Positions 1 to 64,000 of a DNA stretch of 64,000 nucleotides are shown piece after piece (position 1 is the first letter of the stretch; every line of letters begins with the position of its first letter). This stretch comes from Draconibacterium orientale (lineage in GTDB: Bacteria; Bacteroidota; Bacteroidia; Bacteroidales; Prolixibacteraceae), in assembly GCF_000626635.1 (NCBI RefSeq), contig NZ_CP007451.1:2737501-2801500 (forward strand). Reading direction: 5' to 3'. A program made the position numbers and the translations under genes. Under the pieces are notes generated by a model. That model searched no databases, was not told where the DNA came from, and worked only from the letters and a program-made list of their open reading frames with translations.

Positions 1-25
1 CTAATTGCCCGAAGACTTTCTACAA
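1..25 (+). rRNA. rrl: 23S rRNA, 3' tip only
   Basis: The first bases (CTAATTGCCCGAAGACTTTC) match the end of Bacteroidota 23S rRNA, where the sequence runs GGTACTAATTGCCC. Only about the last 20-25 bases are in the window. The following 23S-5S spacer (about 26-162) contains no tRNA that I can see. The exact 3' end is estimated from the E. coli 23S end. Confidence 0.75.
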
Positions 26-162
26 TTAGTTTGTCCTTGTATTGAGAATTTGTACTCTCTTCCCAACTGCTAAAATATTTTATTGGTATTTTCTAACCGC
101 AAGAGTTAAGAAAGTAAGCCATGAAGTTTCGTTCTCCTGAGTTGAGAACAGAACGAAAGATT

Positions 163-273
<111 letters not shown>

Positions 274-280
274 TAAACCA

Positions 281-315
281 AAGCCCGTGTTCAATAGAGC
301 ACGGGCTTTTTTATT
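281..315 (+). terminator. rRNA operon terminator
   Basis: A perfect AAGCCCGTG/CACGGGCTT stem (281-289 and 300-308) with a short loop is followed by a T-rich run. It sits just after 5S rRNA, as expected for a rho-independent stop of the rRNA operon. Confidence 0.9.
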
Positions 316-371
316 GTTGTTAATTAAGCTAAAAAGTATTTAACTTATAATGATGGCTTAAATGCTTTTTT

Positions 372-379
372 TAGATTTG
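372..379 (+). promoter_or_regulatory. -7 box of the porin gene
   Basis: TAGATTTG matches the Bacteroidota -7 consensus TAnnTTTG and ends 16 bases before the ATG at 396. No clear -33 TTG lies at the usual spacing. Confidence 0.5.
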
Positions 380-395
380 TGTTAAAATTTTCTGT

Positions 396-2342
396 ATGCT
401 AAAAGCACGGTATTTTTTGCTCACTGTTCTAATTTGTACGGTACTGCCCATAATGGTTATAGCACAGCCACGCGGTATTAATACGCAAAGAGAACAGAAT
501 GAACAAACAGCTGTTAAGGAGGTTCCATCAAAAATAAAACTGTGGTACCTGAAAGGTGATGGTGCATTTAAAGATTCAACAGTTTTAGATACACTGCACG
601 ATTATAAACATATCTTTCATCCGATATTTAAAAATTCAATATCGGCTACCTATACAGGCAACTACGGAAACCCGGGAATGAGCAACGACTTTTTCCAACG
701 TGGCAATCAAACCAATTATTTTTTCCTTCAATCGAGGCAGGATTACCTGTTAACTCCGGGGAAAATAAAGTACATGAATACAACTACACCCTATACACGT
801 TTCGATTACAGCCAAAGCGAAAACAAATCGAGGAATAACGAAACGCGTTTTGATGTGGTGCACTCGCAAAATGTAACGCGATTCTGGAACTGGACATTCC
901 GCACCAATCAGGAGAAATCCGACGGGCAATACAGTGCTCAGGATGCCAAAAACAATTTTGTGGCACTAAACACCAGTTATAATCGCGACCAGTGGAATGT
1001 TTACGGCGGATTCATTTCAAACTCGTTAAAAAATAGCGAAAACGGTGGTTTAACAAACGATACAATACTCTTCTCGGGGCAGGAGGCCGAATACTGGCCG
1101 ACAAACCTGAGCGAAGCCAGGAGTCAATTCAATAGTATTAATTATTATACTACAGCAGAATACCGAATCGGAAAATACGATTTTGATCCGGTGGACAGCG
1201 TTGATGTTTTCAGGCCGATTGTGGGCTTAATGTACAGTTTCGGGCACGACAGGTATTCGCAGAAATTTGTGGACGAAGAAGACACTACTAACACCTTCTT
1301 CATGAATACTTATTACGGTGATGATTACACTACCGATGAAATAAAGTACCGGCGAATAAGTAATGTATTTCAGCTAAAGCAGTACGAAAACCCGAATAGA
1401 AAATACACCTTTGGGAAAAGAGCCTTTTTGGGGCACGAACTATTTCGCGGAAATACTCCGGGAGTTCAGGTGAATGATTCGACCCACCGACGTTTTGATA
1501 TTAAGTACTCGAACCTGTATGTAGGTGGTGGTATTTTTAGGGAAATGGGAAGTTTTTGGCTTTGGAATTTCGATGGAAAAGTGAACCTGGCCGGACGAAA
1601 TGCAGGGGAGCTGGAGTTAAACGGAATGATAACAAAACCATTCAGTTTCTGGGGCGATTCAGCGGCAGCGATGATATTTACCGGTTCGTTCGAGAATAGA
1701 GTTCCTGACTATTTCCAGGAAACATTCCGATCAAATCATTTTCAGTGGGACAATGATTTTGATGCCGAACAACGTTTAACACTGGGGGCGAAATTCAGAG
1801 TGCCACAACGTAAACTCGAATTGGCAGCCAACTACGCTGCCATAAATAACTTTCTGTATAATAACGAGGAAGCTATTCCCGATCAAACGTCAAACGAAAT
1901 ATTGGTAATGTCGGTGTATGCCGATAAGGATTTTAACTACCGGCGATTCCATTTCCGCACGCGCTTGCTTTGGCAAAAAGTGTCGGAAGAGCGCTACCTG
2001 CATTTACCCGAATGGTCGGCTTTTGTAAATACCTACTACCAGTTTACCATTTCGAAAGTAATGTTTACTCAAATTGGTGCCGATGTGCGTTATAATACAA
2101 ACTATTATGCCGATGCGTACTCGCCGGCAACCGGTTTGTTTTACCTGCAGAGCGAAAAAGAATATGGCAATTATCCGTATATAGATGTATATGCTACATT
2201 GCGTCTGAAACGTACGAAGGTTTTCTTTAAATATATGAACCTTGGCACGCACTTTCTTGACGGCACGTACATGACAACGCCAAACTACCCAATGCCGCGC
2301 GCTACTTTCCGTTTGGGCGTTTCGTGGGCATGGTACGATTAG
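396..2342 (+). CDS. Putative outer-membrane porin (Porin_10 type)
   Basis: A 648-residue secreted protein. Residues 1-23 form a signal peptide (charged start, hydrophobic core, cleavage near VIA-Q). The rest is rich in alternating aromatic and polar residues (many NxxF, YxF and WxF strands) and ends in the aromatic tail SWAWYD, as in outer-membrane beta barrels. The start region (KIKLWYLKGDGAF) and overall length fit the Bacteroidota putative porin family (PF14121); this is recognition, not a search result. It should sit in the outer membrane and pass small solutes; no substrate can be named. It stands alone behind the rRNA operon with its own -7 box. Confidence 0.8.
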   Translation: MLKARYFLLTVLICTVLPIMVIAQPRGINTQREQNEQTAVKEVPSKIKLWYLKGDGAFKDSTVLDTLHDYKHIFHPIFKNSISATYTGNYGNPGMSNDFFQRGNQTNYFFLQSRQDYLLTPGKIKYMNTTTPYTRFDYSQSENKSRNNETRFDVVHSQNVTRFWNWTFRTNQEKSDGQYSAQDAKNNFVALNTSYNRDQWNVYGGFISNSLKNSENGGLTNDTILFSGQEAEYWPTNLSEARSQFNSINYYTTAEYRIGKYDFDPVDSVDVFRPIVGLMYSFGHDRYSQKFVDEEDTTNTFFMNTYYGDDYTTDEIKYRRISNVFQLKQYENPNRKYTFGKRAFLGHELFRGNTPGVQVNDSTHRRFDIKYSNLYVGGGIFREMGSFWLWNFDGKVNLAGRNAGELELNGMITKPFSFWGDSAAAMIFTGSFENRVPDYFQETFRSNHFQWDNDFDAEQRLTLGAKFRVPQRKLELAANYAAINNFLYNNEEAIPDQTSNEILVMSVYADKDFNYRRFHFRTRLLWQKVSEERYLHLPEWSAFVNTYYQFTISKVMFTQIGADVRYNTNYYADAYSPATGLFYLQSEKEYGNYPYIDVYATLRLKRTKVFFKYMNLGTHFLDGTYMTTPNYPMPRATFRLGVSWAWYD

Positions 2343-2574
2343 GTTACTCGTTTATAGTACTTAGATATTTGGTAATTATTTAGGTAGTGAAGGAGATTCA
2401 GCGATTCTATCAGAACTAAAATATTTTGAGTTTTGCTTTATCCTTCACCTGTCAACTGACGGGAGCTCTGATAAACGTGTGATGTTACTTTAAAAATTCT
2501 GACCTATCGGTATAAATTTTCCCCCTGATTAGGGGAAATGACGTCAGCCAAATGGGGAGCGAAATTTAACACTT
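2343..2574. other. Convergent intergenic spacer with hairpin
   Basis: Noncoding. The one structure is TTTCCCC (2518-2524) / GGGGAAA (2532-2538) with a 7-base loop between two convergent genes. It lacks a good T-run, so its role as a terminator is doubtful. Confidence 0.45.
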
Positions 2575-3186
2575 CTAATTTTTATTGATTAAATCGTAAA
2601 ACTCCGAAAGGATCATTGCGGTAGCACCCCAAATTATTTCTCCATCGTATTTTACGCAGGGCACTTGCATTAATCCGGTAAGTGTTTTTAATTCGATGGT
2701 GGAGTGCGGTGGTTTAAAGGCTTCAATGGGGAAAAGAATGGTTTTCTCTACTTCATCAGGGCAAAGTATAAATTCAGGGTTGGTATCCATCCAGCCCACA
2801 AATGGTGTTATCTGGAAACGGCTCACTTCAACATAAAACGACGAAAGCGTTCCCAGCAGCCTGATCTTATCCCGGGGAATTCCAATTTCTTCGTAAGTTT
2901 CGCGCAGTGCCGTTTCGCTTGCACTTTCGTTGGCCTCATTTCGTCCGCCCGGTAAGGCAATTTGTCCTGCATGGTGTTTCATATACACGGGGCGCTTAAT
3001 CAGGCAAACCTTTAATCCGTCAACATCACGAAAAAGCAACAACAGCACACTGCTTGGCTTCACCTTGCCCTGGTCTTCAGGAGCAGGATTTAGCACACGT
3101 CCGGGCGGCAGCATTTTATAATGCGACTGCGAACCGGGAAGGGCTCCTTTTAAAGCGGCTGCTATTTTATCAGGATGCGTAATCAT
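2575..3186 (-). CDS. Nudix hydrolase, CoA pyrophosphatase type
   Basis: A 203-residue Nudix enzyme. The Nudix box is complete at residues 81-102: G81, E87, R95-E96, E99-E100, G102. Upstream, KRPVYMKHHAGQIALPGG matches the extra motif of the NudL/NUDT7 (UPF0035) group, which cleaves coenzyme A or acyl-CoA to phosphopantetheine and 3',5'-ADP. I use the ATG at 3186; the frame continues three codons to a TTG at 3195, but that TTG is the end of a TATTTTTG -7-like box, so it is unlikely to be the start and the mRNA may be nearly leaderless. Cytoplasmic; apparently monocistronic. Confidence 0.88.
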   Translation of the reverse strand: MITHPDKIAAALKGALPGSQSHYKMLPPGRVLNPAPEDQGKVKPSSVLLLLFRDVDGLKVCLIKRPVYMKHHAGQIALPGGRNEANESASETALRETYEEIGIPRDKIRLLGTLSSFYVEVSRFQITPFVGWMDTNPEFILCPDEVEKTILFPIEAFKPPHSTIELKTLTGLMQVPCVKYDGEIIWGATAMILSEFYDLINKN

Positions 3187-3276
3187 TAGACGCAAAAATA
3201 AAAAATACCTGCTGATTTGAGAAGGCGAAATGCAGAAACAATTTTTGTGGTAGTGTAAACGAAGCGACGAATCAGA

Positions 3277-4287
3277 TCAATATTCAAAATCTTTCGCTAC
3301 TTCCGAAAAAATCCGGTACGAATCCAACCGCTTTTGCTGGTCGTAAATGTGCGATGAAACGATTATTTCGTCGGCAGCGGTGTTAGCTATAAGCTCTTGG
3401 AGTTCGCGCTCAATTTTTTCTTTTCCGCCAATAAGCGAGCAGGCCAGCATCTGGTCGATTTGCGTTTTAATGATTCCCCATTTCTCGTAGCCCAAATGCC
3501 GGGTTGGAGGCTGCATCAACTCGCGACGGCCGGTAATAATTCCCATAAAACTGCGTCGCATGGTGCTGGCCAGGTATTCGGCTTCGTCCTCGGTTTCGGC
3601 AGCAACCACCTGGCTACCCACAATCACATAAGGTTTGTCCAATTGGGCGGATGGTTTAAAATTGTCGCGGTATATTTTTAATGCGGCAATAAGCATTTGT
3701 GGCGCAAAATGACTGGCAAATGCATAAGGCAATCCCAGTTCGGCGGCCAGGTAAGCACTGTCGGTACTCGATCCTAAAATCGTTATGGGCACGTTGGCAC
3801 CTTCAGATAAAACAGAGCGTACTTCGGCTGTTCTGTTTTCGACTGAGAAATATTGTTGAATTTTACGCACTTCGTTCGGGAAATCCTGCGCAGCACGCAT
3901 ACGGTCGTAGCGCAGTTCGGCAGCGGTTACCGGATCGGTTCCGGGGGCCCGGCCCAAGCCTAAATCGATTCGGTTGGGGTAGAGGGCAGCCAGGGTGCCA
4001 AACTGCTCGGAAACGATTAGCGGCGAATGGTTGGGCAGCATAATTCCACCTGAGCCAACGCGTATGTTTTTTGTTTCTGCGGCAATGTAAGCAATTATAA
4101 TCGATGTGGCGGCGCTGGCCACACTAATGATATTGTGATGCTCGGCCACCCAGTAGCGGCTGTAACCCAGCAGTTCGGTATGTTGTGCCAACTCGAGGCT
4201 GTTGTGCAAAGCATCAGCGGGAGTCGAGCCTTCGGCAACCGGTGCTAAATCGAGCACCGAAAAGGCCAATTGTTTTCTGTCTGTCAT
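3277..4287 (-). CDS. LLM-class flavin-dependent oxidoreductase (MsnO8-like)
   Basis: A 336-residue luciferase-like monooxygenase. It shows the family landmarks VAEHHN (about residue 47), GSGGIMLPNHSPLIVSEQFG (about 83-102) and DLGLGRAPGTDP, followed by a TIM-barrel pattern to the C-terminus. Such enzymes use FMNH2 and O2 on small organic substrates; the substrate is unknown. The ATG at 4287 is preceded by AAGGAGAAAACAAGA, a rare clear Shine-Dalgarno here, so the TTG extension to 4317 is rejected. It follows the LolC/E-like permease on the same strand by 65 bp. Confidence 0.85.
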   Translation of the reverse strand: MTDRKQLAFSVLDLAPVAEGSTPADALHNSLELAQHTELLGYSRYWVAEHHNIISVASAATSIIIAYIAAETKNIRVGSGGIMLPNHSPLIVSEQFGTLAALYPNRIDLGLGRAPGTDPVTAAELRYDRMRAAQDFPNEVRKIQQYFSVENRTAEVRSVLSEGANVPITILGSSTDSAYLAAELGLPYAFASHFAPQMLIAALKIYRDNFKPSAQLDKPYVIVGSQVVAAETEDEAEYLASTMRRSFMGIITGRRELMQPPTRHLGYEKWGIIKTQIDQMLACSLIGGKEKIERELQELIANTAADEIIVSSHIYDQQKRLDSYRIFSEVAKDFEY

Positions 4288-4352
4288 TCTTGTTTTCTCC
4301 TTTGGCCTATATAACAAAGGAAGGTGGATTTTGATTAATGCGCAGGGGGAAA

Positions 4353-5606
4353 TTAGTCGAAACGAATCACCTTATCAGGCGAAATTTTCGAGATAAACCA
4401 GCTTGGGATAATAAGTATCAGCGAAGTAATTACAATGGTTCCGAGGTTGAGCAGCAGCAGGTGGGTAAGCGAAAAATTCATCGGCACATAATCAACGTAA
4501 TACGACTCGGGATTAAGCTGAATGATATGAAAAAACTTTTGCAGTAACACGATAGCCACACCGATTATATTTCCCCACAGCAGTCCGCGACCGGTTAAAA
4601 ATACCGAGAGGTACACAAACACTTTACGGATGCTCCAGTTGGGGCTTCCCATGGCTTTTAGCACGCCAATCATTCCGGCACGTTCAAGTATCAGCACCAG
4701 TAAACCCGACACCATATTAAAGGCCGCAACAATAACCATCAGTATCAGGATAATCCACACGTTCATATCCAGAATCGACAGCCAGTCGAAAATTTGTGGG
4801 TAAACGCGCGTTATACTTTGTGTGCGCAGTATCTCCGAGTTTTCTTCGCGGTAACTGATAATAATATTGCGTATGTTTTGTTCAATGTTGTCGATATTGA
4901 AAAAGTCGGTGGTAATTACTTCAAAGCCGGTAATCTGGTCCGGGCGCCAGTCGTTAAGCCGCTGAATTTGTTTCAGGTCGCCCACAATAAACAACTGGTC
5001 GAACTCTTCGAAACCGGTGCGGTAAATACCACTAATCTGCATTTGCAGCATGCGTGGGATCACCTCGTCGCCGGTAAGAAAATAAACCACAATGCGGTCG
5101 TTTAGTTTCAGGCGCAATAGTTTGGCCACCTGGGCCGACAGCAACACTTCGTTTACCCGGGCACTGTCGGTAATATTCGGCAATTGGCCCTCGATAAGGT
5201 GTTTGCTAAAAAACTGCCAGTCGTAATTTTGGTCAACCCCTTTAAACACGATAGCCTGAATGTACTCGTCGGTTTTTATCATGCCCGGTTTGGTGGCATA
5301 AGGCTGCAGGCGTTGTACACCGGGTAATGCTTTTACATCGTCAAGGAATGGCTGATTTTCGGAAACAGGACTGGTTTCGTACGAGTTGTTCGAGTCGTAA
5401 TTAATAATCTGAATATGCGAACCAAAGCCGATTACTTTGTTGCGGATTTCTTTTTTAAATCCGGTAACCACCGCTACGGCAACAATCATTACTGTTAAAC
5501 CCAGCGCAATACCCGCCAGCGCAATACGAATAATACGTTGCGACAATTGCTTTTTGTTTGCTTTATCGAAAAATAACCTGCGCGATATAAAGAGTTCGGT
5601 GTTCAA
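4353..5606 (-). CDS. LolC/LolE-like ABC transporter permease (FtsX superfamily)
   Basis: 417 residues with one TM helix near residues 25-48, a large periplasmic domain (about 50-270) and three TM helices in the C-terminal third (about 277-300, 325-350, 375-400). This is the 1+3 FtsX layout. The N-terminus MNTELFISRRLFF and the cytoplasmic turn after the helix (TGFKKEIRNKVIGFGSHI) resemble lipoprotein-releasing LolC/E proteins, which hand lipoproteins to LolA in the periplasm. The start is TTG (5606), placed so that the N-terminus matches the family; no ATG lies nearby. The LolD ATPase is not adjacent. Confidence 0.8.
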   Translation of the reverse strand: MNTELFISRRLFFDKANKKQLSQRIIRIALAGIALGLTVMIVAVAVVTGFKKEIRNKVIGFGSHIQIINYDSNNSYETSPVSENQPFLDDVKALPGVQRLQPYATKPGMIKTDEYIQAIVFKGVDQNYDWQFFSKHLIEGQLPNITDSARVNEVLLSAQVAKLLRLKLNDRIVVYFLTGDEVIPRMLQMQISGIYRTGFEEFDQLFIVGDLKQIQRLNDWRPDQITGFEVITTDFFNIDNIEQNIRNIIISYREENSEILRTQSITRVYPQIFDWLSILDMNVWIILILMVIVAAFNMVSGLLVLILERAGMIGVLKAMGSPNWSIRKVFVYLSVFLTGRGLLWGNIIGVAIVLLQKFFHIIQLNPESYYVDYVPMNFSLTHLLLLNLGTIVITSLILIIPSWFISKISPDKVIRFD

Positions 5607-6076
5607 AATTTCAGACGATTTTAAAAGTCAATTTTCTGCAGCCAAATGTACAAATCTATTTTTTACTTTTTGCCCGAAGTTCGATGGATCAGTTTAAATT
5701 TCAGGAGGAGAAGCAATTATTATCATTTTGCTTTGTTTCTTTATTGATAAATGAGCTCATGTCAAAGTCAATACTGGCTTAATTGAGGCGCTACCCTTTT
5801 GTTCCCGACGTAAAGTACGGAATTTCGCAAGCTCAACTGTAGACATTTTCCCTTATGAAGGGAAAACAGTTTTATAGTAAGGGCGGAAGAAGACTTGATG
5901 CTATCCTCTTTAGTTTGTTAATTGTTGGCTCCCCTCTTGAGTTCCTGACAGGGTGAGGGGTTAAGCATATCTCAATAGTTTTAATGTCGTTCCAAAGTTG
6001 CAATACACCGCAATCTCTATGTAATCTGCTCTAAGTTTTAGTTCTTTTTCCTACTTCTGACTTCCGTCTGGGACTA
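5607..6076. other. Intergenic region holding dispersed repeat copy A
   Basis: A 470-bp spacer between two minus-strand genes without a credible ORF. Its centre (5791-5971) is one copy of a repeat also found at 35422-35602 and around 45.9-47.8 kb. The rest is AT-rich unique sequence. Confidence 0.7.
5791..5971 (+). repeat. Dispersed intergenic repeat, copy A
   Basis: Begins CTACCCTTTTGTTCCCGACG, continues with TTTCGCAAGCTCAACTGTAG, a TTTTCCCTT/AAGGGAAAA hairpin and ends GACAGGGTGAGGGGTTAAGC. The same blocks, in the same order, occur in copy B at 35422-35602 and in reverse orientation at 45911-46009 and 47544-47765. Confidence 0.85.
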
Positions 6077-7105
6077 TTATTTTGCTGTTTCAACCTGCAG
6101 GTCGGCTTCCGGCAGTTCGCTTCGGCGATTAATAAACGGAAGCACCATTACTGATAGTATTCCGATAAGAATAATCATCGCTGTCATTGAAGTGTGGGCC
6201 ACAAAAGCAAAGATAATCCCGTTTTCGTTGGCTACGCCGTACAGCGACAAGGCTTCTTTGGCCATAAAATGCCATGCCCCGATTCCGCCCTGTACCGGTG
6301 CTACCATCCCAAAACTTGCCAGTACAAATGTGGTTAGTCCGGCAATAGGGTTCAGGTTGCTGGTAAAATCAAAAGCGAAGAATACCACGTAAAGCATTAG
6401 GTAATACATGCCCCAGATAAAAGCGGAGTGAAAAAAGAACCAGCCTTTTTTCTCGATGTTTCGAATAGAAATAAAACCCTCCTTAAAGTTGCGAATCACT
6501 TCCATTATTTTTTTGAAAAAGGCCGTATGTTTAAATGCGTTTCTGAAAAAGAAAATCAAAACGGCAAATACAACAACGCCGATAATAAGGTAAGGCGATG
6601 TAATAGCGGCATGCAGTTTTTCCGATATTTCCGGATTGGATTTCATAAAATGTAACATCTTGCCAAACTGCGAGAGAATGACAATAGCAAGCAGAATCAG
6701 TAGCGATATCAGGTCGATTAGTCGTTCGGCAACCACGGTACCAACTAATTTGGTAAACGATATTTTTTCGTAACGTGCCAAAACACCACAGCGCGATACT
6801 TCGCCCATTCGCGGGAAAGCCATGTTCATTAAATAGCCCACCATTACGGCCAAAAAAGTATTGATAAAACGTGGTTTGTGCCCGATTGGCTCAATCATTA
6901 AGCCCCAGCGCAGCGTGCGGCTGATGTGGCTTAATAAACCAATAAACAGCGAGAGTGCCACCCACCAGTAGTTTACATCATTCTTTAAAACGGTCTTAAT
7001 CCGCTCAATATCCTGATCTTTATAAATAAGCCAAAAAATGAATGCCCCAAGGGCGAAGAAGCCGATAAACTGTAGAATCTTAACGATTGTTTTTTTCAAA
7101 ATCAA
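6077..7105 (-). CDS. Lysylphosphatidylglycerol synthase TM-region family protein (flippase-like)
   Basis: A 342-residue polytopic membrane protein with about eight hydrophobic segments. HISRTLRWGLMI, the segment AFPRMGEVSRCGVLARYEKI and the glycine-rich APVQGGIGAWHFMA fit the UPF0104/PF03706 family, the membrane half of MprF-like proteins. Family members move lipids or glycolipid intermediates; no synthase domain is present here, so a flippase-like role is inference. The start is uncertain: TTG at 7105 is used because no ATG fits the N-terminal charged segment ILKKTIVKIL. Confidence 0.8.
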   Translation of the reverse strand: MILKKTIVKILQFIGFFALGAFIFWLIYKDQDIERIKTVLKNDVNYWWVALSLFIGLLSHISRTLRWGLMIEPIGHKPRFINTFLAVMVGYLMNMAFPRMGEVSRCGVLARYEKISFTKLVGTVVAERLIDLISLLILLAIVILSQFGKMLHFMKSNPEISEKLHAAITSPYLIIGVVVFAVLIFFFRNAFKHTAFFKKIMEVIRNFKEGFISIRNIEKKGWFFFHSAFIWGMYYLMLYVVFFAFDFTSNLNPIAGLTTFVLASFGMVAPVQGGIGAWHFMAKEALSLYGVANENGIIFAFVAHTSMTAMIILIGILSVMVLPFINRRSELPEADLQVETAK

Positions 7106-7288
7106 GGTCTTTTTAATGCTTTCTTTTCCGCGCTATCTGTTATTTCCCTTAAATTTTACTACTTTCACGACGCGAAAAATACCGTTAGGTACCGAGCATT
7201 TCTTTGATGGCAAAAATATAAATTTGTTTTATTAATCGTAAGAAAAAGGGATATTAAGTAAAATTGACAATGAACGAAGTTGAGTGTA

Positions 7289-8056
7289 ATGAGCTATGTA
7301 AGACCCAAAAAAAATCTTGGTCAGCATTTTTTAACCGACCAAAATATTGCGCGAAAAATTGTTGACAGCCTGGGCACCGATGTACAGGATGTACTGGAAA
7401 TCGGTCCCGGAATGGGAGTACTCACTCAATATCTTTTACAACGCCCCGAGTTAAATGTTCATGTTGTCGAGATCGATACCGAATCGGTAGAATACCTCAA
7501 ACATAATTTTCCGACACTACAACACATTTGGGGAGAAGATTTTTTGAAAGCTGATGTTGTTGAGCGTTTTTCAGGTCAATTCAGTGTTATCGGTAATTTC
7601 CCGTATAATATTTCATCGCAAATCTTTTTTCGCGTATTGGAATACCGCAACCGCATTCCCGAAACCGTTGGAATGATACAAAAGGAGGTTGCCGAGCGTA
7701 TTGCCGCGCCTCACGGATCAAAAGTATATGGAATACTGAGTGTTTTGTTACAGGCTTTTTTCGATATCGAATACCTGTTTACCGTATCGGAAGGTGTGTT
7801 TAACCCGCCGCCAAAAGTAAAATCGGCAGTGGTAAGGTTAAAACGCAACCAGGTAAAAGAACTACCGTGCAGCGAAGCACTGTTTGTAAAAGTGGTGAAG
7901 GCAGCTTTTAACCTTCGCCGTAAAATGCTACGTAACTCGTTAAAGGAAATTTGCGCTGCTTTACCCGAAGAGTATGCTATGAAACGTCCTGAACAACTTT
8001 CGGTCGGTGCGTTTATTGATCTGACTTGTAAAATCGAAGAAATCGAAAAACAGTAA
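7289..8056 (+). CDS. rsmA: 16S rRNA (A1518/A1519) dimethyltransferase RsmA/KsgA
   Basis: 255 residues. It dimethylates the two adjacent adenines in helix 45 of 16S rRNA late in 30S assembly, using SAM. Visible motifs: [19 protein letters not shown] at the N-terminus, SAM motif [11 protein letters not shown], the acidic VVEID, and motif [12 protein letters not shown]; a C-terminal helical domain includes [13 protein letters not shown]. The ATG at 7289 fits the family start; a TTG three codons upstream is ignored. mgtE follows after 3 bp, so the two are probably co-transcribed. Confidence 0.95.
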
Positions 8057-8059
8057 ATC

Positions 8060-9418
8060 ATGAGTTTTGAAGCCACCAGAGAATACATTGAGCAGTTAAG
8101 AGAGCTGATTGAGGAAGGGAACAAAAAGGAAGTTGCTGTCTTGATGAAAGATCTTCATCCGGCTGATATTGCCGAGATTATGGATGATCTGAACACCGAG
8201 GAAGCAAAATTCATTTATTTATTGCTTGATGGAGAAAAAGCTTCCGATGTTCTGATTGAGATTGATGAAGACGACCGCCGCCGATTTTTAAAAGTTATTC
8301 CAGCTGAGATGATCGCCACGCGGTTTATCGAATACATGGATTCGGATGATGCTGCCGACGTGGTTGCCGATCTGGATGAAGATGTTCAGAAAGAAGTACT
8401 GAACGAAATTGAAGACATTGAGCAGGCCGGTGATATTATTGATTTGCTGGATTACGAAGAAGATTCGGCCGGTGGTATTATGGCAAAAGAGCTGGTTGCC
8501 GTTAACGAAAACTGGAATGTAGCCACCTGCCTGAAAGAAATAAGCCGGCAGGCAGAAGAGGTGGACGAGATCTTTTATATTTATGTAACCGATGATGATG
8601 ATAAACTAAAGGGTATATTATCGTTAAAAAAGCTGATATTAAATCACACCAACACCAAAGTATCGAAAATTTACGACCCCGATGTAAAAAAGGTATTCAC
8701 CAGCACGCGTCAGGAAGAGGTAGCTGAGCTGATGGATAAATACGACCTTGTAGCCATGCCGGTAGTTGATGAAATCGGGCGTTTGCAGGGAAGGATCACT
8801 TTCGATGATGTGATTGATTTTGTGCGCGACGAAGCCGAAAAAGATTACCAGATGGTTTCGGGTATTACCGGCGATGTAGAGCCCGGCGATAAAGTGTGGC
8901 ATGTGCTGCGCGCGCGTTTTCCGTGGTTACTGATTGGTTTATTGGGAGGTATTTTAAGTGCGGTGGTTCTAGGCTCGCACGAAGAGTCGTTGACCAAAGT
9001 TACCCAGCTGGCATTTTTTATTCCGCTTATTGCGGCAATGGCCGGAAATGTTGGGGTACAGTCGTCGTCGATTGTGGTACAAAGTATTGCAAGTGGTGTA
9101 AAAGATATTGAAACGCCTGTCCGAAAATTGGTGAAGGAAATATCAATTGCAGTGTTAACGGCGAGTATTTTTGCCGTGCTCATTTTTTTCTACAACTTCT
9201 TTGTTTCCGGGAATATGAACCTTACTTATTCGGTTTCCATATCCTTATTTATTGTCATCATTTTTGCCTCTTTGTTTGGCACAGTAATACCTTTAATTCT
9301 TCATCGTTTTAAAATCGACCCTGCTTTGGCAACCGGGCCCTTTATTACAACCATGAATGATATTTTGGGAATGATGATCTACCTGAGTATATCGGGTATG
9401 TTTTTCAACCTGGTTTAA
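8060..9418 (+). CDS. mgtE: Magnesium transporter MgtE
   Basis: 452 residues: an acidic N-terminal MgtE_N helical domain (about 1-135, LHPADIAEIMDDL and DAADVVADLDEDV repeats), a CBS-domain pair (about 135-260) that senses cytosolic Mg2+, a plug helix, and five TM helices (about 285-450) with the pore segments AAMAGNVGVQSSSIVVQSIA and DPALATGPFITTMND. It is a dimeric inner-membrane Mg2+ channel. Length is usual. It starts 3 bp after rsmA and its end overlaps the convergent permease gene by 4 bp. Confidence 0.95.
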   Translation: MSFEATREYIEQLRELIEEGNKKEVAVLMKDLHPADIAEIMDDLNTEEAKFIYLLLDGEKASDVLIEIDEDDRRRFLKVIPAEMIATRFIEYMDSDDAADVVADLDEDVQKEVLNEIEDIEQAGDIIDLLDYEEDSAGGIMAKELVAVNENWNVATCLKEISRQAEEVDEIFYIYVTDDDDKLKGILSLKKLILNHTNTKVSKIYDPDVKKVFTSTRQEEVAELMDKYDLVAMPVVDEIGRLQGRITFDDVIDFVRDEAEKDYQMVSGITGDVEPGDKVWHVLRARFPWLLIGLLGGILSAVVLGSHEESLTKVTQLAFFIPLIAAMAGNVGVQSSSIVVQSIASGVKDIETPVRKLVKEISIAVLTASIFAVLIFFYNFFVSGNMNLTYSVSISLFIVIIFASLFGTVIPLILHRFKIDPALATGPFITTMNDILGMMIYLSISGMFFNLV

Positions 9419-10668
9419 ACCGAATTTATTGCAATTACCGGATCGAGTTTGGCGGCAGCACGTGCCGGCATAAATCCCGCCAGGAAGCCGATTACGGATG
9501 AAATCATTAGTCCGTTAATAATATTTCCGGTAGTTAAAACGATGGTGAAATCAGTCGATTGGTTTACAATAATTGTTCCTGCATAAATCAAAAGCAACCC
9601 GATAACTCCGCCAATTACTGAAAGTACAATTGCCTCGAAAATAAATTGCAACAGAATAAAATAACGTTTGGCTCCCAGCGATTTCTGAATACCGATTATT
9701 TTGGTACGTTCTTTTACCGAAACAAACATGATGTTGGCAATTCCAAAACCACCAACAAGGATTGAGAACCCGCCAATAATAGCTCCGGCCAAATTAAACA
9801 CCACAAAAAACTGATCGAACTGGTTGGCAACAATACTTACTTCATTTAATGCAAAATCGTTCTCTTCCATTGGTTTCAGCCGGCGAATGGTGCGCATAAT
9901 ACCTTCCAGCTCGGCCATAAATTTATCGCTGTCGATATTGTCTTTTGCTTTAATACAAATGGTTTGTCCACGATCCCGATCACGTACATCAATCATGTAA
10001 TACGATTTTACCACACTAATGTGGATGTAGCGGTCCATGCTGGTGCCGAAAGCATCTTGCCCCATTGGCGTGTAAACACCTATAATATTGAACTTTTGCC
10101 CCTGAATTTTTATGGTTCGGCCAACCGGATCCAGTCCATCAAAAAGCTGGTCGGCAATTTCGTGCCCGATTACTGCAGCCGGTGCACCGGTTCGCATTTC
10201 CGAATCGGTAAAGTAGCGCCCTTTGGCAATTTCCAGGTTCCACACATCCATCAGACCTCCTGAGGTTGCCATTATTACAGCATTGTCGAGCGTGGTGCTG
10301 CCGTACTGAACTTTACGGCCAAAGCCGAATAAAAAAGCGGCATTATCAACGGTTTGTGAGCGTCGTATCACCTCTTCGGTTTCCTCTAAAGTAGGAACCG
10401 GGCGATTTTGGTATTTCCAGAACGGATATTCGGTTTCGCCCTCAGGAGGCGTCCAGGGCATTTTTTGCACATAAACCATGTTACTGCCCAGCGAATTCAG
10501 GCTGTCGCGGATAAAACCTTCCAATGAATCGATAACCGTAAAAACGGAAATTATGGCGAAAATACCGATGGTAACACCCAGCAACGAAAGTATGGTGCGC
10601 AGTTTATTTGCCGTAAGCGAATTTGCCGCAAACGAAAAAGACTCGTATATCAATCGAAGCAGTAACAT
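9415..10668 (-). CDS. MacB-like ABC transporter permease
   Basis: 417 residues with the MacB layout: TM helix at about 20-42 (TANKLRTILSLLGVTIGIFAIIS), periplasmic MacB_PCD domain (about 50-270), then three TM helices (about 290-315, 335-365, 380-405) with GGFGIANIMFVSVKERTKIIG between them. It should form the membrane part of a type VII ABC machine for export or lipoprotein/peptide handling. No ATPase or adaptor is adjacent, so its partners lie elsewhere. Monocistronic here; convergent with mgtE. Confidence 0.85.
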   Translation of the reverse strand: MLLLRLIYESFSFAANSLTANKLRTILSLLGVTIGIFAIISVFTVIDSLEGFIRDSLNSLGSNMVYVQKMPWTPPEGETEYPFWKYQNRPVPTLEETEEVIRRSQTVDNAAFLFGFGRKVQYGSTTLDNAVIMATSGGLMDVWNLEIAKGRYFTDSEMRTGAPAAVIGHEIADQLFDGLDPVGRTIKIQGQKFNIIGVYTPMGQDAFGTSMDRYIHISVVKSYYMIDVRDRDRGQTICIKAKDNIDSDKFMAELEGIMRTIRRLKPMEENDFALNEVSIVANQFDQFFVVFNLAGAIIGGFSILVGGFGIANIMFVSVKERTKIIGIQKSLGAKRYFILLQFIFEAIVLSVIGGVIGLLLIYAGTIIVNQSTDFTIVLTTGNIINGLMISSVIGFLAGFMPARAAAKLDPVIAINSV

Positions 10669-10905
10669 TTTCAGGTTCTAATTTAGAGTAAAAGTAGTAC
10701 TTGTTTTCTATTGTGCTTACTTTAAAACGAAAGCTTTTAAAAAAGTGCTTTTGTATAATTTTTTACTTGCATCAAATTCAGCAATAAGATTTGTTTTATT
10801 AGTGTAATTTTGGTGAAAATATTACAATGATTTTAGAAATACTTAAAGCTGTGAATAATATTTTAATTCGCCCTTTGTTTATAATAGTAAATTGTCTGTT
10901 TTTTT

Positions 10906-10913
10906 TATCTTTG
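10906..10913 (+). promoter_or_regulatory. -7 box of purH
   Basis: TATCTTTG matches TAnnTTTG, 25 bases before the purH ATG, inside an AT-rich 270-bp intergenic region that is otherwise featureless. The -33 element is not clear. Confidence 0.55.
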
Positions 10914-10938
10914 CAAGCGAATTTGAAAAATCCAATAA

Positions 10939-12531
10939 ATGGCTGATAATAAAAAAATTAAGACTGCTCTGGTTTCAGTCTTTCACAAAGAAAACTTAGA
11001 TAAGATTGTTACGAAACTAAACGACTTGGGTGTTAAGATTTTAAGTACAGGTGGTACAAAAAGTTTTATCGAGTCGTTAGGCGTTGAGGTTACGGCAGTT
11101 GAAAGTCTAACCGGTTACCCGTCGATATTGGGTGGACGCGTAAAAACTTTGCATCCAAAAGTATTTGGCGGAATTTTATCACGTCGCGACAACCAGGGCG
11201 ATGTTAGCCAGTTAACAGAATATGAAATCCCGGAGATCGACCTTGTAATTGTTGATCTGTATCCGTTTGAAGATACTGTGGCTTCGGGAGCCGAAGAGCA
11301 GGATATTATTGAAAAAATTGATATAGGCGGAATTTCATTGATTCGTGCCGCTGCCAAAAACTTTAAAGATGTGGTGATCGTTCCTTCGCAAAACGAATAT
11401 CAACCGCTGCTTGAGAAACTGGAAGCCAACAGTGGCGAGTTCAGTTTAGCCGACCGTAAATGGTTTGCCGGAAAAGCATTTGGCGTTTCGTCGCATTACG
11501 ATGCTGCAATTTTCAGCTATTTCAATGATGGAGTTGATGCCGGAACAGAGCGCATTAGCCTGAACGATGGTGATGTTTTACGTTACGGAGAAAACCCACA
11601 CCAGGCAGCAACATTCTTCAAATTCGATAACGTTGCCGAAGGTGCTGGCCTTGCCAATGCACAAGTATTGCAGGGAAAAGCCTTGTCGTACAACAATATG
11701 CTGGATGCCGATGCAGCGTGGAAATCAGCCAGCGATGCGTATCATTCGGTTACACACCTTGAAAATAAAGTGGCCGTTTCGGTTATTAAACACCTAAATC
11801 CTTGTGGATTGGCTGTTACCGACAACATCATGGAATCGTTGGAACTCGCATGGGCCGGCGATCCGATTAGTGCATTTGGTGGCATTATCTGTTTTACCGA
11901 TACCGTTACCATAGAAGCAGCCGAGTGGTTCAGCAAAAAATTCATCGAAATTATAATCGCTCCTGAATATACCGACGAAGCCCTGGAGGTTTTAGCGAAA
12001 AAGAAAAATCTTCGCGTTTTGGTAACACCGGTTCGCCCAATGGTGGCAGGAGAAAAATTATACCGTTCGATTAGCGGCGGAATGTTGGTTCAGGATGAAG
12101 ATGAAGGTTTGGATACTGAATTTAAAACAGTAACCAAAAAAGAATTTGAAGCTTCAAAAATGAACCTGGCCAAATTCGGAACTATCGCTTGTAAACATTT
12201 AAAAAGTAATGCGATTGCTGTTGTTACCGAAACTGAAAACGGAGCTTTCTGGTTAACCGGAGCTGGAATGGGGCAACCAAACCGTTTGGATAGTTTGCGC
12301 TACCTAACCATGCCACGTTTCGACCTGAAAGGTGGATTGGATATCGAAAAATCGGTACTGATTTCGGATGCTTTCTTCCCGTTCCGCGACAGCATTGAAG
12401 CAGCCAACGAATACGGTGTAAAATACATTATCGAGCCGGGTGGTAGCATCCGCGACGAAGAAGTGATCGACGCTTGTAACGAATTTGGCATTGCCATGGC
12501 ATTTACAGGCCGCAGACATTTCAGACATTAA
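10939..12531 (+). CDS. purH: Bifunctional AICAR transformylase / IMP cyclohydrolase
   Basis: 530 residues, the usual length (about 529 in E. coli). It carries out the last two steps of IMP synthesis: formylation of AICAR with 10-formyl-THF, then ring closure. The N-terminal MGS-like cyclohydrolase domain has KILSTGGTKSFIE and GGRVKTLHPKVFGGILSRR; the transformylase part has RYGENPHQAATFF, the active-site KHLNPCG and a C-terminal GGSIRDEEVIDACNEFGI then GRRHFRH. It directly precedes mreB with a 46-bp gap. Confidence 0.96.
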   Translation: MADNKKIKTALVSVFHKENLDKIVTKLNDLGVKILSTGGTKSFIESLGVEVTAVESLTGYPSILGGRVKTLHPKVFGGILSRRDNQGDVSQLTEYEIPEIDLVIVDLYPFEDTVASGAEEQDIIEKIDIGGISLIRAAAKNFKDVVIVPSQNEYQPLLEKLEANSGEFSLADRKWFAGKAFGVSSHYDAAIFSYFNDGVDAGTERISLNDGDVLRYGENPHQAATFFKFDNVAEGAGLANAQVLQGKALSYNNMLDADAAWKSASDAYHSVTHLENKVAVSVIKHLNPCGLAVTDNIMESLELAWAGDPISAFGGIICFTDTVTIEAAEWFSKKFIEIIIAPEYTDEALEVLAKKKNLRVLVTPVRPMVAGEKLYRSISGGMLVQDEDEGLDTEFKTVTKKEFEASKMNLAKFGTIACKHLKSNAIAVVTETENGAFWLTGAGMGQPNRLDSLRYLTMPRFDLKGGLDIEKSVLISDAFFPFRDSIEAANEYGVKYIIEPGGSIRDEEVIDACNEFGIAMAFTGRRHFRH

Positions 12532-12577
12532 TAAATAAAATTATCTTTATAGCACTAGATACAAAGCAAATTAATTT

Positions 12578-13600
12578 ATGGGCTTATTTTCATTTTTAAC
12601 GCAGGAGATAGCAATTGACCTTGGAACGGCCAATACTATTATCATCCATAATGATAAAATTGTAGTGGACGAACCTTCGATTGTAGCCATCGATTTGAAA
12701 ACCGAAAAGATGGTTGCCATTGGGGAAAAAGCCAGGCAAATGCAAGGGAAGACGCACGCAAATTTAAAAACAATCAGGCCGTTACGCGATGGTGTGATTG
12801 CCGACTTTAATGCTGCGGAGCAAATGATCAGGGGGATGATTAAAATGATTAACCCGAAGTCGAGGATGTTTTCTCCGGCTTTAAAAATGGTAATTTGTAT
12901 CCCTTCAGGAAGTACCGAAGTTGAAATCCGTGCGGTACGCGACTCGTCGGAACATGCCGGCGGACGCGAGGTTTACATGGTTTACGAACCACTGGCCGCT
13001 GCAATTGGTATCGGTTTAGATGTGGAAGCTCCTGAAGGAAATATGGTGGTAGATATAGGTGGTGGTACTACCGAGATTGCGGTTATCTCTCTTGGTGGTA
13101 TCGTAACCAACAAATCAATCCGTATTGCCGGCGACGATCTTACTGCCGACATTATGGAATATATGCGTCATCAGCACAACATTAAAATTGGTGAACGCAC
13201 AGCAGAGGAAATTAAAATTCACGTAGGTTCGGCCTTGTCGCAATTAAAAGAACCACCACCGGATTATGTAGTTCAGGGACCAAACCAAATGACGGCATTG
13301 CCAATTGAGGTGCCGGTTTCGTATCAGGAAATTGCACATTGCCTGGAAAAATCGATCTCGAAAATTGAAACAGCGGTGTTGAGTGCACTGGAGCAAACAC
13401 CTCCGGAATTGTATGCTGATATTGTGGTGAAAGGAATTTGGCTGGCAGGCGGTGGCGCCTTGTTAAAAGGCCTTGACAAACGACTGACCGACAAAATTGG
13501 TATTCCGTTCCATATTGCAGAAGATCCGTTACGTGCGGTGGTAAGAGGTACCGGTATTGCCCTGAAAAATGTAGAAAACTTCTCATTCCTGATCCGATAA
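12578..13600 (+). CDS. mreB: Rod shape-determining protein MreB
   Basis: 340-residue bacterial actin. The ATPase motifs are intact: phosphate 1 IAIDLGTANT (residues 10-19), phosphate 2 MVVDIGGGTTEIAV (about 156-169), and the adenosine motif WLAGGGALLKG near residue 290. It polymerises on the inner membrane and guides the elongasome. It is the first gene of mreB-mreC-mreD-mrdA-rodA, all on the plus strand. Confidence 0.97.
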   Translation: MGLFSFLTQEIAIDLGTANTIIIHNDKIVVDEPSIVAIDLKTEKMVAIGEKARQMQGKTHANLKTIRPLRDGVIADFNAAEQMIRGMIKMINPKSRMFSPALKMVICIPSGSTEVEIRAVRDSSEHAGGREVYMVYEPLAAAIGIGLDVEAPEGNMVVDIGGGTTEIAVISLGGIVTNKSIRIAGDDLTADIMEYMRHQHNIKIGERTAEEIKIHVGSALSQLKEPPPDYVVQGPNQMTALPIEVPVSYQEIAHCLEKSISKIETAVLSALEQTPPELYADIVVKGIWLAGGGALLKGLDKRLTDKIGIPFHIAEDPLRAVVRGTGIALKNVENFSFLIR

Positions 13601-13618
13601 TAGTAAGTTAAAATATAA

Positions 13619-14467
13619 ATGCGCAGTCTCCTTCGATTCCTGGTAAGAAATTTTGCGTTTCTACTGTTTCTTTTACTAGAGGTGGTTTCGTTGGTGATGG
13701 TATTTAACTACAATAGTTTTCAGCGCTCGCGTTTTCTGAATTCGGCCAATTTTATTTCGGCTAGTTTTTACAATACTACAAGTTCGGTGTTTCAGTACTT
13801 CGAACTGGCACGCGTAAACGAAGAGTTGGCAAACGAAAATGCTTATCTCCGTTCGATGTTGGATGGTGGAACATTGGAAGAAATATCAAGTCACGATTCG
13901 ATAGTTATTACACACGAACTGCCCGATTCACGCTTTGTATTCCGGGCAGCGCGTATTATTAACAATTCGGCCAATAAACAGCAGAATTATATCACACTCG
14001 ATAAGGGGCTCGACCACGGAATACAAGCCGATCAGGGAATTTTGGCACCCGAGGGAGTGGTTGGTGTGGTTACCAGCGTTTCCAAATCGTACGCTTCGGG
14101 TTTGTCGTTGCTTAATCCGCGATGGAGCATTTCGGCCAAGCTCAAAAACTCGGGCTATTATGGTTCATTACGCTGGAATGGCCAGAATTACCGGCAGGCC
14201 GACTTGCAGGAAATACCCATTCACGTTAACCTGGCAACCGGCGATACGGTGGTAACAAGTGGGTATTCATCCATTTTTCCTGAAGGATTGCTGATTGGTA
14301 CCATTCTATCGTTTGATAAGCCACAGGGCGAAAATTACTACAATATAAAAGTGAAGCTGGCTGTCGATTTTAAATCGATACGCTATGTACATGTCATCGA
14401 AAATGTAAAGAAAGAGGAGTTGAAAGCTCTGGAGAATAAAGTAATAAATGGGGCGGGAAATTATTAA
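13619..14467 (+). CDS. mreC: Rod shape-determining protein MreC
   Basis: 282 residues: N-terminal TM helix (about 10-28), a periplasmic coiled coil (about 60-85, ARVNEELANENAYLRSML) and two beta domains with EGVVGVVTSVSKSYASGLSLL and VTSGYSSIFPEGLLIGTI. MreC links MreB filaments with PBP2 in the periplasm. It starts 18 bp after mreB and overlaps mreD by 20 bp. Confidence 0.93.
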   Translation: MRSLLRFLVRNFAFLLFLLLEVVSLVMVFNYNSFQRSRFLNSANFISASFYNTTSSVFQYFELARVNEELANENAYLRSMLDGGTLEEISSHDSIVITHELPDSRFVFRAARIINNSANKQQNYITLDKGLDHGIQADQGILAPEGVVGVVTSVSKSYASGLSLLNPRWSISAKLKNSGYYGSLRWNGQNYRQADLQEIPIHVNLATGDTVVTSGYSSIFPEGLLIGTILSFDKPQGENYYNIKVKLAVDFKSIRYVHVIENVKKEELKALENKVINGAGNY

Positions 14468-14951
14468 ATATGCCATAATGTTTACGGTGCTTGTGCTAAC
14501 GCAGGTACTGTTTTTAAACCAGGTGCAGATCAGTGGGTTTGTAAATCCATACATCTACATTTTGTTTATTATGCTGCTTCCCGTAAACGCACCGAGGTAT
14601 GTGCTTCTTTTGGGCGGATTTTTCATTGGCCTTAGTATCGATATCTTTTCCAATTCACTGGGTATTCATGCTTTTGCTTCGGTGTTTATTGCCTTTCTGC
14701 GACCTCCAATTATCAGGGCAATTACCAACCGCGAAGAAGACATGGCCGATTACCCCGGACTGGCGCAAAACGGTTTGGGCTGGTTTCTGTACTACACGGC
14801 AATAATGGTGTTGCTGCATCATGTAGCGCTTTTCTTTATCGAAGTGTTTACTTTTGTCGATATTCTCAGAACTTTATATCGTATCGTTTTAAGTTCGTTG
14901 TTTTCAATTTTTGTTATAGTTTTAAGCCAGTTTATTGTATTTCGCGATTAA
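14448..14951 (+). CDS. mreD: Rod shape-determining protein MreD
   Basis: 167-residue inner-membrane protein with about five TM helices; NPYIYILFIMLLP and the motif GLSIDIFSNSLGIHAFASVF are typical of MreD. The 20-bp overlap with mreC suggests translational coupling. It belongs to the elongasome membrane core with MreC, PBP2 and RodA. Confidence 0.9.
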   Translation: MGREIIKYAIMFTVLVLTQVLFLNQVQISGFVNPYIYILFIMLLPVNAPRYVLLLGGFFIGLSIDIFSNSLGIHAFASVFIAFLRPPIIRAITNREEDMADYPGLAQNGLGWFLYYTAIMVLLHHVALFFIEVFTFVDILRTLYRIVLSSLFSIFVIVLSQFIVFRD

Positions 14952-15050
14952 CAGAAGTCGAAAAGAAGGATACTTAAATTAGAACTTTTTAAAAAAGAAT
15001 TGCAGCTTATAGTTGCTATTAGTAAGAATATCTTACAGACCAGGTAATAC

Positions 15051-16868
15051 ATGAACAATTTGTCGAAACGAAGTTATATTGTTGCCGCTGTTTTTGCAGT
15101 GGTAGCATTGATTTATGCCATCGATTTGTTTCGGCTGCAGGTGTTGGATTCCGACTACAAACAATATGCTACCAATAACGTTTTGCGCGAAGTTGTGCAG
15201 TATCCGGCGCGCGGATTGGTTTACGACCGTAACGGCGAGTTGCTGGTGTACAATAAAACGGCTTACGACCTGATGGTTACCCCGCGTGAAGTGGAGCAGT
15301 TTGATACACTTTTACTGTGTAATTTACTCGACATTACTCGTCCCGATCTGGAAGAGGGAATTGCCAAAGCCAAAAAATATTCGAGGTACAAACCATCGGT
15401 GTTGATCAAACAAATATCGCCCGAAAATTTTGCCTTGTTGCAGGAACAGCTGTATAAGTTTAAAGGATTTCACTCGCAAACCAGAACATTGCGCGAATAT
15501 ACACACCCTGTAGCTGCTCATGTTTTGGGGTATGTTGGCGAGGTGAATGCCAACGACATAAAACGCGATAAGTACTATAAATCGGGCGACTACATTGGGC
15601 AAAGCGGGGTAGAGAGAACTTACGAAAAGCAGTTGCGTGGGGTTAAAGGGGTAAAAAAATTCATGGTTGATGTGCACAACCGAATTCAGGGATCGTACCT
15701 GAATGGAACAGAAGATAAACCGGCCGAAATTGGTAAAAACCTGGTTTCGACAATCGATATTGATTTGCAGCTTTATGCCGAAAAACTTTTTCAGAATAAA
15801 AAAGGAGCCGTAGTTGCCATCGAACCAAAAACAGGCGAAATACTGGCAATGCTAAGTGCTCCAACCTACGACCCCGGTTTGTTGGTGGGCAGGGTTCGTG
15901 GTAAGAATTTTAGTCACCTGCAAAACGATACTTTAATGCCTTTGTTCGACCGGTCGTTACAAGCGCGTTATCCGCCGGGATCGACATTTAAACCATTCAA
16001 CATTTTAATTGGCTTGCAGGAAGGAGCGATCAACACGGCTACAAGGGTTGTGTGTAATGGTAAAGCATCAAGTCCGATCAGGTGTACACACAATCATATT
16101 TCGCCGGCAAGTGTTATCGATGCGGTACGCGAGTCGTGTAATCCGTTTATGTGGAATACTTTTCGCAATACGATCAATAAATTCCCAACTACTGCTGAAG
16201 GTTTTGCAGTGTGGAGTGAGTACGTAAAACGTTTTGGGTTGGGGCAAAAAGTAAGTGCCGAGTTTTATAACGAAAATCCGGGACTGCGCCCAACAGTCGA
16301 TTATTATAACCGGAAGTTTGAAGGCGATTGGTGGCGGGCTTTAACCGTACGCTCGCTGGCAATTGGTCAGGGCGAGCTGGGAACAACTCCTTTGCAAATG
16401 GCAAATCTGGCGGCAATTCTGGCCAATAGAGGATACTATTATCAGCCACACATAATTAAGGAAGTGGAGAATGATACGGTACGAAGCAGCTTTTCGGTTA
16501 AACACGAAACCGGAATTGAAGACCAATATTTTGAGCCTGTTTATGAGGGAATGCGGCAAGTTACCATTGCGCGTTTGAATCGTTCGGTTCCCGGAATCAG
16601 TTACTGCGGAAAAACCGGAACCATTGAAAATAACCAGGGAATCGATCATGGGGCGTACATGGCTTTTGCACCAGCAGAAGATCCGAAGATTGCACTTTGT
16701 GTTTATGTAGAACACAGTAAATGGGGGGCTAGTTATGCAGCGCCTATTGCCAGTTTACTGATTGAAAAATACCTGAACGATAGCATTGCCGATAACCGGC
16801 TTATTTACCAGAAACAAATGATGGAAGCTGTGTTAACAGATCCTCACAACCCGGAATTAGCAGATTAA
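15051..16868 (+). CDS. mrdA: Penicillin-binding protein 2 (elongasome transpeptidase)
   Basis: 605 residues, class B PBP: N-terminal TM helix (about 7-26), pedestal domain with YPARGLVYDRNGELLVYN and GVERTYEKQLRG, and a transpeptidase domain with all three catalytic motifs: S311-TFK, S362-CN and K521-TG-T. It cross-links peptidoglycan in the side wall, working with RodA. The last A of its stop codon is the first base of the rodA ATG, implying coupled translation. A 99-bp leader separates it from mreD. Confidence 0.95.
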   Translation: MNNLSKRSYIVAAVFAVVALIYAIDLFRLQVLDSDYKQYATNNVLREVVQYPARGLVYDRNGELLVYNKTAYDLMVTPREVEQFDTLLLCNLLDITRPDLEEGIAKAKKYSRYKPSVLIKQISPENFALLQEQLYKFKGFHSQTRTLREYTHPVAAHVLGYVGEVNANDIKRDKYYKSGDYIGQSGVERTYEKQLRGVKGVKKFMVDVHNRIQGSYLNGTEDKPAEIGKNLVSTIDIDLQLYAEKLFQNKKGAVVAIEPKTGEILAMLSAPTYDPGLLVGRVRGKNFSHLQNDTLMPLFDRSLQARYPPGSTFKPFNILIGLQEGAINTATRVVCNGKASSPIRCTHNHISPASVIDAVRESCNPFMWNTFRNTINKFPTTAEGFAVWSEYVKRFGLGQKVSAEFYNENPGLRPTVDYYNRKFEGDWWRALTVRSLAIGQGELGTTPLQMANLAAILANRGYYYQPHIIKEVENDTVRSSFSVKHETGIEDQYFEPVYEGMRQVTIARLNRSVPGISYCGKTGTIENNQGIDHGAYMAFAPAEDPKIALCVYVEHSKWGASYAAPIASLLIEKYLNDSIADNRLIYQKQMMEAVLTDPHNPELAD

Positions 16869-18295
16869 TGCCAAGAAGAAATAACATATTAGCAAATATT
16901 GATTGGTTAACCGTTGGCCTGTATGTACTCATGCTGTTTCTGGGCTGGTTTAATATTTATGCCGCTTTGTACAGCGACGAGCACCAAAGTATTTTCGATA
17001 TTACACAACAATACGGAAAACAGCTGATGTGGATCGGAGCCGCTTTTGTTTTGGCCTTGATAATTATGTTGCTGGAGGTTAACTTTTATGTGTTTTTCTC
17101 CTACATTATTTATGGCGCTTTCATATTGCTGTTATTGCTGGTGCCGTTTGTTGGTAAAGAAATTAACGGGGCACGGTCGTGGTTTGAAATTGGCCCGATA
17201 TTATTTCAACCGTCCGAGTTTACCAAATCGGCAACAGCACTGGCATTGGCCCGATACATGAGTACTCATGGATTTAAACTACAAACTCCAAAATCGTTAC
17301 TAACTGTTGCGGCAATAATATTGGGGCCGGTGGTTTTAATTCTGATGCAAAACGATACCGGTTCGGCATTGGTTTACTTCTCGTTTGTTCTGGTGTTGTA
17401 TCGTGAAGGTTTATCGGGAGTGGTACTTTTCTTCGGAACTCTGGTAGCGCTGCTTTTTGTTTTAGCCCTTGTATTGGCCAATCTCTCGCTTGCATTAATT
17501 ATGGTTGGAGTGGCTTTATTAATGTTCTTAATTTTTAATCCAAAGCTCAAACAGTTTTTTAATGTTGTAATTATTTATGCCTTGTCCATTGGTTTTTTTA
17601 TTCTTTTAAGTTTTGTGGTAAACACATCATACACCTTGGCACAATTTATACTTGCCGGGGCTGTGGCAGGCTCATTAATTGTGTTGTACCATAGTGTTCG
17701 GAACAAGTTTTCGAATTACACAAAAATAGCAATTGTATTTATTGGTTCCATACTGTTTACCATTTCGGTTGATTATGGTTTCGAGAATTTTTTGGAGCCT
17801 CACCACAAGGCACGGATAAACGAGTTGCTGGGAATTGAATCGAACCCGCAGGGTGCCGGCTACCACGTAAACCAAAGTAAAATTGCCATTGGTTCAGGAG
17901 GAATGTGGGGTAAAGGCTACCTTGAAGGCACACAAACCAAGTTTGATTTTGTACCTGAACAGAGTACCGATTTTATTTTTTGCACCGTTGGCGAAGAGTG
18001 GGGCTTTGCTGGAACACTGAGCATAATCTTACTATTCTTGTTTTTCTTTATGCGCCTTATCTGGCTGGCAGAGCGGCAACGGTCAACATTCTCGCGTATA
18101 TACGGTTATTCGGTGGCAGTAATCCTCTTTTTCCATTTTATGGTAAACATTGGAATGACCATTGGCATGATGCCCGTTATTGGCATACCGCTTCCGTTCT
18201 TTAGCTACGGCGGATCTTCATTGTGGTCGTTCACAATCCTCTTGTTTATACTTATTCGGCTGGATGCCAGTCGATTGGAGAAACTTTCTGGTTAG
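16868..18295 (+). CDS. rodA: Peptidoglycan glycosyltransferase RodA (SEDS family)
   Basis: 475 residues, longer than E. coli RodA (370) because of extra hydrophobic helices in the middle (about 195-310). SEDS signatures are present: NGARSWFEIGPILFQPSEFTK, then GSGGMWGKGYLEGTQTKFDF and VPEQSTDFIFCTVGEEWG, and the final IGIPLPFFSYGGSSLW. It polymerises lipid II into glycan strands in the inner membrane. The start overlaps the mrdA stop by 1 base (TAATG). Confidence 0.95.
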   Translation: MPRRNNILANIDWLTVGLYVLMLFLGWFNIYAALYSDEHQSIFDITQQYGKQLMWIGAAFVLALIIMLLEVNFYVFFSYIIYGAFILLLLLVPFVGKEINGARSWFEIGPILFQPSEFTKSATALALARYMSTHGFKLQTPKSLLTVAAIILGPVVLILMQNDTGSALVYFSFVLVLYREGLSGVVLFFGTLVALLFVLALVLANLSLALIMVGVALLMFLIFNPKLKQFFNVVIIYALSIGFFILLSFVVNTSYTLAQFILAGAVAGSLIVLYHSVRNKFSNYTKIAIVFIGSILFTISVDYGFENFLEPHHKARINELLGIESNPQGAGYHVNQSKIAIGSGGMWGKGYLEGTQTKFDFVPEQSTDFIFCTVGEEWGFAGTLSIILLFLFFFMRLIWLAERQRSTFSRIYGYSVAVILFFHFMVNIGMTIGMMPVIGIPLPFFSYGGSSLWSFTILLFILIRLDASRLEKLSG

Positions 18296-18351
18296 TGTTT
18301 TGGCTTCTTCGCAAGATTCTGTAAAACATTTTTTTAGTACTCCCATTTTTA

Positions 18352-18359
18352 TACCTTTG
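18352..18359 (+). promoter_or_regulatory. -7 box upstream of the KamA-family gene
   Basis: TACCTTTG matches TAnnTTTG and would give a leader of about 195 bases before the ATG at 18559. A ten-codon ATG...TAG frame (18454-18486) lies in this leader; nothing else supports it as a leader peptide. Confidence 0.4.
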
Positions 18360-18558
18360 TGGGGCTTAAAAAAATCGGAAGAATTTCTTTGCTGAAATTC
18401 ATCAAAAAAGGGAAAAACAGACAGAAAAAATTAATATAGTTCTTTAATATCCTATGGGAGGAAGAACCGCAGATTTATTCGAGTAGCGAATACTTAGACT
18501 TGTGCGTTCATTTTTGCAGATCGACTTGCATGCGATCCCATTAAAAAAATTTAATGAG

Positions 18559-19854
18559 ATGATTTATAAACCTTATTCTCTTCACAACTTTAGGCAAATT
18601 CCGCAAATGGCGTTTCTTTCGGAAGAACAGAAACTGGAAATTGAGGTGGTTGGAACGGTTTTGCCTTTTAAAACTGATAATTATGTAGTTGATGAGTTGA
18701 TCGACTGGAATAATTTTGAACGCGATCCATTTTTTATACTCAATTTTCCGCAACGAGAAATGCTTGATAAAGCCAGTTTTAACAAAATGGCTTCGTTAAT
18801 AACAAGTAACGCTCCACGAAAAACCATTCAGGAAGAAGTTAATAAAATCAGGTTAAAGCTTAATCCAAATCCTGCCGGGCAAGAAAGTAACGTGCCGGTT
18901 TTTAATGGTAAAAAGCTAAGCGGTATTCAGCATAAATACCGCGAAACCATGTTGTTTTTTCCAACCCAGGGACAAACCTGCCATGCTTATTGTACCTTTT
19001 GTTTTCGTTGGCCGCAGTTTGCGCTAAACGACTTTAAATTTGCCATGAAAGAGGCAGATACTTTGGTGGAATACATTAAGGCCAACCCGCACATTAGCGA
19101 CGTATTGTTTACCGGTGGCGATCCGGCGGTAATGAAAACCAAATTCTTCGAAGCTTATTTCAACGCTCTGCTTGATGCCGATATTCCACATCTTCGTAAT
19201 ATCCGTATCGGCACAAAATCGTTGGCATACTGGCCGTATCGTTATACAACTGATGAGGATGCTGATGATTTGTTGCGTTTGTTTGAGAAAGTGAAAAAGC
19301 GCGGAATTAACATCGCCCTAATGGCTCATTTCAATCATCCGGGAGAATTAAAAACAGAGGCGGTTCAAAAGGCCGTAAAACGACTTATTGGTGCCGGCGT
19401 ACAGATTCGTTCACAATCGCCGTTGTTACACAATATAAACGACCATAGCGATATTTGGGCCGAAAACTGGAGGGAACAGGTAAAATTGGGAATCACTCCC
19501 TATTACATGTTTATTGCCCGCGATACCGGTGCTCAGGACTATTTTGCTGTAACGCTCGATCGTGCCTGGAAAATTTTCAGAAGCGCTTATAATCAGGTTA
19601 GTGGCGTATGTCGCACGGTTAAAGGACCGAGCATGTCGTGTAACCCGGGCAAAGTGCAAATTGTTGGTGTGAGCGAAGTGGCAGGGAAAAAAGTATTTGT
19701 TTTGAACTTTTTGCAGGGCCGCGATCCGAGCTGGGTTGGTCGCCCGTTTTTTGCCAAATACGATCCGAATGCCATTTGGCTCGATGATTTAAAACCGGCT
19801 TTTGGCGAATCGAATTTCTTTTATGAACAAGCCTTCCTTGAATTACTTGCATAA
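18559..19854 (+). CDS. KamA-family radical SAM protein (lysine 2,3-aminomutase-like)
   Basis: 431 residues. The radical-SAM cluster motif C141-HAY-C145-TF-C148 is intact, followed by the GGDPAVM SAM-binding segment. The family interconverts alpha- and beta-lysine or beta-lysylates EF-P using SAM, PLP and a [4Fe-4S] cluster. Sequence and length (KamA about 416, EpmB about 340) favour a KamA-like aminomutase, but the substrate is not settled by motif reading. I use the ATG at 18559; a GTG at 18502 would add 19 residues. A DUF1338 dioxygenase gene lies 1.8 kb downstream. Confidence 0.82.
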   Translation: MIYKPYSLHNFRQIPQMAFLSEEQKLEIEVVGTVLPFKTDNYVVDELIDWNNFERDPFFILNFPQREMLDKASFNKMASLITSNAPRKTIQEEVNKIRLKLNPNPAGQESNVPVFNGKKLSGIQHKYRETMLFFPTQGQTCHAYCTFCFRWPQFALNDFKFAMKEADTLVEYIKANPHISDVLFTGGDPAVMKTKFFEAYFNALLDADIPHLRNIRIGTKSLAYWPYRYTTDEDADDLLRLFEKVKKRGINIALMAHFNHPGELKTEAVQKAVKRLIGAGVQIRSQSPLLHNINDHSDIWAENWREQVKLGITPYYMFIARDTGAQDYFAVTLDRAWKIFRSAYNQVSGVCRTVKGPSMSCNPGKVQIVGVSEVAGKKVFVLNFLQGRDPSWVGRPFFAKYDPNAIWLDDLKPAFGESNFFYEQAFLELLA

Positions 19855-19869
19855 AAAATATAACGCTAA

Positions 19870-20484
19870 TTAAAGCCCGGTCATCAGATCGGGTTTTTTT
19901 ATTTCAACGCCTTGCTTTTCAGAAACAAAATCGAGAAGCTCGGTAAAAAAGGCCTCAAAATTTGTTTCTAATTCTGTGTAGTTTTCCAAAAGTATTCGTT
20001 CAACTTTTTCTGATTTTGATGGCAGACTGGAATGCTTGCCCATAATTTTTAACGACTGTATAATGCCATCAACCGAAGCATACGAAACCAAACGTTTGTG
20101 TTGAATAAGAAAAGGCAGAAATCCCTGAACACGCAGCGGCAACGAACTAAAGTGGCTGAGTAAAATGGCATGAACCCGTTTGGCAAAAACCGGCAGGCGA
20201 AGGGGAGAGTAGTGGTCCCAGTTTCGCGCCAGAAAATGATCGTAAATAAAATCGACTACAATTCCCGAATACAATCCAAATTCGGGGCGGAAAAGCAACC
20301 GGGCTTCCCGTTGCAGCGGATGTGCATCGGTAAAGGAATCGATATGGCGGTGAAGCAAAATACCCCTGGCAATTTCGTCTTCATACAACAGGTATTTATT
20401 GCCCTTTATGTAATCGCCAATAAAATTGCCAACCAGCATTTTTTCCGATTCCCCCGAAAGATGAAGATGTGCTAAATAGTTCAT
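19870..20484 (-). CDS. acpH: ACP phosphodiesterase-like protein (AcpH family)
   Basis: 204 residues, usual length. The N-terminus MNYLAHLHLSGESEKMLVGN, followed by FIGDYIKG, HRHIDSFTDAHP and YDHFLARNW, is the AcpH pattern with HD-type metal ligands (H6, D24, H46-H48-D50, D78-H79). AcpH removes 4'-phosphopantetheine from acyl carrier protein. Convergent with the KamA-family gene; its last codons overlap that gene's terminator hairpin. Confidence 0.85.
   Translation of the reverse strand: MNYLAHLHLSGESEKMLVGNFIGDYIKGNKYLLYEDEIARGILLHRHIDSFTDAHPLQREARLLFRPEFGLYSGIVVDFIYDHFLARNWDHYSPLRLPVFAKRVHAILLSHFSSLPLRVQGFLPFLIQHKRLVSYASVDGIIQSLKIMGKHSSLPSKSEKVERILLENYTELETNFEAFFTELLDFVSEKQGVEIKKPDLMTGL
19876..19900 (+). 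terminator. Terminator of the KamA-family gene
   Basis: CCCGGT (19876-19881) pairs with ATCGGG (19888-19893, one G-T pair) and is followed by seven T. It overlaps the last codons of acpH on the other strand. Confidence 0.65.
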
Positions 20485-20611
20485 GGTAAAGAAACAAACG
20501 CTTAAAGTTAAAATTTGTTTTTTAGCTTCTTTTTTTTATGTGTAAAAGTGGTTTACTATCAGCCAATTAGGTTGTTTTTGCTTTTATTTTGAAAAAGAGA
20601 CACATACAGAC

Positions 20612-20643
20612 TTTTGATCGCGTTTTATTAATTTTTACATTTG
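20612..20643 (+). promoter_or_regulatory. Consensus Bacteroidota promoter of the PfkB-family gene
   Basis: TTTG at 20613-20616, a 19-base spacer and TACATTTG at 20636-20643 give a full -33/-7 promoter. The ATG at 20661 is 17 bases after the -7 box, so the leader is about 10-12 bases. This fixes the start and excludes the upstream TTG at 20589. Confidence 0.8.
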
Positions 20644-20660
20644 CATCCGAAAGTAAAATT

Positions 20661-21578
20661 ATGGCTAAAAAAATAGTTGCATTTGGAGAGGTTGTCTGGG
20701 ACATTTTACCTAATGGTAAAGTGTTGGGAGGAACGCCTTCTAATTTCGTCTTCAGGTGTAACTCACTGGGTGAAGAAGGCTATTTACTTTCGCGCGTTGG
20801 CGACGATGAACTGGGAATGGAAGCCATTGATACGCTTATAAAACTAGGTATTTCGGATAAAAATGTTCAGCTCGATCCGGTATTTAAAACCGGAACAGTT
20901 GAGGTAAGTTTTAACGAAAACGACGAGGCGGTTTATAAAGTGGCGCACGATGTGGCTTTTGATCATATCGAGTTTTCGGCCGAAGCACTAAAATTGGTTC
21001 GCAAAGCCGATTGTTTGGTGTTTGGATTGTTGCCACAACGTTTTGGTATCTCGAAAAATACATTGCGTGAGCTTATCAAAGAATCGCCCGATTCGCTGCA
21101 CTTTTTCGATCTCAAGTTGTTCGAGCATTTTTTTAGTAGAAAGGTAGTTAAGCGTTTACTGAAAGCTGCCAATGTTGTGCGTATAAAAGAGAAGGAGATC
21201 GAATTTTTGGCCGATAAACTGGAAATTGAATATACCGAGGTTGAAGATTTTGCCCGGGAATTGGCTGAAATATACAAAATCGACATTGTAATTATCACAC
21301 GTGGCAGCACAGGTGTTTTAGCGCTGCATGCTACCGAGGGCTTATTTTTTGAGCCGGGTTATAATTTAAAAGCCATTGATAATATTGGATCGGGAATGGC
21401 ATTTGCCGCCGGATTCCTGCATTATTATCTGAATGGAAAACCGGTTGACGAAGCCCTGAAATTCGGGAATGCAGTTGGAGCATTAAATACCACAAAAATG
21501 GGTGCAACCAGTTCGTTTACAAAAGACGACGTGCTCGAATTCATGAAAAATACCAGTCAGCACAGGCCGGTGCTATAG
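20661..21578 (+). CDS. PfkB-family carbohydrate kinase homologue, catalytic Asp replaced
   Basis: 305 residues with the ribokinase fold: FGEVVWDILPNGKVLGGTPSNF at the N-terminus (fructokinase-like sugar-binding motif), RVGDDELG, and the anion-hole region DNIGSGMAFAAG near residue 250. In active PfkB kinases this last motif reads D(T/N)xGAGDAF, where the second Asp is the catalytic base; here it is Met (ATG codon, clear in the sequence). Either activity is lost or altered, or another residue substitutes. The strong promoter argues that the gene is expressed. Fructokinase is the nearest family, but function is open. Confidence 0.8.
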   Translation: MAKKIVAFGEVVWDILPNGKVLGGTPSNFVFRCNSLGEEGYLLSRVGDDELGMEAIDTLIKLGISDKNVQLDPVFKTGTVEVSFNENDEAVYKVAHDVAFDHIEFSAEALKLVRKADCLVFGLLPQRFGISKNTLRELIKESPDSLHFFDLKLFEHFFSRKVVKRLLKAANVVRIKEKEIEFLADKLEIEYTEVEDFARELAEIYKIDIVIITRGSTGVLALHATEGLFFEPGYNLKAIDNIGSGMAFAAGFLHYYLNGKPVDEALKFGNAVGALNTTKMGATSSFTKDDVLEFMKNTSQHRPVL

Positions 21579-21667
21579 TTTTTTTACCAATTATCCTATA
21601 TTCTTAAACATCTGTTTTTTAGTAACAAAAGCCCTGCTTTTTATGTTTAAAATAAAAAAGCTACAGG

Positions 21668-22591
21668 ATGAAAGTTACAGCAAAAGAAATTACCAATGCA
21701 TTACTCACTCAGCTGTGGAAGATGTATCTCGATCGTGTTTCGTATGCCCGTGAATATCAGCGCCTGGTTATTGGTAAGGGAGGTAGCGTAGTAAACGATC
21801 ATATTGCCTTTCGAACATTTAACACACACACAGGCGAACAGCCGGAAGGAATAAGAGCAATAAAGCACATTATTTCCTGCCTGGAGTATGTACCGGTTGA
21901 GAAATACAATTTCAAAAAGAAAAAACTGAACGCCGTTCATTTTGAACATCCCGATCCGATGTTTCCCAAACTATTTGTTAGCCAGCTGGAGGTAGAAGAA
22001 TTACCTGAATGGGCACAGCAAATAATAAAAAATACGGTTAAAGAAACGCCTTATTTATTATCGGATGAAAGTATCGGTTTGTTGGCAACTTTAAAAAAGA
22101 AGGGAGAGTTGCCACGAGTGGCAGGCGAAATGCTGGTAAAGGATTTAGCTCAATATTTCAGAAGGCCATGGAATATTCCGAAGAAAGACGATGTTTTGAA
22201 AGTAAACGATGTGTCGCAATATGCAGCGTGGGTACTTTTGCATGGTAACGCGGTGAATCATTTTACTGCTTTTGTAAACTATCAGAATGTTAGTGAATGG
22301 CCCGACCTGGAATCAACCTGCAAAGGGTTGGCCGAAGCCGGAATACCTATGAAAGAAACCCTTGAGGGAGAAAAGGGAAGTAAATTGCAGCAATCGGCTA
22401 CGTTGGCTGTAAAAGAAGAAGTAGAGGTAAAGGGCGAGGATGGAATAGAAAAGATGCCTTGGACCTATGCCTACTACGAATTAGCAGAAAGAGGTTTAGT
22501 GATTGAAAATGGGGAGGAGAAATTATTCTCAGGATTCCTTGGAGAGCAGGCGAGGCACCTGTTCGATATGACCAGAACAAGGGATAATTAG
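21668..22591 (+). CDS. DUF1338 family protein (2-oxoadipate dioxygenase-like)
   Basis: 307 residues. The start LLTQLWKMYLDRVSYAREYQ, the DHIAFRTF motif (His ligand, about residue 39) and HFEHPDPMFPKLFVSQLEVE fit DUF1338, a VOC-fold non-heme Fe(II) family whose characterised member HglS turns 2-oxoadipate into 2-hydroxyglutarate in lysine breakdown. A late HGNAVNHFTAFVN segment supplies further His residues. Its presence near a lysine-aminomutase-like gene is suggestive only. Plus strand, 89 bp after the PfkB homologue, followed by a terminator. Confidence 0.8.
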   Translation: MKVTAKEITNALLTQLWKMYLDRVSYAREYQRLVIGKGGSVVNDHIAFRTFNTHTGEQPEGIRAIKHIISCLEYVPVEKYNFKKKKLNAVHFEHPDPMFPKLFVSQLEVEELPEWAQQIIKNTVKETPYLLSDESIGLLATLKKKGELPRVAGEMLVKDLAQYFRRPWNIPKKDDVLKVNDVSQYAAWVLLHGNAVNHFTAFVNYQNVSEWPDLESTCKGLAEAGIPMKETLEGEKGSKLQQSATLAVKEEVEVKGEDGIEKMPWTYAYYELAERGLVIENGEEKLFSGFLGEQARHLFDMTRTRDN

Positions 22592-22614
22592 AGTAATGGA
22601 GGAGAAAAAGGAAA

Positions 22615-22640
22615 GGGAAGCGGCCGGCTTCCCTTTTTTT
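22615..22640 (+). terminator. Terminator after the DUF1338 gene
   Basis: GGGAAG (22615-22620) / CTTCCC (22628-22633), loop CGGCCGG, followed by a T-run of seven. Confidence 0.85.
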
Positions 22641-22810
22641 CTGAAAGCCCATTGAAAATCAATAGCAACTTTTGGTTCAAAGTTTAAATACTCCCCCTGA
22701 TTGTTCCTTCGACACAATTATTTCTCTTACGAGTAGCTATCCTTTATACACATCTTTTCTCACGATAGTACGCTTTTTGTTGGTGACTATTTAAAATGTA
22801 AAATATCCAA

Positions 22811-22834
22811 GTTGAATATCCGTATTTAGTCATA
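22811..22834 (+). repeat. IS1595 left terminal inverted repeat
   Basis: Pairs with 23783-23806; 20 of 24 positions match, with the block TTGAATATCCGTA identical. Overlaps the transposase stop codon. Confidence 0.9.
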
Positions 22835-23738
22835 GTCCAGTAATTCCAGCAATAACCAGCCTGTCAAAGAGTTTTTCTCCAAAATACCTCCGGTTTAGCT
22901 TGTAGACGAACTCATTCAAATACATTTGAAGGTATTTCCCCTTAATCTTGTGGTAATTACCAAGGAAGTTTCGTTTAGCATTGCTTATTGTAATATGAAC
23001 CCAACGCAATGTTTCTTTGGTGAGCTTTTCGCTTGACTTTTCAGAAAAATGAAGTTCCACATAATCCGAAATATCAACATAAGACGTACTGTCGTCGGTA
23101 AATACAATACTTTTTTCATCAAAAGATTCCCTGACCGTATCATTAATTTCATCTGCATGGTGACTCTCAAGAACCCTGGCTTTGAAGTAACGGCATTGAC
23201 TTGTTTTTTCCCCGGTCTCTACATCTTCAAGCTGAGCCGACTCTGCCATTACTGATACCGGCGACTTGCCTGCAGCACCACGTCCTCTTTTCCCTCTCGA
23301 CTTTTCCACTTCAGAAGATTCTACTGTAAAATATCCCTCGTCCATTTCAATCATCCCCTCCAAGGTATAACGCGCATCGCGGTTACCCATGGCTTTACGA
23401 AGTTTGTGTACCATTGCCCAAACAGGCTCATAGCGTTTCATTCCAAGTTGCTTTTGGATTTCCTTGCTGGAAAAACCTTTTTTGGTGGCAGTCATTAAGA
23501 ACATGGTTTTGTACCAGATCATGAACGATAGGTTTGATCCCTGCATTATAGTGCCACTACGCAATGAAGTACGGTGTCTACACTTTTTGCACTCGTAACT
23601 CCAGCGACTTTTTATCCAGTAATGCTCTGTATGTCCACATTCCTTGCAGACTACACCTACCTTGTCCCTTTCCTCTTTAAAATGGTTTCGGCAAGCTTCC
23701 TCGCTATCAAAATGTGCTGTGAAAGTAAATAGGTTCAT
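22830..23738 (-). CDS. IS1595 family transposase
   Basis: 302 residues. An N-terminal zinc ribbon (C31, C34, C50, C53) is followed by a helical domain (GTIMQGSNLSFMIWYKTMFL, KEIQKQLGMKRYEPVW) and the DDE-type ISXO2 catalytic domain with EMDEGYFTV, IVFTDDSTSY and the late NAKRNFLGNYHKIKG then LNEF segment. The catalytic Asp residues and the final Asn/Lys/Glu set appear intact. ATG at 23738; the gene takes most of the element. Confidence 0.93.
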   Translation of the reverse strand: MNLFTFTAHFDSEEACRNHFKEERDKVGVVCKECGHTEHYWIKSRWSYECKKCRHRTSLRSGTIMQGSNLSFMIWYKTMFLMTATKKGFSSKEIQKQLGMKRYEPVWAMVHKLRKAMGNRDARYTLEGMIEMDEGYFTVESSEVEKSRGKRGRGAAGKSPVSVMAESAQLEDVETGEKTSQCRYFKARVLESHHADEINDTVRESFDEKSIVFTDDSTSYVDISDYVELHFSEKSSEKLTKETLRWVHITISNAKRNFLGNYHKIKGKYLQMYLNEFVYKLNRRYFGEKLFDRLVIAGITGL

Positions 23739-23782
23739 CTATATCGTTTTAACTACCTTAAAGATAATGAAATAAATCAAAT

Positions 23783-23806
23783 TATGAGTATTTACGGATA
23801 TTCAAT
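23783..23806 (-). repeat. IS1595 right terminal inverted repeat
   Basis: Inverted partner of 22811-22834. Outside it lies ATATCCAA, matching the copy at 22803-22810. Confidence 0.9.
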
Positions 23807-24027
23807 ATATCCAATTTAGAATAATCAATATCCAAATCAATTGTAAATTGATGCGTTTTACTTTGTTCTGCATTGGATATTCGTTATTGTATATTGATTA
23901 TTTTCTTGCCTTTTCAAAATTTACATTTCAGCATAAAGTGTAGGTACGAGTAGCGAGGTAGAGTTAGTCTAAAATTGTGTTACTTTTTTCTTTGTTGGTG
24001 ATTCCCGGGAATCCTGAATATTATTAT
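23807..24027. other. Spacer with inverted repeat beside the IS
   Basis: Noncoding. AATAATCAATAT (23820-23831) has a perfect inverted partner at 23891-23902. The motif ATATCCAA recurs at 23828-23835 and inverted at 23873-23880, so the target-site octamer is locally repeated. Confidence 0.6.
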
Positions 24028-24840
24028 CTAATAAACTTCCGGTACGTAAGTCATTTCATCCAGTGGCGGACGTATATAACCTTTTTTTTCCTGTCGTTCA
24101 GGAAGTACAATTTCAGGTTGTTCCAGCTCCTTGTAAGGGATTGATGATAATAAGTGATGAATACAATTTAGCCGAGCACGCTTTTTATCGTCGGCATCAA
24201 CCATAAGCCATGGACTTATTTTTGTGTCGGTATAAGCAAACATTTCATCTTTGGCTTTCGAATATTCTTCAAATTTCTCCATCGATTTAATGTCCATCGG
24301 GCTTAGTTTCCACCGTTTTGTTGGCTCATTCAACCGCGCCCTGAAACGTTTTTCCTGTTCATCCTGGCTCACCGAAAACCAGTATTTAATCAGAATAATA
24401 CCCGAGCGGATCAGCATGCGTTCGAAATTTGGACACGAGCGGAGAAACTCCCAGTATTCTTCGTTGTTACAAAAGCCCATTACTTTTTCAACGCCTGCCC
24501 GGTTATACCAGCTGCGGTCGAACAAAACCATCTCGCCGGCAGCGGGAAGATGCGGCACATAACGCTGAAAATACCATTGTGTTTTTTCGCGTTCGGTTGG
24601 AGTTCCCAGTGCAACAACGCGGCATATCCGTGGATTCAGCGTTTGAATAATGCGTTTAATAGTTCCGCCTTTGCCGGCTGCATCGCGCCCTTCAAAAATA
24701 ACTACAACTTTAAGCCCTTTAAACTTTATCCACTCCTGCAGGCGCACCAATTCAACCTGCAATCTGTTGAGTTCGTTTTCGTAAAATTTTTTGGAGAGCT
24801 TTTTCCCCTTCTTCGTATGTTTTTCGTCTTTGTTTTCCAT
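24028..24840 (-). CDS. ppk2: Polyphosphate kinase 2 family protein
   Basis: 270 residues. It transfers phosphate between polyphosphate and nucleotides (typically GDP or ADP). Walker A is GRDAAGKGG (51-59), Walker B VLFDRSWYNRAGVEKVMGF, with a lid segment RARLNEPTKRWKLSP. These and the single-domain size fit PPK2. The ATG at 24840 (MENKDEK) is chosen; the frame extends 29 codons upstream but with an unfitting hydrophobic sequence. It follows the ATP-grasp-like gene by 64 bp on the same strand. Confidence 0.92.
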   Translation of the reverse strand: MENKDEKHTKKGKKLSKKFYENELNRLQVELVRLQEWIKFKGLKVVVIFEGRDAAGKGGTIKRIIQTLNPRICRVVALGTPTEREKTQWYFQRYVPHLPAAGEMVLFDRSWYNRAGVEKVMGFCNNEEYWEFLRSCPNFERMLIRSGIILIKYWFSVSQDEQEKRFRARLNEPTKRWKLSPMDIKSMEKFEEYSKAKDEMFAYTDTKISPWLMVDADDKKRARLNCIHHLLSSIPYKELEQPEIVLPERQEKKGYIRPPLDEMTYVPEVY

Positions 24841-24904
24841 AGCGGCCCGGATTAATCGTTCATTTAAAGGTAAACAAAATGAATAAAAAATCAAGACCGA
24901 TGAA

Positions 24905-26128
24905 TTAAACGAGGAGATAGGCACCAAAACCGGTGGCGTTGGAAAAGGCTGTTAGCGGGAAAAAGCCGGAAGCAATTTTTTGATTGTCGAGAATAAGTGG
25001 ATGGTCGTGGCTCATTTGCCGGCAGAAATCAGCAAAGCGAATTTTCGGATTGAAAAACATACGGAAGCGGCCTTTTTTTGTTGGAGCAATAAATTTTTCG
25101 AGGGAAAGCGACAGTAATCCCATGTTGTGGCGAACATTTATTTCCAGGCAAGGATTTATTTTAAGTGTCCCGGTTTTATCTCTGAAAATAAGGGTATCGA
25201 CACCAAAATAGCCCTCATAGTTTTGGGCTAATTTACTTTTCCCGATCTCTTCTATCAGCGCAGGAATGATCAGCTTTGACATTTCCTTAGCAAAGTCTTT
25301 TACATCCTTATCCATTTCATCGGGTAATCCGTTGAGGCTGTTTCCCAGGTATTGCCCTTTTTTATCGGCCGAAAAATTGCTGGTGCCCACAAACTTAATC
25401 TGGCCGGCTTTTAACTCAAACTGAAATGCTAAATCGAGTTCTTTATGCTGAAAAGCTTCCACAATAGCATAGCCCTGATCTTTTACAATTCCCAACAACT
25501 TTTCCCAAACTTTATCGTGTATCGGCTGCTTGGTAATGGGTTGTAACCCGCGTCCCGAGCTGCTCCACGGAGCTTTTACCATAAGTTTATCCCACTTCGC
25601 CAGAAGCGTTTCTATCTGATCCTGCGTTTGGCAAACTTCGGTAATTTCATCTTCCCCAATAAAATCAGGCGACGGATGTTTGTCAATCAATTGTTGCAAA
25701 ATCTGCAAGGCAAATTTCTTGGAATAGAGTTCGCGGTACTCCGGTTTCCATTGATATATCGGAGAGCTTTTGAATTCATCGTTACAAAGCGGTTTTAAAC
25801 TTTCCAGCCGTTTGTGTACGGCCGGGCTCCATCCCCAGGGCTGAAGTTTTCCAATTTGTGCCGGTGGATTCTTTTGCAACTCTTTTTCGGTAACAAAAAC
25901 AGGAGGTGTAATCCCAATTTTTTGCAGGTGTTCATAAAATTCACCTGAGGGAATTTCAGGTACAATTACCACATCTTTTTCAGTGGCAAAATAAAGAGGT
26001 AGGGTGCCCAGATCGGCTTCCATTTTTTGCAGAATTTTATTCGGTTGCCACGAGGTATTGCCATTTGCCACGGCATATTCGCAAGTGGGATTGAATAAAT
26101 AAATATTAGGATGTACCGATTTTTGCAT
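24905..26128 (-). CDS. Conserved hypothetical protein, ATP-grasp-like
   Basis: 407 residues, cytoplasmic, no signal or TM helix. I do not recognise a named family. KAPWSSSGRGL (about 195-205) resembles an ATP-grasp nucleotide-binding loop, and GYFGVDTLIFRD followed by CLEINVRHNMG (about 320-350) resembles the metal-binding E-x-N-x-R motif of ATP-grasp ligases. The opening IYLFNPTCEYAVANGNTSW is distinctive. Substrate unknown. Upstream of ppk2 on the same strand, separated from the efflux operon by a terminator. Confidence 0.7.
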   Translation of the reverse strand: MQKSVHPNIYLFNPTCEYAVANGNTSWQPNKILQKMEADLGTLPLYFATEKDVVIVPEIPSGEFYEHLQKIGITPPVFVTEKELQKNPPAQIGKLQPWGWSPAVHKRLESLKPLCNDEFKSSPIYQWKPEYRELYSKKFALQILQQLIDKHPSPDFIGEDEITEVCQTQDQIETLLAKWDKLMVKAPWSSSGRGLQPITKQPIHDKVWEKLLGIVKDQGYAIVEAFQHKELDLAFQFELKAGQIKFVGTSNFSADKKGQYLGNSLNGLPDEMDKDVKDFAKEMSKLIIPALIEEIGKSKLAQNYEGYFGVDTLIFRDKTGTLKINPCLEINVRHNMGLLSLSLEKFIAPTKKGRFRMFFNPKIRFADFCRQMSHDHPLILDNQKIASGFFPLTAFSNATGFGAYLLV

Positions 26129-26143
26129 GGCGCGAAATTAAAT

Positions 26144-26175
26144 AAAAAAACGGACTGAAAACTCAGCCCGTTTTT
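26144..26175 (-). terminator. Terminator of the efflux operon
   Basis: AAAAAAACGG / CCGTTTTT outer stem with an inner CTGA/TCAG stem. It has A and T runs on both sides, so it could work in both directions; it lies just past the end of the minus-strand efflux operon. Confidence 0.85.
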
Positions 26176-26197
26176 ACTATTTGTTACTCAGTGTAAT

Positions 26198-27433
26198 CTA
26201 AATTTCTTCCAGTACGGGGTTCAAAATTACTTTGTCGCCTTCCTGTAGCCCGTTTTCTATCAGCACAAATTCTTCATTCTCAAAACCGGTGGTTATTAAC
26301 GTTTTTACCTTCTCTCCGTGGTTTGAAAGGAAAACAAAATCCTCACCATTTTCGCGAATAACAGCTTTTAAGGGTACAAACAAAGCTTCCTCTTTATTGG
26401 CCAGAATTATTTCATTGTTGCTCGACATGGCCGGCTTTAACCCGTCGTTCGATTCGTCGAGATGAATAAGTACCTTAAAAACTTTCATGTCGAAATCCTT
26501 ATGGTCTTCACCAACGCGTGCAATCGAATTTATTTTAGCATTGATTATCACTCCTTCCAGGGCATCAAACGTAACTCTTACTCTATCGCCCACTTTAATC
26601 TTCGAAATATCGATTTCCTTTACATAGGTTTCTGAAATCACTTCCGACATATCGGGTAAAGTGGCAATTGGTGGTCCGTTCGACCAGGTAGAGATGTCGC
26701 CGTCTTTACTGTATTTTGTGCCGTCCCAGTTTTCGCCAAAAATTACAATCCCGTCTTCAGGAGCAGTAATACGCGCCTCCTGCATAGCCTGTTGGAATTT
26801 TGCTATTTTCTCCTGGCTCCGTTTTACCCTATCTTCCGAGCGGGCTACTCCCATTTTTAACTTATTTTGTTCCAGTTGGTAATCGCGCTGTTTTTTGGCA
26901 ATTGTATTTTCCGCTTTTTTATAAGTCATTTGAGCCTTTCGCTGGTAGGCTGCCGATTCGTAAATCGATTGCTCCAAATCAATTTTATTGTATTCCAGAT
27001 CGAGCTTGGCATTTTTAATATCCTCCCGAAGACCGGTTAACCGTACCGTGCTGTCAATTTTTGCATTTTTCAGGTCGGCTTCAGCCGTTTCAAGGTTTTG
27101 CTGTTCCTGGCGCATTCCTGAAATAATCTGGCTGGCATCGAGTTGCATAATAAAATCGCCTTTTTTTACGTATTTACCATCTTGTGCCAAATCAAGAATT
27201 TTTAGTTGCCAAAGCCTTAGTTCTCTGTCGCCAAGTATTTTAGGCATAGGAATGGGAGTAGATACTAAGCCATTAATTTCTCCTTTGCAGGTTAAGGTTG
27301 CTTCAAAAGGGCCTTTTTCAACCACATAGATTTTCTCCGATTTGCTTGAGGTAAGCGAACCGGCAAAAGCTGCAAGCGCAATAACACAAATTACTGCTGC
27401 AGTTATGATAATATGTTTTCTTTTTACAGCCAT
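26198..27433 (-). CDS. Efflux periplasmic adaptor (HlyD/MacA family), second of two
   Basis: 411 residues. N-terminal membrane anchor (about 7-28), lipoyl/barrel-sandwich halves around GKYVKKGDFIMQLD and ITAPEDGIVIFGE, a long coiled coil between them (about 105-215), and a beta-barrel region. It would bridge the inner-membrane permease and the TolC-like channel. Last gene of the operon; its ATG is 3 bp from the end of the TolC-like gene. It is a paralogue of the adaptor at 30334-31719. Confidence 0.88.
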   Translation of the reverse strand: MAVKRKHIIITAAVICVIALAAFAGSLTSSKSEKIYVVEKGPFEATLTCKGEINGLVSTPIPMPKILGDRELRLWQLKILDLAQDGKYVKKGDFIMQLDASQIISGMRQEQQNLETAEADLKNAKIDSTVRLTGLREDIKNAKLDLEYNKIDLEQSIYESAAYQRKAQMTYKKAENTIAKKQRDYQLEQNKLKMGVARSEDRVKRSQEKIAKFQQAMQEARITAPEDGIVIFGENWDGTKYSKDGDISTWSNGPPIATLPDMSEVISETYVKEIDISKIKVGDRVRVTFDALEGVIINAKINSIARVGEDHKDFDMKVFKVLIHLDESNDGLKPAMSSNNEIILANKEEALFVPLKAVIRENGEDFVFLSNHGEKVKTLITTGFENEEFVLIENGLQEGDKVILNPVLEEI

Positions 27434-27436
27434 ACA

Positions 27437-28918
27437 CTAGTTTTCTAAAAGTTTGTCGTAATCGGCTTCAAGCGGTTTCCTGTTTTCAAAATCAAAAAGC
27501 GTTAAACTGCGCAGTCGGTAGTAGGCTGACCAGTAATCGCGTAACCGCGTAAGGTATGCCATACGTGCCGTTTCCTGGTCGTTGCTGGCAATGTTTAGCC
27601 GGGTTACATCAATCTTTCCGATGAGGAAACGCTGAAAGGTAACATTGTATCCCATTTGTGCCACCGTATCGGCTTTTGCGGCTGTGTTTACCTGTCCGGC
27701 CTGAAGATTGAATTCCAGCACACTTTGGTAAATGTCTTGCTCAAAATCAATACGTTCCTGTTTGATTGTTGCCAGGGCCACTTCGCGGTTTGATTTGGCC
27801 ATTGAATAACGTCCTTTACCGCGTCCCCAGTCAACAATAGGAATGTTTAGGCCCAGGCTAAACACCTGGCTTTTGTCGGGTTCGGTATATACATCCTCAA
27901 AATTCTCGGCACTTTTGTTTAATCCATACATGGCATAAAGTGTAGTGTTCAACCCTCGTTCCGATTTGGCAATGGCAACATTTTCGTCTTGCTGTAGCTT
28001 TTGCTGCTGATGGTTCAGAATCTCCGGGTTGTTCTTAATCGCCTCGTCGATGGCCTGGTCCGGATCAATTTTCAGCTCAGGAATTTCGCTGGGGACAACA
28101 CATTTTATCATCGTTTCTTTCGGAAGTCCGAGGAACGAGTTCAATCGTGCCTGTGCTCGTTTTTCTCCAAGCTGGGCAACACTCAGTGCCTGCTCGCTGT
28201 TTAGCAAACGGAGCTCCAGTTCCAGCAATTCATCCTGAGTTACGGTTCCTACCTGGAAACGTCCTTTACCAATTCTATATAAGGTGTCGGCATTGGCATA
28301 ATTCATCTCCGCAATATTTTTCTGAATCTGGGCATTGATCAACCCAAAAAAGCGCGAGGTGGAAGTTACACGCAGATCTTCCATATCCTGGATGAATTCT
28401 TTCTTGGCTTTCTCAAATTTCAAAGGTTCAATTTTGGCTTGCCATTTCAGGCGGTTATACCCGTTCAATTCCTGCGAAAAACCAATACTGATAGGTGTTG
28501 CATTAAACGAAGTGTTTTTGTCGCCACCGAGGTTTTTAATCATTCCCAGTTCCGAACGTAAAAATACTTGTCCGCCCGTTAACGAAACATTTTGAACGGC
28601 AGAAACGCTAACTTCAGAGTTAAAATATTCACGCAAACGGAATTCGTCCTCGTTGGTTTCGAAGTTGTACTCGCTGTTACTGTAACGGTTAAAATCGGCT
28701 GGATTAGAACTTAAGGAAATGCTTGGCAGGCGCTCGGCTTTATAAAACCGGTGTTCCCAGTAACTGGCTAAATACATGTTTTTATTTCGGAAAGCATCGA
28801 TGGATTGTTCTGAAGCAATATCGATCACTTCGGGAAGTGTTAACACCAGTTCTTCCTGGGCTGCGGCAAATTCCGAAAGGCCCAGAATAAATATAAATGA
28901 GAGAAATATGTTTTTCAT
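27437..28918 (-). CDS. TolC-family outer membrane efflux protein
   Basis: 493 residues with a signal peptide (1-20, ending EFAAAQ). Two OEP repeats with heptad-rich helices are visible, e.g. YRIGKGRFQVGTVTQDELLE and the matching FLIGKIDVTRLNIASNDQETA, both typical of TolC coiled-coil barrels. It should form the outer-membrane exit duct of the complex encoded by the neighbours. 23 bp separate it from the upstream permease. Confidence 0.9.
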   Translation of the reverse strand: MKNIFLSFIFILGLSEFAAAQEELVLTLPEVIDIASEQSIDAFRNKNMYLASYWEHRFYKAERLPSISLSSNPADFNRYSNSEYNFETNEDEFRLREYFNSEVSVSAVQNVSLTGGQVFLRSELGMIKNLGGDKNTSFNATPISIGFSQELNGYNRLKWQAKIEPLKFEKAKKEFIQDMEDLRVTSTSRFFGLINAQIQKNIAEMNYANADTLYRIGKGRFQVGTVTQDELLELELRLLNSEQALSVAQLGEKRAQARLNSFLGLPKETMIKCVVPSEIPELKIDPDQAIDEAIKNNPEILNHQQQKLQQDENVAIAKSERGLNTTLYAMYGLNKSAENFEDVYTEPDKSQVFSLGLNIPIVDWGRGKGRYSMAKSNREVALATIKQERIDFEQDIYQSVLEFNLQAGQVNTAAKADTVAQMGYNVTFQRFLIGKIDVTRLNIASNDQETARMAYLTRLRDYWSAYYRLRSLTLFDFENRKPLEADYDKLLEN

Positions 28919-28941
28919 TTTTTGCTTGTTTTCAGGTTATT

Positions 28942-30315
28942 TTATGAACGAAGACTTACCACCGGATCATTTGCTGCGGCTCGTTTGGCGGGCAAATAGC
29001 CAAAAATAATCCCGACACCAACCGATACGCCAAAAGCAATAAAAATGCTAAAGGCAGAAACAATTGTTTTAATATCGAACATGGCCGTAATGATTTGCGA
29101 GAGCACAACACCCAGAATAATTCCGATAATTCCACCGGTTAAACTGATTAATGTTGACTCGGAAAGAAACTGTGCGATAATGTCTTTTTGTTTGGCGCCT
29201 AATGCCTGGCGAACACCAATTTCGCGGATACGTTCCAATACCGATGCCAGCATAATATTCATAATTCCAATTCCGCCAACAACCAGCGAAATGCCGGCGA
29301 TTACACCTAATACAATGTTGAATATCTTCTTGGTTTTTTGTTGCTGTTTTAGCAGCAATTCGGGAATGGTAACTTCAAAATCGTACAAATCGGAATGGCG
29401 TCTGAGCAACATGCGTTTTATTAATGTTGCCGAGCTGCTGAGTTGTTCCGTTTCCTTTATCTGAACAACGATCTTGTCGAGCTGGTTAAGATTATCGTCG
29501 GTATCAACCGGTTCTTCTGTTTGTTCGGGCCCGCCATAAATAACAACCATGCCATTACCATTCGCGTTTTTATTGGCACTTAAAACTTCGTCGGCCCTGA
29601 TGAGCGAACGGTTTTTAAAACGTAGCAGCATGGTTTGCACGGGAATAAAAATTTTATTGTCGGAGCTGCTAATTCCCAATTCGTCGGATGCCGATGCCGT
29701 AAAATCGCGTCGTTCAATAACTCCTGTAATTTTCAACCATATCTGTCCGCATTTTATGTATTTACCAATGGGATCCTGCTGACGAAAAAATTGCTCTTTA
29801 ATGTTATTTCCAATCACACAAACGGGGAGTCCTTTCTCTACTTGTGTACTGTTAAAACGATTTCCTTCGGCCAGTTGCATGTTAAACAAATCGAAGTAAT
29901 GATTATCAATTCCTTCGAGCACAACAGGTCTGCTGATACCATTTAGCAACGCTGAATAGTTAAAAGAGATGACCGGTGATATCCGTTCAACAGTAGGAAC
30001 AATTTTTTTTATGGCCTCAACATCAAGAAGTGTCAGTCCTTTCGAGAATTTTTTGGCTGTGGGCTGGCCATTGCCATCGCCACCGGCTCCGTCGGATAAA
30101 GAATAAGTGCTTGGCGTTATAACAATATTGTTTACGCCAACCAGTTTTATCTGTTCCAGAATTTCCTGCTCGGCGCCGTTTCCAATGGCCATCATGCTAA
30201 TAACCGCAGCCACACCAAAGATGATACCGAGTGCAGTAAGTATCGATTTCAGGCGGTTGGCAATAATGGCTTCAACCGCTATCAGAATATCGTGTAAATA
30301 TCTTTTTATAAACAT
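28942..30315 (-). CDS. MacB-like ABC transporter permease of the efflux operon
   Basis: 457 residues with one N-terminal TM helix (about 22-46, LKSILTALGIIFGVAAVISM), a periplasmic MacB_PCD domain (about 50-330) and three C-terminal TM helices with GGIGIMNIMLASVLERIREI, QALGAKQKDII and the end PAKRAAANDPVVSLRS. The fused MacB ATPase domain is absent, and no separate ATPase gene is in the operon. Acts with the adaptors and TolC homologue as an export system of unknown substrate. Confidence 0.92.
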   Translation of the reverse strand: MFIKRYLHDILIAVEAIIANRLKSILTALGIIFGVAAVISMMAIGNGAEQEILEQIKLVGVNNIVITPSTYSLSDGAGGDGNGQPTAKKFSKGLTLLDVEAIKKIVPTVERISPVISFNYSALLNGISRPVVLEGIDNHYFDLFNMQLAEGNRFNSTQVEKGLPVCVIGNNIKEQFFRQQDPIGKYIKCGQIWLKITGVIERRDFTASASDELGISSSDNKIFIPVQTMLLRFKNRSLIRADEVLSANKNANGNGMVVIYGGPEQTEEPVDTDDNLNQLDKIVVQIKETEQLSSSATLIKRMLLRRHSDLYDFEVTIPELLLKQQQKTKKIFNIVLGVIAGISLVVGGIGIMNIMLASVLERIREIGVRQALGAKQKDIIAQFLSESTLISLTGGIIGIILGVVLSQIITAMFDIKTIVSAFSIFIAFGVSVGVGIIFGYLPAKRAAANDPVVSLRS

Positions 30316-30333
30316 CTTGTTTGGTTTGAGTGG

Positions 30334-31719
30334 TTAATTAGCCGAAGTTATTGTAACACCAGCGGGAAGTGCCATTCCCTGGGGGATTTCAGGTGCTTTT
30401 TCTTCTTTTTGTTCTTTCTTTTTTGCGGCTTCGTCTGTAGCCTTTTCGGCAGCTTTACGTTTCATGTCGGCATAAATTTCAAAACCGTTTAGTTTGTAAT
30501 CGCCTGCATCCTCGGGTTCGAGCAATTGTACTTCCTGGCCTTCTTCGAGCCCCTGGTTTATTACCATATAATTTTCGTTAGCCTCTCCGGGTTCAATAAT
30601 TTGTGCGGTTTTCGAATCGGAAAGATACACATACGACAAACTATCGTTTGAAAATACGGCCTCGATAGGAATATAAGTGGCCTCTTCAATAAAACTGGCC
30701 TGAATGGTGTTACTGGTGGTCATGGCCGGTTTCAGCTCCGGGTCGGAGCCATCGACCTTAATTTTTACCTCAAAAACCTTTGCATCGCTTTTGGGCATTA
30801 ATTGTCCCATGTTTGCCACGGTGGCCACCTCGCCGGTTAATGTTTTATCGGGGAAAGCATCAATTCCAATTCTTACTTTCTGGCCGGGTTTTATCAGCGC
30901 AATATCAATTTCGTTAATAAAAGTTTTGGTAACCAGGTTGCCCATGTTCGGGAAGGTGGCAATTATGGGGCTCCATTGCGAAACGCGCGATCCGGTTTCA
31001 ACGGTACCTCCCCATTCGTATTGGTGATAGGAAATAATACCTGCTTTGGGCGAATAAATAATCAACTTATCCATTAATTTTTCCAGGGCATCAACACGTT
31101 CTTTTACTTGTTTGTAGGTAATGAATTTGCGGTTTACCTTATTAATCTCCTGTTGGGTTTTTAACTCGTAAGCCTGTTTCGATTGTTCCAGTTTTCGCAA
31201 GGCCTTATCGTAATCCATTTTTACCTTTTTTTGTTCTGACGGCGATTCATAAACCGATTCGTCAACGGCAATTTTACGCTCTTCCACATCCAGGGTGGCG
31301 TTAATTATCTGGTCGCGTTCGTTGCTAAGCGTAAGGTTGGAGTCGATCTTACTGTCGTTGTATTCCGACAAGGTCTTTTCCAGTTCATCCTGGGCATCTT
31401 TTAACTGCTCCTGAACAGCCTGATGATCGAGTGTGGCCACGTAATCGCCGGAATCTACGTAAGTTCCCTCTTCAACAATATCGGTAATTGTTAGTGAGGA
31501 AATACGCGTTTGGCGATCTTTCATTTCTTCGGGAACATAAACATGATCGGAGTTTTCCGATTCGAGTTGACCGCTCGAGTAAACCAGCACTTCAAAAGGG
31601 CCTTTCTTTACGGTAGTGGTAATTTGAGTGGTTTCGTTTTTCGAACCGGATACAATAAGGAATACCACAAACAGTATAATTACTGCCATGGCGGCAAACA
31701 GCCAGTTTCTTTTCTTCAT
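30334..31719 (-). CDS. Efflux periplasmic adaptor (HlyD/MacA family), first of two
   Basis: 461 residues: N-terminal anchor (7-24), barrel-sandwich motif GTYVDSGDYVATLD and its partner IIYSPKAGIISYHQ, a coiled coil (about 105-210), a beta-barrel domain, and a Lys/Glu/Ala-rich tail (about 420-450) missing from its paralogue downstream. First gene of the four-gene operon (adaptor-permease-TolC-adaptor); gap to the permease 18 bp. Two different adaptors may work as a mixed ring, which is inference. Confidence 0.88.
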   Translation of the reverse strand: MKKRNWLFAAMAVIILFVVFLIVSGSKNETTQITTTVKKGPFEVLVYSSGQLESENSDHVYVPEEMKDRQTRISSLTITDIVEEGTYVDSGDYVATLDHQAVQEQLKDAQDELEKTLSEYNDSKIDSNLTLSNERDQIINATLDVEERKIAVDESVYESPSEQKKVKMDYDKALRKLEQSKQAYELKTQQEINKVNRKFITYKQVKERVDALEKLMDKLIIYSPKAGIISYHQYEWGGTVETGSRVSQWSPIIATFPNMGNLVTKTFINEIDIALIKPGQKVRIGIDAFPDKTLTGEVATVANMGQLMPKSDAKVFEVKIKVDGSDPELKPAMTTSNTIQASFIEEATYIPIEAVFSNDSLSYVYLSDSKTAQIIEPGEANENYMVINQGLEEGQEVQLLEPEDAGDYKLNGFEIYADMKRKAAEKATDEAAKKKEQKEEKAPEIPQGMALPAGVTITSAN

Positions 31720-31963
31720 TTTGGTATGCTTTTAGTTTTCTAAAGTAACGGGTGAATTAGGCATGAGGGCATGCAGTTTTTAGGTATAATTATAAGGACT
31801 TTGTTTCATGGTTCTCGTTTTCGTTTCTGATTGAAAATTGTTTGTTTTTGTTTAACAAAAATTGTGCCTTGGCATAAATTCAACGAAAGAAACAAAAAAT
31901 AAATATGAAATTTTGTTAAATAAACTTCAAATAAACTAAATGTGTAGTTTTTTAACTGGAAAT

Positions 31964-32875
31964 TCAGTTTGATAGATTGTTTTTGGATCTAAAAATACCG
32001 GCTTGTGCCAGTGTCATTATCAGCACGCCAACAACTGTTACCATTCCGCCAACAAACTGGTGCATCAACGGAAAAGTATGAAAAACAAGGTAAGCACCAA
32101 TTAAAACAAATATACCTTTTAGTGTTTGTACCACGGCCGAACGCGATGCGTCGATAAATTGATAGGAATAATACACCGTTAAAATAGCAATAAACTCGAG
32201 GAAAGAACCGATTGTGATGTTGGCAAAGGCCCTGGAAGATATCGCGGCTTCAGGGCTGTAAATAAAAAATGCAATAAGTGAAAATGCAAACAGCCAGGTG
32301 TAACGGTTTAGGTTAAACAACTCGGGGCTTATATTTTTTACATGCACTTTTACAATAAGTGTAGCGGTGGTGGCAAATAGTGCGTTAATTACAACCACTC
32401 CGGTACCGGCAATAAACAGCGTTTTTAAACTTGTTCCGCCCGTGTAACTAATAACAAAAGTACCGATTAGTGCCAGCGATGCACCAACAACTTCAACCCA
32501 TCCAAACTTTTCTTTCAGTAATACAATGCCACCCAAGGTAACCATTACCGGGAACAGATTACCGATAAACGACGTAACGGAAGGATCGGGGATAATATTT
32601 ATAGATATAAAAAACGAAGTGGTTGTGAGTATTTCGAGAAGGCCCAGTAGCAAAAGTATGCGGCGTTGCCTTTTATCGAGAACTTTTAGCTGACCCAGTT
32701 TTTTGTTTTTTAGTGCAAAAAGGAAACTAAACAACATTCCAAAACCACACCAGTAAATGCCAAATTGTGTTAAATGAATTTCATTTAACGCAGCCTTACT
32801 GAAAATATAAACGTTTGAAAAAGCAATTGTGGCAACAAGGGCCAACAGGTATCCCTTAAATGTGGCTGTTTTCAT
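31964..32875 (-). CDS. DMT-superfamily transporter (EamA)
   Basis: 303 residues with ten hydrophobic helices in two EamA repeats (about 5-145 and 155-295), the normal 10-TM plan. Each repeat ends with a conserved segment, e.g. FGWVEVVGASLALIGTFVIS. It is an inner-membrane metabolite or drug exporter; substrate not predictable. Stands alone between the efflux operon promoter region and a divergent small gene. Confidence 0.85.
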   Translation of the reverse strand: MKTATFKGYLLALVATIAFSNVYIFSKAALNEIHLTQFGIYWCGFGMLFSFLFALKNKKLGQLKVLDKRQRRILLLLGLLEILTTTSFFISINIIPDPSVTSFIGNLFPVMVTLGGIVLLKEKFGWVEVVGASLALIGTFVISYTGGTSLKTLFIAGTGVVVINALFATTATLIVKVHVKNISPELFNLNRYTWLFAFSLIAFFIYSPEAAISSRAFANITIGSFLEFIAILTVYYSYQFIDASRSAVVQTLKGIFVLIGAYLVFHTFPLMHQFVGGMVTVVGVLIMTLAQAGIFRSKNNLSN

Positions 32876-33056
32876 ATATAAAATTGAGTTGTTTTTCTGG
32901 CTTTATAATTACAATTTAATTCATCGCCAGAAGTTGTGGTAAAGATAGAAAATCAATGCAAAATGTAAACCGGTATCTCAAATCGTAAAAATGAGAGTCT
33001 CAAATGGTAAAAAATATTACAAATCAATTACATTCTGCATTCTTCAAAATAAAAAA

Positions 33057-33087
33057 TTTGGATAAGTGTCTGGTGTTTATAGTTTTG
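33057..33087 (+). promoter_or_regulatory. Consensus promoter of the small membrane protein gene
   Basis: TTTG at 33057-33060, 19-base spacer, TAGTTTTG at 33080-33087: an exact -33/-7 pair, 26 bases before the ATG at 33114. Confidence 0.75.
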
Positions 33088-33113
33088 TTGTGTTTAATGT
33101 TAAAACCAGAAGA

Positions 33114-33299
33114 ATGTCGAAAACCCGAAAGACATTATTGATTTCTTTTTTAGCAGCAGCTTTTATTTTTGCAGGCATCGGTTCGTTTGCAAAATTTGCA
33201 CATTGGAGTAACCTGGTGTGCTGTACTTTGGTTTTCATAGGGATTATTTTGGCCACCGCAGCACTTATTGTTGCCATGTGGCGGCCGAAAATGCATTAA
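33114..33299 (+). CDS. Small two-helix membrane protein, unknown
   Basis: 61 residues. After a basic start (MSKTRKT) there are two TM helices (about 7-24 and 32-54) joined by FAKFAHWSN, and a short tail WRPKMH. The FAKxxHW turn recalls the first hairpin of the gliding protein GldL, but the protein is far too short to be one. The start is set by the consensus promoter at 33057-33087; the longer frame from 33066 would begin inside the promoter. No function assigned. Confidence 0.65.
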   Translation: MSKTRKTLLISFLAAAFIFAGIGSFAKFAHWSNLVCCTLVFIGIILATAALIVAMWRPKMH

Positions 33300-33375
33300 A
33301 TTACGCGAACGCATATTTTTTCTTAAGCCAACATTAACCTTCCTGTAAGTTGCAGCTGCAATCTTCAGAATCAAT

Positions 33376-33383
33376 TATCTTTG
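33376..33383 (+). promoter_or_regulatory. -7 box of pgi
   Basis: TATCTTTG, 131 bases before the pgi ATG; a TTG ends 23 bases upstream of it, longer than the usual spacing. The leader shows no clear structure. Confidence 0.45.
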
Positions 33384-33505
33384 TAAACGTATAAAAGTAA
33401 TAGCCTCGCTCAGTGTGGAGCCATTACTGAAATTTGATTATTAACTATCGGACGGCTGCAGCAACTGGTTTGAAGAAAACTTCGTGCTTCGGTCTTCCTG
33501 CTTAA

Positions 33506-35161
<1,656 letters not shown>

Positions 35162-35185
35162 GAAGATTCTCACCATAATTTTCTG

Positions 35186-35219
35186 AAATGCCATTCGTTT
35201 TACGTGTGGCATTTTTTTT
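35186..35219 (+). terminator. pgi terminator
   Basis: AAATGCCA (35186-35193) / TGGCATTT (35207-35214) followed by a T-run, 25 bases after the pgi stop. Confidence 0.85.
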
Positions 35220-35421
35220 ATACCCTTATTCGAAGTTTTAAACTTTATAAAAGTCCTCTTCAGGCACATTCGAATCAAAAAGGGTTCAGCTCTACTTTCT
35301 GGGGGGAGCAAAATGGATCACATGAAATTTCTGGTGGAGCATAAATTATTTTCATTTTTTAACGATAAATGAACTCATAAGGAAGTCAATATATGGAATT
35401 AATGGGACCTCATAACTCTTT

Positions 35422-35602
35422 CTACCCTTTTGTTCCCGACGTAAAGTACGGGATTTCGCAAGCTCAACTGTCGACATTTTCCCTTATGAAGGGAAAACAG
35501 TTTTTTAGTAACTGGAAGAGGATTTGGTGCTGCTATTACAGCTTCCTAACAACAGGCTCTCCTCGTGAGGGGAGTCCCGACAGGGTGAGGGGTAATGCAT
35601 AT
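35422..35602 (+). repeat. Dispersed intergenic repeat, copy B
   Basis: Same orientation and block order as copy A at 5791-5971: CTACCCTTTTGTTCCCGACG, TTTCGCAAGCTCAACTGTCG, the TTTTCCCTT/AAGGGAAAA hairpin, a CTCCTCGTGAGGGGAG hairpin and GACAGGGTGAGGGGTAATGC. Confidence 0.85.
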
Positions 35603-35821
35603 CTTATACTGTTGTCCGGATTACAATGGTTAATGCCGATACTACAACACCGGAGCGTTCTGAATGAAATGAAAAAATGCGACACTTTGTTGTTAAATCG
35701 GTATAACTTTACTGAATTTCATGTAGCTCGTACAAATATAGTAATCCACCGTATTTTTAAACTAATCCTTTAAAATGTGAAATCCTCCCATATTTTAGAA
35801 ATGATCCTCAAAAGGGCTACG

Positions 35822-36054
35822 AAAATCTGCTGCGAAATGTAATAATCCATCGCGGAATTGGAAAAACCAACGCGAAGCGTAAAAAACGGCAGCGAAATGC
35901 GACTCAACCACCGCGAAATGGAAAAAACGACAGCGGAGCATAAAAAACCACTGCGAAACGGAAAAAACCAAAGCGGAAAGCTGCCCAACGACAGCGGAGC
36001 ACAAAAAACCACTGCGAAACGCAAAAAACGGTAGCGAAATGCAACACAACGGCG
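35822..36054. repeat. Degenerate 20-bp tandem repeat, 11 units, phased A-tracts
   Basis: The NGCG core of each unit falls at 35831, 35851, 35871, 35891, 35912, 35932, 35952, 35972, 35993, 36013 and 36033, i.e. steps of 20,20,20,21,20,20,20,21,20,20. A typical unit is AAACCACTGCGAAACGGAAA. Most units hold an A4-A6 tract. The mean step (20.2 bp) is close to two helical turns, so intrinsic bending is plausible. No coding role. Confidence 0.85.
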
Positions 36055-36199
36055 TTATGTTCCATTCCGCGCCGGTTTTTTGCATTCCGCTACAGTCATT
36101 CCGCCATCATCCTAAAAATACAGCATTTTACCAGTTAGAATGGCAGCATCGTACGGGAGTAATGTTTGTTGCCCGGTTTTTTTCTTCTTTATTAAAGTT

Positions 36200-37195
36200 T
36201 TAACACAGTTTTGGTGTCAATTCAGCAAAAACCTTGTGTGGCGGTACTTTATCGTAAAGAATCTGGTAAACCGCCTCGCAAATAGGCATGTCAACCTGGT
36301 GTTTTTTGTTAATCTGATGGATGGATTTTGATGCATAATAACCTTCGGCAACCATATTTAATTCCAGTTGCGCAGCCTTAACCGAGTAGCCTTTGCCAAT
36401 CATCGAGCCGAAAGTACGGTTGCGGCTAAATTGCGAGTAAGCAGTTACCATCAGGTCGCCCAGGTAGGCCGGTGCTTTTATGTCGCGGTCAATCGGATGC
36501 ACCTGGTCAACAAAACGTTTAATTTCCTGAATCGCCCTCGAAACGAGCACCGCATGAAAATTGTCGCCAAAACGTTGCCCGTGTGCAATACCGGCGGCAA
36601 TGGCAATAATGTTCTTCAGAACTGCAGAATATTCGGTTCCCCAAATATCATCCGAGGCCGAAGTGTAAATATAATCGCACTCAATAAGCTGTGTAAATTT
36701 CATCGCCTTTTCTTCGGTGGTGCAGGCCACGGTGAGGTACGACAGCTTTTCGCGCGCAACTTCTTCGGCATGGCACGGTCCGGCCAAAACACCAATCATA
36801 TCATGATCGACATTAAAATACTTTTGCAAATATTCAGCCACCAAAAGGTTTTCTTCGGTAACAATTCCTTTTACTCCCGATAAAATATATTTCCCCGAAA
36901 GGTCTTTTACATCGGCCAATACAGTAGGAAGGAATGCCGAAGGAACAGCAACTATTAGAATATCAGACTGATTAATGACGCAATTTATATCGTCGCAGAA
37001 ATTAATCTTTGAGGTATCAAATTCCACTTCGTGCAAATAGCGCGGATTATGTTTGTTCTTTTTAAACGTTTCAATGGTTGATTGCTTACGAAAATACCAG
37101 TTAATCTCGTTTACGTTTTCTAACAGAATTTTAGCCAAAGCCGTTGCCCAGCTACCACTCCCGATTATGCCAACTTTATCTGTTTTTAAATTCAT
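36200..37195 (-). CDS. gpsA: NAD(P)H-dependent glycerol-3-phosphate dehydrogenase
   Basis: 331 residues, typical length. Reduces dihydroxyacetone phosphate to sn-glycerol-3-P for phospholipid synthesis. The Rossmann motif GIIGSGSWATALAK (about 9-22), LAGPCHAEEVAREK and the catalytic Lys in SAVLKNIIAIAAGIAHG are present. The ATG at 37195 gives the family N-terminus; the longer frame from 37225 is not needed. Monocistronic. Confidence 0.94.
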   Translation of the reverse strand: MNLKTDKVGIIGSGSWATALAKILLENVNEINWYFRKQSTIETFKKNKHNPRYLHEVEFDTSKINFCDDINCVINQSDILIVAVPSAFLPTVLADVKDLSGKYILSGVKGIVTEENLLVAEYLQKYFNVDHDMIGVLAGPCHAEEVAREKLSYLTVACTTEEKAMKFTQLIECDYIYTSASDDIWGTEYSAVLKNIIAIAAGIAHGQRFGDNFHAVLVSRAIQEIKRFVDQVHPIDRDIKAPAYLGDLMVTAYSQFSRNRTFGSMIGKGYSVKAAQLELNMVAEGYYASKSIHQINKKHQVDMPICEAVYQILYDKVPPHKVFAELTPKLC

Positions 37196-37464
37196 TTCCG
37201 TGATAAATAAGGTGCAAATGTACAATTTGTACGAGCTTATTGAAGAAAAAGTAAGATTTTAATAGTTTTTAAGAATTCGGTTTTTGAACGTAAAAAGTTT
37301 TATTCTGTTGTAGATTAATAAGATGAAACTAAATGTCGGGTATTTGTAAATTGTAAGATGAATTTCTATTTTTAGTAAATATGTTCAACAAAAAGTGATT
37401 TTGATAAAAACAAGCACCGACGGTTAACAACGAGTTTCGATAGAAAACAAACAATATTAAAAAG

Positions 37465-37668
37465 ATGAAAGAAGAAGTAAGTGAAAGTGCGATGCGTTTA
37501 AGAGCGATGATCGAGAAGGCAATTGCCGATCATAAAATCACGCGCGACGATTACGACAAGATTATACATATTGCCACCGAAGATGGCTATATTGACAGGC
37601 ACGAAAAGACTTTGCTTAGCCAGTTGCAACAAATGATTGAAGACCGGCTGGTAAAGTTTGTAATCTAA
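37465..37668 (+). CDS. Small hypothetical protein (67 aa)
   Basis: 67 charged residues, predicted all-helical, no signal or TM segment. EKAIADHKITRDDYDKIIHIA and DGYIDRHEKTLLSQLQQMIED give an EF-hand-like or bundle-like helical pattern, but no family is recognised. The ATG has an AAAAAG-rich leader. It sits 9 bp before the DUF2817 peptidase gene and is probably its operon partner. Confidence 0.7.
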   Translation: MKEEVSESAMRLRAMIEKAIADHKITRDDYDKIIHIATEDGYIDRHEKTLLSQLQQMIEDRLVKFVI

Positions 37669-37677
37669 AAATTTGTC

Positions 37678-38922
37678 ATGAAAAAAACACTAAAGATTGC
37701 CGGAATAGCTCTTGTTGTTTTGGTTGTATTGGTATTGGGGTATTCGTACGTGAGCTTGAATTCCTATTCTCCCACCGACCCCGATGTAACGGTTGACAAA
37801 GCTAAACTGGCCTATTACCAAAACTCGTGGGAGGAGTGTCGCGCAGCATTCAGGGCGCAAGCCAATTCCATGAAAACGCGGTTTGATAGTGTGGCCATAT
37901 TTTCGCGAGCTGTAGAAAGTAAAACCGACACCGGTTTAACCATCGATTTTTGCTACATCCAGGCAAAAGATACCACCGAAAAACTGGTGATGATCTGCTC
38001 CGGCACACACGGCATTGAAGGTTTTGTGGGCAGTGCGGTGCAGCAACAATTAATGGCCGAGTTTTTTAAACCCGAGCTGTTCCGCAATACCGGAGTTTTG
38101 CTCGTACACGGATTAAATGCCTGGGGTTTTAAGAACCAGCGGCGTTTTTCCGAAAACAATGTCGATTTGAACCGAAATTACAGCACCGATCCTTCTCTTT
38201 TTCAAACAAAAAACGATGGCTTTGTGGCGCTTTACGATATGCTGACACCCAAAGGCAAGCTGAATATGAACAGCCTTGGCAACAAGTTTTTTTTGATAAC
38301 GGCTGTTAAGCAAATTGCCCGAAAGGGGATGCCGGCATTGTTACAGGCTTTTGCTCAGGGACAGTACGAATTTCAGGAAGGAATTTACTTCGGTGGTTAC
38401 GCTTTTGAACAGCAGGTGGCTATTATGTCGGAAGTATTAAACGATATTGCAGAACCATATTCCACACTGTTAAACCTCGATTTGCATACCGGTTTTGGTG
38501 AGCGGGGAGCGTTGCATCTGTTCCCGAATCCAATCGATGATCTGGAATTAAAAGCAAAAACCGAGGCTGTTTTTGAAGGCTACCAAATTGATTGGGGCGA
38601 CTCGGAAAATTTTTACACCGTACATGGTCAGTTTGTTGAATATATTGGCGATTTATTTCCCGACAAAACATCGATACCCATGTTGATGGAATTTGGCACA
38701 TTAAATACCGGATCGACCATTGGAGCCGTAAAATCGGCGCATATTTCCATTGCCGAAAATCAGGGGGCCCATTACGGTTATAAATCAGAAGCAGACAGTT
38801 TAAAAGCCTTGGCCGCGTATTACGAGATGTTTTACCCGCCATCGGAAAAATGGCGCAGCAATGCACTTGCTGTTTCGCAGGAAATGATGGAAGCTGTTTG
38901 GGCGAACTTTGCTGAGTTGTGA
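37678..38922 (+). CDS. DUF2817 / M14-like metallopeptidase, membrane-anchored
   Basis: 414 residues. N-terminal TM anchor (about 5-23), then a carboxypeptidase-like domain: zinc ligands H111 and E114 in SGTHGIEGFVG, substrate-binding NVDLNRNY, and a later His in NLDLHTGFGERG. These fit DUF2817, a branch of the M14 zinc peptidases. It probably acts outside the cytoplasm, anchored in the membrane; substrate unknown. Preceded by the 67-residue gene at 9 bp. Confidence 0.85.
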   Translation: MKKTLKIAGIALVVLVVLVLGYSYVSLNSYSPTDPDVTVDKAKLAYYQNSWEECRAAFRAQANSMKTRFDSVAIFSRAVESKTDTGLTIDFCYIQAKDTTEKLVMICSGTHGIEGFVGSAVQQQLMAEFFKPELFRNTGVLLVHGLNAWGFKNQRRFSENNVDLNRNYSTDPSLFQTKNDGFVALYDMLTPKGKLNMNSLGNKFFLITAVKQIARKGMPALLQAFAQGQYEFQEGIYFGGYAFEQQVAIMSEVLNDIAEPYSTLLNLDLHTGFGERGALHLFPNPIDDLELKAKTEAVFEGYQIDWGDSENFYTVHGQFVEYIGDLFPDKTSIPMLMEFGTLNTGSTIGAVKSAHISIAENQGAHYGYKSEADSLKALAAYYEMFYPPSEKWRSNALAVSQEMMEAVWANFAEL

Positions 38923-39138
38923 TACTGGATTCTTGATCGTTGAATATTGGTTATTCGAAATTGAATATTGGATATTTGATACTTGATGCTTGATGCTGGA
39001 TTCTGGATTCTGGATTCTGCAAACTGCGACTGATACATTAGGACAGAACGGAGTGAAATGAGGATGTCATCTTTATTTTTAGCGTATATAAAGATGACAT
39101 CCCTAAGTTGCTGGGTACTGGGTACTGGGTACTGGATA
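38923..39138. other. Spacer with simple repeats and a 15-bp hairpin
   Basis: Contains runs of near-repeats (TTGAATATTGG, TGATGCT, GGATTCT x3), three GGGTACT units at about 39111-39131, and a perfect hairpin at 39062-39102. No gene seen. Confidence 0.6.
39062..39102. repeat. Perfect 15-bp inverted repeat (hairpin)
   Basis: GGATGTCATCTTTAT (39062-39076) and ATAAAGATGACATCC (39088-39102) pair without mismatch around an 11-base loop. No T-run follows on either strand, so it is not a standard terminator. Confidence 0.8.
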
Positions 39139-40293
39139 CTATTTCAGCAAATAAGCAATAAGCACTCCCAGGTAATTTCCAACGGCATAACCGGCAATTC
39201 CAACTACCAGTCCGGTTAAAATAACCTGACGGTTTTTTAAGGCGCCGGCAACCACGGGCACAAACGGCGGCGAGCAAATTAGTGCGCTGGTTGAAATGAT
39301 TACCGTATCGGCATCAATTTTAAAAATACGGGCCAGAGCTATGTGAATAATGTGCGACCCGTAAACAGCCAACGCCACATAGTAAAACAGCGAAAAAGAT
39401 ATGTTCGATAGTTTGCTTATATCGGCCATGGAAGCAACGGTTAAGCAAAAAATAAGGATGAGGTACATGCCCAGTTGAAAGGTCTTTTTTATGGCTTTTA
39501 TTTTTGGCACGAACGAAAAGGCAATTCCGAAGGTAGTGATAAGCAGAATAACAACTGCCGTTTGATATTCTTTGGGCAAAAGCAGGCTGATGCCGTAACT
39601 TACACCAAGAATAGCCACCGAAATTCCGAAAGCACCGAGCAATGGCAGCAAGGTTTTTTTCTTCAACATGCCGTCGTATGATTCAAATTCTTCTTCCGTA
39701 TTTATTTCTTCAGCAGCAGAGCCTTCGGTCTCTACCGGTTTAAACGGAGGCAAAAACCACAAAAACACTTTCTGCCCAATGGATAGAATAAAAACCAGGT
39801 AAATGGCGCCAAGCGTAAGGTCGTAGGTGTGAGTCATTATGTACAATTCCTGCGACACGTTTAATGCCGTTTTCATGGCGGCCATGTTAGGTGTGCCACC
39901 GGTGTAAACACCCACCAGCATTCCGGCTACCTGCCACGAGTTTTCAATGTCGTTACGGAAAATAAAAAAGCCGATAATAACAATTAGAAGTACCGAAATT
40001 AAGCCGGTTACAAGTGCCAAAAATGCCGAGCGTGCCATTTTAAACCACGAGCGCACATCAACCGAAAAAAGAATCAATGGCAAGGCCAGCGGAATGGTAA
40101 TGTCGGTGAGCATGTTCTGGTATTTTTCGGCTCCGTGAGGCAGTACATCCATGTTGCCAATAATTAAACCAACACCGTAGCAAATAAGTACGGCACCAAT
40201 TTTTTTTAATATCGAAAATTTACCTTCAAGATAAATAACCAGAACAGGAGTGATAACAAAAAGAATTATCAACGCCAGAAACGGTGTCTCCAT
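39139..40293 (-). CDS. DUF819 family membrane protein, first copy
   Basis: 384 residues with about ten TM helices in two inverted halves. LPLILFSVDVRSWFKMARSA, GVYTGGTPNMAAMKTALN and the C-terminal ALICSPPFVPVVAGALKNRQ then GIAGYAVGNYLG fit the DUF819 (YjcL-like) family of inner-membrane transporters. A soluble Glu-rich loop (ETEGSAAEEINTEEEFESYD) sits mid-protein. A second family member lies at 41924-43183. Substrate unknown. Confidence 0.85.
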   Translation of the reverse strand: METPFLALIILFVITPVLVIYLEGKFSILKKIGAVLICYGVGLIIGNMDVLPHGAEKYQNMLTDITIPLALPLILFSVDVRSWFKMARSAFLALVTGLISVLLIVIIGFFIFRNDIENSWQVAGMLVGVYTGGTPNMAAMKTALNVSQELYIMTHTYDLTLGAIYLVFILSIGQKVFLWFLPPFKPVETEGSAAEEINTEEEFESYDGMLKKKTLLPLLGAFGISVAILGVSYGISLLLPKEYQTAVVILLITTFGIAFSFVPKIKAIKKTFQLGMYLILIFCLTVASMADISKLSNISFSLFYYVALAVYGSHIIHIALARIFKIDADTVIISTSALICSPPFVPVVAGALKNRQVILTGLVVGIAGYAVGNYLGVLIAYLLK

Positions 40294-40457
40294 AGTTTTT
40301 TAATTTCTTTTAACGGGCGGTAAAGTTATCAGAATGAGCAGAAACTGCAAACTCTCCGTTTGTGGGTATTCTGTTGTGTGCTTTTTCCCCAAAGTAGAGA
40401 TTTGACAGCCTCAACAAAAATGGCAGGCCAGTGGGGCAGCGTTTCATGGCGTTTGTA

Positions 40458-41267
40458 TTACTTGTCGAGTACTTTAATTTCTTTTAATAGAATCTCCAAA
40501 GCCGGCGAGGCCATTTCGCCGTGGTTAAACCCGTCGAGTTCCATGAGTTTGCAGTTTTTATGTCCGGCCACTTTCATCATGCGCCACATGTAGGCATTTT
40601 CTTCGTAACGGCCCAGCATTTCCAATTCACGATCGCCGGTAATAAATATCGTGGGAGGAGCATCGGGGCGAACAAAATAAAGCGGTGCATATTCATCAAC
40701 AATAGCCTGAGTTCCCGGAATTCCTTTTTCATCGCGAATGGTGAAATGCGTAATGGTGTGCCCGCTAAACGGAATCAGCATTGCAATATCGTCGGCATTT
40801 ATATCGTGGGCTGCCAGGTAATGTTTGTCCAGGCCAACCATGCTGGTCAGGTAGCCGCCGGCCGAATGTCCGCTAACAACTATCTTGTCTTTACTTCCTC
40901 CATATTTTTCAATGTTTTTAAAGGTCCAGGCAACTGCGGCGGCTGCATCTTCGATATAAACCGGGCACTTAACTTTTGGCGACAACCGATAGTTTACCGC
41001 TACCACTGCTATTCCCTGTTCTTTTAATTTTTCGGGAATAAATTTATTGCCACCGGTAATTCCGCCACCATGAAACCAAACCACGGTAGTGAAATCGGTT
41101 TTGTTTTCCGGGTAATAAATATCTAGCTTGCAACGTTCCTGTGCATATTCCGAAGCGTCGGATGTGTACCGGATATTTTCGTCGATGGCGTACTTTGCTT
41201 CTTGTGCTACAAGAGGTTGTACACCAATTAAAAACAAGATGAAGGAAAGAAAAATATAGTTTTTCAT
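40458..41267 (-). CDS. Secreted alpha/beta hydrolase (esterase type)
   Basis: 269 residues with a signal peptide (1-21, ending PLVAQ). The oxyanion motif HGGG, the nucleophile elbow GHSAGG, a late Asp in FITGDRELEM and the His in GFNHGEM make a complete BD-FAE/hormone-sensitive-lipase-like triad. It probably hydrolyses esters in the periplasm. The ATG at 41267 (MKNYIF) gives a good signal peptide; the frame's earlier start adds 11 charged residues and is not used. Confidence 0.85.
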   Translation of the reverse strand: MKNYIFLSFILFLIGVQPLVAQEAKYAIDENIRYTSDASEYAQERCKLDIYYPENKTDFTTVVWFHGGGITGGNKFIPEKLKEQGIAVVAVNYRLSPKVKCPVYIEDAAAAVAWTFKNIEKYGGSKDKIVVSGHSAGGYLTSMVGLDKHYLAAHDINADDIAMLIPFSGHTITHFTIRDEKGIPGTQAIVDEYAPLYFVRPDAPPTIFITGDRELEMLGRYEENAYMWRMMKVAGHKNCKLMELDGFNHGEMASPALEILLKEIKVLDK

Positions 41268-41415
41268 GATAAATTTTTTTGATTTTGGGCTAAAGTACAA
41301 AAGAATCCGGAACGGTGGAATTATGCTTTGTTAAATTGATGAAGGCGTCGGAAGCATTGAAAATGAATTAATAATTGTACATTTAAGATGTTAAATACAC
41401 CAAAAACTAGCAATT

Positions 41416-41907
41416 GTGAATAAAAACTTATTGATTTTCGTAGTTGAAGACAACAAACTGTACCACAAACTAGTGGTTGAATTTCTTCGGAAACAAGGAA
41501 TGAAAAGGGTAAAATCGTTTTATAATGCCGAGGATTGTCTGGCAGCTGTAAACAAAGGCGAAAGGCCTGATATTGTTGTGGAGGATTATCATTTAAACGA
41601 TACTACGGGAATTGCAGTTTTGCAGGCCGTAAAAAAAATAAGTGAACGTACCGAGTTTATTTTTCTTACTTCGCATGAAGACATGGAAGTGGCTGTAAAT
41701 TCGATAAAATACGGCGCCTACGATTACATTATAAAAGACAACGATATTGCCCTGAAAAAGGTGTACAATAAAATCGGGAAAATATCGAAACTAATAGAGC
41801 TCGAAAAGCGAAACCGTTTTGTGCAAAATGCCATGGCTGTTTCACTGGCCATTTTAGTTGCCATAGTTGTTGTCGTTGTCCTACGTGAAATTTTTGACAT
41901 CTTCTGA
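41416..41907 (+). CDS. Stand-alone response-regulator receiver with C-terminal TM helix
   Basis: 163 residues. Receiver domain 1-125 with acidic pair E11-D12, phospho-acceptor D57, T85 and K107, so phosphorylation chemistry looks intact. There is no DNA-binding or enzyme output; a basic linker (KRNR, 131-134) leads to a single hydrophobic helix (139-156) and a short tail. The protein is likely tethered to the inner membrane with the receiver in the cytoplasm. GTG start. No kinase gene lies nearby. Confidence 0.88.
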   Translation: MNKNLLIFVVEDNKLYHKLVVEFLRKQGMKRVKSFYNAEDCLAAVNKGERPDIVVEDYHLNDTTGIAVLQAVKKISERTEFIFLTSHEDMEVAVNSIKYGAYDYIIKDNDIALKKVYNKIGKISKLIELEKRNRFVQNAMAVSLAILVAIVVVVVLREIFDIF

Positions 41908-41923
41908 TAAGCCAAAAATATGC

Positions 41924-43183
41924 TTAATGTGCCGCAACTTGCATAAGTAGTCCGCACATCCATGCGCCGTAGGTTCCTAGTGCATAACCCAAAACAGCCA
42001 GTAAAACACCAACCGGTGCCAGCGAAGGGTGAAATGCAGCCGCCACAACCGGGGCGCTTGCCGCACCTCCAATATTTGCTTTACTACCAACCGCCAGGAA
42101 GAAATAGGGTGCACGAATCAGCTTCCCTACAATCAACAGCAGAATAACGTGAATGGCCATCCATATTCCGCCAACCAAAAACAATCCAAGGTTGTCGAAG
42201 ATTTTGCCCACGTCCATTTTCATTCCAATGGTTGCCACCAGAATATAAATAAAGATCGTACCTATTTTTGAGGCTCCGGCTCCTTCGTAATTGCGGAGTT
42301 TTGTAAAGGAGAGAGCAATACCAATGGTGGTTGAAAGGATAATTAACCAGAAGAATTTTGAGGTTAAACTAAACTTGTTCAAGGCTGGCGCATGAACTTC
42401 GATATAAGGGGCAATCCAGTCGGATACCAAATGCGCAAAACCGGTAACGCCAAGCCCAATGGCTGCAATAACCATAATGTCGGTACTGCTGGGTATGCGT
42501 GCTATGCGCTGGCTGAATTCATGCATGTGATCTTTCAATTGCATAACACTGCTGGCATCGGCTTTAAAATGTTTGTCGATCTGTTTCGATTTTCCAACCC
42601 CAATAAGCAGAATGGCCATCCAAACTTCGGCTACCAGCACATCAACCGTAATCATTATCGAGTACAAATGATCCGATGGTTTAAAAATTTCGTACATGGC
42701 AGCCTGGTTGGCACCACCACCAATCCAGCTTCCGGCAATGGTGGTCATTCCGCGCCAAACAGCGTCGGGGCCTGCGCCTCCTACAAGATCGGGGTTAATG
42801 GCCGACGCTGCTAAAATTGCCAATGGCCCGCCAATAATAACACCAACGGTACCGGTAAGAAACATAATCAGCGCCTTGCTTCCCAATTTAAACACTTCTT
42901 TTAGGTTAATACTAAGCGTTAGTAAAACCAAACTAGCCGGCAACAAATAGCGCGATGCCATAAAATACAGCTGCGAGTGTTCGCCGTCAACAATATTAAA
43001 AGTGGTGAGTAAACTGGGTAAAAAATAACAGAGCAACAGCATGGGAACAACACTGTAGAATTTCTTAAAAATAGGTTTCGACGAGTTGCTCGTATAGAAA
43101 ATAGCGGCCAGTAATGCCAATAATAATCCTAATACTACCGCGTCGTTTTTAATAAGTGCTCCTACTTGTTCTGTTTCCTGCAT
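41924..43183 (-). CDS. DUF819 family membrane protein, second copy
   Basis: 419 residues, about 11-12 TM helices. SRYLLPASLVLLTLSINLKE, then TTIAGSWIGGGANQAAMYEI and the C-terminal GGAASAPVVAAAFHPSLAPV are the same family landmarks as in the copy at 39139-40293, though the two proteins are clearly diverged. Inner membrane, probable solute transporter, substrate unknown. Convergent with the receiver gene. Confidence 0.88.
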   Translation of the reverse strand: MQETEQVGALIKNDAVVLGLLLALLAAIFYTSNSSKPIFKKFYSVVPMLLLCYFLPSLLTTFNIVDGEHSQLYFMASRYLLPASLVLLTLSINLKEVFKLGSKALIMFLTGTVGVIIGGPLAILAASAINPDLVGGAGPDAVWRGMTTIAGSWIGGGANQAAMYEIFKPSDHLYSIMITVDVLVAEVWMAILLIGVGKSKQIDKHFKADASSVMQLKDHMHEFSQRIARIPSSTDIMVIAAIGLGVTGFAHLVSDWIAPYIEVHAPALNKFSLTSKFFWLIILSTTIGIALSFTKLRNYEGAGASKIGTIFIYILVATIGMKMDVGKIFDNLGLFLVGGIWMAIHVILLLIVGKLIRAPYFFLAVGSKANIGGAASAPVVAAAFHPSLAPVGVLLAVLGYALGTYGAWMCGLLMQVAAH

Positions 43184-43490
43184 ACCTCTCTTTTTTTCCT
43201 CCGTTTTTTGTAAGTTGGCAAATATAAAAATCTTTTCAGGTTTAACAATTTCATATGGGTCAGGTTCAGTGCCTTGTGTTTGTTATGGCGTGTTAACCGG
43301 TGTAAAATAATACGACAAGCGGAGAACCGAAACCAACAGCTAACGGGCGTTTACATCTTTTTTTCGCGGAAGAAAATCAATTATAATCCTGAAAATCATT
43401 TGTGTTTTTTATAATTTAGACAAAACAATAGTTGCAGCCTGAGAAAATGCAAAGGCATTTTCTGCTTGTAACCTTCATATTTATCAGCAG
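43184..43490. other. Divergent spacer between DUF819 and nnr genes
   Basis: About 300 bp, AT-rich, carrying the promoters of two divergent genes. The only strong structure is the hairpin at 43442-43463 in the nnr leader; a TAATTTAG (43412-43419) is a near-match -7 box. Confidence 0.5.
43442..43463 (+). repeat. Leader hairpin before nnr
   Basis: AGAAAATGC (43442-43450) / GCATTTTCT (43455-43463), perfect 9-bp stem with AAAG loop, ending 27 bases before the ATG. Could affect mRNA stability or translation; no T-run. Confidence 0.6.
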
Positions 43491-44999
43491 ATGAAATTAT
43501 TTACAACTAAACAAATAGCCGCAATCGACAAGTTTACCATCGAAAACGAACCCATTGCCGACATTGATTTGATGGAACGCGCCTCGCTGCAAATGACCAA
43601 CTGGGTTGTTCAACAGTTTTCTACCGAAGAAAGGCTACTGTTTTTTGCCGGCCCCGGAAACAATGGTGGCGATGCTTTGGCAATGGCCCGGCAGCTGGCC
43701 GATCTGGATTACCAATGTGAGGTTTACCTGCTTGATTTTGGTAAGCCGTTAAAAGGTTCGCCTGCCATTAACTACAAAAGGTTGGAAGAGCAGGGCAAGG
43801 TGAAGCTGACAAAACTACGTTCGGAAAACGATTTCCCGGAAGTTTCGGATACCGATGTGCTGATTGACGGTTTGTTTGGCTCGGGTTTGTCGAGGCCGCT
43901 GGAAGGGCTGCCGGCACAACTGGTTCAACATATTAACCAGCTGTTGAATGTGGTGGTGGCCGTTGATATTCCCAGCGGACTGATGGGCGAAAGCAATGCC
44001 GGAAATAAGCTTGAAAATATTATCCGTGCCGACTTTACGTTAACCCTGCAGTTCCCGAAAATAAGTTTCCTGTTTGCCGAGAACGAACAGTATGTGGGGC
44101 AATGGGAAGTGCTGCCCATTGGTTTGCATCCCGATGGAATCAGCGAAACGCCATCGCCGTATTCCTTTGCCGATGTGGAAGATATAACTGCGCGTTTACC
44201 ATTGCGCACTAAATTCGATCATAAAGGAACTTTTGGCCACGCACTGCTTATTGCCGGAAGTTATGGCAAAATGGGAGCGGCCGTATTGGCATCAAAAGCC
44301 TGTTTGCGAGCCGGGGCAGGATTGCTGACCACGCATGTTCCGCACATGGGATTCCCGATCATTCAAACTGCTGTGCCCGAAGCCATGGCAAGTATCGATC
44401 AGCACGATTCGATGTTTACTTCCTTTCCTGATCTTGCGCCTTATGCTGCCATTGGTGTTGGCCCGGGGCTGGGGCTGAAACGAAATTCGTGCCGTGCCTT
44501 GTGCGACTTGTGCGACCAGGCAAAAGTGCCGATGGTTATCGATGCCGATGCGCTGAATATTTTGGCCGAAAATGAAGCCTGGCTGGAAAAACTACCTGAA
44601 GGATCGGTGCTTACGCCACACCCCGGGGAATTTAGGCGTTTGGTAGGCGAAACCACTGATTCGTACGATGCCATTCAGAAACAAATGGCCTTTGCCAAAA
44701 AATACAACTGTGTGGTGGTGTTAAAAGGAGCACACACTTCGGTGGCAGCACCCGATGGAACGCTTTGCTGGAATTCGACAGGCAACCCGGGAATGGGAAC
44801 CGCCGGAAGTGGCGACGCCCTTACCGGAATAATTCTGGGATTGCTTGCACAGGGAATGAGCTCGGTTGACGCAGCGTTGGTGGGCGTTTATCTGCACGGG
44901 CTGGCCGGAGATATGGCGGCCAAAAAACACTCGGAATTCGCGTTAATGGCCGGCGATATTATCGAACACCTGGGAGAAGCATTTCTTAAAATTCAGTAA
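43491..44999 (+). CDS. nnr: Bifunctional NAD(P)H-hydrate epimerase/dehydratase
   Basis: 502 residues, usual fusion length. N-terminal epimerase (YjeF_N, about 1-215) with FAGPGNNGGDALAMARQLA and DGLFGSGLSRPLEG; C-terminal ribokinase-like dehydratase (about 225-500) with HKGTFGHALLIAGSYGKMGA, VLTPHPGEFRRLVG and NPGMGTAGSGDALTGIILGL. It repairs damaged NADH/NADPH hydrates. The HAD gene follows after 38 bp and may be co-transcribed. Confidence 0.94.
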   Translation: MKLFTTKQIAAIDKFTIENEPIADIDLMERASLQMTNWVVQQFSTEERLLFFAGPGNNGGDALAMARQLADLDYQCEVYLLDFGKPLKGSPAINYKRLEEQGKVKLTKLRSENDFPEVSDTDVLIDGLFGSGLSRPLEGLPAQLVQHINQLLNVVVAVDIPSGLMGESNAGNKLENIIRADFTLTLQFPKISFLFAENEQYVGQWEVLPIGLHPDGISETPSPYSFADVEDITARLPLRTKFDHKGTFGHALLIAGSYGKMGAAVLASKACLRAGAGLLTTHVPHMGFPIIQTAVPEAMASIDQHDSMFTSFPDLAPYAAIGVGPGLGLKRNSCRALCDLCDQAKVPMVIDADALNILAENEAWLEKLPEGSVLTPHPGEFRRLVGETTDSYDAIQKQMAFAKKYNCVVVLKGAHTSVAAPDGTLCWNSTGNPGMGTAGSGDALTGIILGLLAQGMSSVDAALVGVYLHGLAGDMAAKKHSEFALMAGDIIEHLGEAFLKIQ

Positions 45000-45037
45000 G
45001 TATTATAAAAAAGTATAACCCTGTAATTAATTATTAG

Positions 45038-45691
45038 ATGAAACTTAAAGGAGTAGTTTTTGATTTTAACGGTACTTTGTTTTGGGATACGCACCTGCAA
45101 AACAATTCGTGGAACCGGTTCCTGGAGAAATACGGATTTACCCTCAGCCACGAGGAGCAGAAAAAGTACATTCACGGAATTAATGCCAAAGATACGTTCG
45201 AATACCTGTTTAAACGCAAACTGAACGATGCCGAAGTGTATCGGCTAACCGAAGAGAAGGAAATGATTTACCGCAGTATGTGCCTGGAGCACGGAATGCA
45301 ACTGGCTCCGGGGGCCGAGCAGCTGATTAGTTTCTTGAAAGAATCGGGTGTTGCGTTGGCAATTGCAACTGCTTCGGCAAAAAACAATGTCGATTTTTTT
45401 ATCCGGCATTTTCCCTTGTTGAAGTATTTCAGGCCCGGGCATATTATCTATAACGACGGTACAATGCGCGGAAAACCACATCCCGATTTGTTTAACAAAG
45501 CCATTTCGGCCATCGGAACAAAAGCTGAGAAAACATTGATTTTTGAAGACTCGCATGCCGGGGTTGAGGCGGCAATTCGTTCCGGGGCGGGGGAGGTGAT
45601 TATCGTAAATTCGGCCAATGCCGGGTATAACGGTTATCGCTGCAGGCAAATCACACATTTTAACCAGGTAGATAAAACATTATTTGTGTAA
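45038..45691 (+). CDS. HAD-superfamily hydrolase with DFNGT motif I
   Basis: 217 residues, HAD fold with an alpha-helical cap (about 15-85) like beta-phosphoglucomutases. Motif I is D9-F-N-G-T, so the acid/base Asp two residues after the nucleophile is Asn; motif II TAS, motif III Lys in GKPHPDLF and motif IV FEDSHAGVEAA are intact. Such DFNGT proteins are known in the superfamily, and their activity need not be phosphatase. Follows nnr by 38 bp; may remove or remodel sugar phosphates (inference). Confidence 0.82.
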   Translation: MKLKGVVFDFNGTLFWDTHLQNNSWNRFLEKYGFTLSHEEQKKYIHGINAKDTFEYLFKRKLNDAEVYRLTEEKEMIYRSMCLEHGMQLAPGAEQLISFLKESGVALAIATASAKNNVDFFIRHFPLLKYFRPGHIIYNDGTMRGKPHPDLFNKAISAIGTKAEKTLIFEDSHAGVEAAIRSGAGEVIIVNSANAGYNGYRCRQITHFNQVDKTLFV

Positions 45692-45700
45692 CCCTTATCT

Positions 45701-45728
45701 TGTCTGAAACAGACATTGCCTTTTTTTT
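45701..45728 (+). terminator. Terminator after the HAD gene
   Basis: TGTCTG/CAGACA stem with AAA loop, then TTGCC and eight T. A short stem, so moderately supported. Confidence 0.55.
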
Positions 45729-45739
45729 ATGGAAAGAAT

Positions 45740-45849
45740 CCGGCGGATGCCAATGTTTATAGAAAATCAATTGACGGGGAATGGTACGACTCCGGCCGGA
45801 GTCGGATATTTCTTATTTGTACCGTGCTATAAACATTTGATGCTGCCGG
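45740..45849. repeat. Nested inverted repeat around a GC-rich palindrome
   Basis: Outer arms 45740-45762 and 45827-45849 match at 19 of 23 positions (perfect core AATGTTTATAG). Inside are GGTAC/GTACC (45783-45787 and 45819-45823) and the perfect 16-bp palindrome GACTCCGGCCGGAGTC (45788-45803). Confidence 0.75.
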
Positions 45850-45910
45850 CATCAACCGTTGAGCATACTAATTCGGTTTTATAAAAACAGTGGAGCCAGC
45901 ATCAAGTTAC

Positions 45911-46009
45911 TACTAAGCGTTTCAATGAAGCGGTTTTTCCCCTCGTGAGGGGCTTTACGTCGGGGACAAAGGGGTAGGGTTTGTGTAAATTACCCTACCC
46001 CTCACCCTT
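45911..46009 (-). repeat. Dispersed intergenic repeat, copy C (interrupted)
   Basis: Reverse orientation: TACTAAGCGTTTCAATGAAG, a CCCCTCGTGAGGGG hairpin, TTTACGTCGGGGACAAAGGG and CTACCCCTCACCCTT. The sequence breaks at 46009; its continuation CCTTTCGGGAGCTCCCC is found at 47544, on the far side of the IS110 element. Confidence 0.8.
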
Positions 46010-46020
46010 CTATGTTGTAA

Positions 46021-46387
46021 TCCAAATTTTATTTTTAGCATTTTGCTCATTATTAGCTATTTGTATTTCTTCAAAATAATACCTTCGGGCAATACAGAGC
46101 CAGCAGGTTTTCCTCTCCTGGTTAAATCCTTAGCGGGTTCGATGCCCGCTAAGGATTTGAAGTAACCTTCGGTATAAAATTTCGCCGTTGGTTACCCCTC
46201 CTGGTTTTCCAAATCCGGTCTATAAAAACACCCTTCTATTAACGGACACCTAAAAACGGGCCGCATACCTGTGTTCAATTTATTATAGATAAGAGCCGCA
46301 GCCTCTCGGAAACAGACACCTTACGGGCTGCAAGGGCAAAGTAACGGTCTCTTTATCATTGAAGTGTTTTTAGCACCAGTCTGGATT
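46021..46387 (-). ncRNA. Candidate bridge RNA region of the IS110 element
   Basis: The long noncoding end of the element is dense in stem-loops: a perfect 14-bp hairpin (46124-46158), GTAACC-CGG/CCG-GGTTAC with symmetrical TT/TT bulge (46162-46195), and GCAGCC/GGCTGC (46298-46303 and 46326-46331) enclosing a 22-base loop. CACCCTTCTAT at 46229-46239 repeats the left insertion junction (46003-46013) exactly. IS110-family elements encode a structured bridge RNA with donor and target guide loops in this position; the exact ends, and which strand is used, are inferred. Confidence 0.55.
46124..46158. repeat. 14-bp perfect hairpin with tRNA T-loop sequence
   Basis: AAATCCTTAGCGGG / CCCGCTAAGGATTT with loop TTCGATG. 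The inner part GCGGG-TTCGATG-CCCGC has the stem length and loop sequence of a tRNA T-arm, and the outer 9 bp resemble an acceptor stem. No tRNA D or anticodon arm is present. Confidence 0.75.
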
Positions 46388-47467
46388 TTACTGTACAACT
46401 GAATGCACATATTCTTTTTCATTTTTCATTACATATCTTATCCTGTTCAGTAATTTCTTTGCAATTTTTATAATTGCCTTGTTGGGCTTCATTCTTTTAC
46501 AAAGTTCTAAGTAACACTGTGCCAAAGCCGGATCGTTCCGTGAAGCTATCCAGGCGGCTTCTATAATTATGCCTCTAAGTGGCTTGTTTGAACGAGAAGT
46601 AATCTTTCCTGTTTTATCATTCTCTCCTGATGTATTTGTTCTGGGCACGAGCCCAACAAATGAACACAATTTATCAAGGTTCTTGAACCGTAAAATCGTT
46701 TCAAGTTCTGAAAGCAGGGTAACTGCTACTATCAAGCCTATACCAGGAATACTCCTGAGTAGCTTGATCTTAAAACCATACATCACTTCTTTCTCCAGCT
46801 CTCTTAACTTACGGTTTATTTTTAACAGCTCTGCCCTTAAATGTTTTACTGTTGCCAATGTGCTTTGTAAAACCATACCTCCATAAGGAGTAGACTGTTG
46901 TACCTCTTCGAGCCATTGGGTAAATTTCCCGGACCAGTATGTGGAAGCCTGGGCCAGGGGGCCGGGAATCGCAATACCAAAACAATGAAGATGTGATTTT
47001 ATCCGGCTTTTATGTCTTGATATTTCTTTTACCAATGTTTTACGGTAACGTACCAGCGACCTTAGTTCTTCTGTTTCTTTATCAGGGACATGAATACCGG
47101 TGAGTTCCCCGTTCTTTAATGAACGGGCTATCTTACGACTATCGCGACGATCTTCTTTTTGTTTGCGTTCTTTATCTGTAGTCGGAATATCGGCTGGATT
47201 GACTACAATACTTTTTATACCATACTTCTCTAAATTTCGGTGAGCGCTGAATCCACAGAAACCAGCTTCATAAGCAGATAAATAATTACCCCCGGGAAAA
47301 GTACGTTGAAGGTAAGTATACAAAGTCCCTGCATCAGGATTTTGTGATATCGTCTTGGTTAAACTATTTTCAGTCATTGCCGTTACTGTCCAATTTTTTA
47401 AATGGGCATCGATTCCTATATAAATGTTTTGTCCCTGAAAACTAATTGTTTTAACTTTCCCTTGCAT
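46388..47467 (-). CDS. IS110 family transposase (bridge-RNA recombinase type)
   Basis: 359 residues. N-terminal RuvC-like DEDD domain: D20 in YIGIDAH, Glu in SAYEAGF, and the Asp pair in KEDRRDSRKIAR. A coiled-coil linker follows, then the Tnp_20 domain with LRSIPGIGLIVAVTLLSEL, FVGLVPRTNTSGE (nucleophilic Ser region) and GKITSRSNKPLRG. All landmarks are intact, so the element may be active. ATG at 47467. Confidence 0.95.
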   Translation of the reverse strand: MQGKVKTISFQGQNIYIGIDAHLKNWTVTAMTENSLTKTISQNPDAGTLYTYLQRTFPGGNYLSAYEAGFCGFSAHRNLEKYGIKSIVVNPADIPTTDKERKQKEDRRDSRKIARSLKNGELTGIHVPDKETEELRSLVRYRKTLVKEISRHKSRIKSHLHCFGIAIPGPLAQASTYWSGKFTQWLEEVQQSTPYGGMVLQSTLATVKHLRAELLKINRKLRELEKEVMYGFKIKLLRSIPGIGLIVAVTLLSELETILRFKNLDKLCSFVGLVPRTNTSGENDKTGKITSRSNKPLRGIIIEAAWIASRNDPALAQCYLELCKRMKPNKAIIKIAKKLLNRIRYVMKNEKEYVHSVVQ

Positions 47468-47543
47468 AAGTGTTCATCTTTTTTTGTTTCGCAAAAACTA
47501 ATTTACAAAACTTGGATGCTTATGCACTTTTACAAACATACAG

Positions 47544-47765
47544 CCTTTCGGGAGCTCCCCTCACGAGGGGAGCCGGCTACCAGGTTACACTAAGCGTTTC
47601 AATGAAGCTGTTTTCCCTTTTAAGGGAAAATGTCGATAGACAAAAGGGTAGTGTTTTTAATCAATCTCTTGACCCTGCACCCTTTCGGGAGCTTCTCTCG
47701 CGAAATGTCGATAGTTGAGCTTGCGAAATCCCGTACTTTACGTCGGGGACAAAGGGGTAGGGTTT
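47544..47765 (-). repeat. Dispersed intergenic repeat, copies C (rest) and D
   Basis: Right of the IS110 element: CCTTTCGGGAGCTCCCCTCA with a CCCCTCACGAGGGG hairpin completes copy C. Then ACTAAGCGTTTCAATGAAGC (47588-47607, also at 45912-45931), a TTTTCCCTTTTAAGGGAAAA hairpin, CACCCTTTCGGGAGC, and AGTTGAGCTTGCGAAATCCC plus ACGTCGGGGACAAAGGGGTA, the reverse of the start of copies A and B. Confidence 0.8.
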
Positions 47766-47868
47766 AAAATTGCTGACGGCATCAACAAAATCCGGCCCAC
47801 CCCAAAAAGGGCAGGCCGGAAAGATCAAAAATTTATGTCAAATAAGAAGATCTCGGTTGGATTGAAAC

Positions 47869-48603
47869 TTATTCCGTGTCGTCGTTATCGTTCTCGTGGT
47901 TGCCACTGTTGTTTTGACTTTGTTTGGCAGCGGCATTGGCTTCGGCGATGTATTGCGACACTTCGGCCACCACCTCGTCGATGTTTTGTGGTTCTTGCAT
48001 GGCTTGCATGGTATTCAGAATATTTTCCAGCAGTTCGAGCGATGTTTTCAGGTCTTTAAAAACCTGGGCATCTTGTACGGTATCGTCGGCCGAGCGGGCA
48101 GCACTGCGTTGCGTTGTTGCCGTTACATAAGCCTTGTTATCGTTATCCAGCTCGGTAAGCCAATCGGTAATGTGGGTAGTTGCCAGGTGTGGGGCGTTTT
48201 TGGGTTTTCGCAGGTCGGCCAGCAAACTCTCAGTAGCCGCAGTTTGTTTATCGCGGGACATGTTATAAAGTTTTAGGTCATTTTTTTCAAACTCGGGCCA
48301 AAGCGCTTCGCAGGCGGTGCGATAGGCTTCGTTCTGACGGCGTAAGCCGGCTTGAATTGTATCGCGCAACGAGCGGTAGGTGTTATCACGGCGTAAATCG
48401 GCTGCTGTTACAATTTCGGTAAGCGGTGTTTTTTTAGTACTGCCAATGGCCTGAACGGCGGTTTCGGCTTGTTGGATCAGGCGAGTAAGTATGTTCGCCA
48501 TTAGTGGACTTTCGGCAAGATTTGAGCCTAAAAGCATAACGATTTTTTGAACCAATGCAGTTAATGCTGCAAGTGTAAAATAGGAGAAATAAATTTTTTT
48601 CAT
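47869..48603 (-). CDS. DUF6261-like hypothetical protein
   Basis: 244 residues, largely helical. An N-terminal hydrophobic stretch (about 8-25) may be a short anchor or buried helix rather than a signal peptide. The middle (RRDNTYRSLRDTIQAGLRRQ) resembles the Bacteroidota-specific DUF6261 family; the tail is low complexity (Ala/Gln then NNSGNHENDNDDTE). Function unknown. Its upstream region is the 41-bp tandem array, and the gene lies in the repeat- and IS-rich accessory region. Confidence 0.7.
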   Translation of the reverse strand: MKKIYFSYFTLAALTALVQKIVMLLGSNLAESPLMANILTRLIQQAETAVQAIGSTKKTPLTEIVTAADLRRDNTYRSLRDTIQAGLRRQNEAYRTACEALWPEFEKNDLKLYNMSRDKQTAATESLLADLRKPKNAPHLATTHITDWLTELDNDNKAYVTATTQRSAARSADDTVQDAQVFKDLKTSLELLENILNTMQAMQEPQNIDEVVAEVSQYIAEANAAAKQSQNNSGNHENDNDDTE

Positions 48604-48717
48604 GATTTAGAAATTTATTATGTGTTAAGTAATTAGTCTTCAATTTACGGGCTATAGTTCAAAAAGACAATAGCTGGCATAATTTTTTTACAATACCAGT
48701 TGGTGATGGAAGAATTT

Positions 48718-49079
48718 GATGGCTTATTTTGTTGCCGACGGCTGTCGGGTTGAAAACTGACGGTTTATTTTGTTGCCGACGGCTGTCGGGTTAAAAACTG
48801 ATGGTTTATTTTGTTGCCGACGGCTGTCGAGTTAAAAACTGATGGTTTATTTTGTTGCCGACGGCTGTCGGGTTGAAAATCGATGGTTTATTTTGTTGCC
48901 GACGGCTGTCGAGTTAAAAACTGATGGCTTATTTTGTTGCCGACGGCTGTCGGGTTAAAAACTGATGGCTTATTTTGTTGTCGACAGCTGTCGGGTTAAA
49001 AACTGATGGCTTATTTTGTTGTCGACGGCTGTCGGGTTAAAAACTGACGGTTTATTTTGTTGTCGACGGCTGTCGGGTT
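48718..49079. repeat. Nine tandem 41-bp repeats, each with a hairpin
   Basis: The GTTG(C/T)CGAC mark recurs at 48731, 48772, 48813, 48854, 48895, 48936, 48977, 49018 and 49059, exactly every 41 bp. Each unit contains CCGAC-GGCT-GTCGG (or a one-base variant) that can fold into a 5-bp hairpin, plus TTTATTTTG or CTTATTTTG and an A4-5 tract. Units vary at a few positions (GTCGAG in units 3 and 5, GTCGACAG in unit 7). There are no unique spacers, so it is not a CRISPR. Confidence 0.93.
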
Positions 49080-49403
49080 CCAGCTCAACGGTGATTTCTC
49101 CTTACGCTGTGCGGTGCAGAAAGCTTATGTTAACAGTTTTTACCCCCTAACTGCCTGAAACATAAAAAATATGTTTAGCTTTAAAGCACTAAAAACCAAT
49201 AGTAGTGAATACTCGCCCTGCAATAACAGTAAAAAACAAGAAGAATAGATTAAGTGTGTTTTGCATTCCTCATGAGGAGTGGAAAAGCATTTTTTGTAAT
49301 ACGATAAGGAAAATTACAGCACTTGATGGCGGTATGCAGTAGCTAGGCAGCATTATGAAAAAACCAAGATTCTACTAATCAATGAATCCAATGAAAAAAA
49401 TGA

Positions 49404-49411
49404 TAAATTTG
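49404..49411 (+). promoter_or_regulatory. -7 box of the DUF262-HEPN cassette
   Basis: TAAATTTG, a TAnnTTTG match, 23 bases before the DUF262 ATG. No -33 TTG at the usual spacing. Confidence 0.5.
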
Positions 49412-49433
49412 AGCTAAATCAAAAAAAGCAAGA

Positions 49434-50498
49434 ATGAAAAATTTTGACACAAGAACGTACAACATATCTGATTTTATTGAATGGAGTGATAATGGACTTT
49501 TAGAACTTTCGCCAGATTTTCAAAGAAGGTCCGTTTGGACAGAAAAAGCAAAATCATATTTGGTAGATACAATTTTAAGATGCAAACCTATTCCTAAGAT
49601 TTTAATTACGCAAAATTTGCAAGGAGCCAAGAATGTTCGTGTGGTTGTTGACGGGCAGCAAAGATTAAGAACGATTCTTGGATTTTATAATGGCGATTTC
49701 AAAATTAGTAGAGTTCATAACAAAGATTTTGGTGGTAGAACTTTTGATGAGTTACCAGAGGAAGTCCAAAATGAATTTCTAAAATATGAACTTGGAGTAG
49801 ATATTTTATTTGATTTACCATATGAAGATATACTTGATATTTTTGCAAGAATAAATTCTTACACTGTTAAGTTAAAACCACAAGAAATCCTTAACGCGAG
49901 ATATGTTGGGTATTTTAAACAAATTGTTTTTGGATACGGATTGAAATATGTAAAATACTACATCGACGGAAGTGTTTTAACTCGTGCAAATGTGACCAGA
50001 ATGGCAGAAGCAGAATTAACAGCAGACTTATTTGTTGCTTTAATTGATACTGTTAGGACAAATAAAGGTATTGAGAATTATTACAAAAAATATGAAGAAG
50101 AAGAGGATAGTTTGCCTGAAGCAGCCCAAATGTTTGACAAAACTATGTCATATATTGGTTCTATCTATCCTCCTTTAGAATTAGCAAATACAAATTGGAA
50201 AAGACCTCAATTATTTTATACCCTTTTTACAAGTATTGCTCATTGCTTATATGGATTAAATGGTCTTAACAAAGATTCTCGAATAAAAATCAATGAGAAA
50301 TCCATTGGTAAATTAAGAGTAATTCTTGATGAAATTTCGTTGAAATTTGATGAGTACACAGAGGATAAAGACGCTGAAATCCCAACTGGATATAAAGATT
50401 TTATTAATTATTCTAGGAGAGGCACAACTGACACCGCAGCAAGAACTTCAAGGGCAAATTTTCTTTGCAAAAAAATCCAAAATTCTCTTTCAGAATAA
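49434..50498 (+). CDS. DUF262 domain protein (ParB/Srx-fold NTPase-like)
   Basis: 354 residues. Motifs of DUF262/GmrS-N: FQRRSVW (29-35), DGQQRL (73-78) and FARINS (137-142) followed by KLKPQEILNARY. There is no DUF1524 HNH nuclease domain, so it is not a complete GmrSD enzyme. In this fold the DGQQR motif handles nucleotides or DNA. The gene is markedly AT-rich compared with its neighbours and its stop codon (TAA) shares its last base with the ATG of the HEPN gene, so the two proteins are probably made together. Likely sensor or control half of a defence or toxin system (inference). Confidence 0.88.
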   Translation: MKNFDTRTYNISDFIEWSDNGLLELSPDFQRRSVWTEKAKSYLVDTILRCKPIPKILITQNLQGAKNVRVVVDGQQRLRTILGFYNGDFKISRVHNKDFGGRTFDELPEEVQNEFLKYELGVDILFDLPYEDILDIFARINSYTVKLKPQEILNARYVGYFKQIVFGYGLKYVKYYIDGSVLTRANVTRMAEAELTADLFVALIDTVRTNKGIENYYKKYEEEEDSLPEAAQMFDKTMSYIGSIYPPLELANTNWKRPQLFYTLFTSIAHCLYGLNGLNKDSRIKINEKSIGKLRVILDEISLKFDEYTEDKDAEIPTGYKDFINYSRRGTTDTAARTSRANFLCKKIQNSLSE

Positions 50499-51124
50499 TG
50501 GTAAGAAAAAGGATAAAAATATCTGCAGCTTATAATGATTTCAATAAAGAATTGAATAGACTAAAGTCATTTGATAGACAGAATCAAATTAACTTCCAAA
50601 ATAGGTCACTTTCAAAAAAACAACTTCATTTTTTAACTGAATCCATTTTTTTCAATAGTTTCAGAGAATATGAAAATTTTGTTAGAGATGTGTTTTTATT
50701 ATATACACAGGAGAAGAAAAACTCAAATAATGACAATGTTAAGTCATATTTAAAACCAAAAGATTTTGAACATGCAGAGCAATTAATTCAATCATCAATG
50801 AGTATTGTTGATTGGAATAGTCCTGATAGAATCATCACGCGTTCTGAATTATACTTAAAAGATGGCTTCCCGGTAAAAATCCCTTACTCATCAAATCGCA
50901 CAAAGCTTTCTTCATATCGGATTTTAAGAAATCAAATCGCACATAATTCAAGCGTATCTTTAAAAAATTATATAAAAGTCCTGCGTGCATATTATGGCAC
51001 TAATCCTTTGACAATTCCTTCCGTTGGAGAATATTTATTATTAAACTCACATACAAATCCTCATAACTATAATTTATTAGATTTTTTTGACACACTAGAA
51101 GATATGGCAAATAGATTAAAATAA
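50498..51124 (+). CDS. HEPN-like ribonuclease (MAE_28990/MAE_18760 type)
   Basis: 208 residues, all-helical, AT-rich gene. It has the HEPN RNase signature R144-NQIA-H149 (R-x4-H with polar N after R) near the C-terminal third and an N-terminal helix pair with FREYENFVRDVF. I believe it belongs to the MAE_28990/MAE_18760-like HEPN group, which is often found beside DUF262 genes (recalled, not searched). The true start is the ATG at 50498, which overlaps the DUF262 stop by one base; the longer frame from 50465 would overlap more. Expected to cut RNA when released from control. Confidence 0.8.
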   Translation: MVRKRIKISAAYNDFNKELNRLKSFDRQNQINFQNRSLSKKQLHFLTESIFFNSFREYENFVRDVFLLYTQEKKNSNNDNVKSYLKPKDFEHAEQLIQSSMSIVDWNSPDRIITRSELYLKDGFPVKIPYSSNRTKLSSYRILRNQIAHNSSVSLKNYIKVLRAYYGTNPLTIPSVGEYLLLNSHTNPHNYNLLDFFDTLEDMANRLK

Positions 51125-51320
51125 CGACTGCCAAGCAAAAGCTTTATCTAATGCGGGGTGCAGTGCGTAATCAAACGGCTGTGCTTCGTTGCAACACCGC
51201 CAATTCGTCTTTGACGATTTGGCTATAAAAACAAAATTTGAATAAACGAATTGGCTCAGTGGCAGACTGACAGGGAAGTATTTCAAAGTCGCGCACTACA
51301 CTAGGTACTACCCAAAAAGC
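51125..51320. other. Spacer downstream of the HEPN gene
   Basis: About 200 bp with mixed composition, base content back to that of the chromosome. I see GACTGCCA/TGGCAG-like inverted bits but no convincing attachment site, tRNA or gene. Confidence 0.4.
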
Positions 51321-51356
51321 AAAAAAGCCAACGAAAATCATCGTTGGCAATTTTTT
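51321..51356 (-). terminator. Bidirectional terminator between HEPN and helicase genes
   Basis: GCCAACGA (51327-51334) / TCGTTGGC (51341-51348) with A-run before and T-run after; it overlaps the helicase stop region and can end both convergent units. Confidence 0.85.
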
Positions 51357-52677
51357 ATTTCCTTCTTTTCTTCCTTTTCTGCCGTTCTTTTGTTCGCGAA
51401 AATTTATCTTCGAACGAACGTTTCGATGAGCCTTTTCGTTTTTTCTGATGAAAAGCGCCCTGAAACGTAGGATCGTCGATTTTTCGCTGACGGTCGATCT
51501 CGCGCAGCATATCCTGGCTTTCTTTAAACTCCGATTCAACCACTTCTATCCCTTCGGGCAAATCCAGCAGCTGAATTTCCTGGCGCATTAAACTTTCAAT
51601 CTTTTTCCAGTGCCACTCGGCCGACGGGTCGATTAAAGTAATGGCATCGCCTTTATTTCCGGCACGTGCTGTTCGGCCAATCCGGTGAATATAGTCGTCG
51701 TAATCATTTGGCAAATCAAAGTTAATAACGTGGCTCACCTGGCTCACATCCATACCCCGCGCCGAAACATCGGTAGTAATCAGTATTCGGACTTCACCAC
51801 TTTTGAAAGCCTGAATGGAATTAATCCGCGAGTTTTGTGCTTTGTTTGAATGGAGAATTCGTTTTTCGCCTTCCGCTTTTCGCTGAACCACTTTAAAAAC
51901 GCCCTCGGCATGTTCTTTTGTTTTCACAAAAATTACCACACGCGTAAATTTCTCTTCATCCTGAAGCAGGTGTTTGATGAGGTTTAGCTTTGTACGATAA
52001 TTCGGCACTTTGTAGCAGGTTTGCGTTACCAGCCCAACCGGTGTTGCCGATGGTGCTACTTCCAATTTATCGTAATGATCCAGAAATTCTTCTGCAAGTT
52101 TTTCAATTTTTTCCGAGAAGGTAGCCGAGAACAACAGGTTTTGCCTTTTCGACGGAATAATTTCCTGCAGTTGTTTGATCTGGGGTATAAATCCCATGTC
52201 GAGCATACGGTCGGCTTCATCGATTACCAGGTATTTTACCTTTTTTAATCGCAGCGCACCTGCCTGGTACAAATCCCACAGACGGCCGGGTGTAGCCACC
52301 AGAATATCGATTCCCGGCTCCAGCAAAGCTGCATGTTTTGTCCAGCCAATACCGCCAAATACCGCAGCATGGCGCAACTCCGAGTAACTTGTTAATTCGG
52401 CAATATCTTCACCTACCTGAATTGAAAGTTCGCGTGTAGGAACAAGAATTACCACGCGCGGATCAGTTCCTTCAGGCTTTTTTAAACGGGTAAGTAAAGG
52501 AAGCAGGTAAGCCGCCGTTTTTCCGGTTCCGGTTTGTGCCACACCAACAATATTCACCCCCGAATTAATTTTCGGAATTGCTTTTTGCTGAATAGGAGTG
52601 GGTGTTGTAAACCCAATGTCATCCAGCGATTTTAATATCGATTTTGCAACTTTTAAATCTTCAAAAGTCTTTTCCAT
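51355..52677 (-). CDS. DEAD-box RNA helicase (RhlE-like)
   Basis: 440 residues. Q motif FTTPTPIQQKAI, Walker A AQTGTGKTAAY, PTRELSIQ, DEAD box as VIDEADRML, SAT (LFSATFS), and the helicase C motifs ARGMDVSQVSHVINFD and HRIGRTARAG. The basic, Lys/Arg-rich tail fits RNA-binding RhlE-type proteins. An ATG at 52701 is also possible (8 more residues); the -7 box TAATTTTG lies at 52716-52723 on the minus strand. Acts in RNA remodelling or ribosome assembly. Confidence 0.93.
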   Translation of the reverse strand: MEKTFEDLKVAKSILKSLDDIGFTTPTPIQQKAIPKINSGVNIVGVAQTGTGKTAAYLLPLLTRLKKPEGTDPRVVILVPTRELSIQVGEDIAELTSYSELRHAAVFGGIGWTKHAALLEPGIDILVATPGRLWDLYQAGALRLKKVKYLVIDEADRMLDMGFIPQIKQLQEIIPSKRQNLLFSATFSEKIEKLAEEFLDHYDKLEVAPSATPVGLVTQTCYKVPNYRTKLNLIKHLLQDEEKFTRVVIFVKTKEHAEGVFKVVQRKAEGEKRILHSNKAQNSRINSIQAFKSGEVRILITTDVSARGMDVSQVSHVINFDLPNDYDDYIHRIGRTARAGNKGDAITLIDPSAEWHWKKIESLMRQEIQLLDLPEGIEVVESEFKESQDMLREIDRQRKIDDPTFQGAFHQKKRKGSSKRSFEDKFSRTKERQKRKKRRK

Positions 52678-52715
52678 TCTATAAAATTTAGAAAACAGCA
52701 TTGTCTGTTTGGGTG

Positions 52716-52747
52716 CAAAATTAGAAAATAAAGCCGACTTACCTCAA
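52716..52747 (-). promoter_or_regulatory. Promoter of the DEAD-box helicase gene
   Basis: Minus strand TTG (52745-52747), 21-base spacer, TAATTTTG (52716-52723). It overlaps the 3' end of dprA. Confidence 0.5.
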
Positions 52748-53842
52748 TTTGTACATTTTACCGGGAAGCGCGGTTAGCAGGTTTTTGAATTCGAGGTTTA
52801 ATAACATCGCTGAAACACGACTCACCGGAAGTTTTATTTCTGCCGAAATCTGATCGATAAAAAGTTCGCCTTTTGCTTTTAACAGATCTACAACTTTTTG
52901 TTCATCGGGGTTTAAGTCGATAAACAAACTCGATTGCACGGCGTCAACTTTGTCGGTTTTTTCCCAGCCCATAAAATATTCCAGATCGTTAATGCCTTCA
53001 ATTAATGTAGCGCCGTTATTTCTGATCAGCAGGTTACAGCCTTTCGAGTAAGTGTCGCCGGCGCGCCCCGGGAAGGCAAAAACATCGCGGTGATACGATG
53101 AGGCAATGTCGGCGGTAATTAGCGAGCCTCCTTTTTGGGCCGATTCCACCACAATTGTTGCATCGGCCAATCCGGCAATAATACGGTTGCGTTTAATAAA
53201 ATTGGCCGGGTCAATTTTGGTGTTGCTCGGGAAGTCAGTAACAATGCCACCACATTCCAACATTTTTTGTGCAGTTTGCTGGTGTATAGCGGGGTAAAGC
53301 GTGTCGAGGCCATGAGCAATTACTCCAACAGTTGGCAGCTTGTAATTCAGGGCACAACGGTGGGCTTGTACATCAATGCCATAAGCCAGACCACTTACGA
53401 TAACAATATTGTATTTCCGTTCGGCAAATTCGCGGCAAAGATTTTCTACGATTGACCGCCCGTATTCGGTAGCGTTGCGCGTGCCCACAATGCTGATTAC
53501 CCGCTCCGAATCAAGATTCATATTCCCCTTCGTGTAAATAATAAGCGGTGCATCAATACAGCCTTTTAAGCGGCGCGGATAAGTGGCATCGGTATAAAAG
53601 TGAAGGTCTATTCCGTTTTTATCAATGTATTCCAGCTCTTTTTCAGCTTTAGGCAATACATCGCTTTTCTTTATCTGGCGGGCGTAAGCTTCTCCAATTC
53701 CGGGAACTTTTGTTAAGGCTTTGGCCGATTGCGCAAAAACACCTTCGGCGCTGCCAATGTAGGCCACCAGGTTGCGGGCAAGAATGCCTCCAATATTGGG
53801 AAGCATCGATAGGGCCACTTTGTATTTAAGTTCTTCGTTCAT
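52739..53842 (-). CDS. dprA: DNA-processing protein DprA
   Basis: 367 residues: N-terminal SAM/HhH-like part (GIGEAYARQI), Rossmann-fold core (about 75-290) with IVGTRNATEYGRSIV, IVSGLAYGIDVQAHRCAL and FIKRNRIIAGLADATIVVES then AFPGRAGDTYSKGCNLLI, and a C-terminal winged helix (about 305-365). DprA loads RecA onto incoming single-stranded DNA in natural transformation. Length normal. Same strand as the helicase, 61 bp apart. Confidence 0.94.
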   Translation of the reverse strand: MNEELKYKVALSMLPNIGGILARNLVAYIGSAEGVFAQSAKALTKVPGIGEAYARQIKKSDVLPKAEKELEYIDKNGIDLHFYTDATYPRRLKGCIDAPLIIYTKGNMNLDSERVISIVGTRNATEYGRSIVENLCREFAERKYNIVIVSGLAYGIDVQAHRCALNYKLPTVGVIAHGLDTLYPAIHQQTAQKMLECGGIVTDFPSNTKIDPANFIKRNRIIAGLADATIVVESAQKGGSLITADIASSYHRDVFAFPGRAGDTYSKGCNLLIRNNGATLIEGINDLEYFMGWEKTDKVDAVQSSLFIDLNPDEQKVVDLLKAKGELFIDQISAEIKLPVSRVSAMLLNLEFKNLLTALPGKMYKLR

Positions 53843-53861
53843 AAGTGCAGGGAGCTCCGAT

Positions 53862-54314
53862 TTATGTTTTTAGGATTGAATTCAGCGATTCCTGAATACG
53901 TTTACGATCTTCAATATTTAAACCAGCTAAGCTTACAGTCGGATATTCAGCTATTCCTCTGTCGGTTTTTATTACCAAGGTTAAATCGGATAGGTTTCCA
54001 AAAAATGAATTTTCGAAGAGTGCTTTTCTTAAACGGTACTGTGGAAATTCAATGGAATTATAGGCCTTCCCGGTAAAACTGATCACTTTGTAATAACGAA
54101 GAATAATTTTGTCTGCATCGTCGGAATATTCGATGTATTGATAATCGGCCACATGAAAATAAAGGTACCACATGGAAAAGATGCCCAATCCGGCCAGTGC
54201 ATACATAACATGGTTGAGTAAAAATAGCGCCAGAATACCCAGTGCAATTAGTATGGAAACCAGGAAAAATATTTTTTTGATCTTCGAAACCTTTTCGGTG
54301 TTTTTTATTGTCAT
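53862..54314 (-). CDS. Hypothetical membrane protein with PH-like domain
   Basis: 150 residues: a basic N-terminus, two TM helices (about 14-33 and 36-53), then a beta-rich part with YQYIEYSDDADKIILRYYK, which resembles a bacterial PH-like domain. No family is named. It lies 19 bp upstream of dprA on the same strand and may share its transcript. ATG at 54314. Confidence 0.75.
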   Translation of the reverse strand: MTIKNTEKVSKIKKIFFLVSILIALGILALFLLNHVMYALAGLGIFSMWYLYFHVADYQYIEYSDDADKIILRYYKVISFTGKAYNSIEFPQYRLRKALFENSFFGNLSDLTLVIKTDRGIAEYPTVSLAGLNIEDRKRIQESLNSILKT

Positions 54315-54411
54315 TGTTCGTTATTAAATATCTAAAACTATTATCGCGAGCATCCTCAAAAAAAGGCAATGCCATTTTTATTGTAACTTTATCGCAATTT
54401 AGCAGCTACTT

Positions 54412-55476
54412 ATGGGAAATTCAAAAATTTACTCTAAAATAATTTACAGCCGAAAGTTGGAACAGGAACTTCAGGCTTATATCAATAACTATCCGAAGGG
54501 CAAAGTATTTCTGGCAACAGAAGAAACTGTGGATAAACTTTGGATAGCCAAACTGGATAATTTTCTGGCAGAAAACAGCATAAAAAAGGTTGTTGTTCCG
54601 GCCGGTGAGAACAATAAAAAGATTGGCTCGGTTGAAATCCTCTGGCAGTTTTTGTCGGAAAACGAGGGCGACCGCAAATCGTTGCTTATTAATATTGGCG
54701 GCGGAATGCTTACCGATCTTGCCGGTTTTGCAGCCAGTACCTTTAAACGCGGAATTGATTTTTTGAACGTTCCAACAACCTTACTTTCGCAGGTTGATGC
54801 ATCGGTTGGCGGAAAAACCGGGTTTAATTTTAACGGCCTAAAAAACGAAATTGGCGTATTTAAAGAGCCGGTTGCCGTTGTAATCAATACTGATTTTTTG
54901 AAAACCATCGATCGCAACAATTTTATTTCGGGTTTTGCTGAAATGATCAAACACGGACTGATTCACAGTCCGGAGCATTTGGCAGAGCTTAAAGAATTTG
55001 ATTTCGACCATATTGATTACGACCTGTTGCAGGAGATTATCCGCCATTCGGTGAATGTGAAAGAACATTTTGTGGCTAACGACTTAACGGAAAACAACAT
55101 CCGTAAAGCACTGAATTTTGGGCACACGGTTGGCCATGCTTTCGAAAGTCTGGCCATGAAACAAAACCGGCCAATACTACACGGTTATGCCGTTGCTTAT
55201 GCCATGATAGCCGAACTTTTTCTATCTGTAAATAGGTGTGGGTTCCCGCAAACCGATTGCGATGAGCTGACCAAATGGATGCTGGATATTTACGGTAAGT
55301 TCGAAATTGAAGAATCAGATTTTGAAGCTTTGTATCAATTAATGACGCACGACAAAAAGAACGAATCGGGACGAATTAACTTTACACTGCTTCCAAAAGT
55401 TGGCGAAATTGCCATAAATCAGAATTGCAGCAAAGAGCTGATTCTGGAAGCGCTTAAATACTATAAAAGTCTGTAA
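54412..55476 (+). CDS. aroB: 3-dehydroquinate synthase
   Basis: 354 residues. Second step of the shikimate pathway (DAHP to 3-dehydroquinate), NAD+ and Zn-dependent. NAD-binding GGGMLTDLAGFAAST, then FKRGIDFLNVPTTLLSQVDA and SVGGKTGFN; metal ligands Glu in GFAEMIKHGLI, His in NFGHTVGHAFES and His in the HGYAVAYAM segment are visible. aroA follows after 36 bp, so a two-gene aro unit is likely. Confidence 0.96.
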   Translation: MGNSKIYSKIIYSRKLEQELQAYINNYPKGKVFLATEETVDKLWIAKLDNFLAENSIKKVVVPAGENNKKIGSVEILWQFLSENEGDRKSLLINIGGGMLTDLAGFAASTFKRGIDFLNVPTTLLSQVDASVGGKTGFNFNGLKNEIGVFKEPVAVVINTDFLKTIDRNNFISGFAEMIKHGLIHSPEHLAELKEFDFDHIDYDLLQEIIRHSVNVKEHFVANDLTENNIRKALNFGHTVGHAFESLAMKQNRPILHGYAVAYAMIAELFLSVNRCGFPQTDCDELTKWMLDIYGKFEIEESDFEALYQLMTHDKKNESGRINFTLLPKVGEIAINQNCSKELILEALKYYKSL

Positions 55477-55512
55477 TCGACAGACCTAATTAACCTCATT
55501 ATTACTTCTGAC

Positions 55513-56748
55513 ATGATTTACCAGGTAAAAACCGATAGAAAAGAAATTAAGGGAACCATTAATCTTCCGGCATCAAAAAGTATTAGCAACCGGGCACTAA
55601 TTATAAATGCTTTGAGTTACAGCCCGTATCCGATTCGAAACCTGTCGGACAGCGACGACACCAAAGTGTTGCAGTCGGCACTGTTTTCCAACAGCAATAA
55701 ATTCGATATCGGACATGCCGGAACAGCCATGCGTTTTCTTACCGCCTTTCTGGCAAAAATTGTTGGCGAGTGGGAGATCACCGGATCGGAGCGCATGCAG
55801 CAACGCCCCATTTCTATTTTGGTAGATGCGCTAAATCAGTTGGGAGCAAAAATTGAATACCTTGGTAATGAGGGGTGTCCGCCACTGAAGATTTTGGGTT
55901 CGCATTTAAAAGGACAAACCATTGAGTTGGACGGAAGTGTATCGAGCCAGTATATTTCGGCGCTTTTGCTCATTGCTCCAACCATTGAAAACGGACTGAC
56001 CCTAAGGCTGAAAGGCAATATCACGTCGCGCTCGTACATAAAACTTACGCTGGAACTGATGGCAAAATTTGGCATTCAGTACCGTTGGGACGATAACGAG
56101 ATTTTTGTGCCGGAACAAAAATATTTTGCCCTGGATTTTACCTGTGAAGCCGATTGGTCGGGAGCTTCGTACTGGTACCAGATTATGGCACTGGTTGACA
56201 ACGGTGAAGTTTTGCTGGAAAATCTGTTACTCGACAGTTTGCAGGGCGATGCCCATATTGCATCCTGGTTCGAGCAGTTTGGCGTTACTTCAACACAAAA
56301 AGCAGAGGGGGTTCTGTTGGCAAAAAACAAAAACCGACAGCCGGAGAAACTGGTGCTTGATTTTATTGAAAATCCCGATGTGGCGCAAACCATGGCGTGT
56401 TTGTGTGTAGCTAAAAATATTCCGTTTCACTTTTCAGGTTTAAAAACTTTGAAGATCAAAGAAACCGACCGGATTGCGGCGCTGCAAAAAGAGCTGGCAA
56501 AATTTGGAGCTTCCATAGCCGAACCTGAGTTTGGAGAACTGGCCTGGGATGGAAAGCTGGATCAGGAACAAAAGGAAGAAAATCCAATTATAAATACTTA
56601 CCACGATCACCGGATGGCCCTGGCTTTTGCCCCAATGGCTTTGGCGGGCTTTTCGATGCGAATTGATGATCCGATGGTAGTTACCAAGTCGTATCCGGGC
56701 TTTTGGGAAGATTTGAAACAGGTGGGTTTTTCGGTTGAAGCGGATTAG
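55513..56748 (+). CDS. aroA: 3-phosphoshikimate 1-carboxyvinyltransferase (EPSP synthase)
   Basis: 411 residues, slightly shorter than the E. coli enzyme (427). PASKSISNRALI (PEP and shikimate-phosphate site), SDSDDTKVLQ, GHAGTAMRFLTAFLA, DGSVSSQYISALL, LKIKETDRIAALQKEL and DHRMALAFAPMAL are all present. The motif GHAGTAMR (usual GNAGTAMR/GNSGTT) has His for Asn, a change seen in some Bacteroidota. Downstream of aroB. Confidence 0.95.
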   Translation: MIYQVKTDRKEIKGTINLPASKSISNRALIINALSYSPYPIRNLSDSDDTKVLQSALFSNSNKFDIGHAGTAMRFLTAFLAKIVGEWEITGSERMQQRPISILVDALNQLGAKIEYLGNEGCPPLKILGSHLKGQTIELDGSVSSQYISALLLIAPTIENGLTLRLKGNITSRSYIKLTLELMAKFGIQYRWDDNEIFVPEQKYFALDFTCEADWSGASYWYQIMALVDNGEVLLENLLLDSLQGDAHIASWFEQFGVTSTQKAEGVLLAKNKNRQPEKLVLDFIENPDVAQTMACLCVAKNIPFHFSGLKTLKIKETDRIAALQKELAKFGASIAEPEFGELAWDGKLDQEQKEENPIINTYHDHRMALAFAPMALAGFSMRIDDPMVVTKSYPGFWEDLKQVGFSVEAD

Positions 56749-56826
56749 AACGCAGATGACGCTGATTGATAAGATAATCGCTGATAAAACGCTGTGAAAA
56801 TCATTTTTATCAGTGTCATCCGTGTT
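56749..56826. repeat. Imperfect inverted repeat between aroA and the next gene
   Basis: AACGCAGATGACGCTGAT (56749-56766) and ATCAGTGTCATCCGTGTT (56809-56826) match inverted at 15 of 18 positions. The 'ACGCAGATGACGCTGAT' wording recurs between genes of many Bacteroidota genomes (recalled). It probably doubles as the convergent stop region. Confidence 0.6.
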
Positions 56827-56832
56827 CAAATC

Positions 56833-57927
56833 TTATAATTTTATAAATATCTTCTTTTTATAAAGTATCCAGGCCGGGATAAAATTAAAGCCAATAAACA
56901 GGGCGGCAAATAAAAAGCTACCCAGTTCCAAACTCCAACCGGCGTTTTCAAACCAATTCATCCAGTGGTTGTTTAGGCTGCTTCCGCCAAATTTCCAGGA
57001 GTAAAAAGGCAGACGCCAAACATCAGCCAAAACATAAACGGCAATGGCGTTCGAGCCAAATATAATTCCCGGTTTGGTTAAACGCGTGCGGCCAAGCATA
57101 TCAACAAAAAAGATGCTCGCTGCCAAAACCATTCCGGCCAATCCGGAGGTAACCAGCACAAACGAGCTGGTCCAGATATTCTTATTAATTGGGAAAATAT
57201 AATTCCAGAAAAAACCAATGATAAAAGCAAAAAACGAGAAGGCGAAAAGGTAAATGACTTTTCGTTCGGCAGTCATTTTGCTGAGTATTAAATGACCTGC
57301 GAGCATGCCGGTAATTCCGGTTGCAATGGCCGGAAGTGTACTTAAAAGTCCTTCAGGATCCCAGGTTTTCTGCCATAAATAGCCGGGCAGAAATTTACTG
57401 TCGATCCAGGCGGCAATGTTGGCACCGGGCTCCAGCATAACTTTTCCGTAACCGGGTGTTGGTATGAATAGCATCACCAGCCAGTAAATTACCAGTATAG
57501 CTCCGGCAACTATGGCCTGTGTTTTCCATTTCGAGTTCAGAAACAGAAAGGCACAGGCTAAAAACACGATGGCAATTCGCTGCAGTACTCCGGCAATCCG
57601 TACCTCTTCGAAGCTGAAGCTGGGGAACAACCAAAGCAAAATACCAACTGCAAATATTTTTATCGAGCGAAAAACGATTTTTTTGTACATCGGGCCTTTA
57701 GCAACTCCGGCGTTCAGGCGTTTTGTATATGCCAATGCAATTGATACACCAACGATAAAAATGAAAAAAGGAAATATCAGGTCGGTTGGTGTTAAACCAT
57801 TCCAGCTGGCGTGTTTCAGTGGCGGATAAATATGTGCCCATGTTGCAGGGTTGTTAACCATAATCATTGCGGCAATTGTAAATCCGCGGAAGGCATCAAG
57901 CGAAATAAGTCTTTTAAATTCAGTCAT
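56833..57927 (-). CDS. Acyltransferase-like membrane protein (HGSNAT/DUF5009 type)
   Basis: 364 residues with about ten TM helices. The start RLISLDAFRGFTIAAMIMVN and then TPTDLIFPFFIFIVGVSIAL are the signature of heparan-alpha-glucosaminide N-acetyltransferase-like proteins (DUF5009/DUF1624). In that family a membrane enzyme moves an acetyl group onto a sugar across the membrane; here the substrate is unknown, perhaps a cell-envelope or diet glycan. Convergent with aroA. Confidence 0.85.
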   Translation of the reverse strand: MTEFKRLISLDAFRGFTIAAMIMVNNPATWAHIYPPLKHASWNGLTPTDLIFPFFIFIVGVSIALAYTKRLNAGVAKGPMYKKIVFRSIKIFAVGILLWLFPSFSFEEVRIAGVLQRIAIVFLACAFLFLNSKWKTQAIVAGAILVIYWLVMLFIPTPGYGKVMLEPGANIAAWIDSKFLPGYLWQKTWDPEGLLSTLPAIATGITGMLAGHLILSKMTAERKVIYLFAFSFFAFIIGFFWNYIFPINKNIWTSSFVLVTSGLAGMVLAASIFFVDMLGRTRLTKPGIIFGSNAIAVYVLADVWRLPFYSWKFGGSSLNNHWMNWFENAGWSLELGSFLFAALFIGFNFIPAWILYKKKIFIKL

Positions 57928-58390
57928 TTTATTTAATTGGTATGGTAAGGAATTCTAATAGGTCTAAAATTGTTTTAGAAAATATTAGAAAGTCAAACTT
58001 AGCAAAAATATTGAGAGGAGAAAGATGGCCGTTTTAAATTATTCGAGGAGTTCAAAGATATGAGAACGAGACTTGATTCTAATTTGCTCCTCCTGCCAGG
58101 AGGAGTGCACGTCTATGCCGGGCACTGTCATTACGTTAAGGCTGTAAGCCTATGTTAATTCAGCCCAAGGCAACGCCTTGGGGACAAGGATTGATGTTTT
58201 TTGGTCGCCCTGATAGGGCGGCTAAATTGCCCTTTCAGGGCGCTGTTCTTGTTTGTCGCTTATTACCCAATGCGTTGCATAGGGTTAAAATAAATATAAT
58301 TTTCAGTCATTTTGTTCATTAACTTAATGACATTGCTATGCCCGGGGGAGGCGGTGTAATGGATGTTACAGATGATGTGGTCTGAGCTTT
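57928..58390. other. Spacer with hairpin cluster
   Basis: 463 bp without a gene. From 58087 it is packed with short hairpins (see the repeat entry); the first 150 bp are AT-rich promoter-like sequence for the minus-strand acyltransferase gene. Confidence 0.6.
58087..58290. repeat. Cluster of palindromes (dispersed Bacteroidota repeat type)
   Basis: Perfect hairpins in a row: CTCCTCCTG/CAGGAGGAG (58087-58105), CCCAAGGC/GCCTTGGG (58164-58182), CGCCC/GGGCG (58206-58220) and GCCCT/AGGGC (58229-58241), then ACCCAATGCGTTGCATAGGGT. Wording of this kind recurs in intergenic repeats of related genomes; only one copy is in this window. Confidence 0.7.
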
Positions 58391-58837
58391 TTATTTTCGT
58401 TTTTTCTGAAAAAACTCCTGCAATAATTCAGCGCACTCGGTTTCAAAAACACCACTAACAATCTCTGTTTTTGGGTGAAGTGCTTTGGCTGCAAACTTTT
58501 TAAAACCACGTTTTTCGTCGGAGGCACCATAAACGATTTTTCCAATTTGTGACCAACCCAGCGCTCCGGCACACATTACACAGGGTTCGAGTGTTACATA
58601 AAGCGTGCAGTCGTTCAGGTATTTTCCGCCCATCAAGTTGGCAGCAGCAGTAATGGCCTGCATTTCGGCATGCGCAGTTACGTCATTCAGGGTTTCGGTA
58701 AGGTTGTGGGCACGTGCAATTATTTTTCCTTTTGATACCACCACGGCTCCCACCGGAATTTCGCCTTCGTCAAAAGCCTGAACAGCTTCTGCAAAGGCCT
58801 TTTTCATAAAATATTCGTCGTTAAACGGTTCAATCAT
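58391..58837 (-). CDS. tadA: tRNA adenosine(34) deaminase-type nucleoside deaminase
   Basis: 148 residues, cytidine-deaminase fold. Zinc site: His in TAHAEMQAI with catalytic Glu, and the two Cys in EPCVMCAGAL. GEIPVGAVVV and the helix MKKAFAEAVQAF fit TadA, which makes inosine at wobble position 34 of tRNA-Arg(ACG). Length usual. Guanine deaminases are close relatives, but the PVGAVVV...N..E...D.TAHAE pattern favours TadA. Confidence 0.9.
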   Translation of the reverse strand: MIEPFNDEYFMKKAFAEAVQAFDEGEIPVGAVVVSKGKIIARAHNLTETLNDVTAHAEMQAITAAANLMGGKYLNDCTLYVTLEPCVMCAGALGWSQIGKIVYGASDEKRGFKKFAAKALHPKTEIVSGVFETECAELLQEFFQKKRK

Positions 58838-59050
58838 AATCCAGAAATATTACTGCGAAGTAAATAAATCTTTGTGTTACTTCGTATCTTCTTCGAGTAA
58901 CTTTGTGGTTAATTTCTCTTTTCGGCTACAAAGATTCTCCAATAACAAGATAGAACTACAGAATTCGCTGAAAAGCTGCTAAATGTTTCAGGTATAATTG
59001 CCAAAATATCACTATTTTCGCACCCTGAATAATATTGCAAGAAAACGTAG

Positions 59051-59227
59051 GTGTCTGATAAGAAAAGCGCAAATTCAAGGCTTGCGAAGACCGAAAAAAC
59101 GGAGTTTACTAATGTAATCGAGTATTTTTCGGGCTGGCATGATGCCGAGGTTGAGCTTTTGTTGCAGACATTAAATAAAAGAAAGATATCATGTACAGAA
59201 CACATACTTGTGGCGAACTTCGAATAG
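59051..59227 (+). CDS. Possible 58-residue ORF overlapping the start of aspS
   Basis: GTG at 59051 to TAG at 59227, 58 codons plus stop, overlapping the first 37 bases of aspS in another frame. The translation ([16 protein letters not shown]..., [20 protein letters not shown]) is hydrophilic, helix-like and has normal codon use. It could be a small gene or a regulatory upstream ORF for aspS, but no homologue is recognised and chance is possible. Confidence 0.3.
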
Positions 59228-60948
59228 AGAATGCAGGAAATGAAGTAACTCTGGCCGGTTGGGTGCAACGCGTCCGCGACCTGGGAGCCATGACTTTTGT
59301 TGATTTACGCGACCGCTACGGGATTACCCAGCTGGTGGTTGACGAGAATACCGATAAAGCAGTTGCCGAAGCACTTGAGCAGTTGGGACGCGAATTTGTG
59401 ATCCAGGCAAAGGGAACAGTTCGCGAGCGTCAGAGCAAAAACAAAAATATTCCAACCGGCGAAGTGGAAATCGCTTTATCGGAGATAAAAGTGTTAAGCC
59501 CGGCAGAACTTCCGCCGTTTACCATTCAGGACGATACAGATGGTGGCGACGATTTGCGGATGAAATACCGTTACCTCGATTTGCGCCGCGATGTAGTACG
59601 TGAAAACCTGGTGTTACGTTCGAAAATGGCTCATGCCGTTCGCAATTACCTGAATGCAAAAGATTTTATTGAAACGGAAACGCCGGTATTAATTAAATCG
59701 ACTCCTGAAGGAGCACGCGATTTTATTGTTCCATCGCGTATGAACGAAGGCCAGTTTTATGCATTGCCACAGTCGCCGCAAACATTTAAGCAGTTGTTGA
59801 TGATTGCCGGTTTCGACCGCTACTATCAGATTGTAAAGTGTTTCCGCGACGAAGACCTGCGTGCCGACCGTCAGCCGGAGTTTACACAAATCGACTGCGA
59901 AATGTCGTTTGTAGAGCAGAAAGATGTGCTGGAAATGTTTGAAGGATTAACCCGCCACATGTTCAAAGAAACGCTGAATGTGGAAGTGGATGAATTCCCT
60001 TGGATGCCTTATGCTGAAGCCATGGAGAAATACGGATCGGACAAACCCGACACCCGTTTCGAAATGCTGATCAACGATATTACCGAAACTGTAAAGGGAA
60101 AAGATTTTGTGGTGTTCGACTCGGCCGAATACATTGGTGCCATTTGTGCCAAAGGATGCGCCGAATACACACGCAAACAACTTGATGGCCTGACCAATTG
60201 GGTAAAACGCCCGCAAATTGGTGCCAAAGGTTTGGTTTATGTGAAGTGTAACGAGGACGGTTCATTCAAATCGTCGGTAGATAAGTTTTACTCGCAAGAC
60301 GACCTGAAAGACTGGGCCGAAAAAACCGGTGCTGAAGCCGGCGACCTGATTTTGGTAATGAGTGGCGACAAAAAACACATGCTGGATGCATTGGGTGAGT
60401 TGCGCCTTGAAATGGGTAAACAACTTGGATTGCGCGACAAAAATGTGTTTAAACCATTGTGGGTTGTTGACTTCCCGTTATTGGAGTGGGACGAAGATAC
60501 CAAACGTTTTTACGCGATGCACCACCCGTTCACCTCGCCAAAACCTGAGGATATTCCACTGATGGAAACAGATCCGGGTAAAGTACGTGCCAATGCTTAT
60601 GATCTGGTTATTAATGGTGTTGAAATCGGTGGTGGTTCAGTTCGTATTTTTGATGCTGAGTTGCAATCGAAAATGTTTAGCCTGCTTGGTTTTACCAAAG
60701 AAGAGGCCGAAGCACAGTTTGGATTCCTGATGAATGCCTTTAAATATGGTGCGCCGCCACACGCCGGAATCGCTTTTGGTTTCGACCGTTTGGTGTCGTT
60801 ATTTGCCGGCTTGGATACGATTCGCGACGTTATTGCTTTCCCGAAAAACAATTCCGGCCGCGATGTAATGATCGATTCACCATCGGCAGTTGCCGAAGCT
60901 CAGTTGGAGGAACTAAATCTGAAACTGGATTTAAAAGAAAAGAAGTAA
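59191..60948 (+). CDS. aspS: Aspartate--tRNA ligase
   Basis: 585 residues, bacterial-type class II synthetase. N-terminal OB fold anticodon domain (about 1-105, [20 protein letters not shown]), motif 1 [20 protein letters not shown], motif 2 [18 protein letters not shown], the GAD insertion domain (about 290-400) and motif 3 [10 protein letters not shown]. Attaches Asp to tRNA-Asp. Followed by a terminator. A small ORF may overlap its start. Confidence 0.97.
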
Positions 60949-60971
60949 TTTCTACCACATACAATTGATTT

Positions 60972-60999
60972 AAAGGAGCCTTCTCGGGCTCCTTTTTTG
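60972..60999 (+). terminator. aspS terminator
   Basis: AAAGGAGCC / GGGCTCCTTT hairpin followed by T-run, 24 bases after the aspS stop. A very similar hairpin ends the next gene at 63581-63605. Confidence 0.9.
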
Positions 61000-61060
61000 T
61001 TGAAACCGTTAAATCTGACGAAGAATAACAAAAGTTTGTATCGTTGATTAAACTTCCGGT

Positions 61061-61068
61061 TAATTTTG
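61061..61068 (+). promoter_or_regulatory. -7 box of the NfnAB-like gene
   Basis: TAATTTTG (TAnnTTTG) with TTTG at 61035-61038, 22 bases upstream. Its TTG has been a tempting start codon for the next gene, but is part of the promoter; the ATG at 61114 is therefore preferred. Confidence 0.6.
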
Positions 61069-61113
61069 CACGAAAATCAAAAAACAGAAGGCCAACCTTT
61101 ACTCATAAAAATT

Positions 61114-63378
61114 ATGCATAAAATAGTACGAAAAAGAATACTGAACCCTGCCGTTGAGGAGATCGTTGTAGAAGCGCCTTACGTGGCCAGGAAATGTCAA
61201 CCCGGACAATTTATTATCATTATTGTTGAAGAAGGTGGCGAGCGCATTCCTTTAACGATTGCCGATTATAATCGTGAAGAGCAGTCGGTAACAATGATTT
61301 ACCAGGTTGTAGGGCACTCAACAAAGTTGCTTCAGCAGAAAAATGTGGGTGATTATATTAGCGATGTTGCCGGCCCGCTGGGATTACCTTGTGTGGATCA
61401 CAAGCCCAAAAAAGTACTTGCAATTGGCGGTGGCGTTGGTGCCGCTCCGTTGTATCCGCAAATAAAAATGCATGCTGAAAACGGCGCTGAAATTGATGTG
61501 GTTCTGGGAGGTAGAAGCTTCGAATTTGTAATTCTGCAGGAAGAATTCTCGAAACTGGCAAACCATGTATTTGTTGCCACTGATGATGGAAGTCTTGGAA
61601 CGAAGGGTTTTGTTACTACGGTTGCGCAAAAATTGTTGGAGGAAGGAAATCAATACGATGAAGTAATTGCCATTGGACCGATTCCGATGATGAAAGCGGT
61701 GGTTAATGTGGTAAAACCATTTAATATTCCGATTTCTGTTTCCTTGAATCCTTTGATGGTGGATGGAACCGGAATGTGCGGCGGTTGCCGTGTAACCATT
61801 GCCGGAAAAACAAAATTTGCCTGCGTTGATGGCCCCGATTTTAATGGTTACGAGGTAGATTTCGACGAGATTACAGGCCGTCAGGGAATGTACAAAGATC
61901 AGGAAAACGGCCATAAATGCAGAATCGGCTTGTCGGGTGAAAATAATAAAGCAGCAAAGCCTGCTGCGCCACTAGCTGCCCAAATGAAAGGCAAATTTAA
62001 TATGCAGCCACAAAGAACGCCAATGCCGGAGCTCGACCCGATTGAACGCAGTAAATCGTTTGGTGAAGTGGCCATGGGCTATTCGGTGGAAGAGGCGATA
62101 AACGAAGCTAAACGTTGTATTCAGTGTAAACGACCTTCGTGTGTAAGCGGTTGCCCGGTAAATGTGAATATCCCCGAGTTTATTGGTCATATTGCACAAG
62201 GCGATTTTCAGGAAGCGTACAAAAGCATCAAATCATACAATAGTTTGCCGGCCGTTTGTGGCCGTGTGTGCCCGCAGGAAAACCAGTGCGAAGCCATTTG
62301 TGTGCGCGGCAAAAAAGATGAACCTGTGGCCATTGGCCGTTTGGAGCGTTTTATTGCCGATTATGCACGTGAACATATTTTTGAAGAAGAAATACCACAG
62401 CACAATTCGGGAAGAAAAGTGGCTGTTATTGGCGCCGGACCTGCCGGAATTGCCTGTGCCGGCGAACTGGCAAAAAAAGGCCACGAGGTGGTTGTTTTCG
62501 AAGCGCTTCACACGCCCGGTGGGGTATTGATGTATGGTATTCCGGAATTCCGTTTACCCAAACAAATTGTGCGTGAAGAAATTGACTCCATTAAAAAGAT
62601 GGGTGTTAAAATTGAGAAAAACGTAATCGTGGGAAAATCGCTTACTGTGGAAGATTTAAAAGTAGATGGTTTTGAAGCCATATTTATTTCTACTGGTGCA
62701 GGATTGCCACGTTTCCTGAATATTGAAGGCGAAAACCTGAATGGTGTGTATTCGGCCAACGAATTTCTGACCCGCGTGAACCTAATGGAATCGTTTAAGC
62801 GCGAAACACCAAGTCCTGTGCAGAAAGGCGACAAAGTAGCCGTTGTAGGTGGCGGTAATGTAGCAATGGATGCCTGCCGGACTGCCCTGCGTTTAGGAGC
62901 CGAAGAAGTTTTCATCATTTACCGACGTGGTGAAGATGAATTGCCGGCGCGGGCTGAAGAAATTGAACATGCCAAAGAAGAAGGCATTCAGTTTAAGTTG
63001 CTGGCCAACCCGGTAAAAATTCATGACAATGGTAACGGTTGGGTAGGAGCCATCGAAAATCAGCAAATGGAACTGGGCGAGCCCGATGCATCGGGACGGA
63101 GAAGGCCGGTGCCGGTTGAAGGCGAGACTTTTATGCTCGATGTAAATAAGGTTGTAATTGCGGTGGGGCAGTCGCCAAACCCCTTAATTACGCAAAGTAC
63201 AAAAGGGCTTGATTTGCATTCGTGGGGCGGAATTATTGTGGATGAGCAAACCATGAAAACCAGCAAGGAAAATGTATATGCAGGAGGCGACGTGGTAACA
63301 GGTGCAGCAACCGTAATTCTGGCCATGGGAGCCGGAAAAACCGCAGCACAAGCTATCGATGAGCAATTGAATTCGTAG
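61114..63378 (+). CDS. NfnAB-like fusion: ferredoxin-NADP reductase + GltD-like flavoprotein
   Basis: 754 residues joining two normally separate subunits. Part 1 (about 1-275) is like NfnA/SudB or PyrK: FAD/NAD-binding reductase with the [2Fe-2S] Cys set in GTGMCGGCRVTIAGKTKFAC. A linker follows. Part 2 (about 310-754) is like NfnB/SudA/GltD: two cysteine sets (CIQCKRPSCVSGCPVN, then CGRVCPQENQCEAICVRG), FAD site GAGPAGIACAGELAKKGHEV, NADP site GGGNVAMDACRTALRLGA and C-terminal GDVVTGAATVILAMGAGKTA. Likely electron-bifurcating or transhydrogenase-type NADPH/ferredoxin enzyme. The ATG at 61114 is chosen over a TTG inside the -7 box. Confidence 0.88.
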   Translation: MHKIVRKRILNPAVEEIVVEAPYVARKCQPGQFIIIIVEEGGERIPLTIADYNREEQSVTMIYQVVGHSTKLLQQKNVGDYISDVAGPLGLPCVDHKPKKVLAIGGGVGAAPLYPQIKMHAENGAEIDVVLGGRSFEFVILQEEFSKLANHVFVATDDGSLGTKGFVTTVAQKLLEEGNQYDEVIAIGPIPMMKAVVNVVKPFNIPISVSLNPLMVDGTGMCGGCRVTIAGKTKFACVDGPDFNGYEVDFDEITGRQGMYKDQENGHKCRIGLSGENNKAAKPAAPLAAQMKGKFNMQPQRTPMPELDPIERSKSFGEVAMGYSVEEAINEAKRCIQCKRPSCVSGCPVNVNIPEFIGHIAQGDFQEAYKSIKSYNSLPAVCGRVCPQENQCEAICVRGKKDEPVAIGRLERFIADYAREHIFEEEIPQHNSGRKVAVIGAGPAGIACAGELAKKGHEVVVFEALHTPGGVLMYGIPEFRLPKQIVREEIDSIKKMGVKIEKNVIVGKSLTVEDLKVDGFEAIFISTGAGLPRFLNIEGENLNGVYSANEFLTRVNLMESFKRETPSPVQKGDKVAVVGGGNVAMDACRTALRLGAEEVFIIYRRGEDELPARAEEIEHAKEEGIQFKLLANPVKIHDNGNGWVGAIENQQMELGEPDASGRRRPVPVEGETFMLDVNKVVIAVGQSPNPLITQSTKGLDLHSWGGIIVDEQTMKTSKENVYAGGDVVTGAATVILAMGAGKTAAQAIDEQLNS

Positions 63379-63446
63379 AGCCGTGATGGTTTCACTAAAA
63401 GTGAGGCTATCACTAGTGGCAAGTCAACTATGTTGTTACTTCGCTA

Positions 63447-63512
63447 CGTCATGCTGAATTTATTTCAGCATCTCTTAATCAATAAGGATTCCGAAACAAG
63501 TTCGGAATGACG
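63447..63512. repeat. Nested palindromic repeat (CGTCATGCTGAA type)
   Basis: CGTCAT (63447-63452) and ATGACG (63507-63512) flank two hairpins: ATGCTGAA/TTCAGCAT and ATTCCGAA/TTCGGAAT. The layout is that of a family of palindromic repeats frequent in Bacteroidota intergenic DNA (recalled). Confidence 0.7.
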
Positions 63513-63580
63513 AATCCGAAGGTTGAGGATTGACTCAACACTAGTCTGGTACACTCTGGAGATCACAGAATATAAAATAG

Positions 63581-63605
63581 AAAGGAGCTTTCGGGCTCCT
63601 TTTTT
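63581..63605 (+). terminator. Terminator downstream of the NfnAB-like gene
   Basis: AAAGGAGC (63581-63588) / GCTCCTTT (63595-63602) with T-run. It lies about 200 bp past the stop codon, beyond the palindromic repeat. Confidence 0.85.
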
Positions 63606-64000
63606 ATGGGAATTTTACGAAAGTTACTGTGTTTTACTGCCCCCCCCTAATCCCCCGACTACGGTGTACACACAATTATTCTAGGGATCCTGTTTTACAA
63701 TCGACCTTTAATATGCGGCGCAAGATAGGGTTGTATTTCAAAAACCGGTAGCAGTTGCGCCTTTGTCATTTTTCTCTTCTGTCCCCGGGGCTGCGCTCCC
63801 TGCGGGTGCTTCCCCCGGGCTATTGATTACGCACCCTTGGTGCTTAAAGCCCCGAAGCGGGCGACAGGCAATAGCCCGGTGCGAGTGGCTGAGTTTACGA
63901 AGACACAAAGCGCCGGGTAAAAGATCGATAAAAAATCGTTCGGCGTCTAAAATTGATTAGAATTGGTCAGCTTGTTCCGAACGAAAAATCGTTGCAGAAT

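What the first reader, a model, noticed from the sequence alone, without database searches (positions are those of the whole stretch)
46021..46387. IS110 noncoding end carries a bridge-RNA candidate with an 11-nt match to its own insertion junction
Seen: 378 noncoding bases downstream of the transposase, with several stem-loops, and CACCCTTCTAT at 46229-46239 identical to the left junction at 46003-46013 (7 target bases + 4 element bases). The predicted circle junction (ACAG-CCTTCTAT) also matches 46228-46239 at 11 of 12 positions. GGCTGC (46326-46331) is close to the inverted right end (GGCTGT). Known: IS110/IS1111 recombinases use a bridge RNA whose loops pair with donor and target. Inferred: 46228-46239 is part of a guide loop.
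Basis: partly seen in the sequence, partly recalled or inferred. Interest (0 to 1): 0.75.

Follow-up and report, generated by a model that had tools for sequence, protein, structure and literature searches.

The report
Transposon's RNA guide, target loop located
A jumping gene in a Bacteroidota genome very likely carries, next to its enzyme gene, a short RNA that reads both the DNA it jumps into and its own ends; the spot first noticed is the part that reads its own end, and the part that picks the target lies about 70 to 100 bases away.

Summary
The 11-nt match is real (46229-46239 = 46003-46013) and unlikely by chance (18 of 2000 shuffles reach 11 nt for any junction). It does mark a bridge RNA/seekRNA, but the segment serves the other side of the reaction. 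The element is an IS1111-type IS110-family insertion sequence (5 copies in the genome, each in a REP-like palindrome). In 49 aligned rows (window and related elements at other targets) I mapped which RNA bases track which DNA bases. The target loop is at 46303-46341 (right target guide 46333-46341, left target guide 46303-46311). The right donor guide (46269-46272) co-changes with the left tip. RNA structure, guide order, subterminal repeats and downstream location fit IS1111 seekRNA/bridge RNA. All five occupied sites have the purine next to the core that the guide allows; 22 of 23 empty REP-like sites lack it. New member of a known kind; comparative evidence for a donor loop in an IS1111 clade is the main addition. 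No RNA data exist here.

The parts
46009..47544 (-). IS1111-type insertion sequence between the two core dinucleotides
   Evidence: Five full copies in G000 with different flanks define both ends; ends agree with relatives.
46388..47467 (-). DEDD transposase/recombinase, 359 aa, with GLVPRTNTSG motif
   Evidence: Pfam PF01548 E 1.5e-16 and PF02371 E 2.4e-21; NCBIfam NF033542 'IS110 family RNA-guided transposase' 206.2 bits, cut-off 140.
46007..46008 (.). core dinucleotide CT (AG in transposase orientation) at the right end
   Evidence: Copies, especially L005, and relatives.
47545..47546 (.). core dinucleotide CT at the left end
46219..46376 (-). bridge RNA / seekRNA core, about 158 nt (inferred transcript)
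   Evidence: Covariance model R1, 138.7 bits (the window sequence is in the model); 88.3% of pair cells formed, 23 of 33 pairs with two-sided changes.
46364..46372 (-). P1 closing stem, 5' strand
   Evidence: 2 of 9 pairs with two-sided changes.
46223..46231 (-).
46345..46357 (-). P2 (target-loop stem), 5' strand
   Evidence: 9 of 10 pairs with two-sided changes.
46333..46341 (-). right target guide CUUUGCC + core complement CU; would pair with the top strand of core + right target
   Evidence: Own targets 16/26 against 1.3 from swapped targets; covariation with R1-R7.
   Evidence: 6 of 7 pairs with two-sided changes.
46303..46311 (-). left target guide UUCCGAG + core AG; would pair with the bottom strand of left target + core
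   Evidence: Exact 6-mer 14/26 against 3.3; L1 39/40 against 11.1, 14 joint changes on the tree, 13 to a matching state.
46288..46298 (-). P2 (target-loop stem), 3' strand
46269..46272 (-). right donor guide ACAG; would pair with the element's left tip (GCTGT)
   Evidence: D3 41/41 against 21.8; D3 6 joint changes, 6 matching, none single. Next base 46268 tracks D1 in relatives but is a mismatch in the window.
46242..46264 (-). donor-loop internal hairpin
   Evidence: 6 of 7 pairs with two-sided changes.
   Evidence: Identical to the right tip CATAGA-AG; 47 of 50 rows; changes together with the tip in L163, L156, L135.
46011..46020 (-). right subterminal inverted repeat (TTACAACATA in transposase orientation)
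47530..47540 (-). left subterminal inverted repeat (TATGTTTGTAA); TATGTTTG 47533-47540 would be the -7 box of a circle-junction promoter
46023..46026 (-). TTTG, the -33-type half of the possible circle-junction promoter
   Evidence: TTTG-N20-TAnnTTTG on joining the ends: 23 of 37 elements; NTTG 35 of 37.
46124..46158 (-). strong hairpin downstream of the bridge RNA, possible 3' boundary
   Evidence: 14-bp stem in the fold; position. Role inferred.
46000..46006 (.). right half of the occupied target (R1-R7)
47547..47553 (.). left half of the occupied target

Best explanation
The noncoding right end of this IS1111-type element is transcribed on the transposase strand into a bridge RNA/seekRNA of about 158 nt. 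[quoted passage not shown] Its second loop (46272-46233), in the multiloop closed by P1, reads the element's own joined ends: the right donor guide pairs with the left tip, the left donor guide AUAGAAG with the right tip. The transposase uses this RNA to join circle and target at the shared core AG/CT, putting the element into REP-like palindromes. Shown here by comparison: conserved structure, the four guides (the left donor guide by three outgroups only), core, end anatomy, and occupancy that follows the guide. Inferred: transcription, RNP formation, circle intermediate, and catalysis as in IS621/ISEc11.
For: Own against swapped targets, 26 elements: exact 6-mer of left target+AG 14/26 against 3.3; 8-mer with at most one mismatch (left target, AG, first right base) 18/25 against 4.0; reverse complement of AG+right target, 9-mer with at most one mismatch, 16/26 against 1.3. 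Rule-extracted guides: 187 of 294 non-core matches against 91.1 (0 of 20000 permutations; 21 of 26 elements, five dropped), and in five later elements 47 of 70 against 21.5 (157 of 20000; no arrangement scored higher). Covariation map: the nine highest of 5896 tests all lie in LTG, RTG or RDG on the expected bases. Joint changes on the transposase tree, total/matching: L1 14/13, L2 10/10, R1 7/7, R2 11/9, D3 6/6, D1 6/5. Structure 88.3% paired against 77.5% shuffled and 39-54% slid. 28 of 31 model hits in 140 family genomes lie just downstream of an IS110 transposase match (many of these are in the model). Purine at -1: occupied 5/5, empty 1/23, Fisher p 6e-5. Guide order as in IS1111 seekRNAs (PMC11187229).
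Against: No RNA or protein data. The fold of the single window core is no better than shuffles (z -0.21), although the whole end is (z -3.78). The number of further pair types does not exceed shuffles (50 against 48.1, 126 of 500), and A2 spans were cut at P1, which favours P1. The window copy fits its target only with wobble pairs; a wobble-compatible non-REP site (3538973) is empty. In the map 33 tests exceed z 4 and 7 fall below -4, some of the high ones off the expected bases (46336 with R3 z 6.0, 46232 with D2 z 5.2), so relatedness inflates z. On the tree D2 has no joint change, R7 matches in 4 of 9, L4 and L5 change alone more often than together, and one control pairing reaches 8/5. 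One transposase match of 46% identity (G025:C415) has no model hit.
Confidence: 0.93

Rival explanations
1. One reading: 46228-46239 selects the insertion site because it copies the left junction including target bases.
For: 11-nt identity, unlikely by chance; base 46232 correlates with target base +1, 28/43 against 17.5, 21/30 against 14.1, p 0.002.
Against: AUAGAAG is constant in 47 of 50 rows while targets differ; the following four bases match own targets only slightly more than permuted ones (39 against 33.4 of 120); the +1 signal gives 1 matching of 3 joint changes; a clear target loop lies elsewhere.
Confidence: 0.04
2. No donor loop: the RNA reads only the target, the subterminal repeats are bound by the protein, and AUAGAAG is a fossil copy of the end.
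For: An 82-nt ISEc11 seekRNA, for which only target matches are described in the sections I read, supports movement (PMC11187229).
Against: Donor guide bases co-change with the element's tips: D3 41/41 and 6/6 joint changes; left guide and right tip change together in L163, L156, L135.
Confidence: 0.08
3. The element is recruited to REP-like palindromes by their DNA fold, and the RNA only helps catalysis.
For: All five copies sit beside palindromes; some relatives' flanks look palindromic by eye (not tested).
Against: 22 of 23 empty REP-like sites differ at the base that the guide checks; guides track the target base by base in relatives at unrelated targets.
Confidence: 0.04

Closest known systems
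IS1111 seekRNA elements (ISEc11, ISPa11, ISKpn4; PMC11187229)
   Same: Noncoding region downstream of tnp, subterminal inverted repeats, RNA with a top-strand match 5' of a bottom-strand match, overlap at the insertion point; long RNA of 145-170 nt there, about 158 nt modelled here; ISPa11 also targets a REP.
   Different: A Bacteroidota clade (relatives 44-63% identical to the window transposase); Bacteroidota-type promoter parts at the ends; comparative evidence for donor guides, which the sections I read (Results, Discussion) do not report.
IS621 bridge RNA (IS110 group; PMC11208160, PMC11208158, passages seen)
   Same: Two loops, each with a left guide copying the left top strand and a right guide complementary to the right top strand, core included; REP targets; CT/AG core.
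   Different: RNA downstream of tnp, right guide before left guide in both loops, donor guides in the P1 multiloop; a handshake base is not supported here.
IS1111 bridge RNAs predicted by Durrant et al. (PMC11208160, section 12)
   Same: Bridge RNA in RE, potential donor nucleotides in a multiloop.
   Different: There by manual inspection of six diverse IS110/IS1111 elements; here by covariation over 49 rows.

Membership tests
IS110 family (DEDD recombinases) | N-terminal DEDD_Tnp_IS110 and C-terminal Transposase_20 | tested here: met
IS1111 group | Long noncoding region downstream of tnp | tested here: met
   Window: 378 nt downstream, about 77 nt at the other end. 33 elements with both ends found: 314-640 nt downstream (the search itself asked for a right end beyond 180 nt and a left end within 115 nt).
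IS1111 group | Subterminal inverted repeats of 7-17 bp | tested here: met
   TATGTTTGTAA / TATGTTGTAA, one-base indel.
IS1111 group | GL-P----S(T)G motif in the C-terminal domain | tested here: met
   GLVPRTNTSG in the translation; motif.
IS1111 group | seekRNA top-strand match 5' of bottom-strand match | tested here: met
   RTG 46341-46333 then LTG 46311-46303; rule.
bridge RNA | Guides covary with target | tested here: met
bridge RNA | Guides covary with donor ends | tested here: met
   RDG; LDG in three outgroups only, otherwise constant.
bridge RNA | Handshake bases beyond the core (described for IS621) | tested here: inconclusive
   Raw correlation not kept on the tree.
bridge RNA / seekRNA | RNA made, bound by and needed by the transposase | not testable with these tools
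   Needs experiment.
IS110 group (IS621 type) | RNA upstream of tnp, left guide before right guide | tested here: not met
Rfam families | Match to a curated RNA family at its gathering score | tested here: not met
   Only 5S rRNA in the window.

The most novel reading that the evidence does not exclude
In this IS1111 clade a single RNA reads both the target and the element's own two tips by base pairing, with tip and donor guide evolving in step, so that the donor ends as well as the target should be reprogrammable; this would settle, for the clade, the difference between a target-only seekRNA picture and the two-loop bridge picture. A sub-clade adds a 74-aa protein between RNA and right end.
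Probability: 0.8. Interest if true: 0.5.

Novelty: new member of a known kind. Interest (0 to 1): 0.42.

Why it matters
It gives a near base-resolved map of target and donor guides for an IS1111-type bridge RNA from natural variation. For IS1111 elements the papers I saw show target guides by experiment and propose donor contacts by inspection of a few elements. It offers Bacteroidota-native RNA-guided recombinases with their guide code, and a natural case in which one guide base separates occupied from empty repeats in a genome.

Tried and rejected
Handshake base at 46232: raw p 0.002, one of seven tests; not claimed, because joint changes on the tree are 3 with 1 matching. Rfam: no bridge RNA family. 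GGCTGC as inverted end: it is a hairpin arm. Plus strand as the RNA: its fold also lies below shuffles (z -3.27), but guides and model fit the minus strand. First search for ends failed by an index error of mine and was redone. MAFFT alignment A1 misaligned P1 and RNAalifold saw only 10 pairs; A2 was made from 24 of the 34 spans. The guide rule misregisters where AG occurs twice, in the window too, which lowers its scores. The P1 own-versus-swapped test is weak (9.4 against 8.1). The five later elements are the only usable ones among the 20 loci given to (L090 and L093 are copies of L024 and L026); guide positions had been fixed, but the extraction rule was coded after I had seen these sequences, so the test is not blind in the strict sense. 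Accessory protein: no Pfam, NCBIfam or PHROGs family, no PDB fold match at E 0.001 or better, none of 36 pattern-matched viral stretches encodes a relative.

Full report
What is there. The window lies in one 5.13-Mb contig. A Draconibacterium MAG contig (L032, 8695 bases) and G052:C190 (8695 bases, same genus as the window) carry the same element at the same place, so the host is probably a Draconibacterium or close to it (inference). The minus-strand gene 46388-47467 is an IS110-family transposase. Five full copies of the element, 99-100% identical, lie in the genome. Their flanks give the ends, in transposase orientation: target-left + AG | GCTGTATGTTTGTAA ... tnp ... noncoding end ... TTTGGATTACAACATAGA | AG + target-right. 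L005, with GAG-AG on the left and GGCAAGG on the right, together with the relatives, puts the core at AG (CT on the + strand, 46007-46008).

The observation. The 11-nt identity is exact and the coordinates are right. Of 2000 shuffles of the noncoding end, 18 reach 11 nt against any junction and 6 against the left junction. It is more than chance, but alone it does not say which guide it is.

Relatives. Searches with the transposase gave relatives 44-63% identical over most of their length. One search defined both ends in 33 elements: five copies of the window element, 28 relatives of which three are second records of the same contigs; 26 distinct noncoding ends remain, the window's included. 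Later duplicates (L090/L024, L093/L026, L149/L027) were dropped. A plain BLAST of the window's noncoding end against relatives' downstream DNA already showed that the block around AUAGAAG is the stretch most of them share.

Finding the target loop. Each noncoding end was searched for its own target and for the targets of the others (26 elements). Left target+AG occurs in the same sense (exact 6-mer 14/26, 3.3 expected; 8-mer with one mismatch allowed, including the first right base, 18/25, 4.0 expected); AG+right target occurs as reverse complement (9-mer, one mismatch allowed, 16/26, 1.3 expected). In most elements both lie 5' of the AUAGAAG block, by about 100 and 70 nt. Guides cut out by a rule give 187 of 294 non-core matches against 91.1 by permutation (0 of 20000; 21 of 26 elements usable, L027, L049, L050, L052, L054 dropped), and 47 of 70 against 21.5 in five elements fetched afterwards (157 of 20000; no arrangement higher). 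The rule was coded after those five had been seen.

Structure. Alignment A2 (24 sequences) with P1, P2 and the two internal hairpins: 88.3% of cells paired (shuffled 77.5), 23 of 33 pairs with two-sided changes (13.7), covariation score 0.396 (0.209; slid versions 0.08-0.15); further pair types 50 against 48.1, not in excess. The two loops resemble each other (GCAGCCC..GGTGTCTGTT before the left target guide, GCGGCCC..GGTGTCCGTT before the left donor guide). The fold of the single core sequence shows the same helices but is not more stable than shuffles (z -0.21).

Base-by-base map. On a model-based alignment of 51 rows (L149 and L135 dropped, left flanks of L133 and L141 not used) RNA columns were tested against target positions -10..+10 and left-tip positions 1-4 (5896 tests). 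Strongest: 46305 with L1 (39/40, 11.1 expected; the one exception is the window copy, G against A, a wobble pair, while its sibling L005 has G), 46270 with tip base D3 (41/41, 21.8), 46336 with R2 (36/43, 15.1), 46306 with L2 (28/32, 10.1), 46335 with R1 (32/43, 14.0), 46341 with R7, 46308 with L4, 46271 with D4, 46309 with L5. R3-R6 and L3 follow (z 4.4-5.8). Off the expected bases, 46336 with R3 reaches z 6.0 and 46232 with D2 z 5.2; 33 tests exceed 4 and 7 fall below -4, so z values are inflated by kinship. On a tree of 43 transposases (six rows left out), joint changes/matching were L1 14/13, L2 10/10, L3 11/8, L4 6/4, L5 6/4, R1 7/7, R2 11/9, R3 6/4, R4 8/5, R5 8/5, R6 5/3, R7 9/4, D1 6/5, D2 0/0, D3 6/6, D4 4/3; eight control pairings gave 3/0, 5/3, 8/5, 4/0, 1/0, 1/1, 3/0, 6/1. 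The bases next to the core (L1, L2, R1, R2, D1, D3) carry the case; the outer ones are weaker.

AUAGAAG (46239-46233) repeats the right tip CATAGA-AG and is present in 47 of 50 rows. Most rows had been picked with it as anchor; of the 12 rows that came from model searches 9 have it. In L163 both guide and tip read ATAGGAG; in L156 and L135 both contain TGGAAA. It is the left donor guide. The next base, 46232, correlates with target base +1 (28/43, 17.5 expected) but only 1 of 3 joint changes matches; 46231-46229 is the P1 stem.

Occupancy. The guide has G at the position before the core. The five occupied sites have A (4) or G (1); of 23 empty REP-like sites found with up to 3 mismatches, 18 have C, 4 T, 1 A; Fisher p 6e-5. 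The one empty A site lies in the window (47671-47691) and departs from the repeat in its right half. A non-REP site that fits all wobbles (3538973) is empty.

Expression. Joining the ends would give TTTG-N20-TAnnTTTG in 23 of 37 elements (NTTG in 35 of 37); target flank plus left end gives it in 0 of 41, with 20 bases of flank examined. TAnnTTTG at -7 with TTTG around -33 was deduced for B. fragilis; the same passage says that the -33 motif was not found in Flavobacterium johnsoniae (PMC7366714, one passage; -7 box also PMC9723704, passages). ISEc11 forms its promoter at the circle junction (PMC11187229). That this happens here is inferred.

Spread. The RNA model finds 31 places in 23 of 140 family genomes at E 0.01, hits in 12 of 393 order genomes and 4 of 395 class genomes at E 1e-4, the window's genome counted in each. 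In the family set 28 of 31 lie just downstream of a transposase match; many are in the model itself.

Comparison with the literature. Seen: PMC11187229 abstract, Results and Discussion; PMC11208160 passages and section 12; PMC11208158 passages. Downstream region, subterminal repeats, C-terminal motif and guide order fit IS1111. Donor nucleotides in a multiloop were predicted there for many IS1111 orthologues. Searches for bridge RNA/seekRNA terms listed no work whose title or abstract start deals with this element or with guide covariation in Bacteroidota IS1111; most subscription papers and all preprints are outside that library.

Verdict. A well-supported new member of the IS1111 bridge RNA/seekRNA elements.

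Noticed in passing
L026:3794-4018, L027:1724-1948, L028:3782-4006, L029:3620-3844, L032:1748-1972 (all +): Five relatives with a ~600-nt downstream region carry a conserved 74-aa ORF (66-82% identity to L027) between bridge RNA and right end; no Pfam, NCBIfam or PHROGs family; AlphaFold2 mean pLDDT 81.5, order strand-strand-helix-strand-strand, no PDB fold match at E 0.001 or better.
   Followed up: partly
L166:1492-1713 and L167:293-496: Distant relatives of that small protein (E 9e-13 and 8e-10) occur in loci without a bridge RNA hit; in L166 beside ORFs that look to me like a replication protein and an HTH protein (by eye, no family search), which suggests exchange with a small phage or plasmid.
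   Followed up: partly
G054:C79 (L141), G116:C93 (L134), G059:C76 (L135): Bridge RNA copies without a transposase match; L141 and L134 keep a right end, L135 a right-end-like sequence; probably remnants.
   Followed up: partly
window 35574-35594, 5942-5962, 47671-47691: REP-like repeats of this genome (CTCCCGANAGGGTGAGGGGTA with up to 3 mismatches), 23 empty sites in all; L010 and L014 share flanking letters with the occupied site of L002.
   Followed up: partly
L037, L054, L094, L162, L163 flanks: Some relatives' targets also look palindromic by eye, so palindromic intergenic DNA may be a common target class in this clade.
   Followed up: no
window 46124-46158: Hairpin with a 14-bp stem, AAATCCTTAGCGGG...CCCGCTAAGGATTT, between bridge RNA and right end; may end or protect the RNA.
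   Followed up: no
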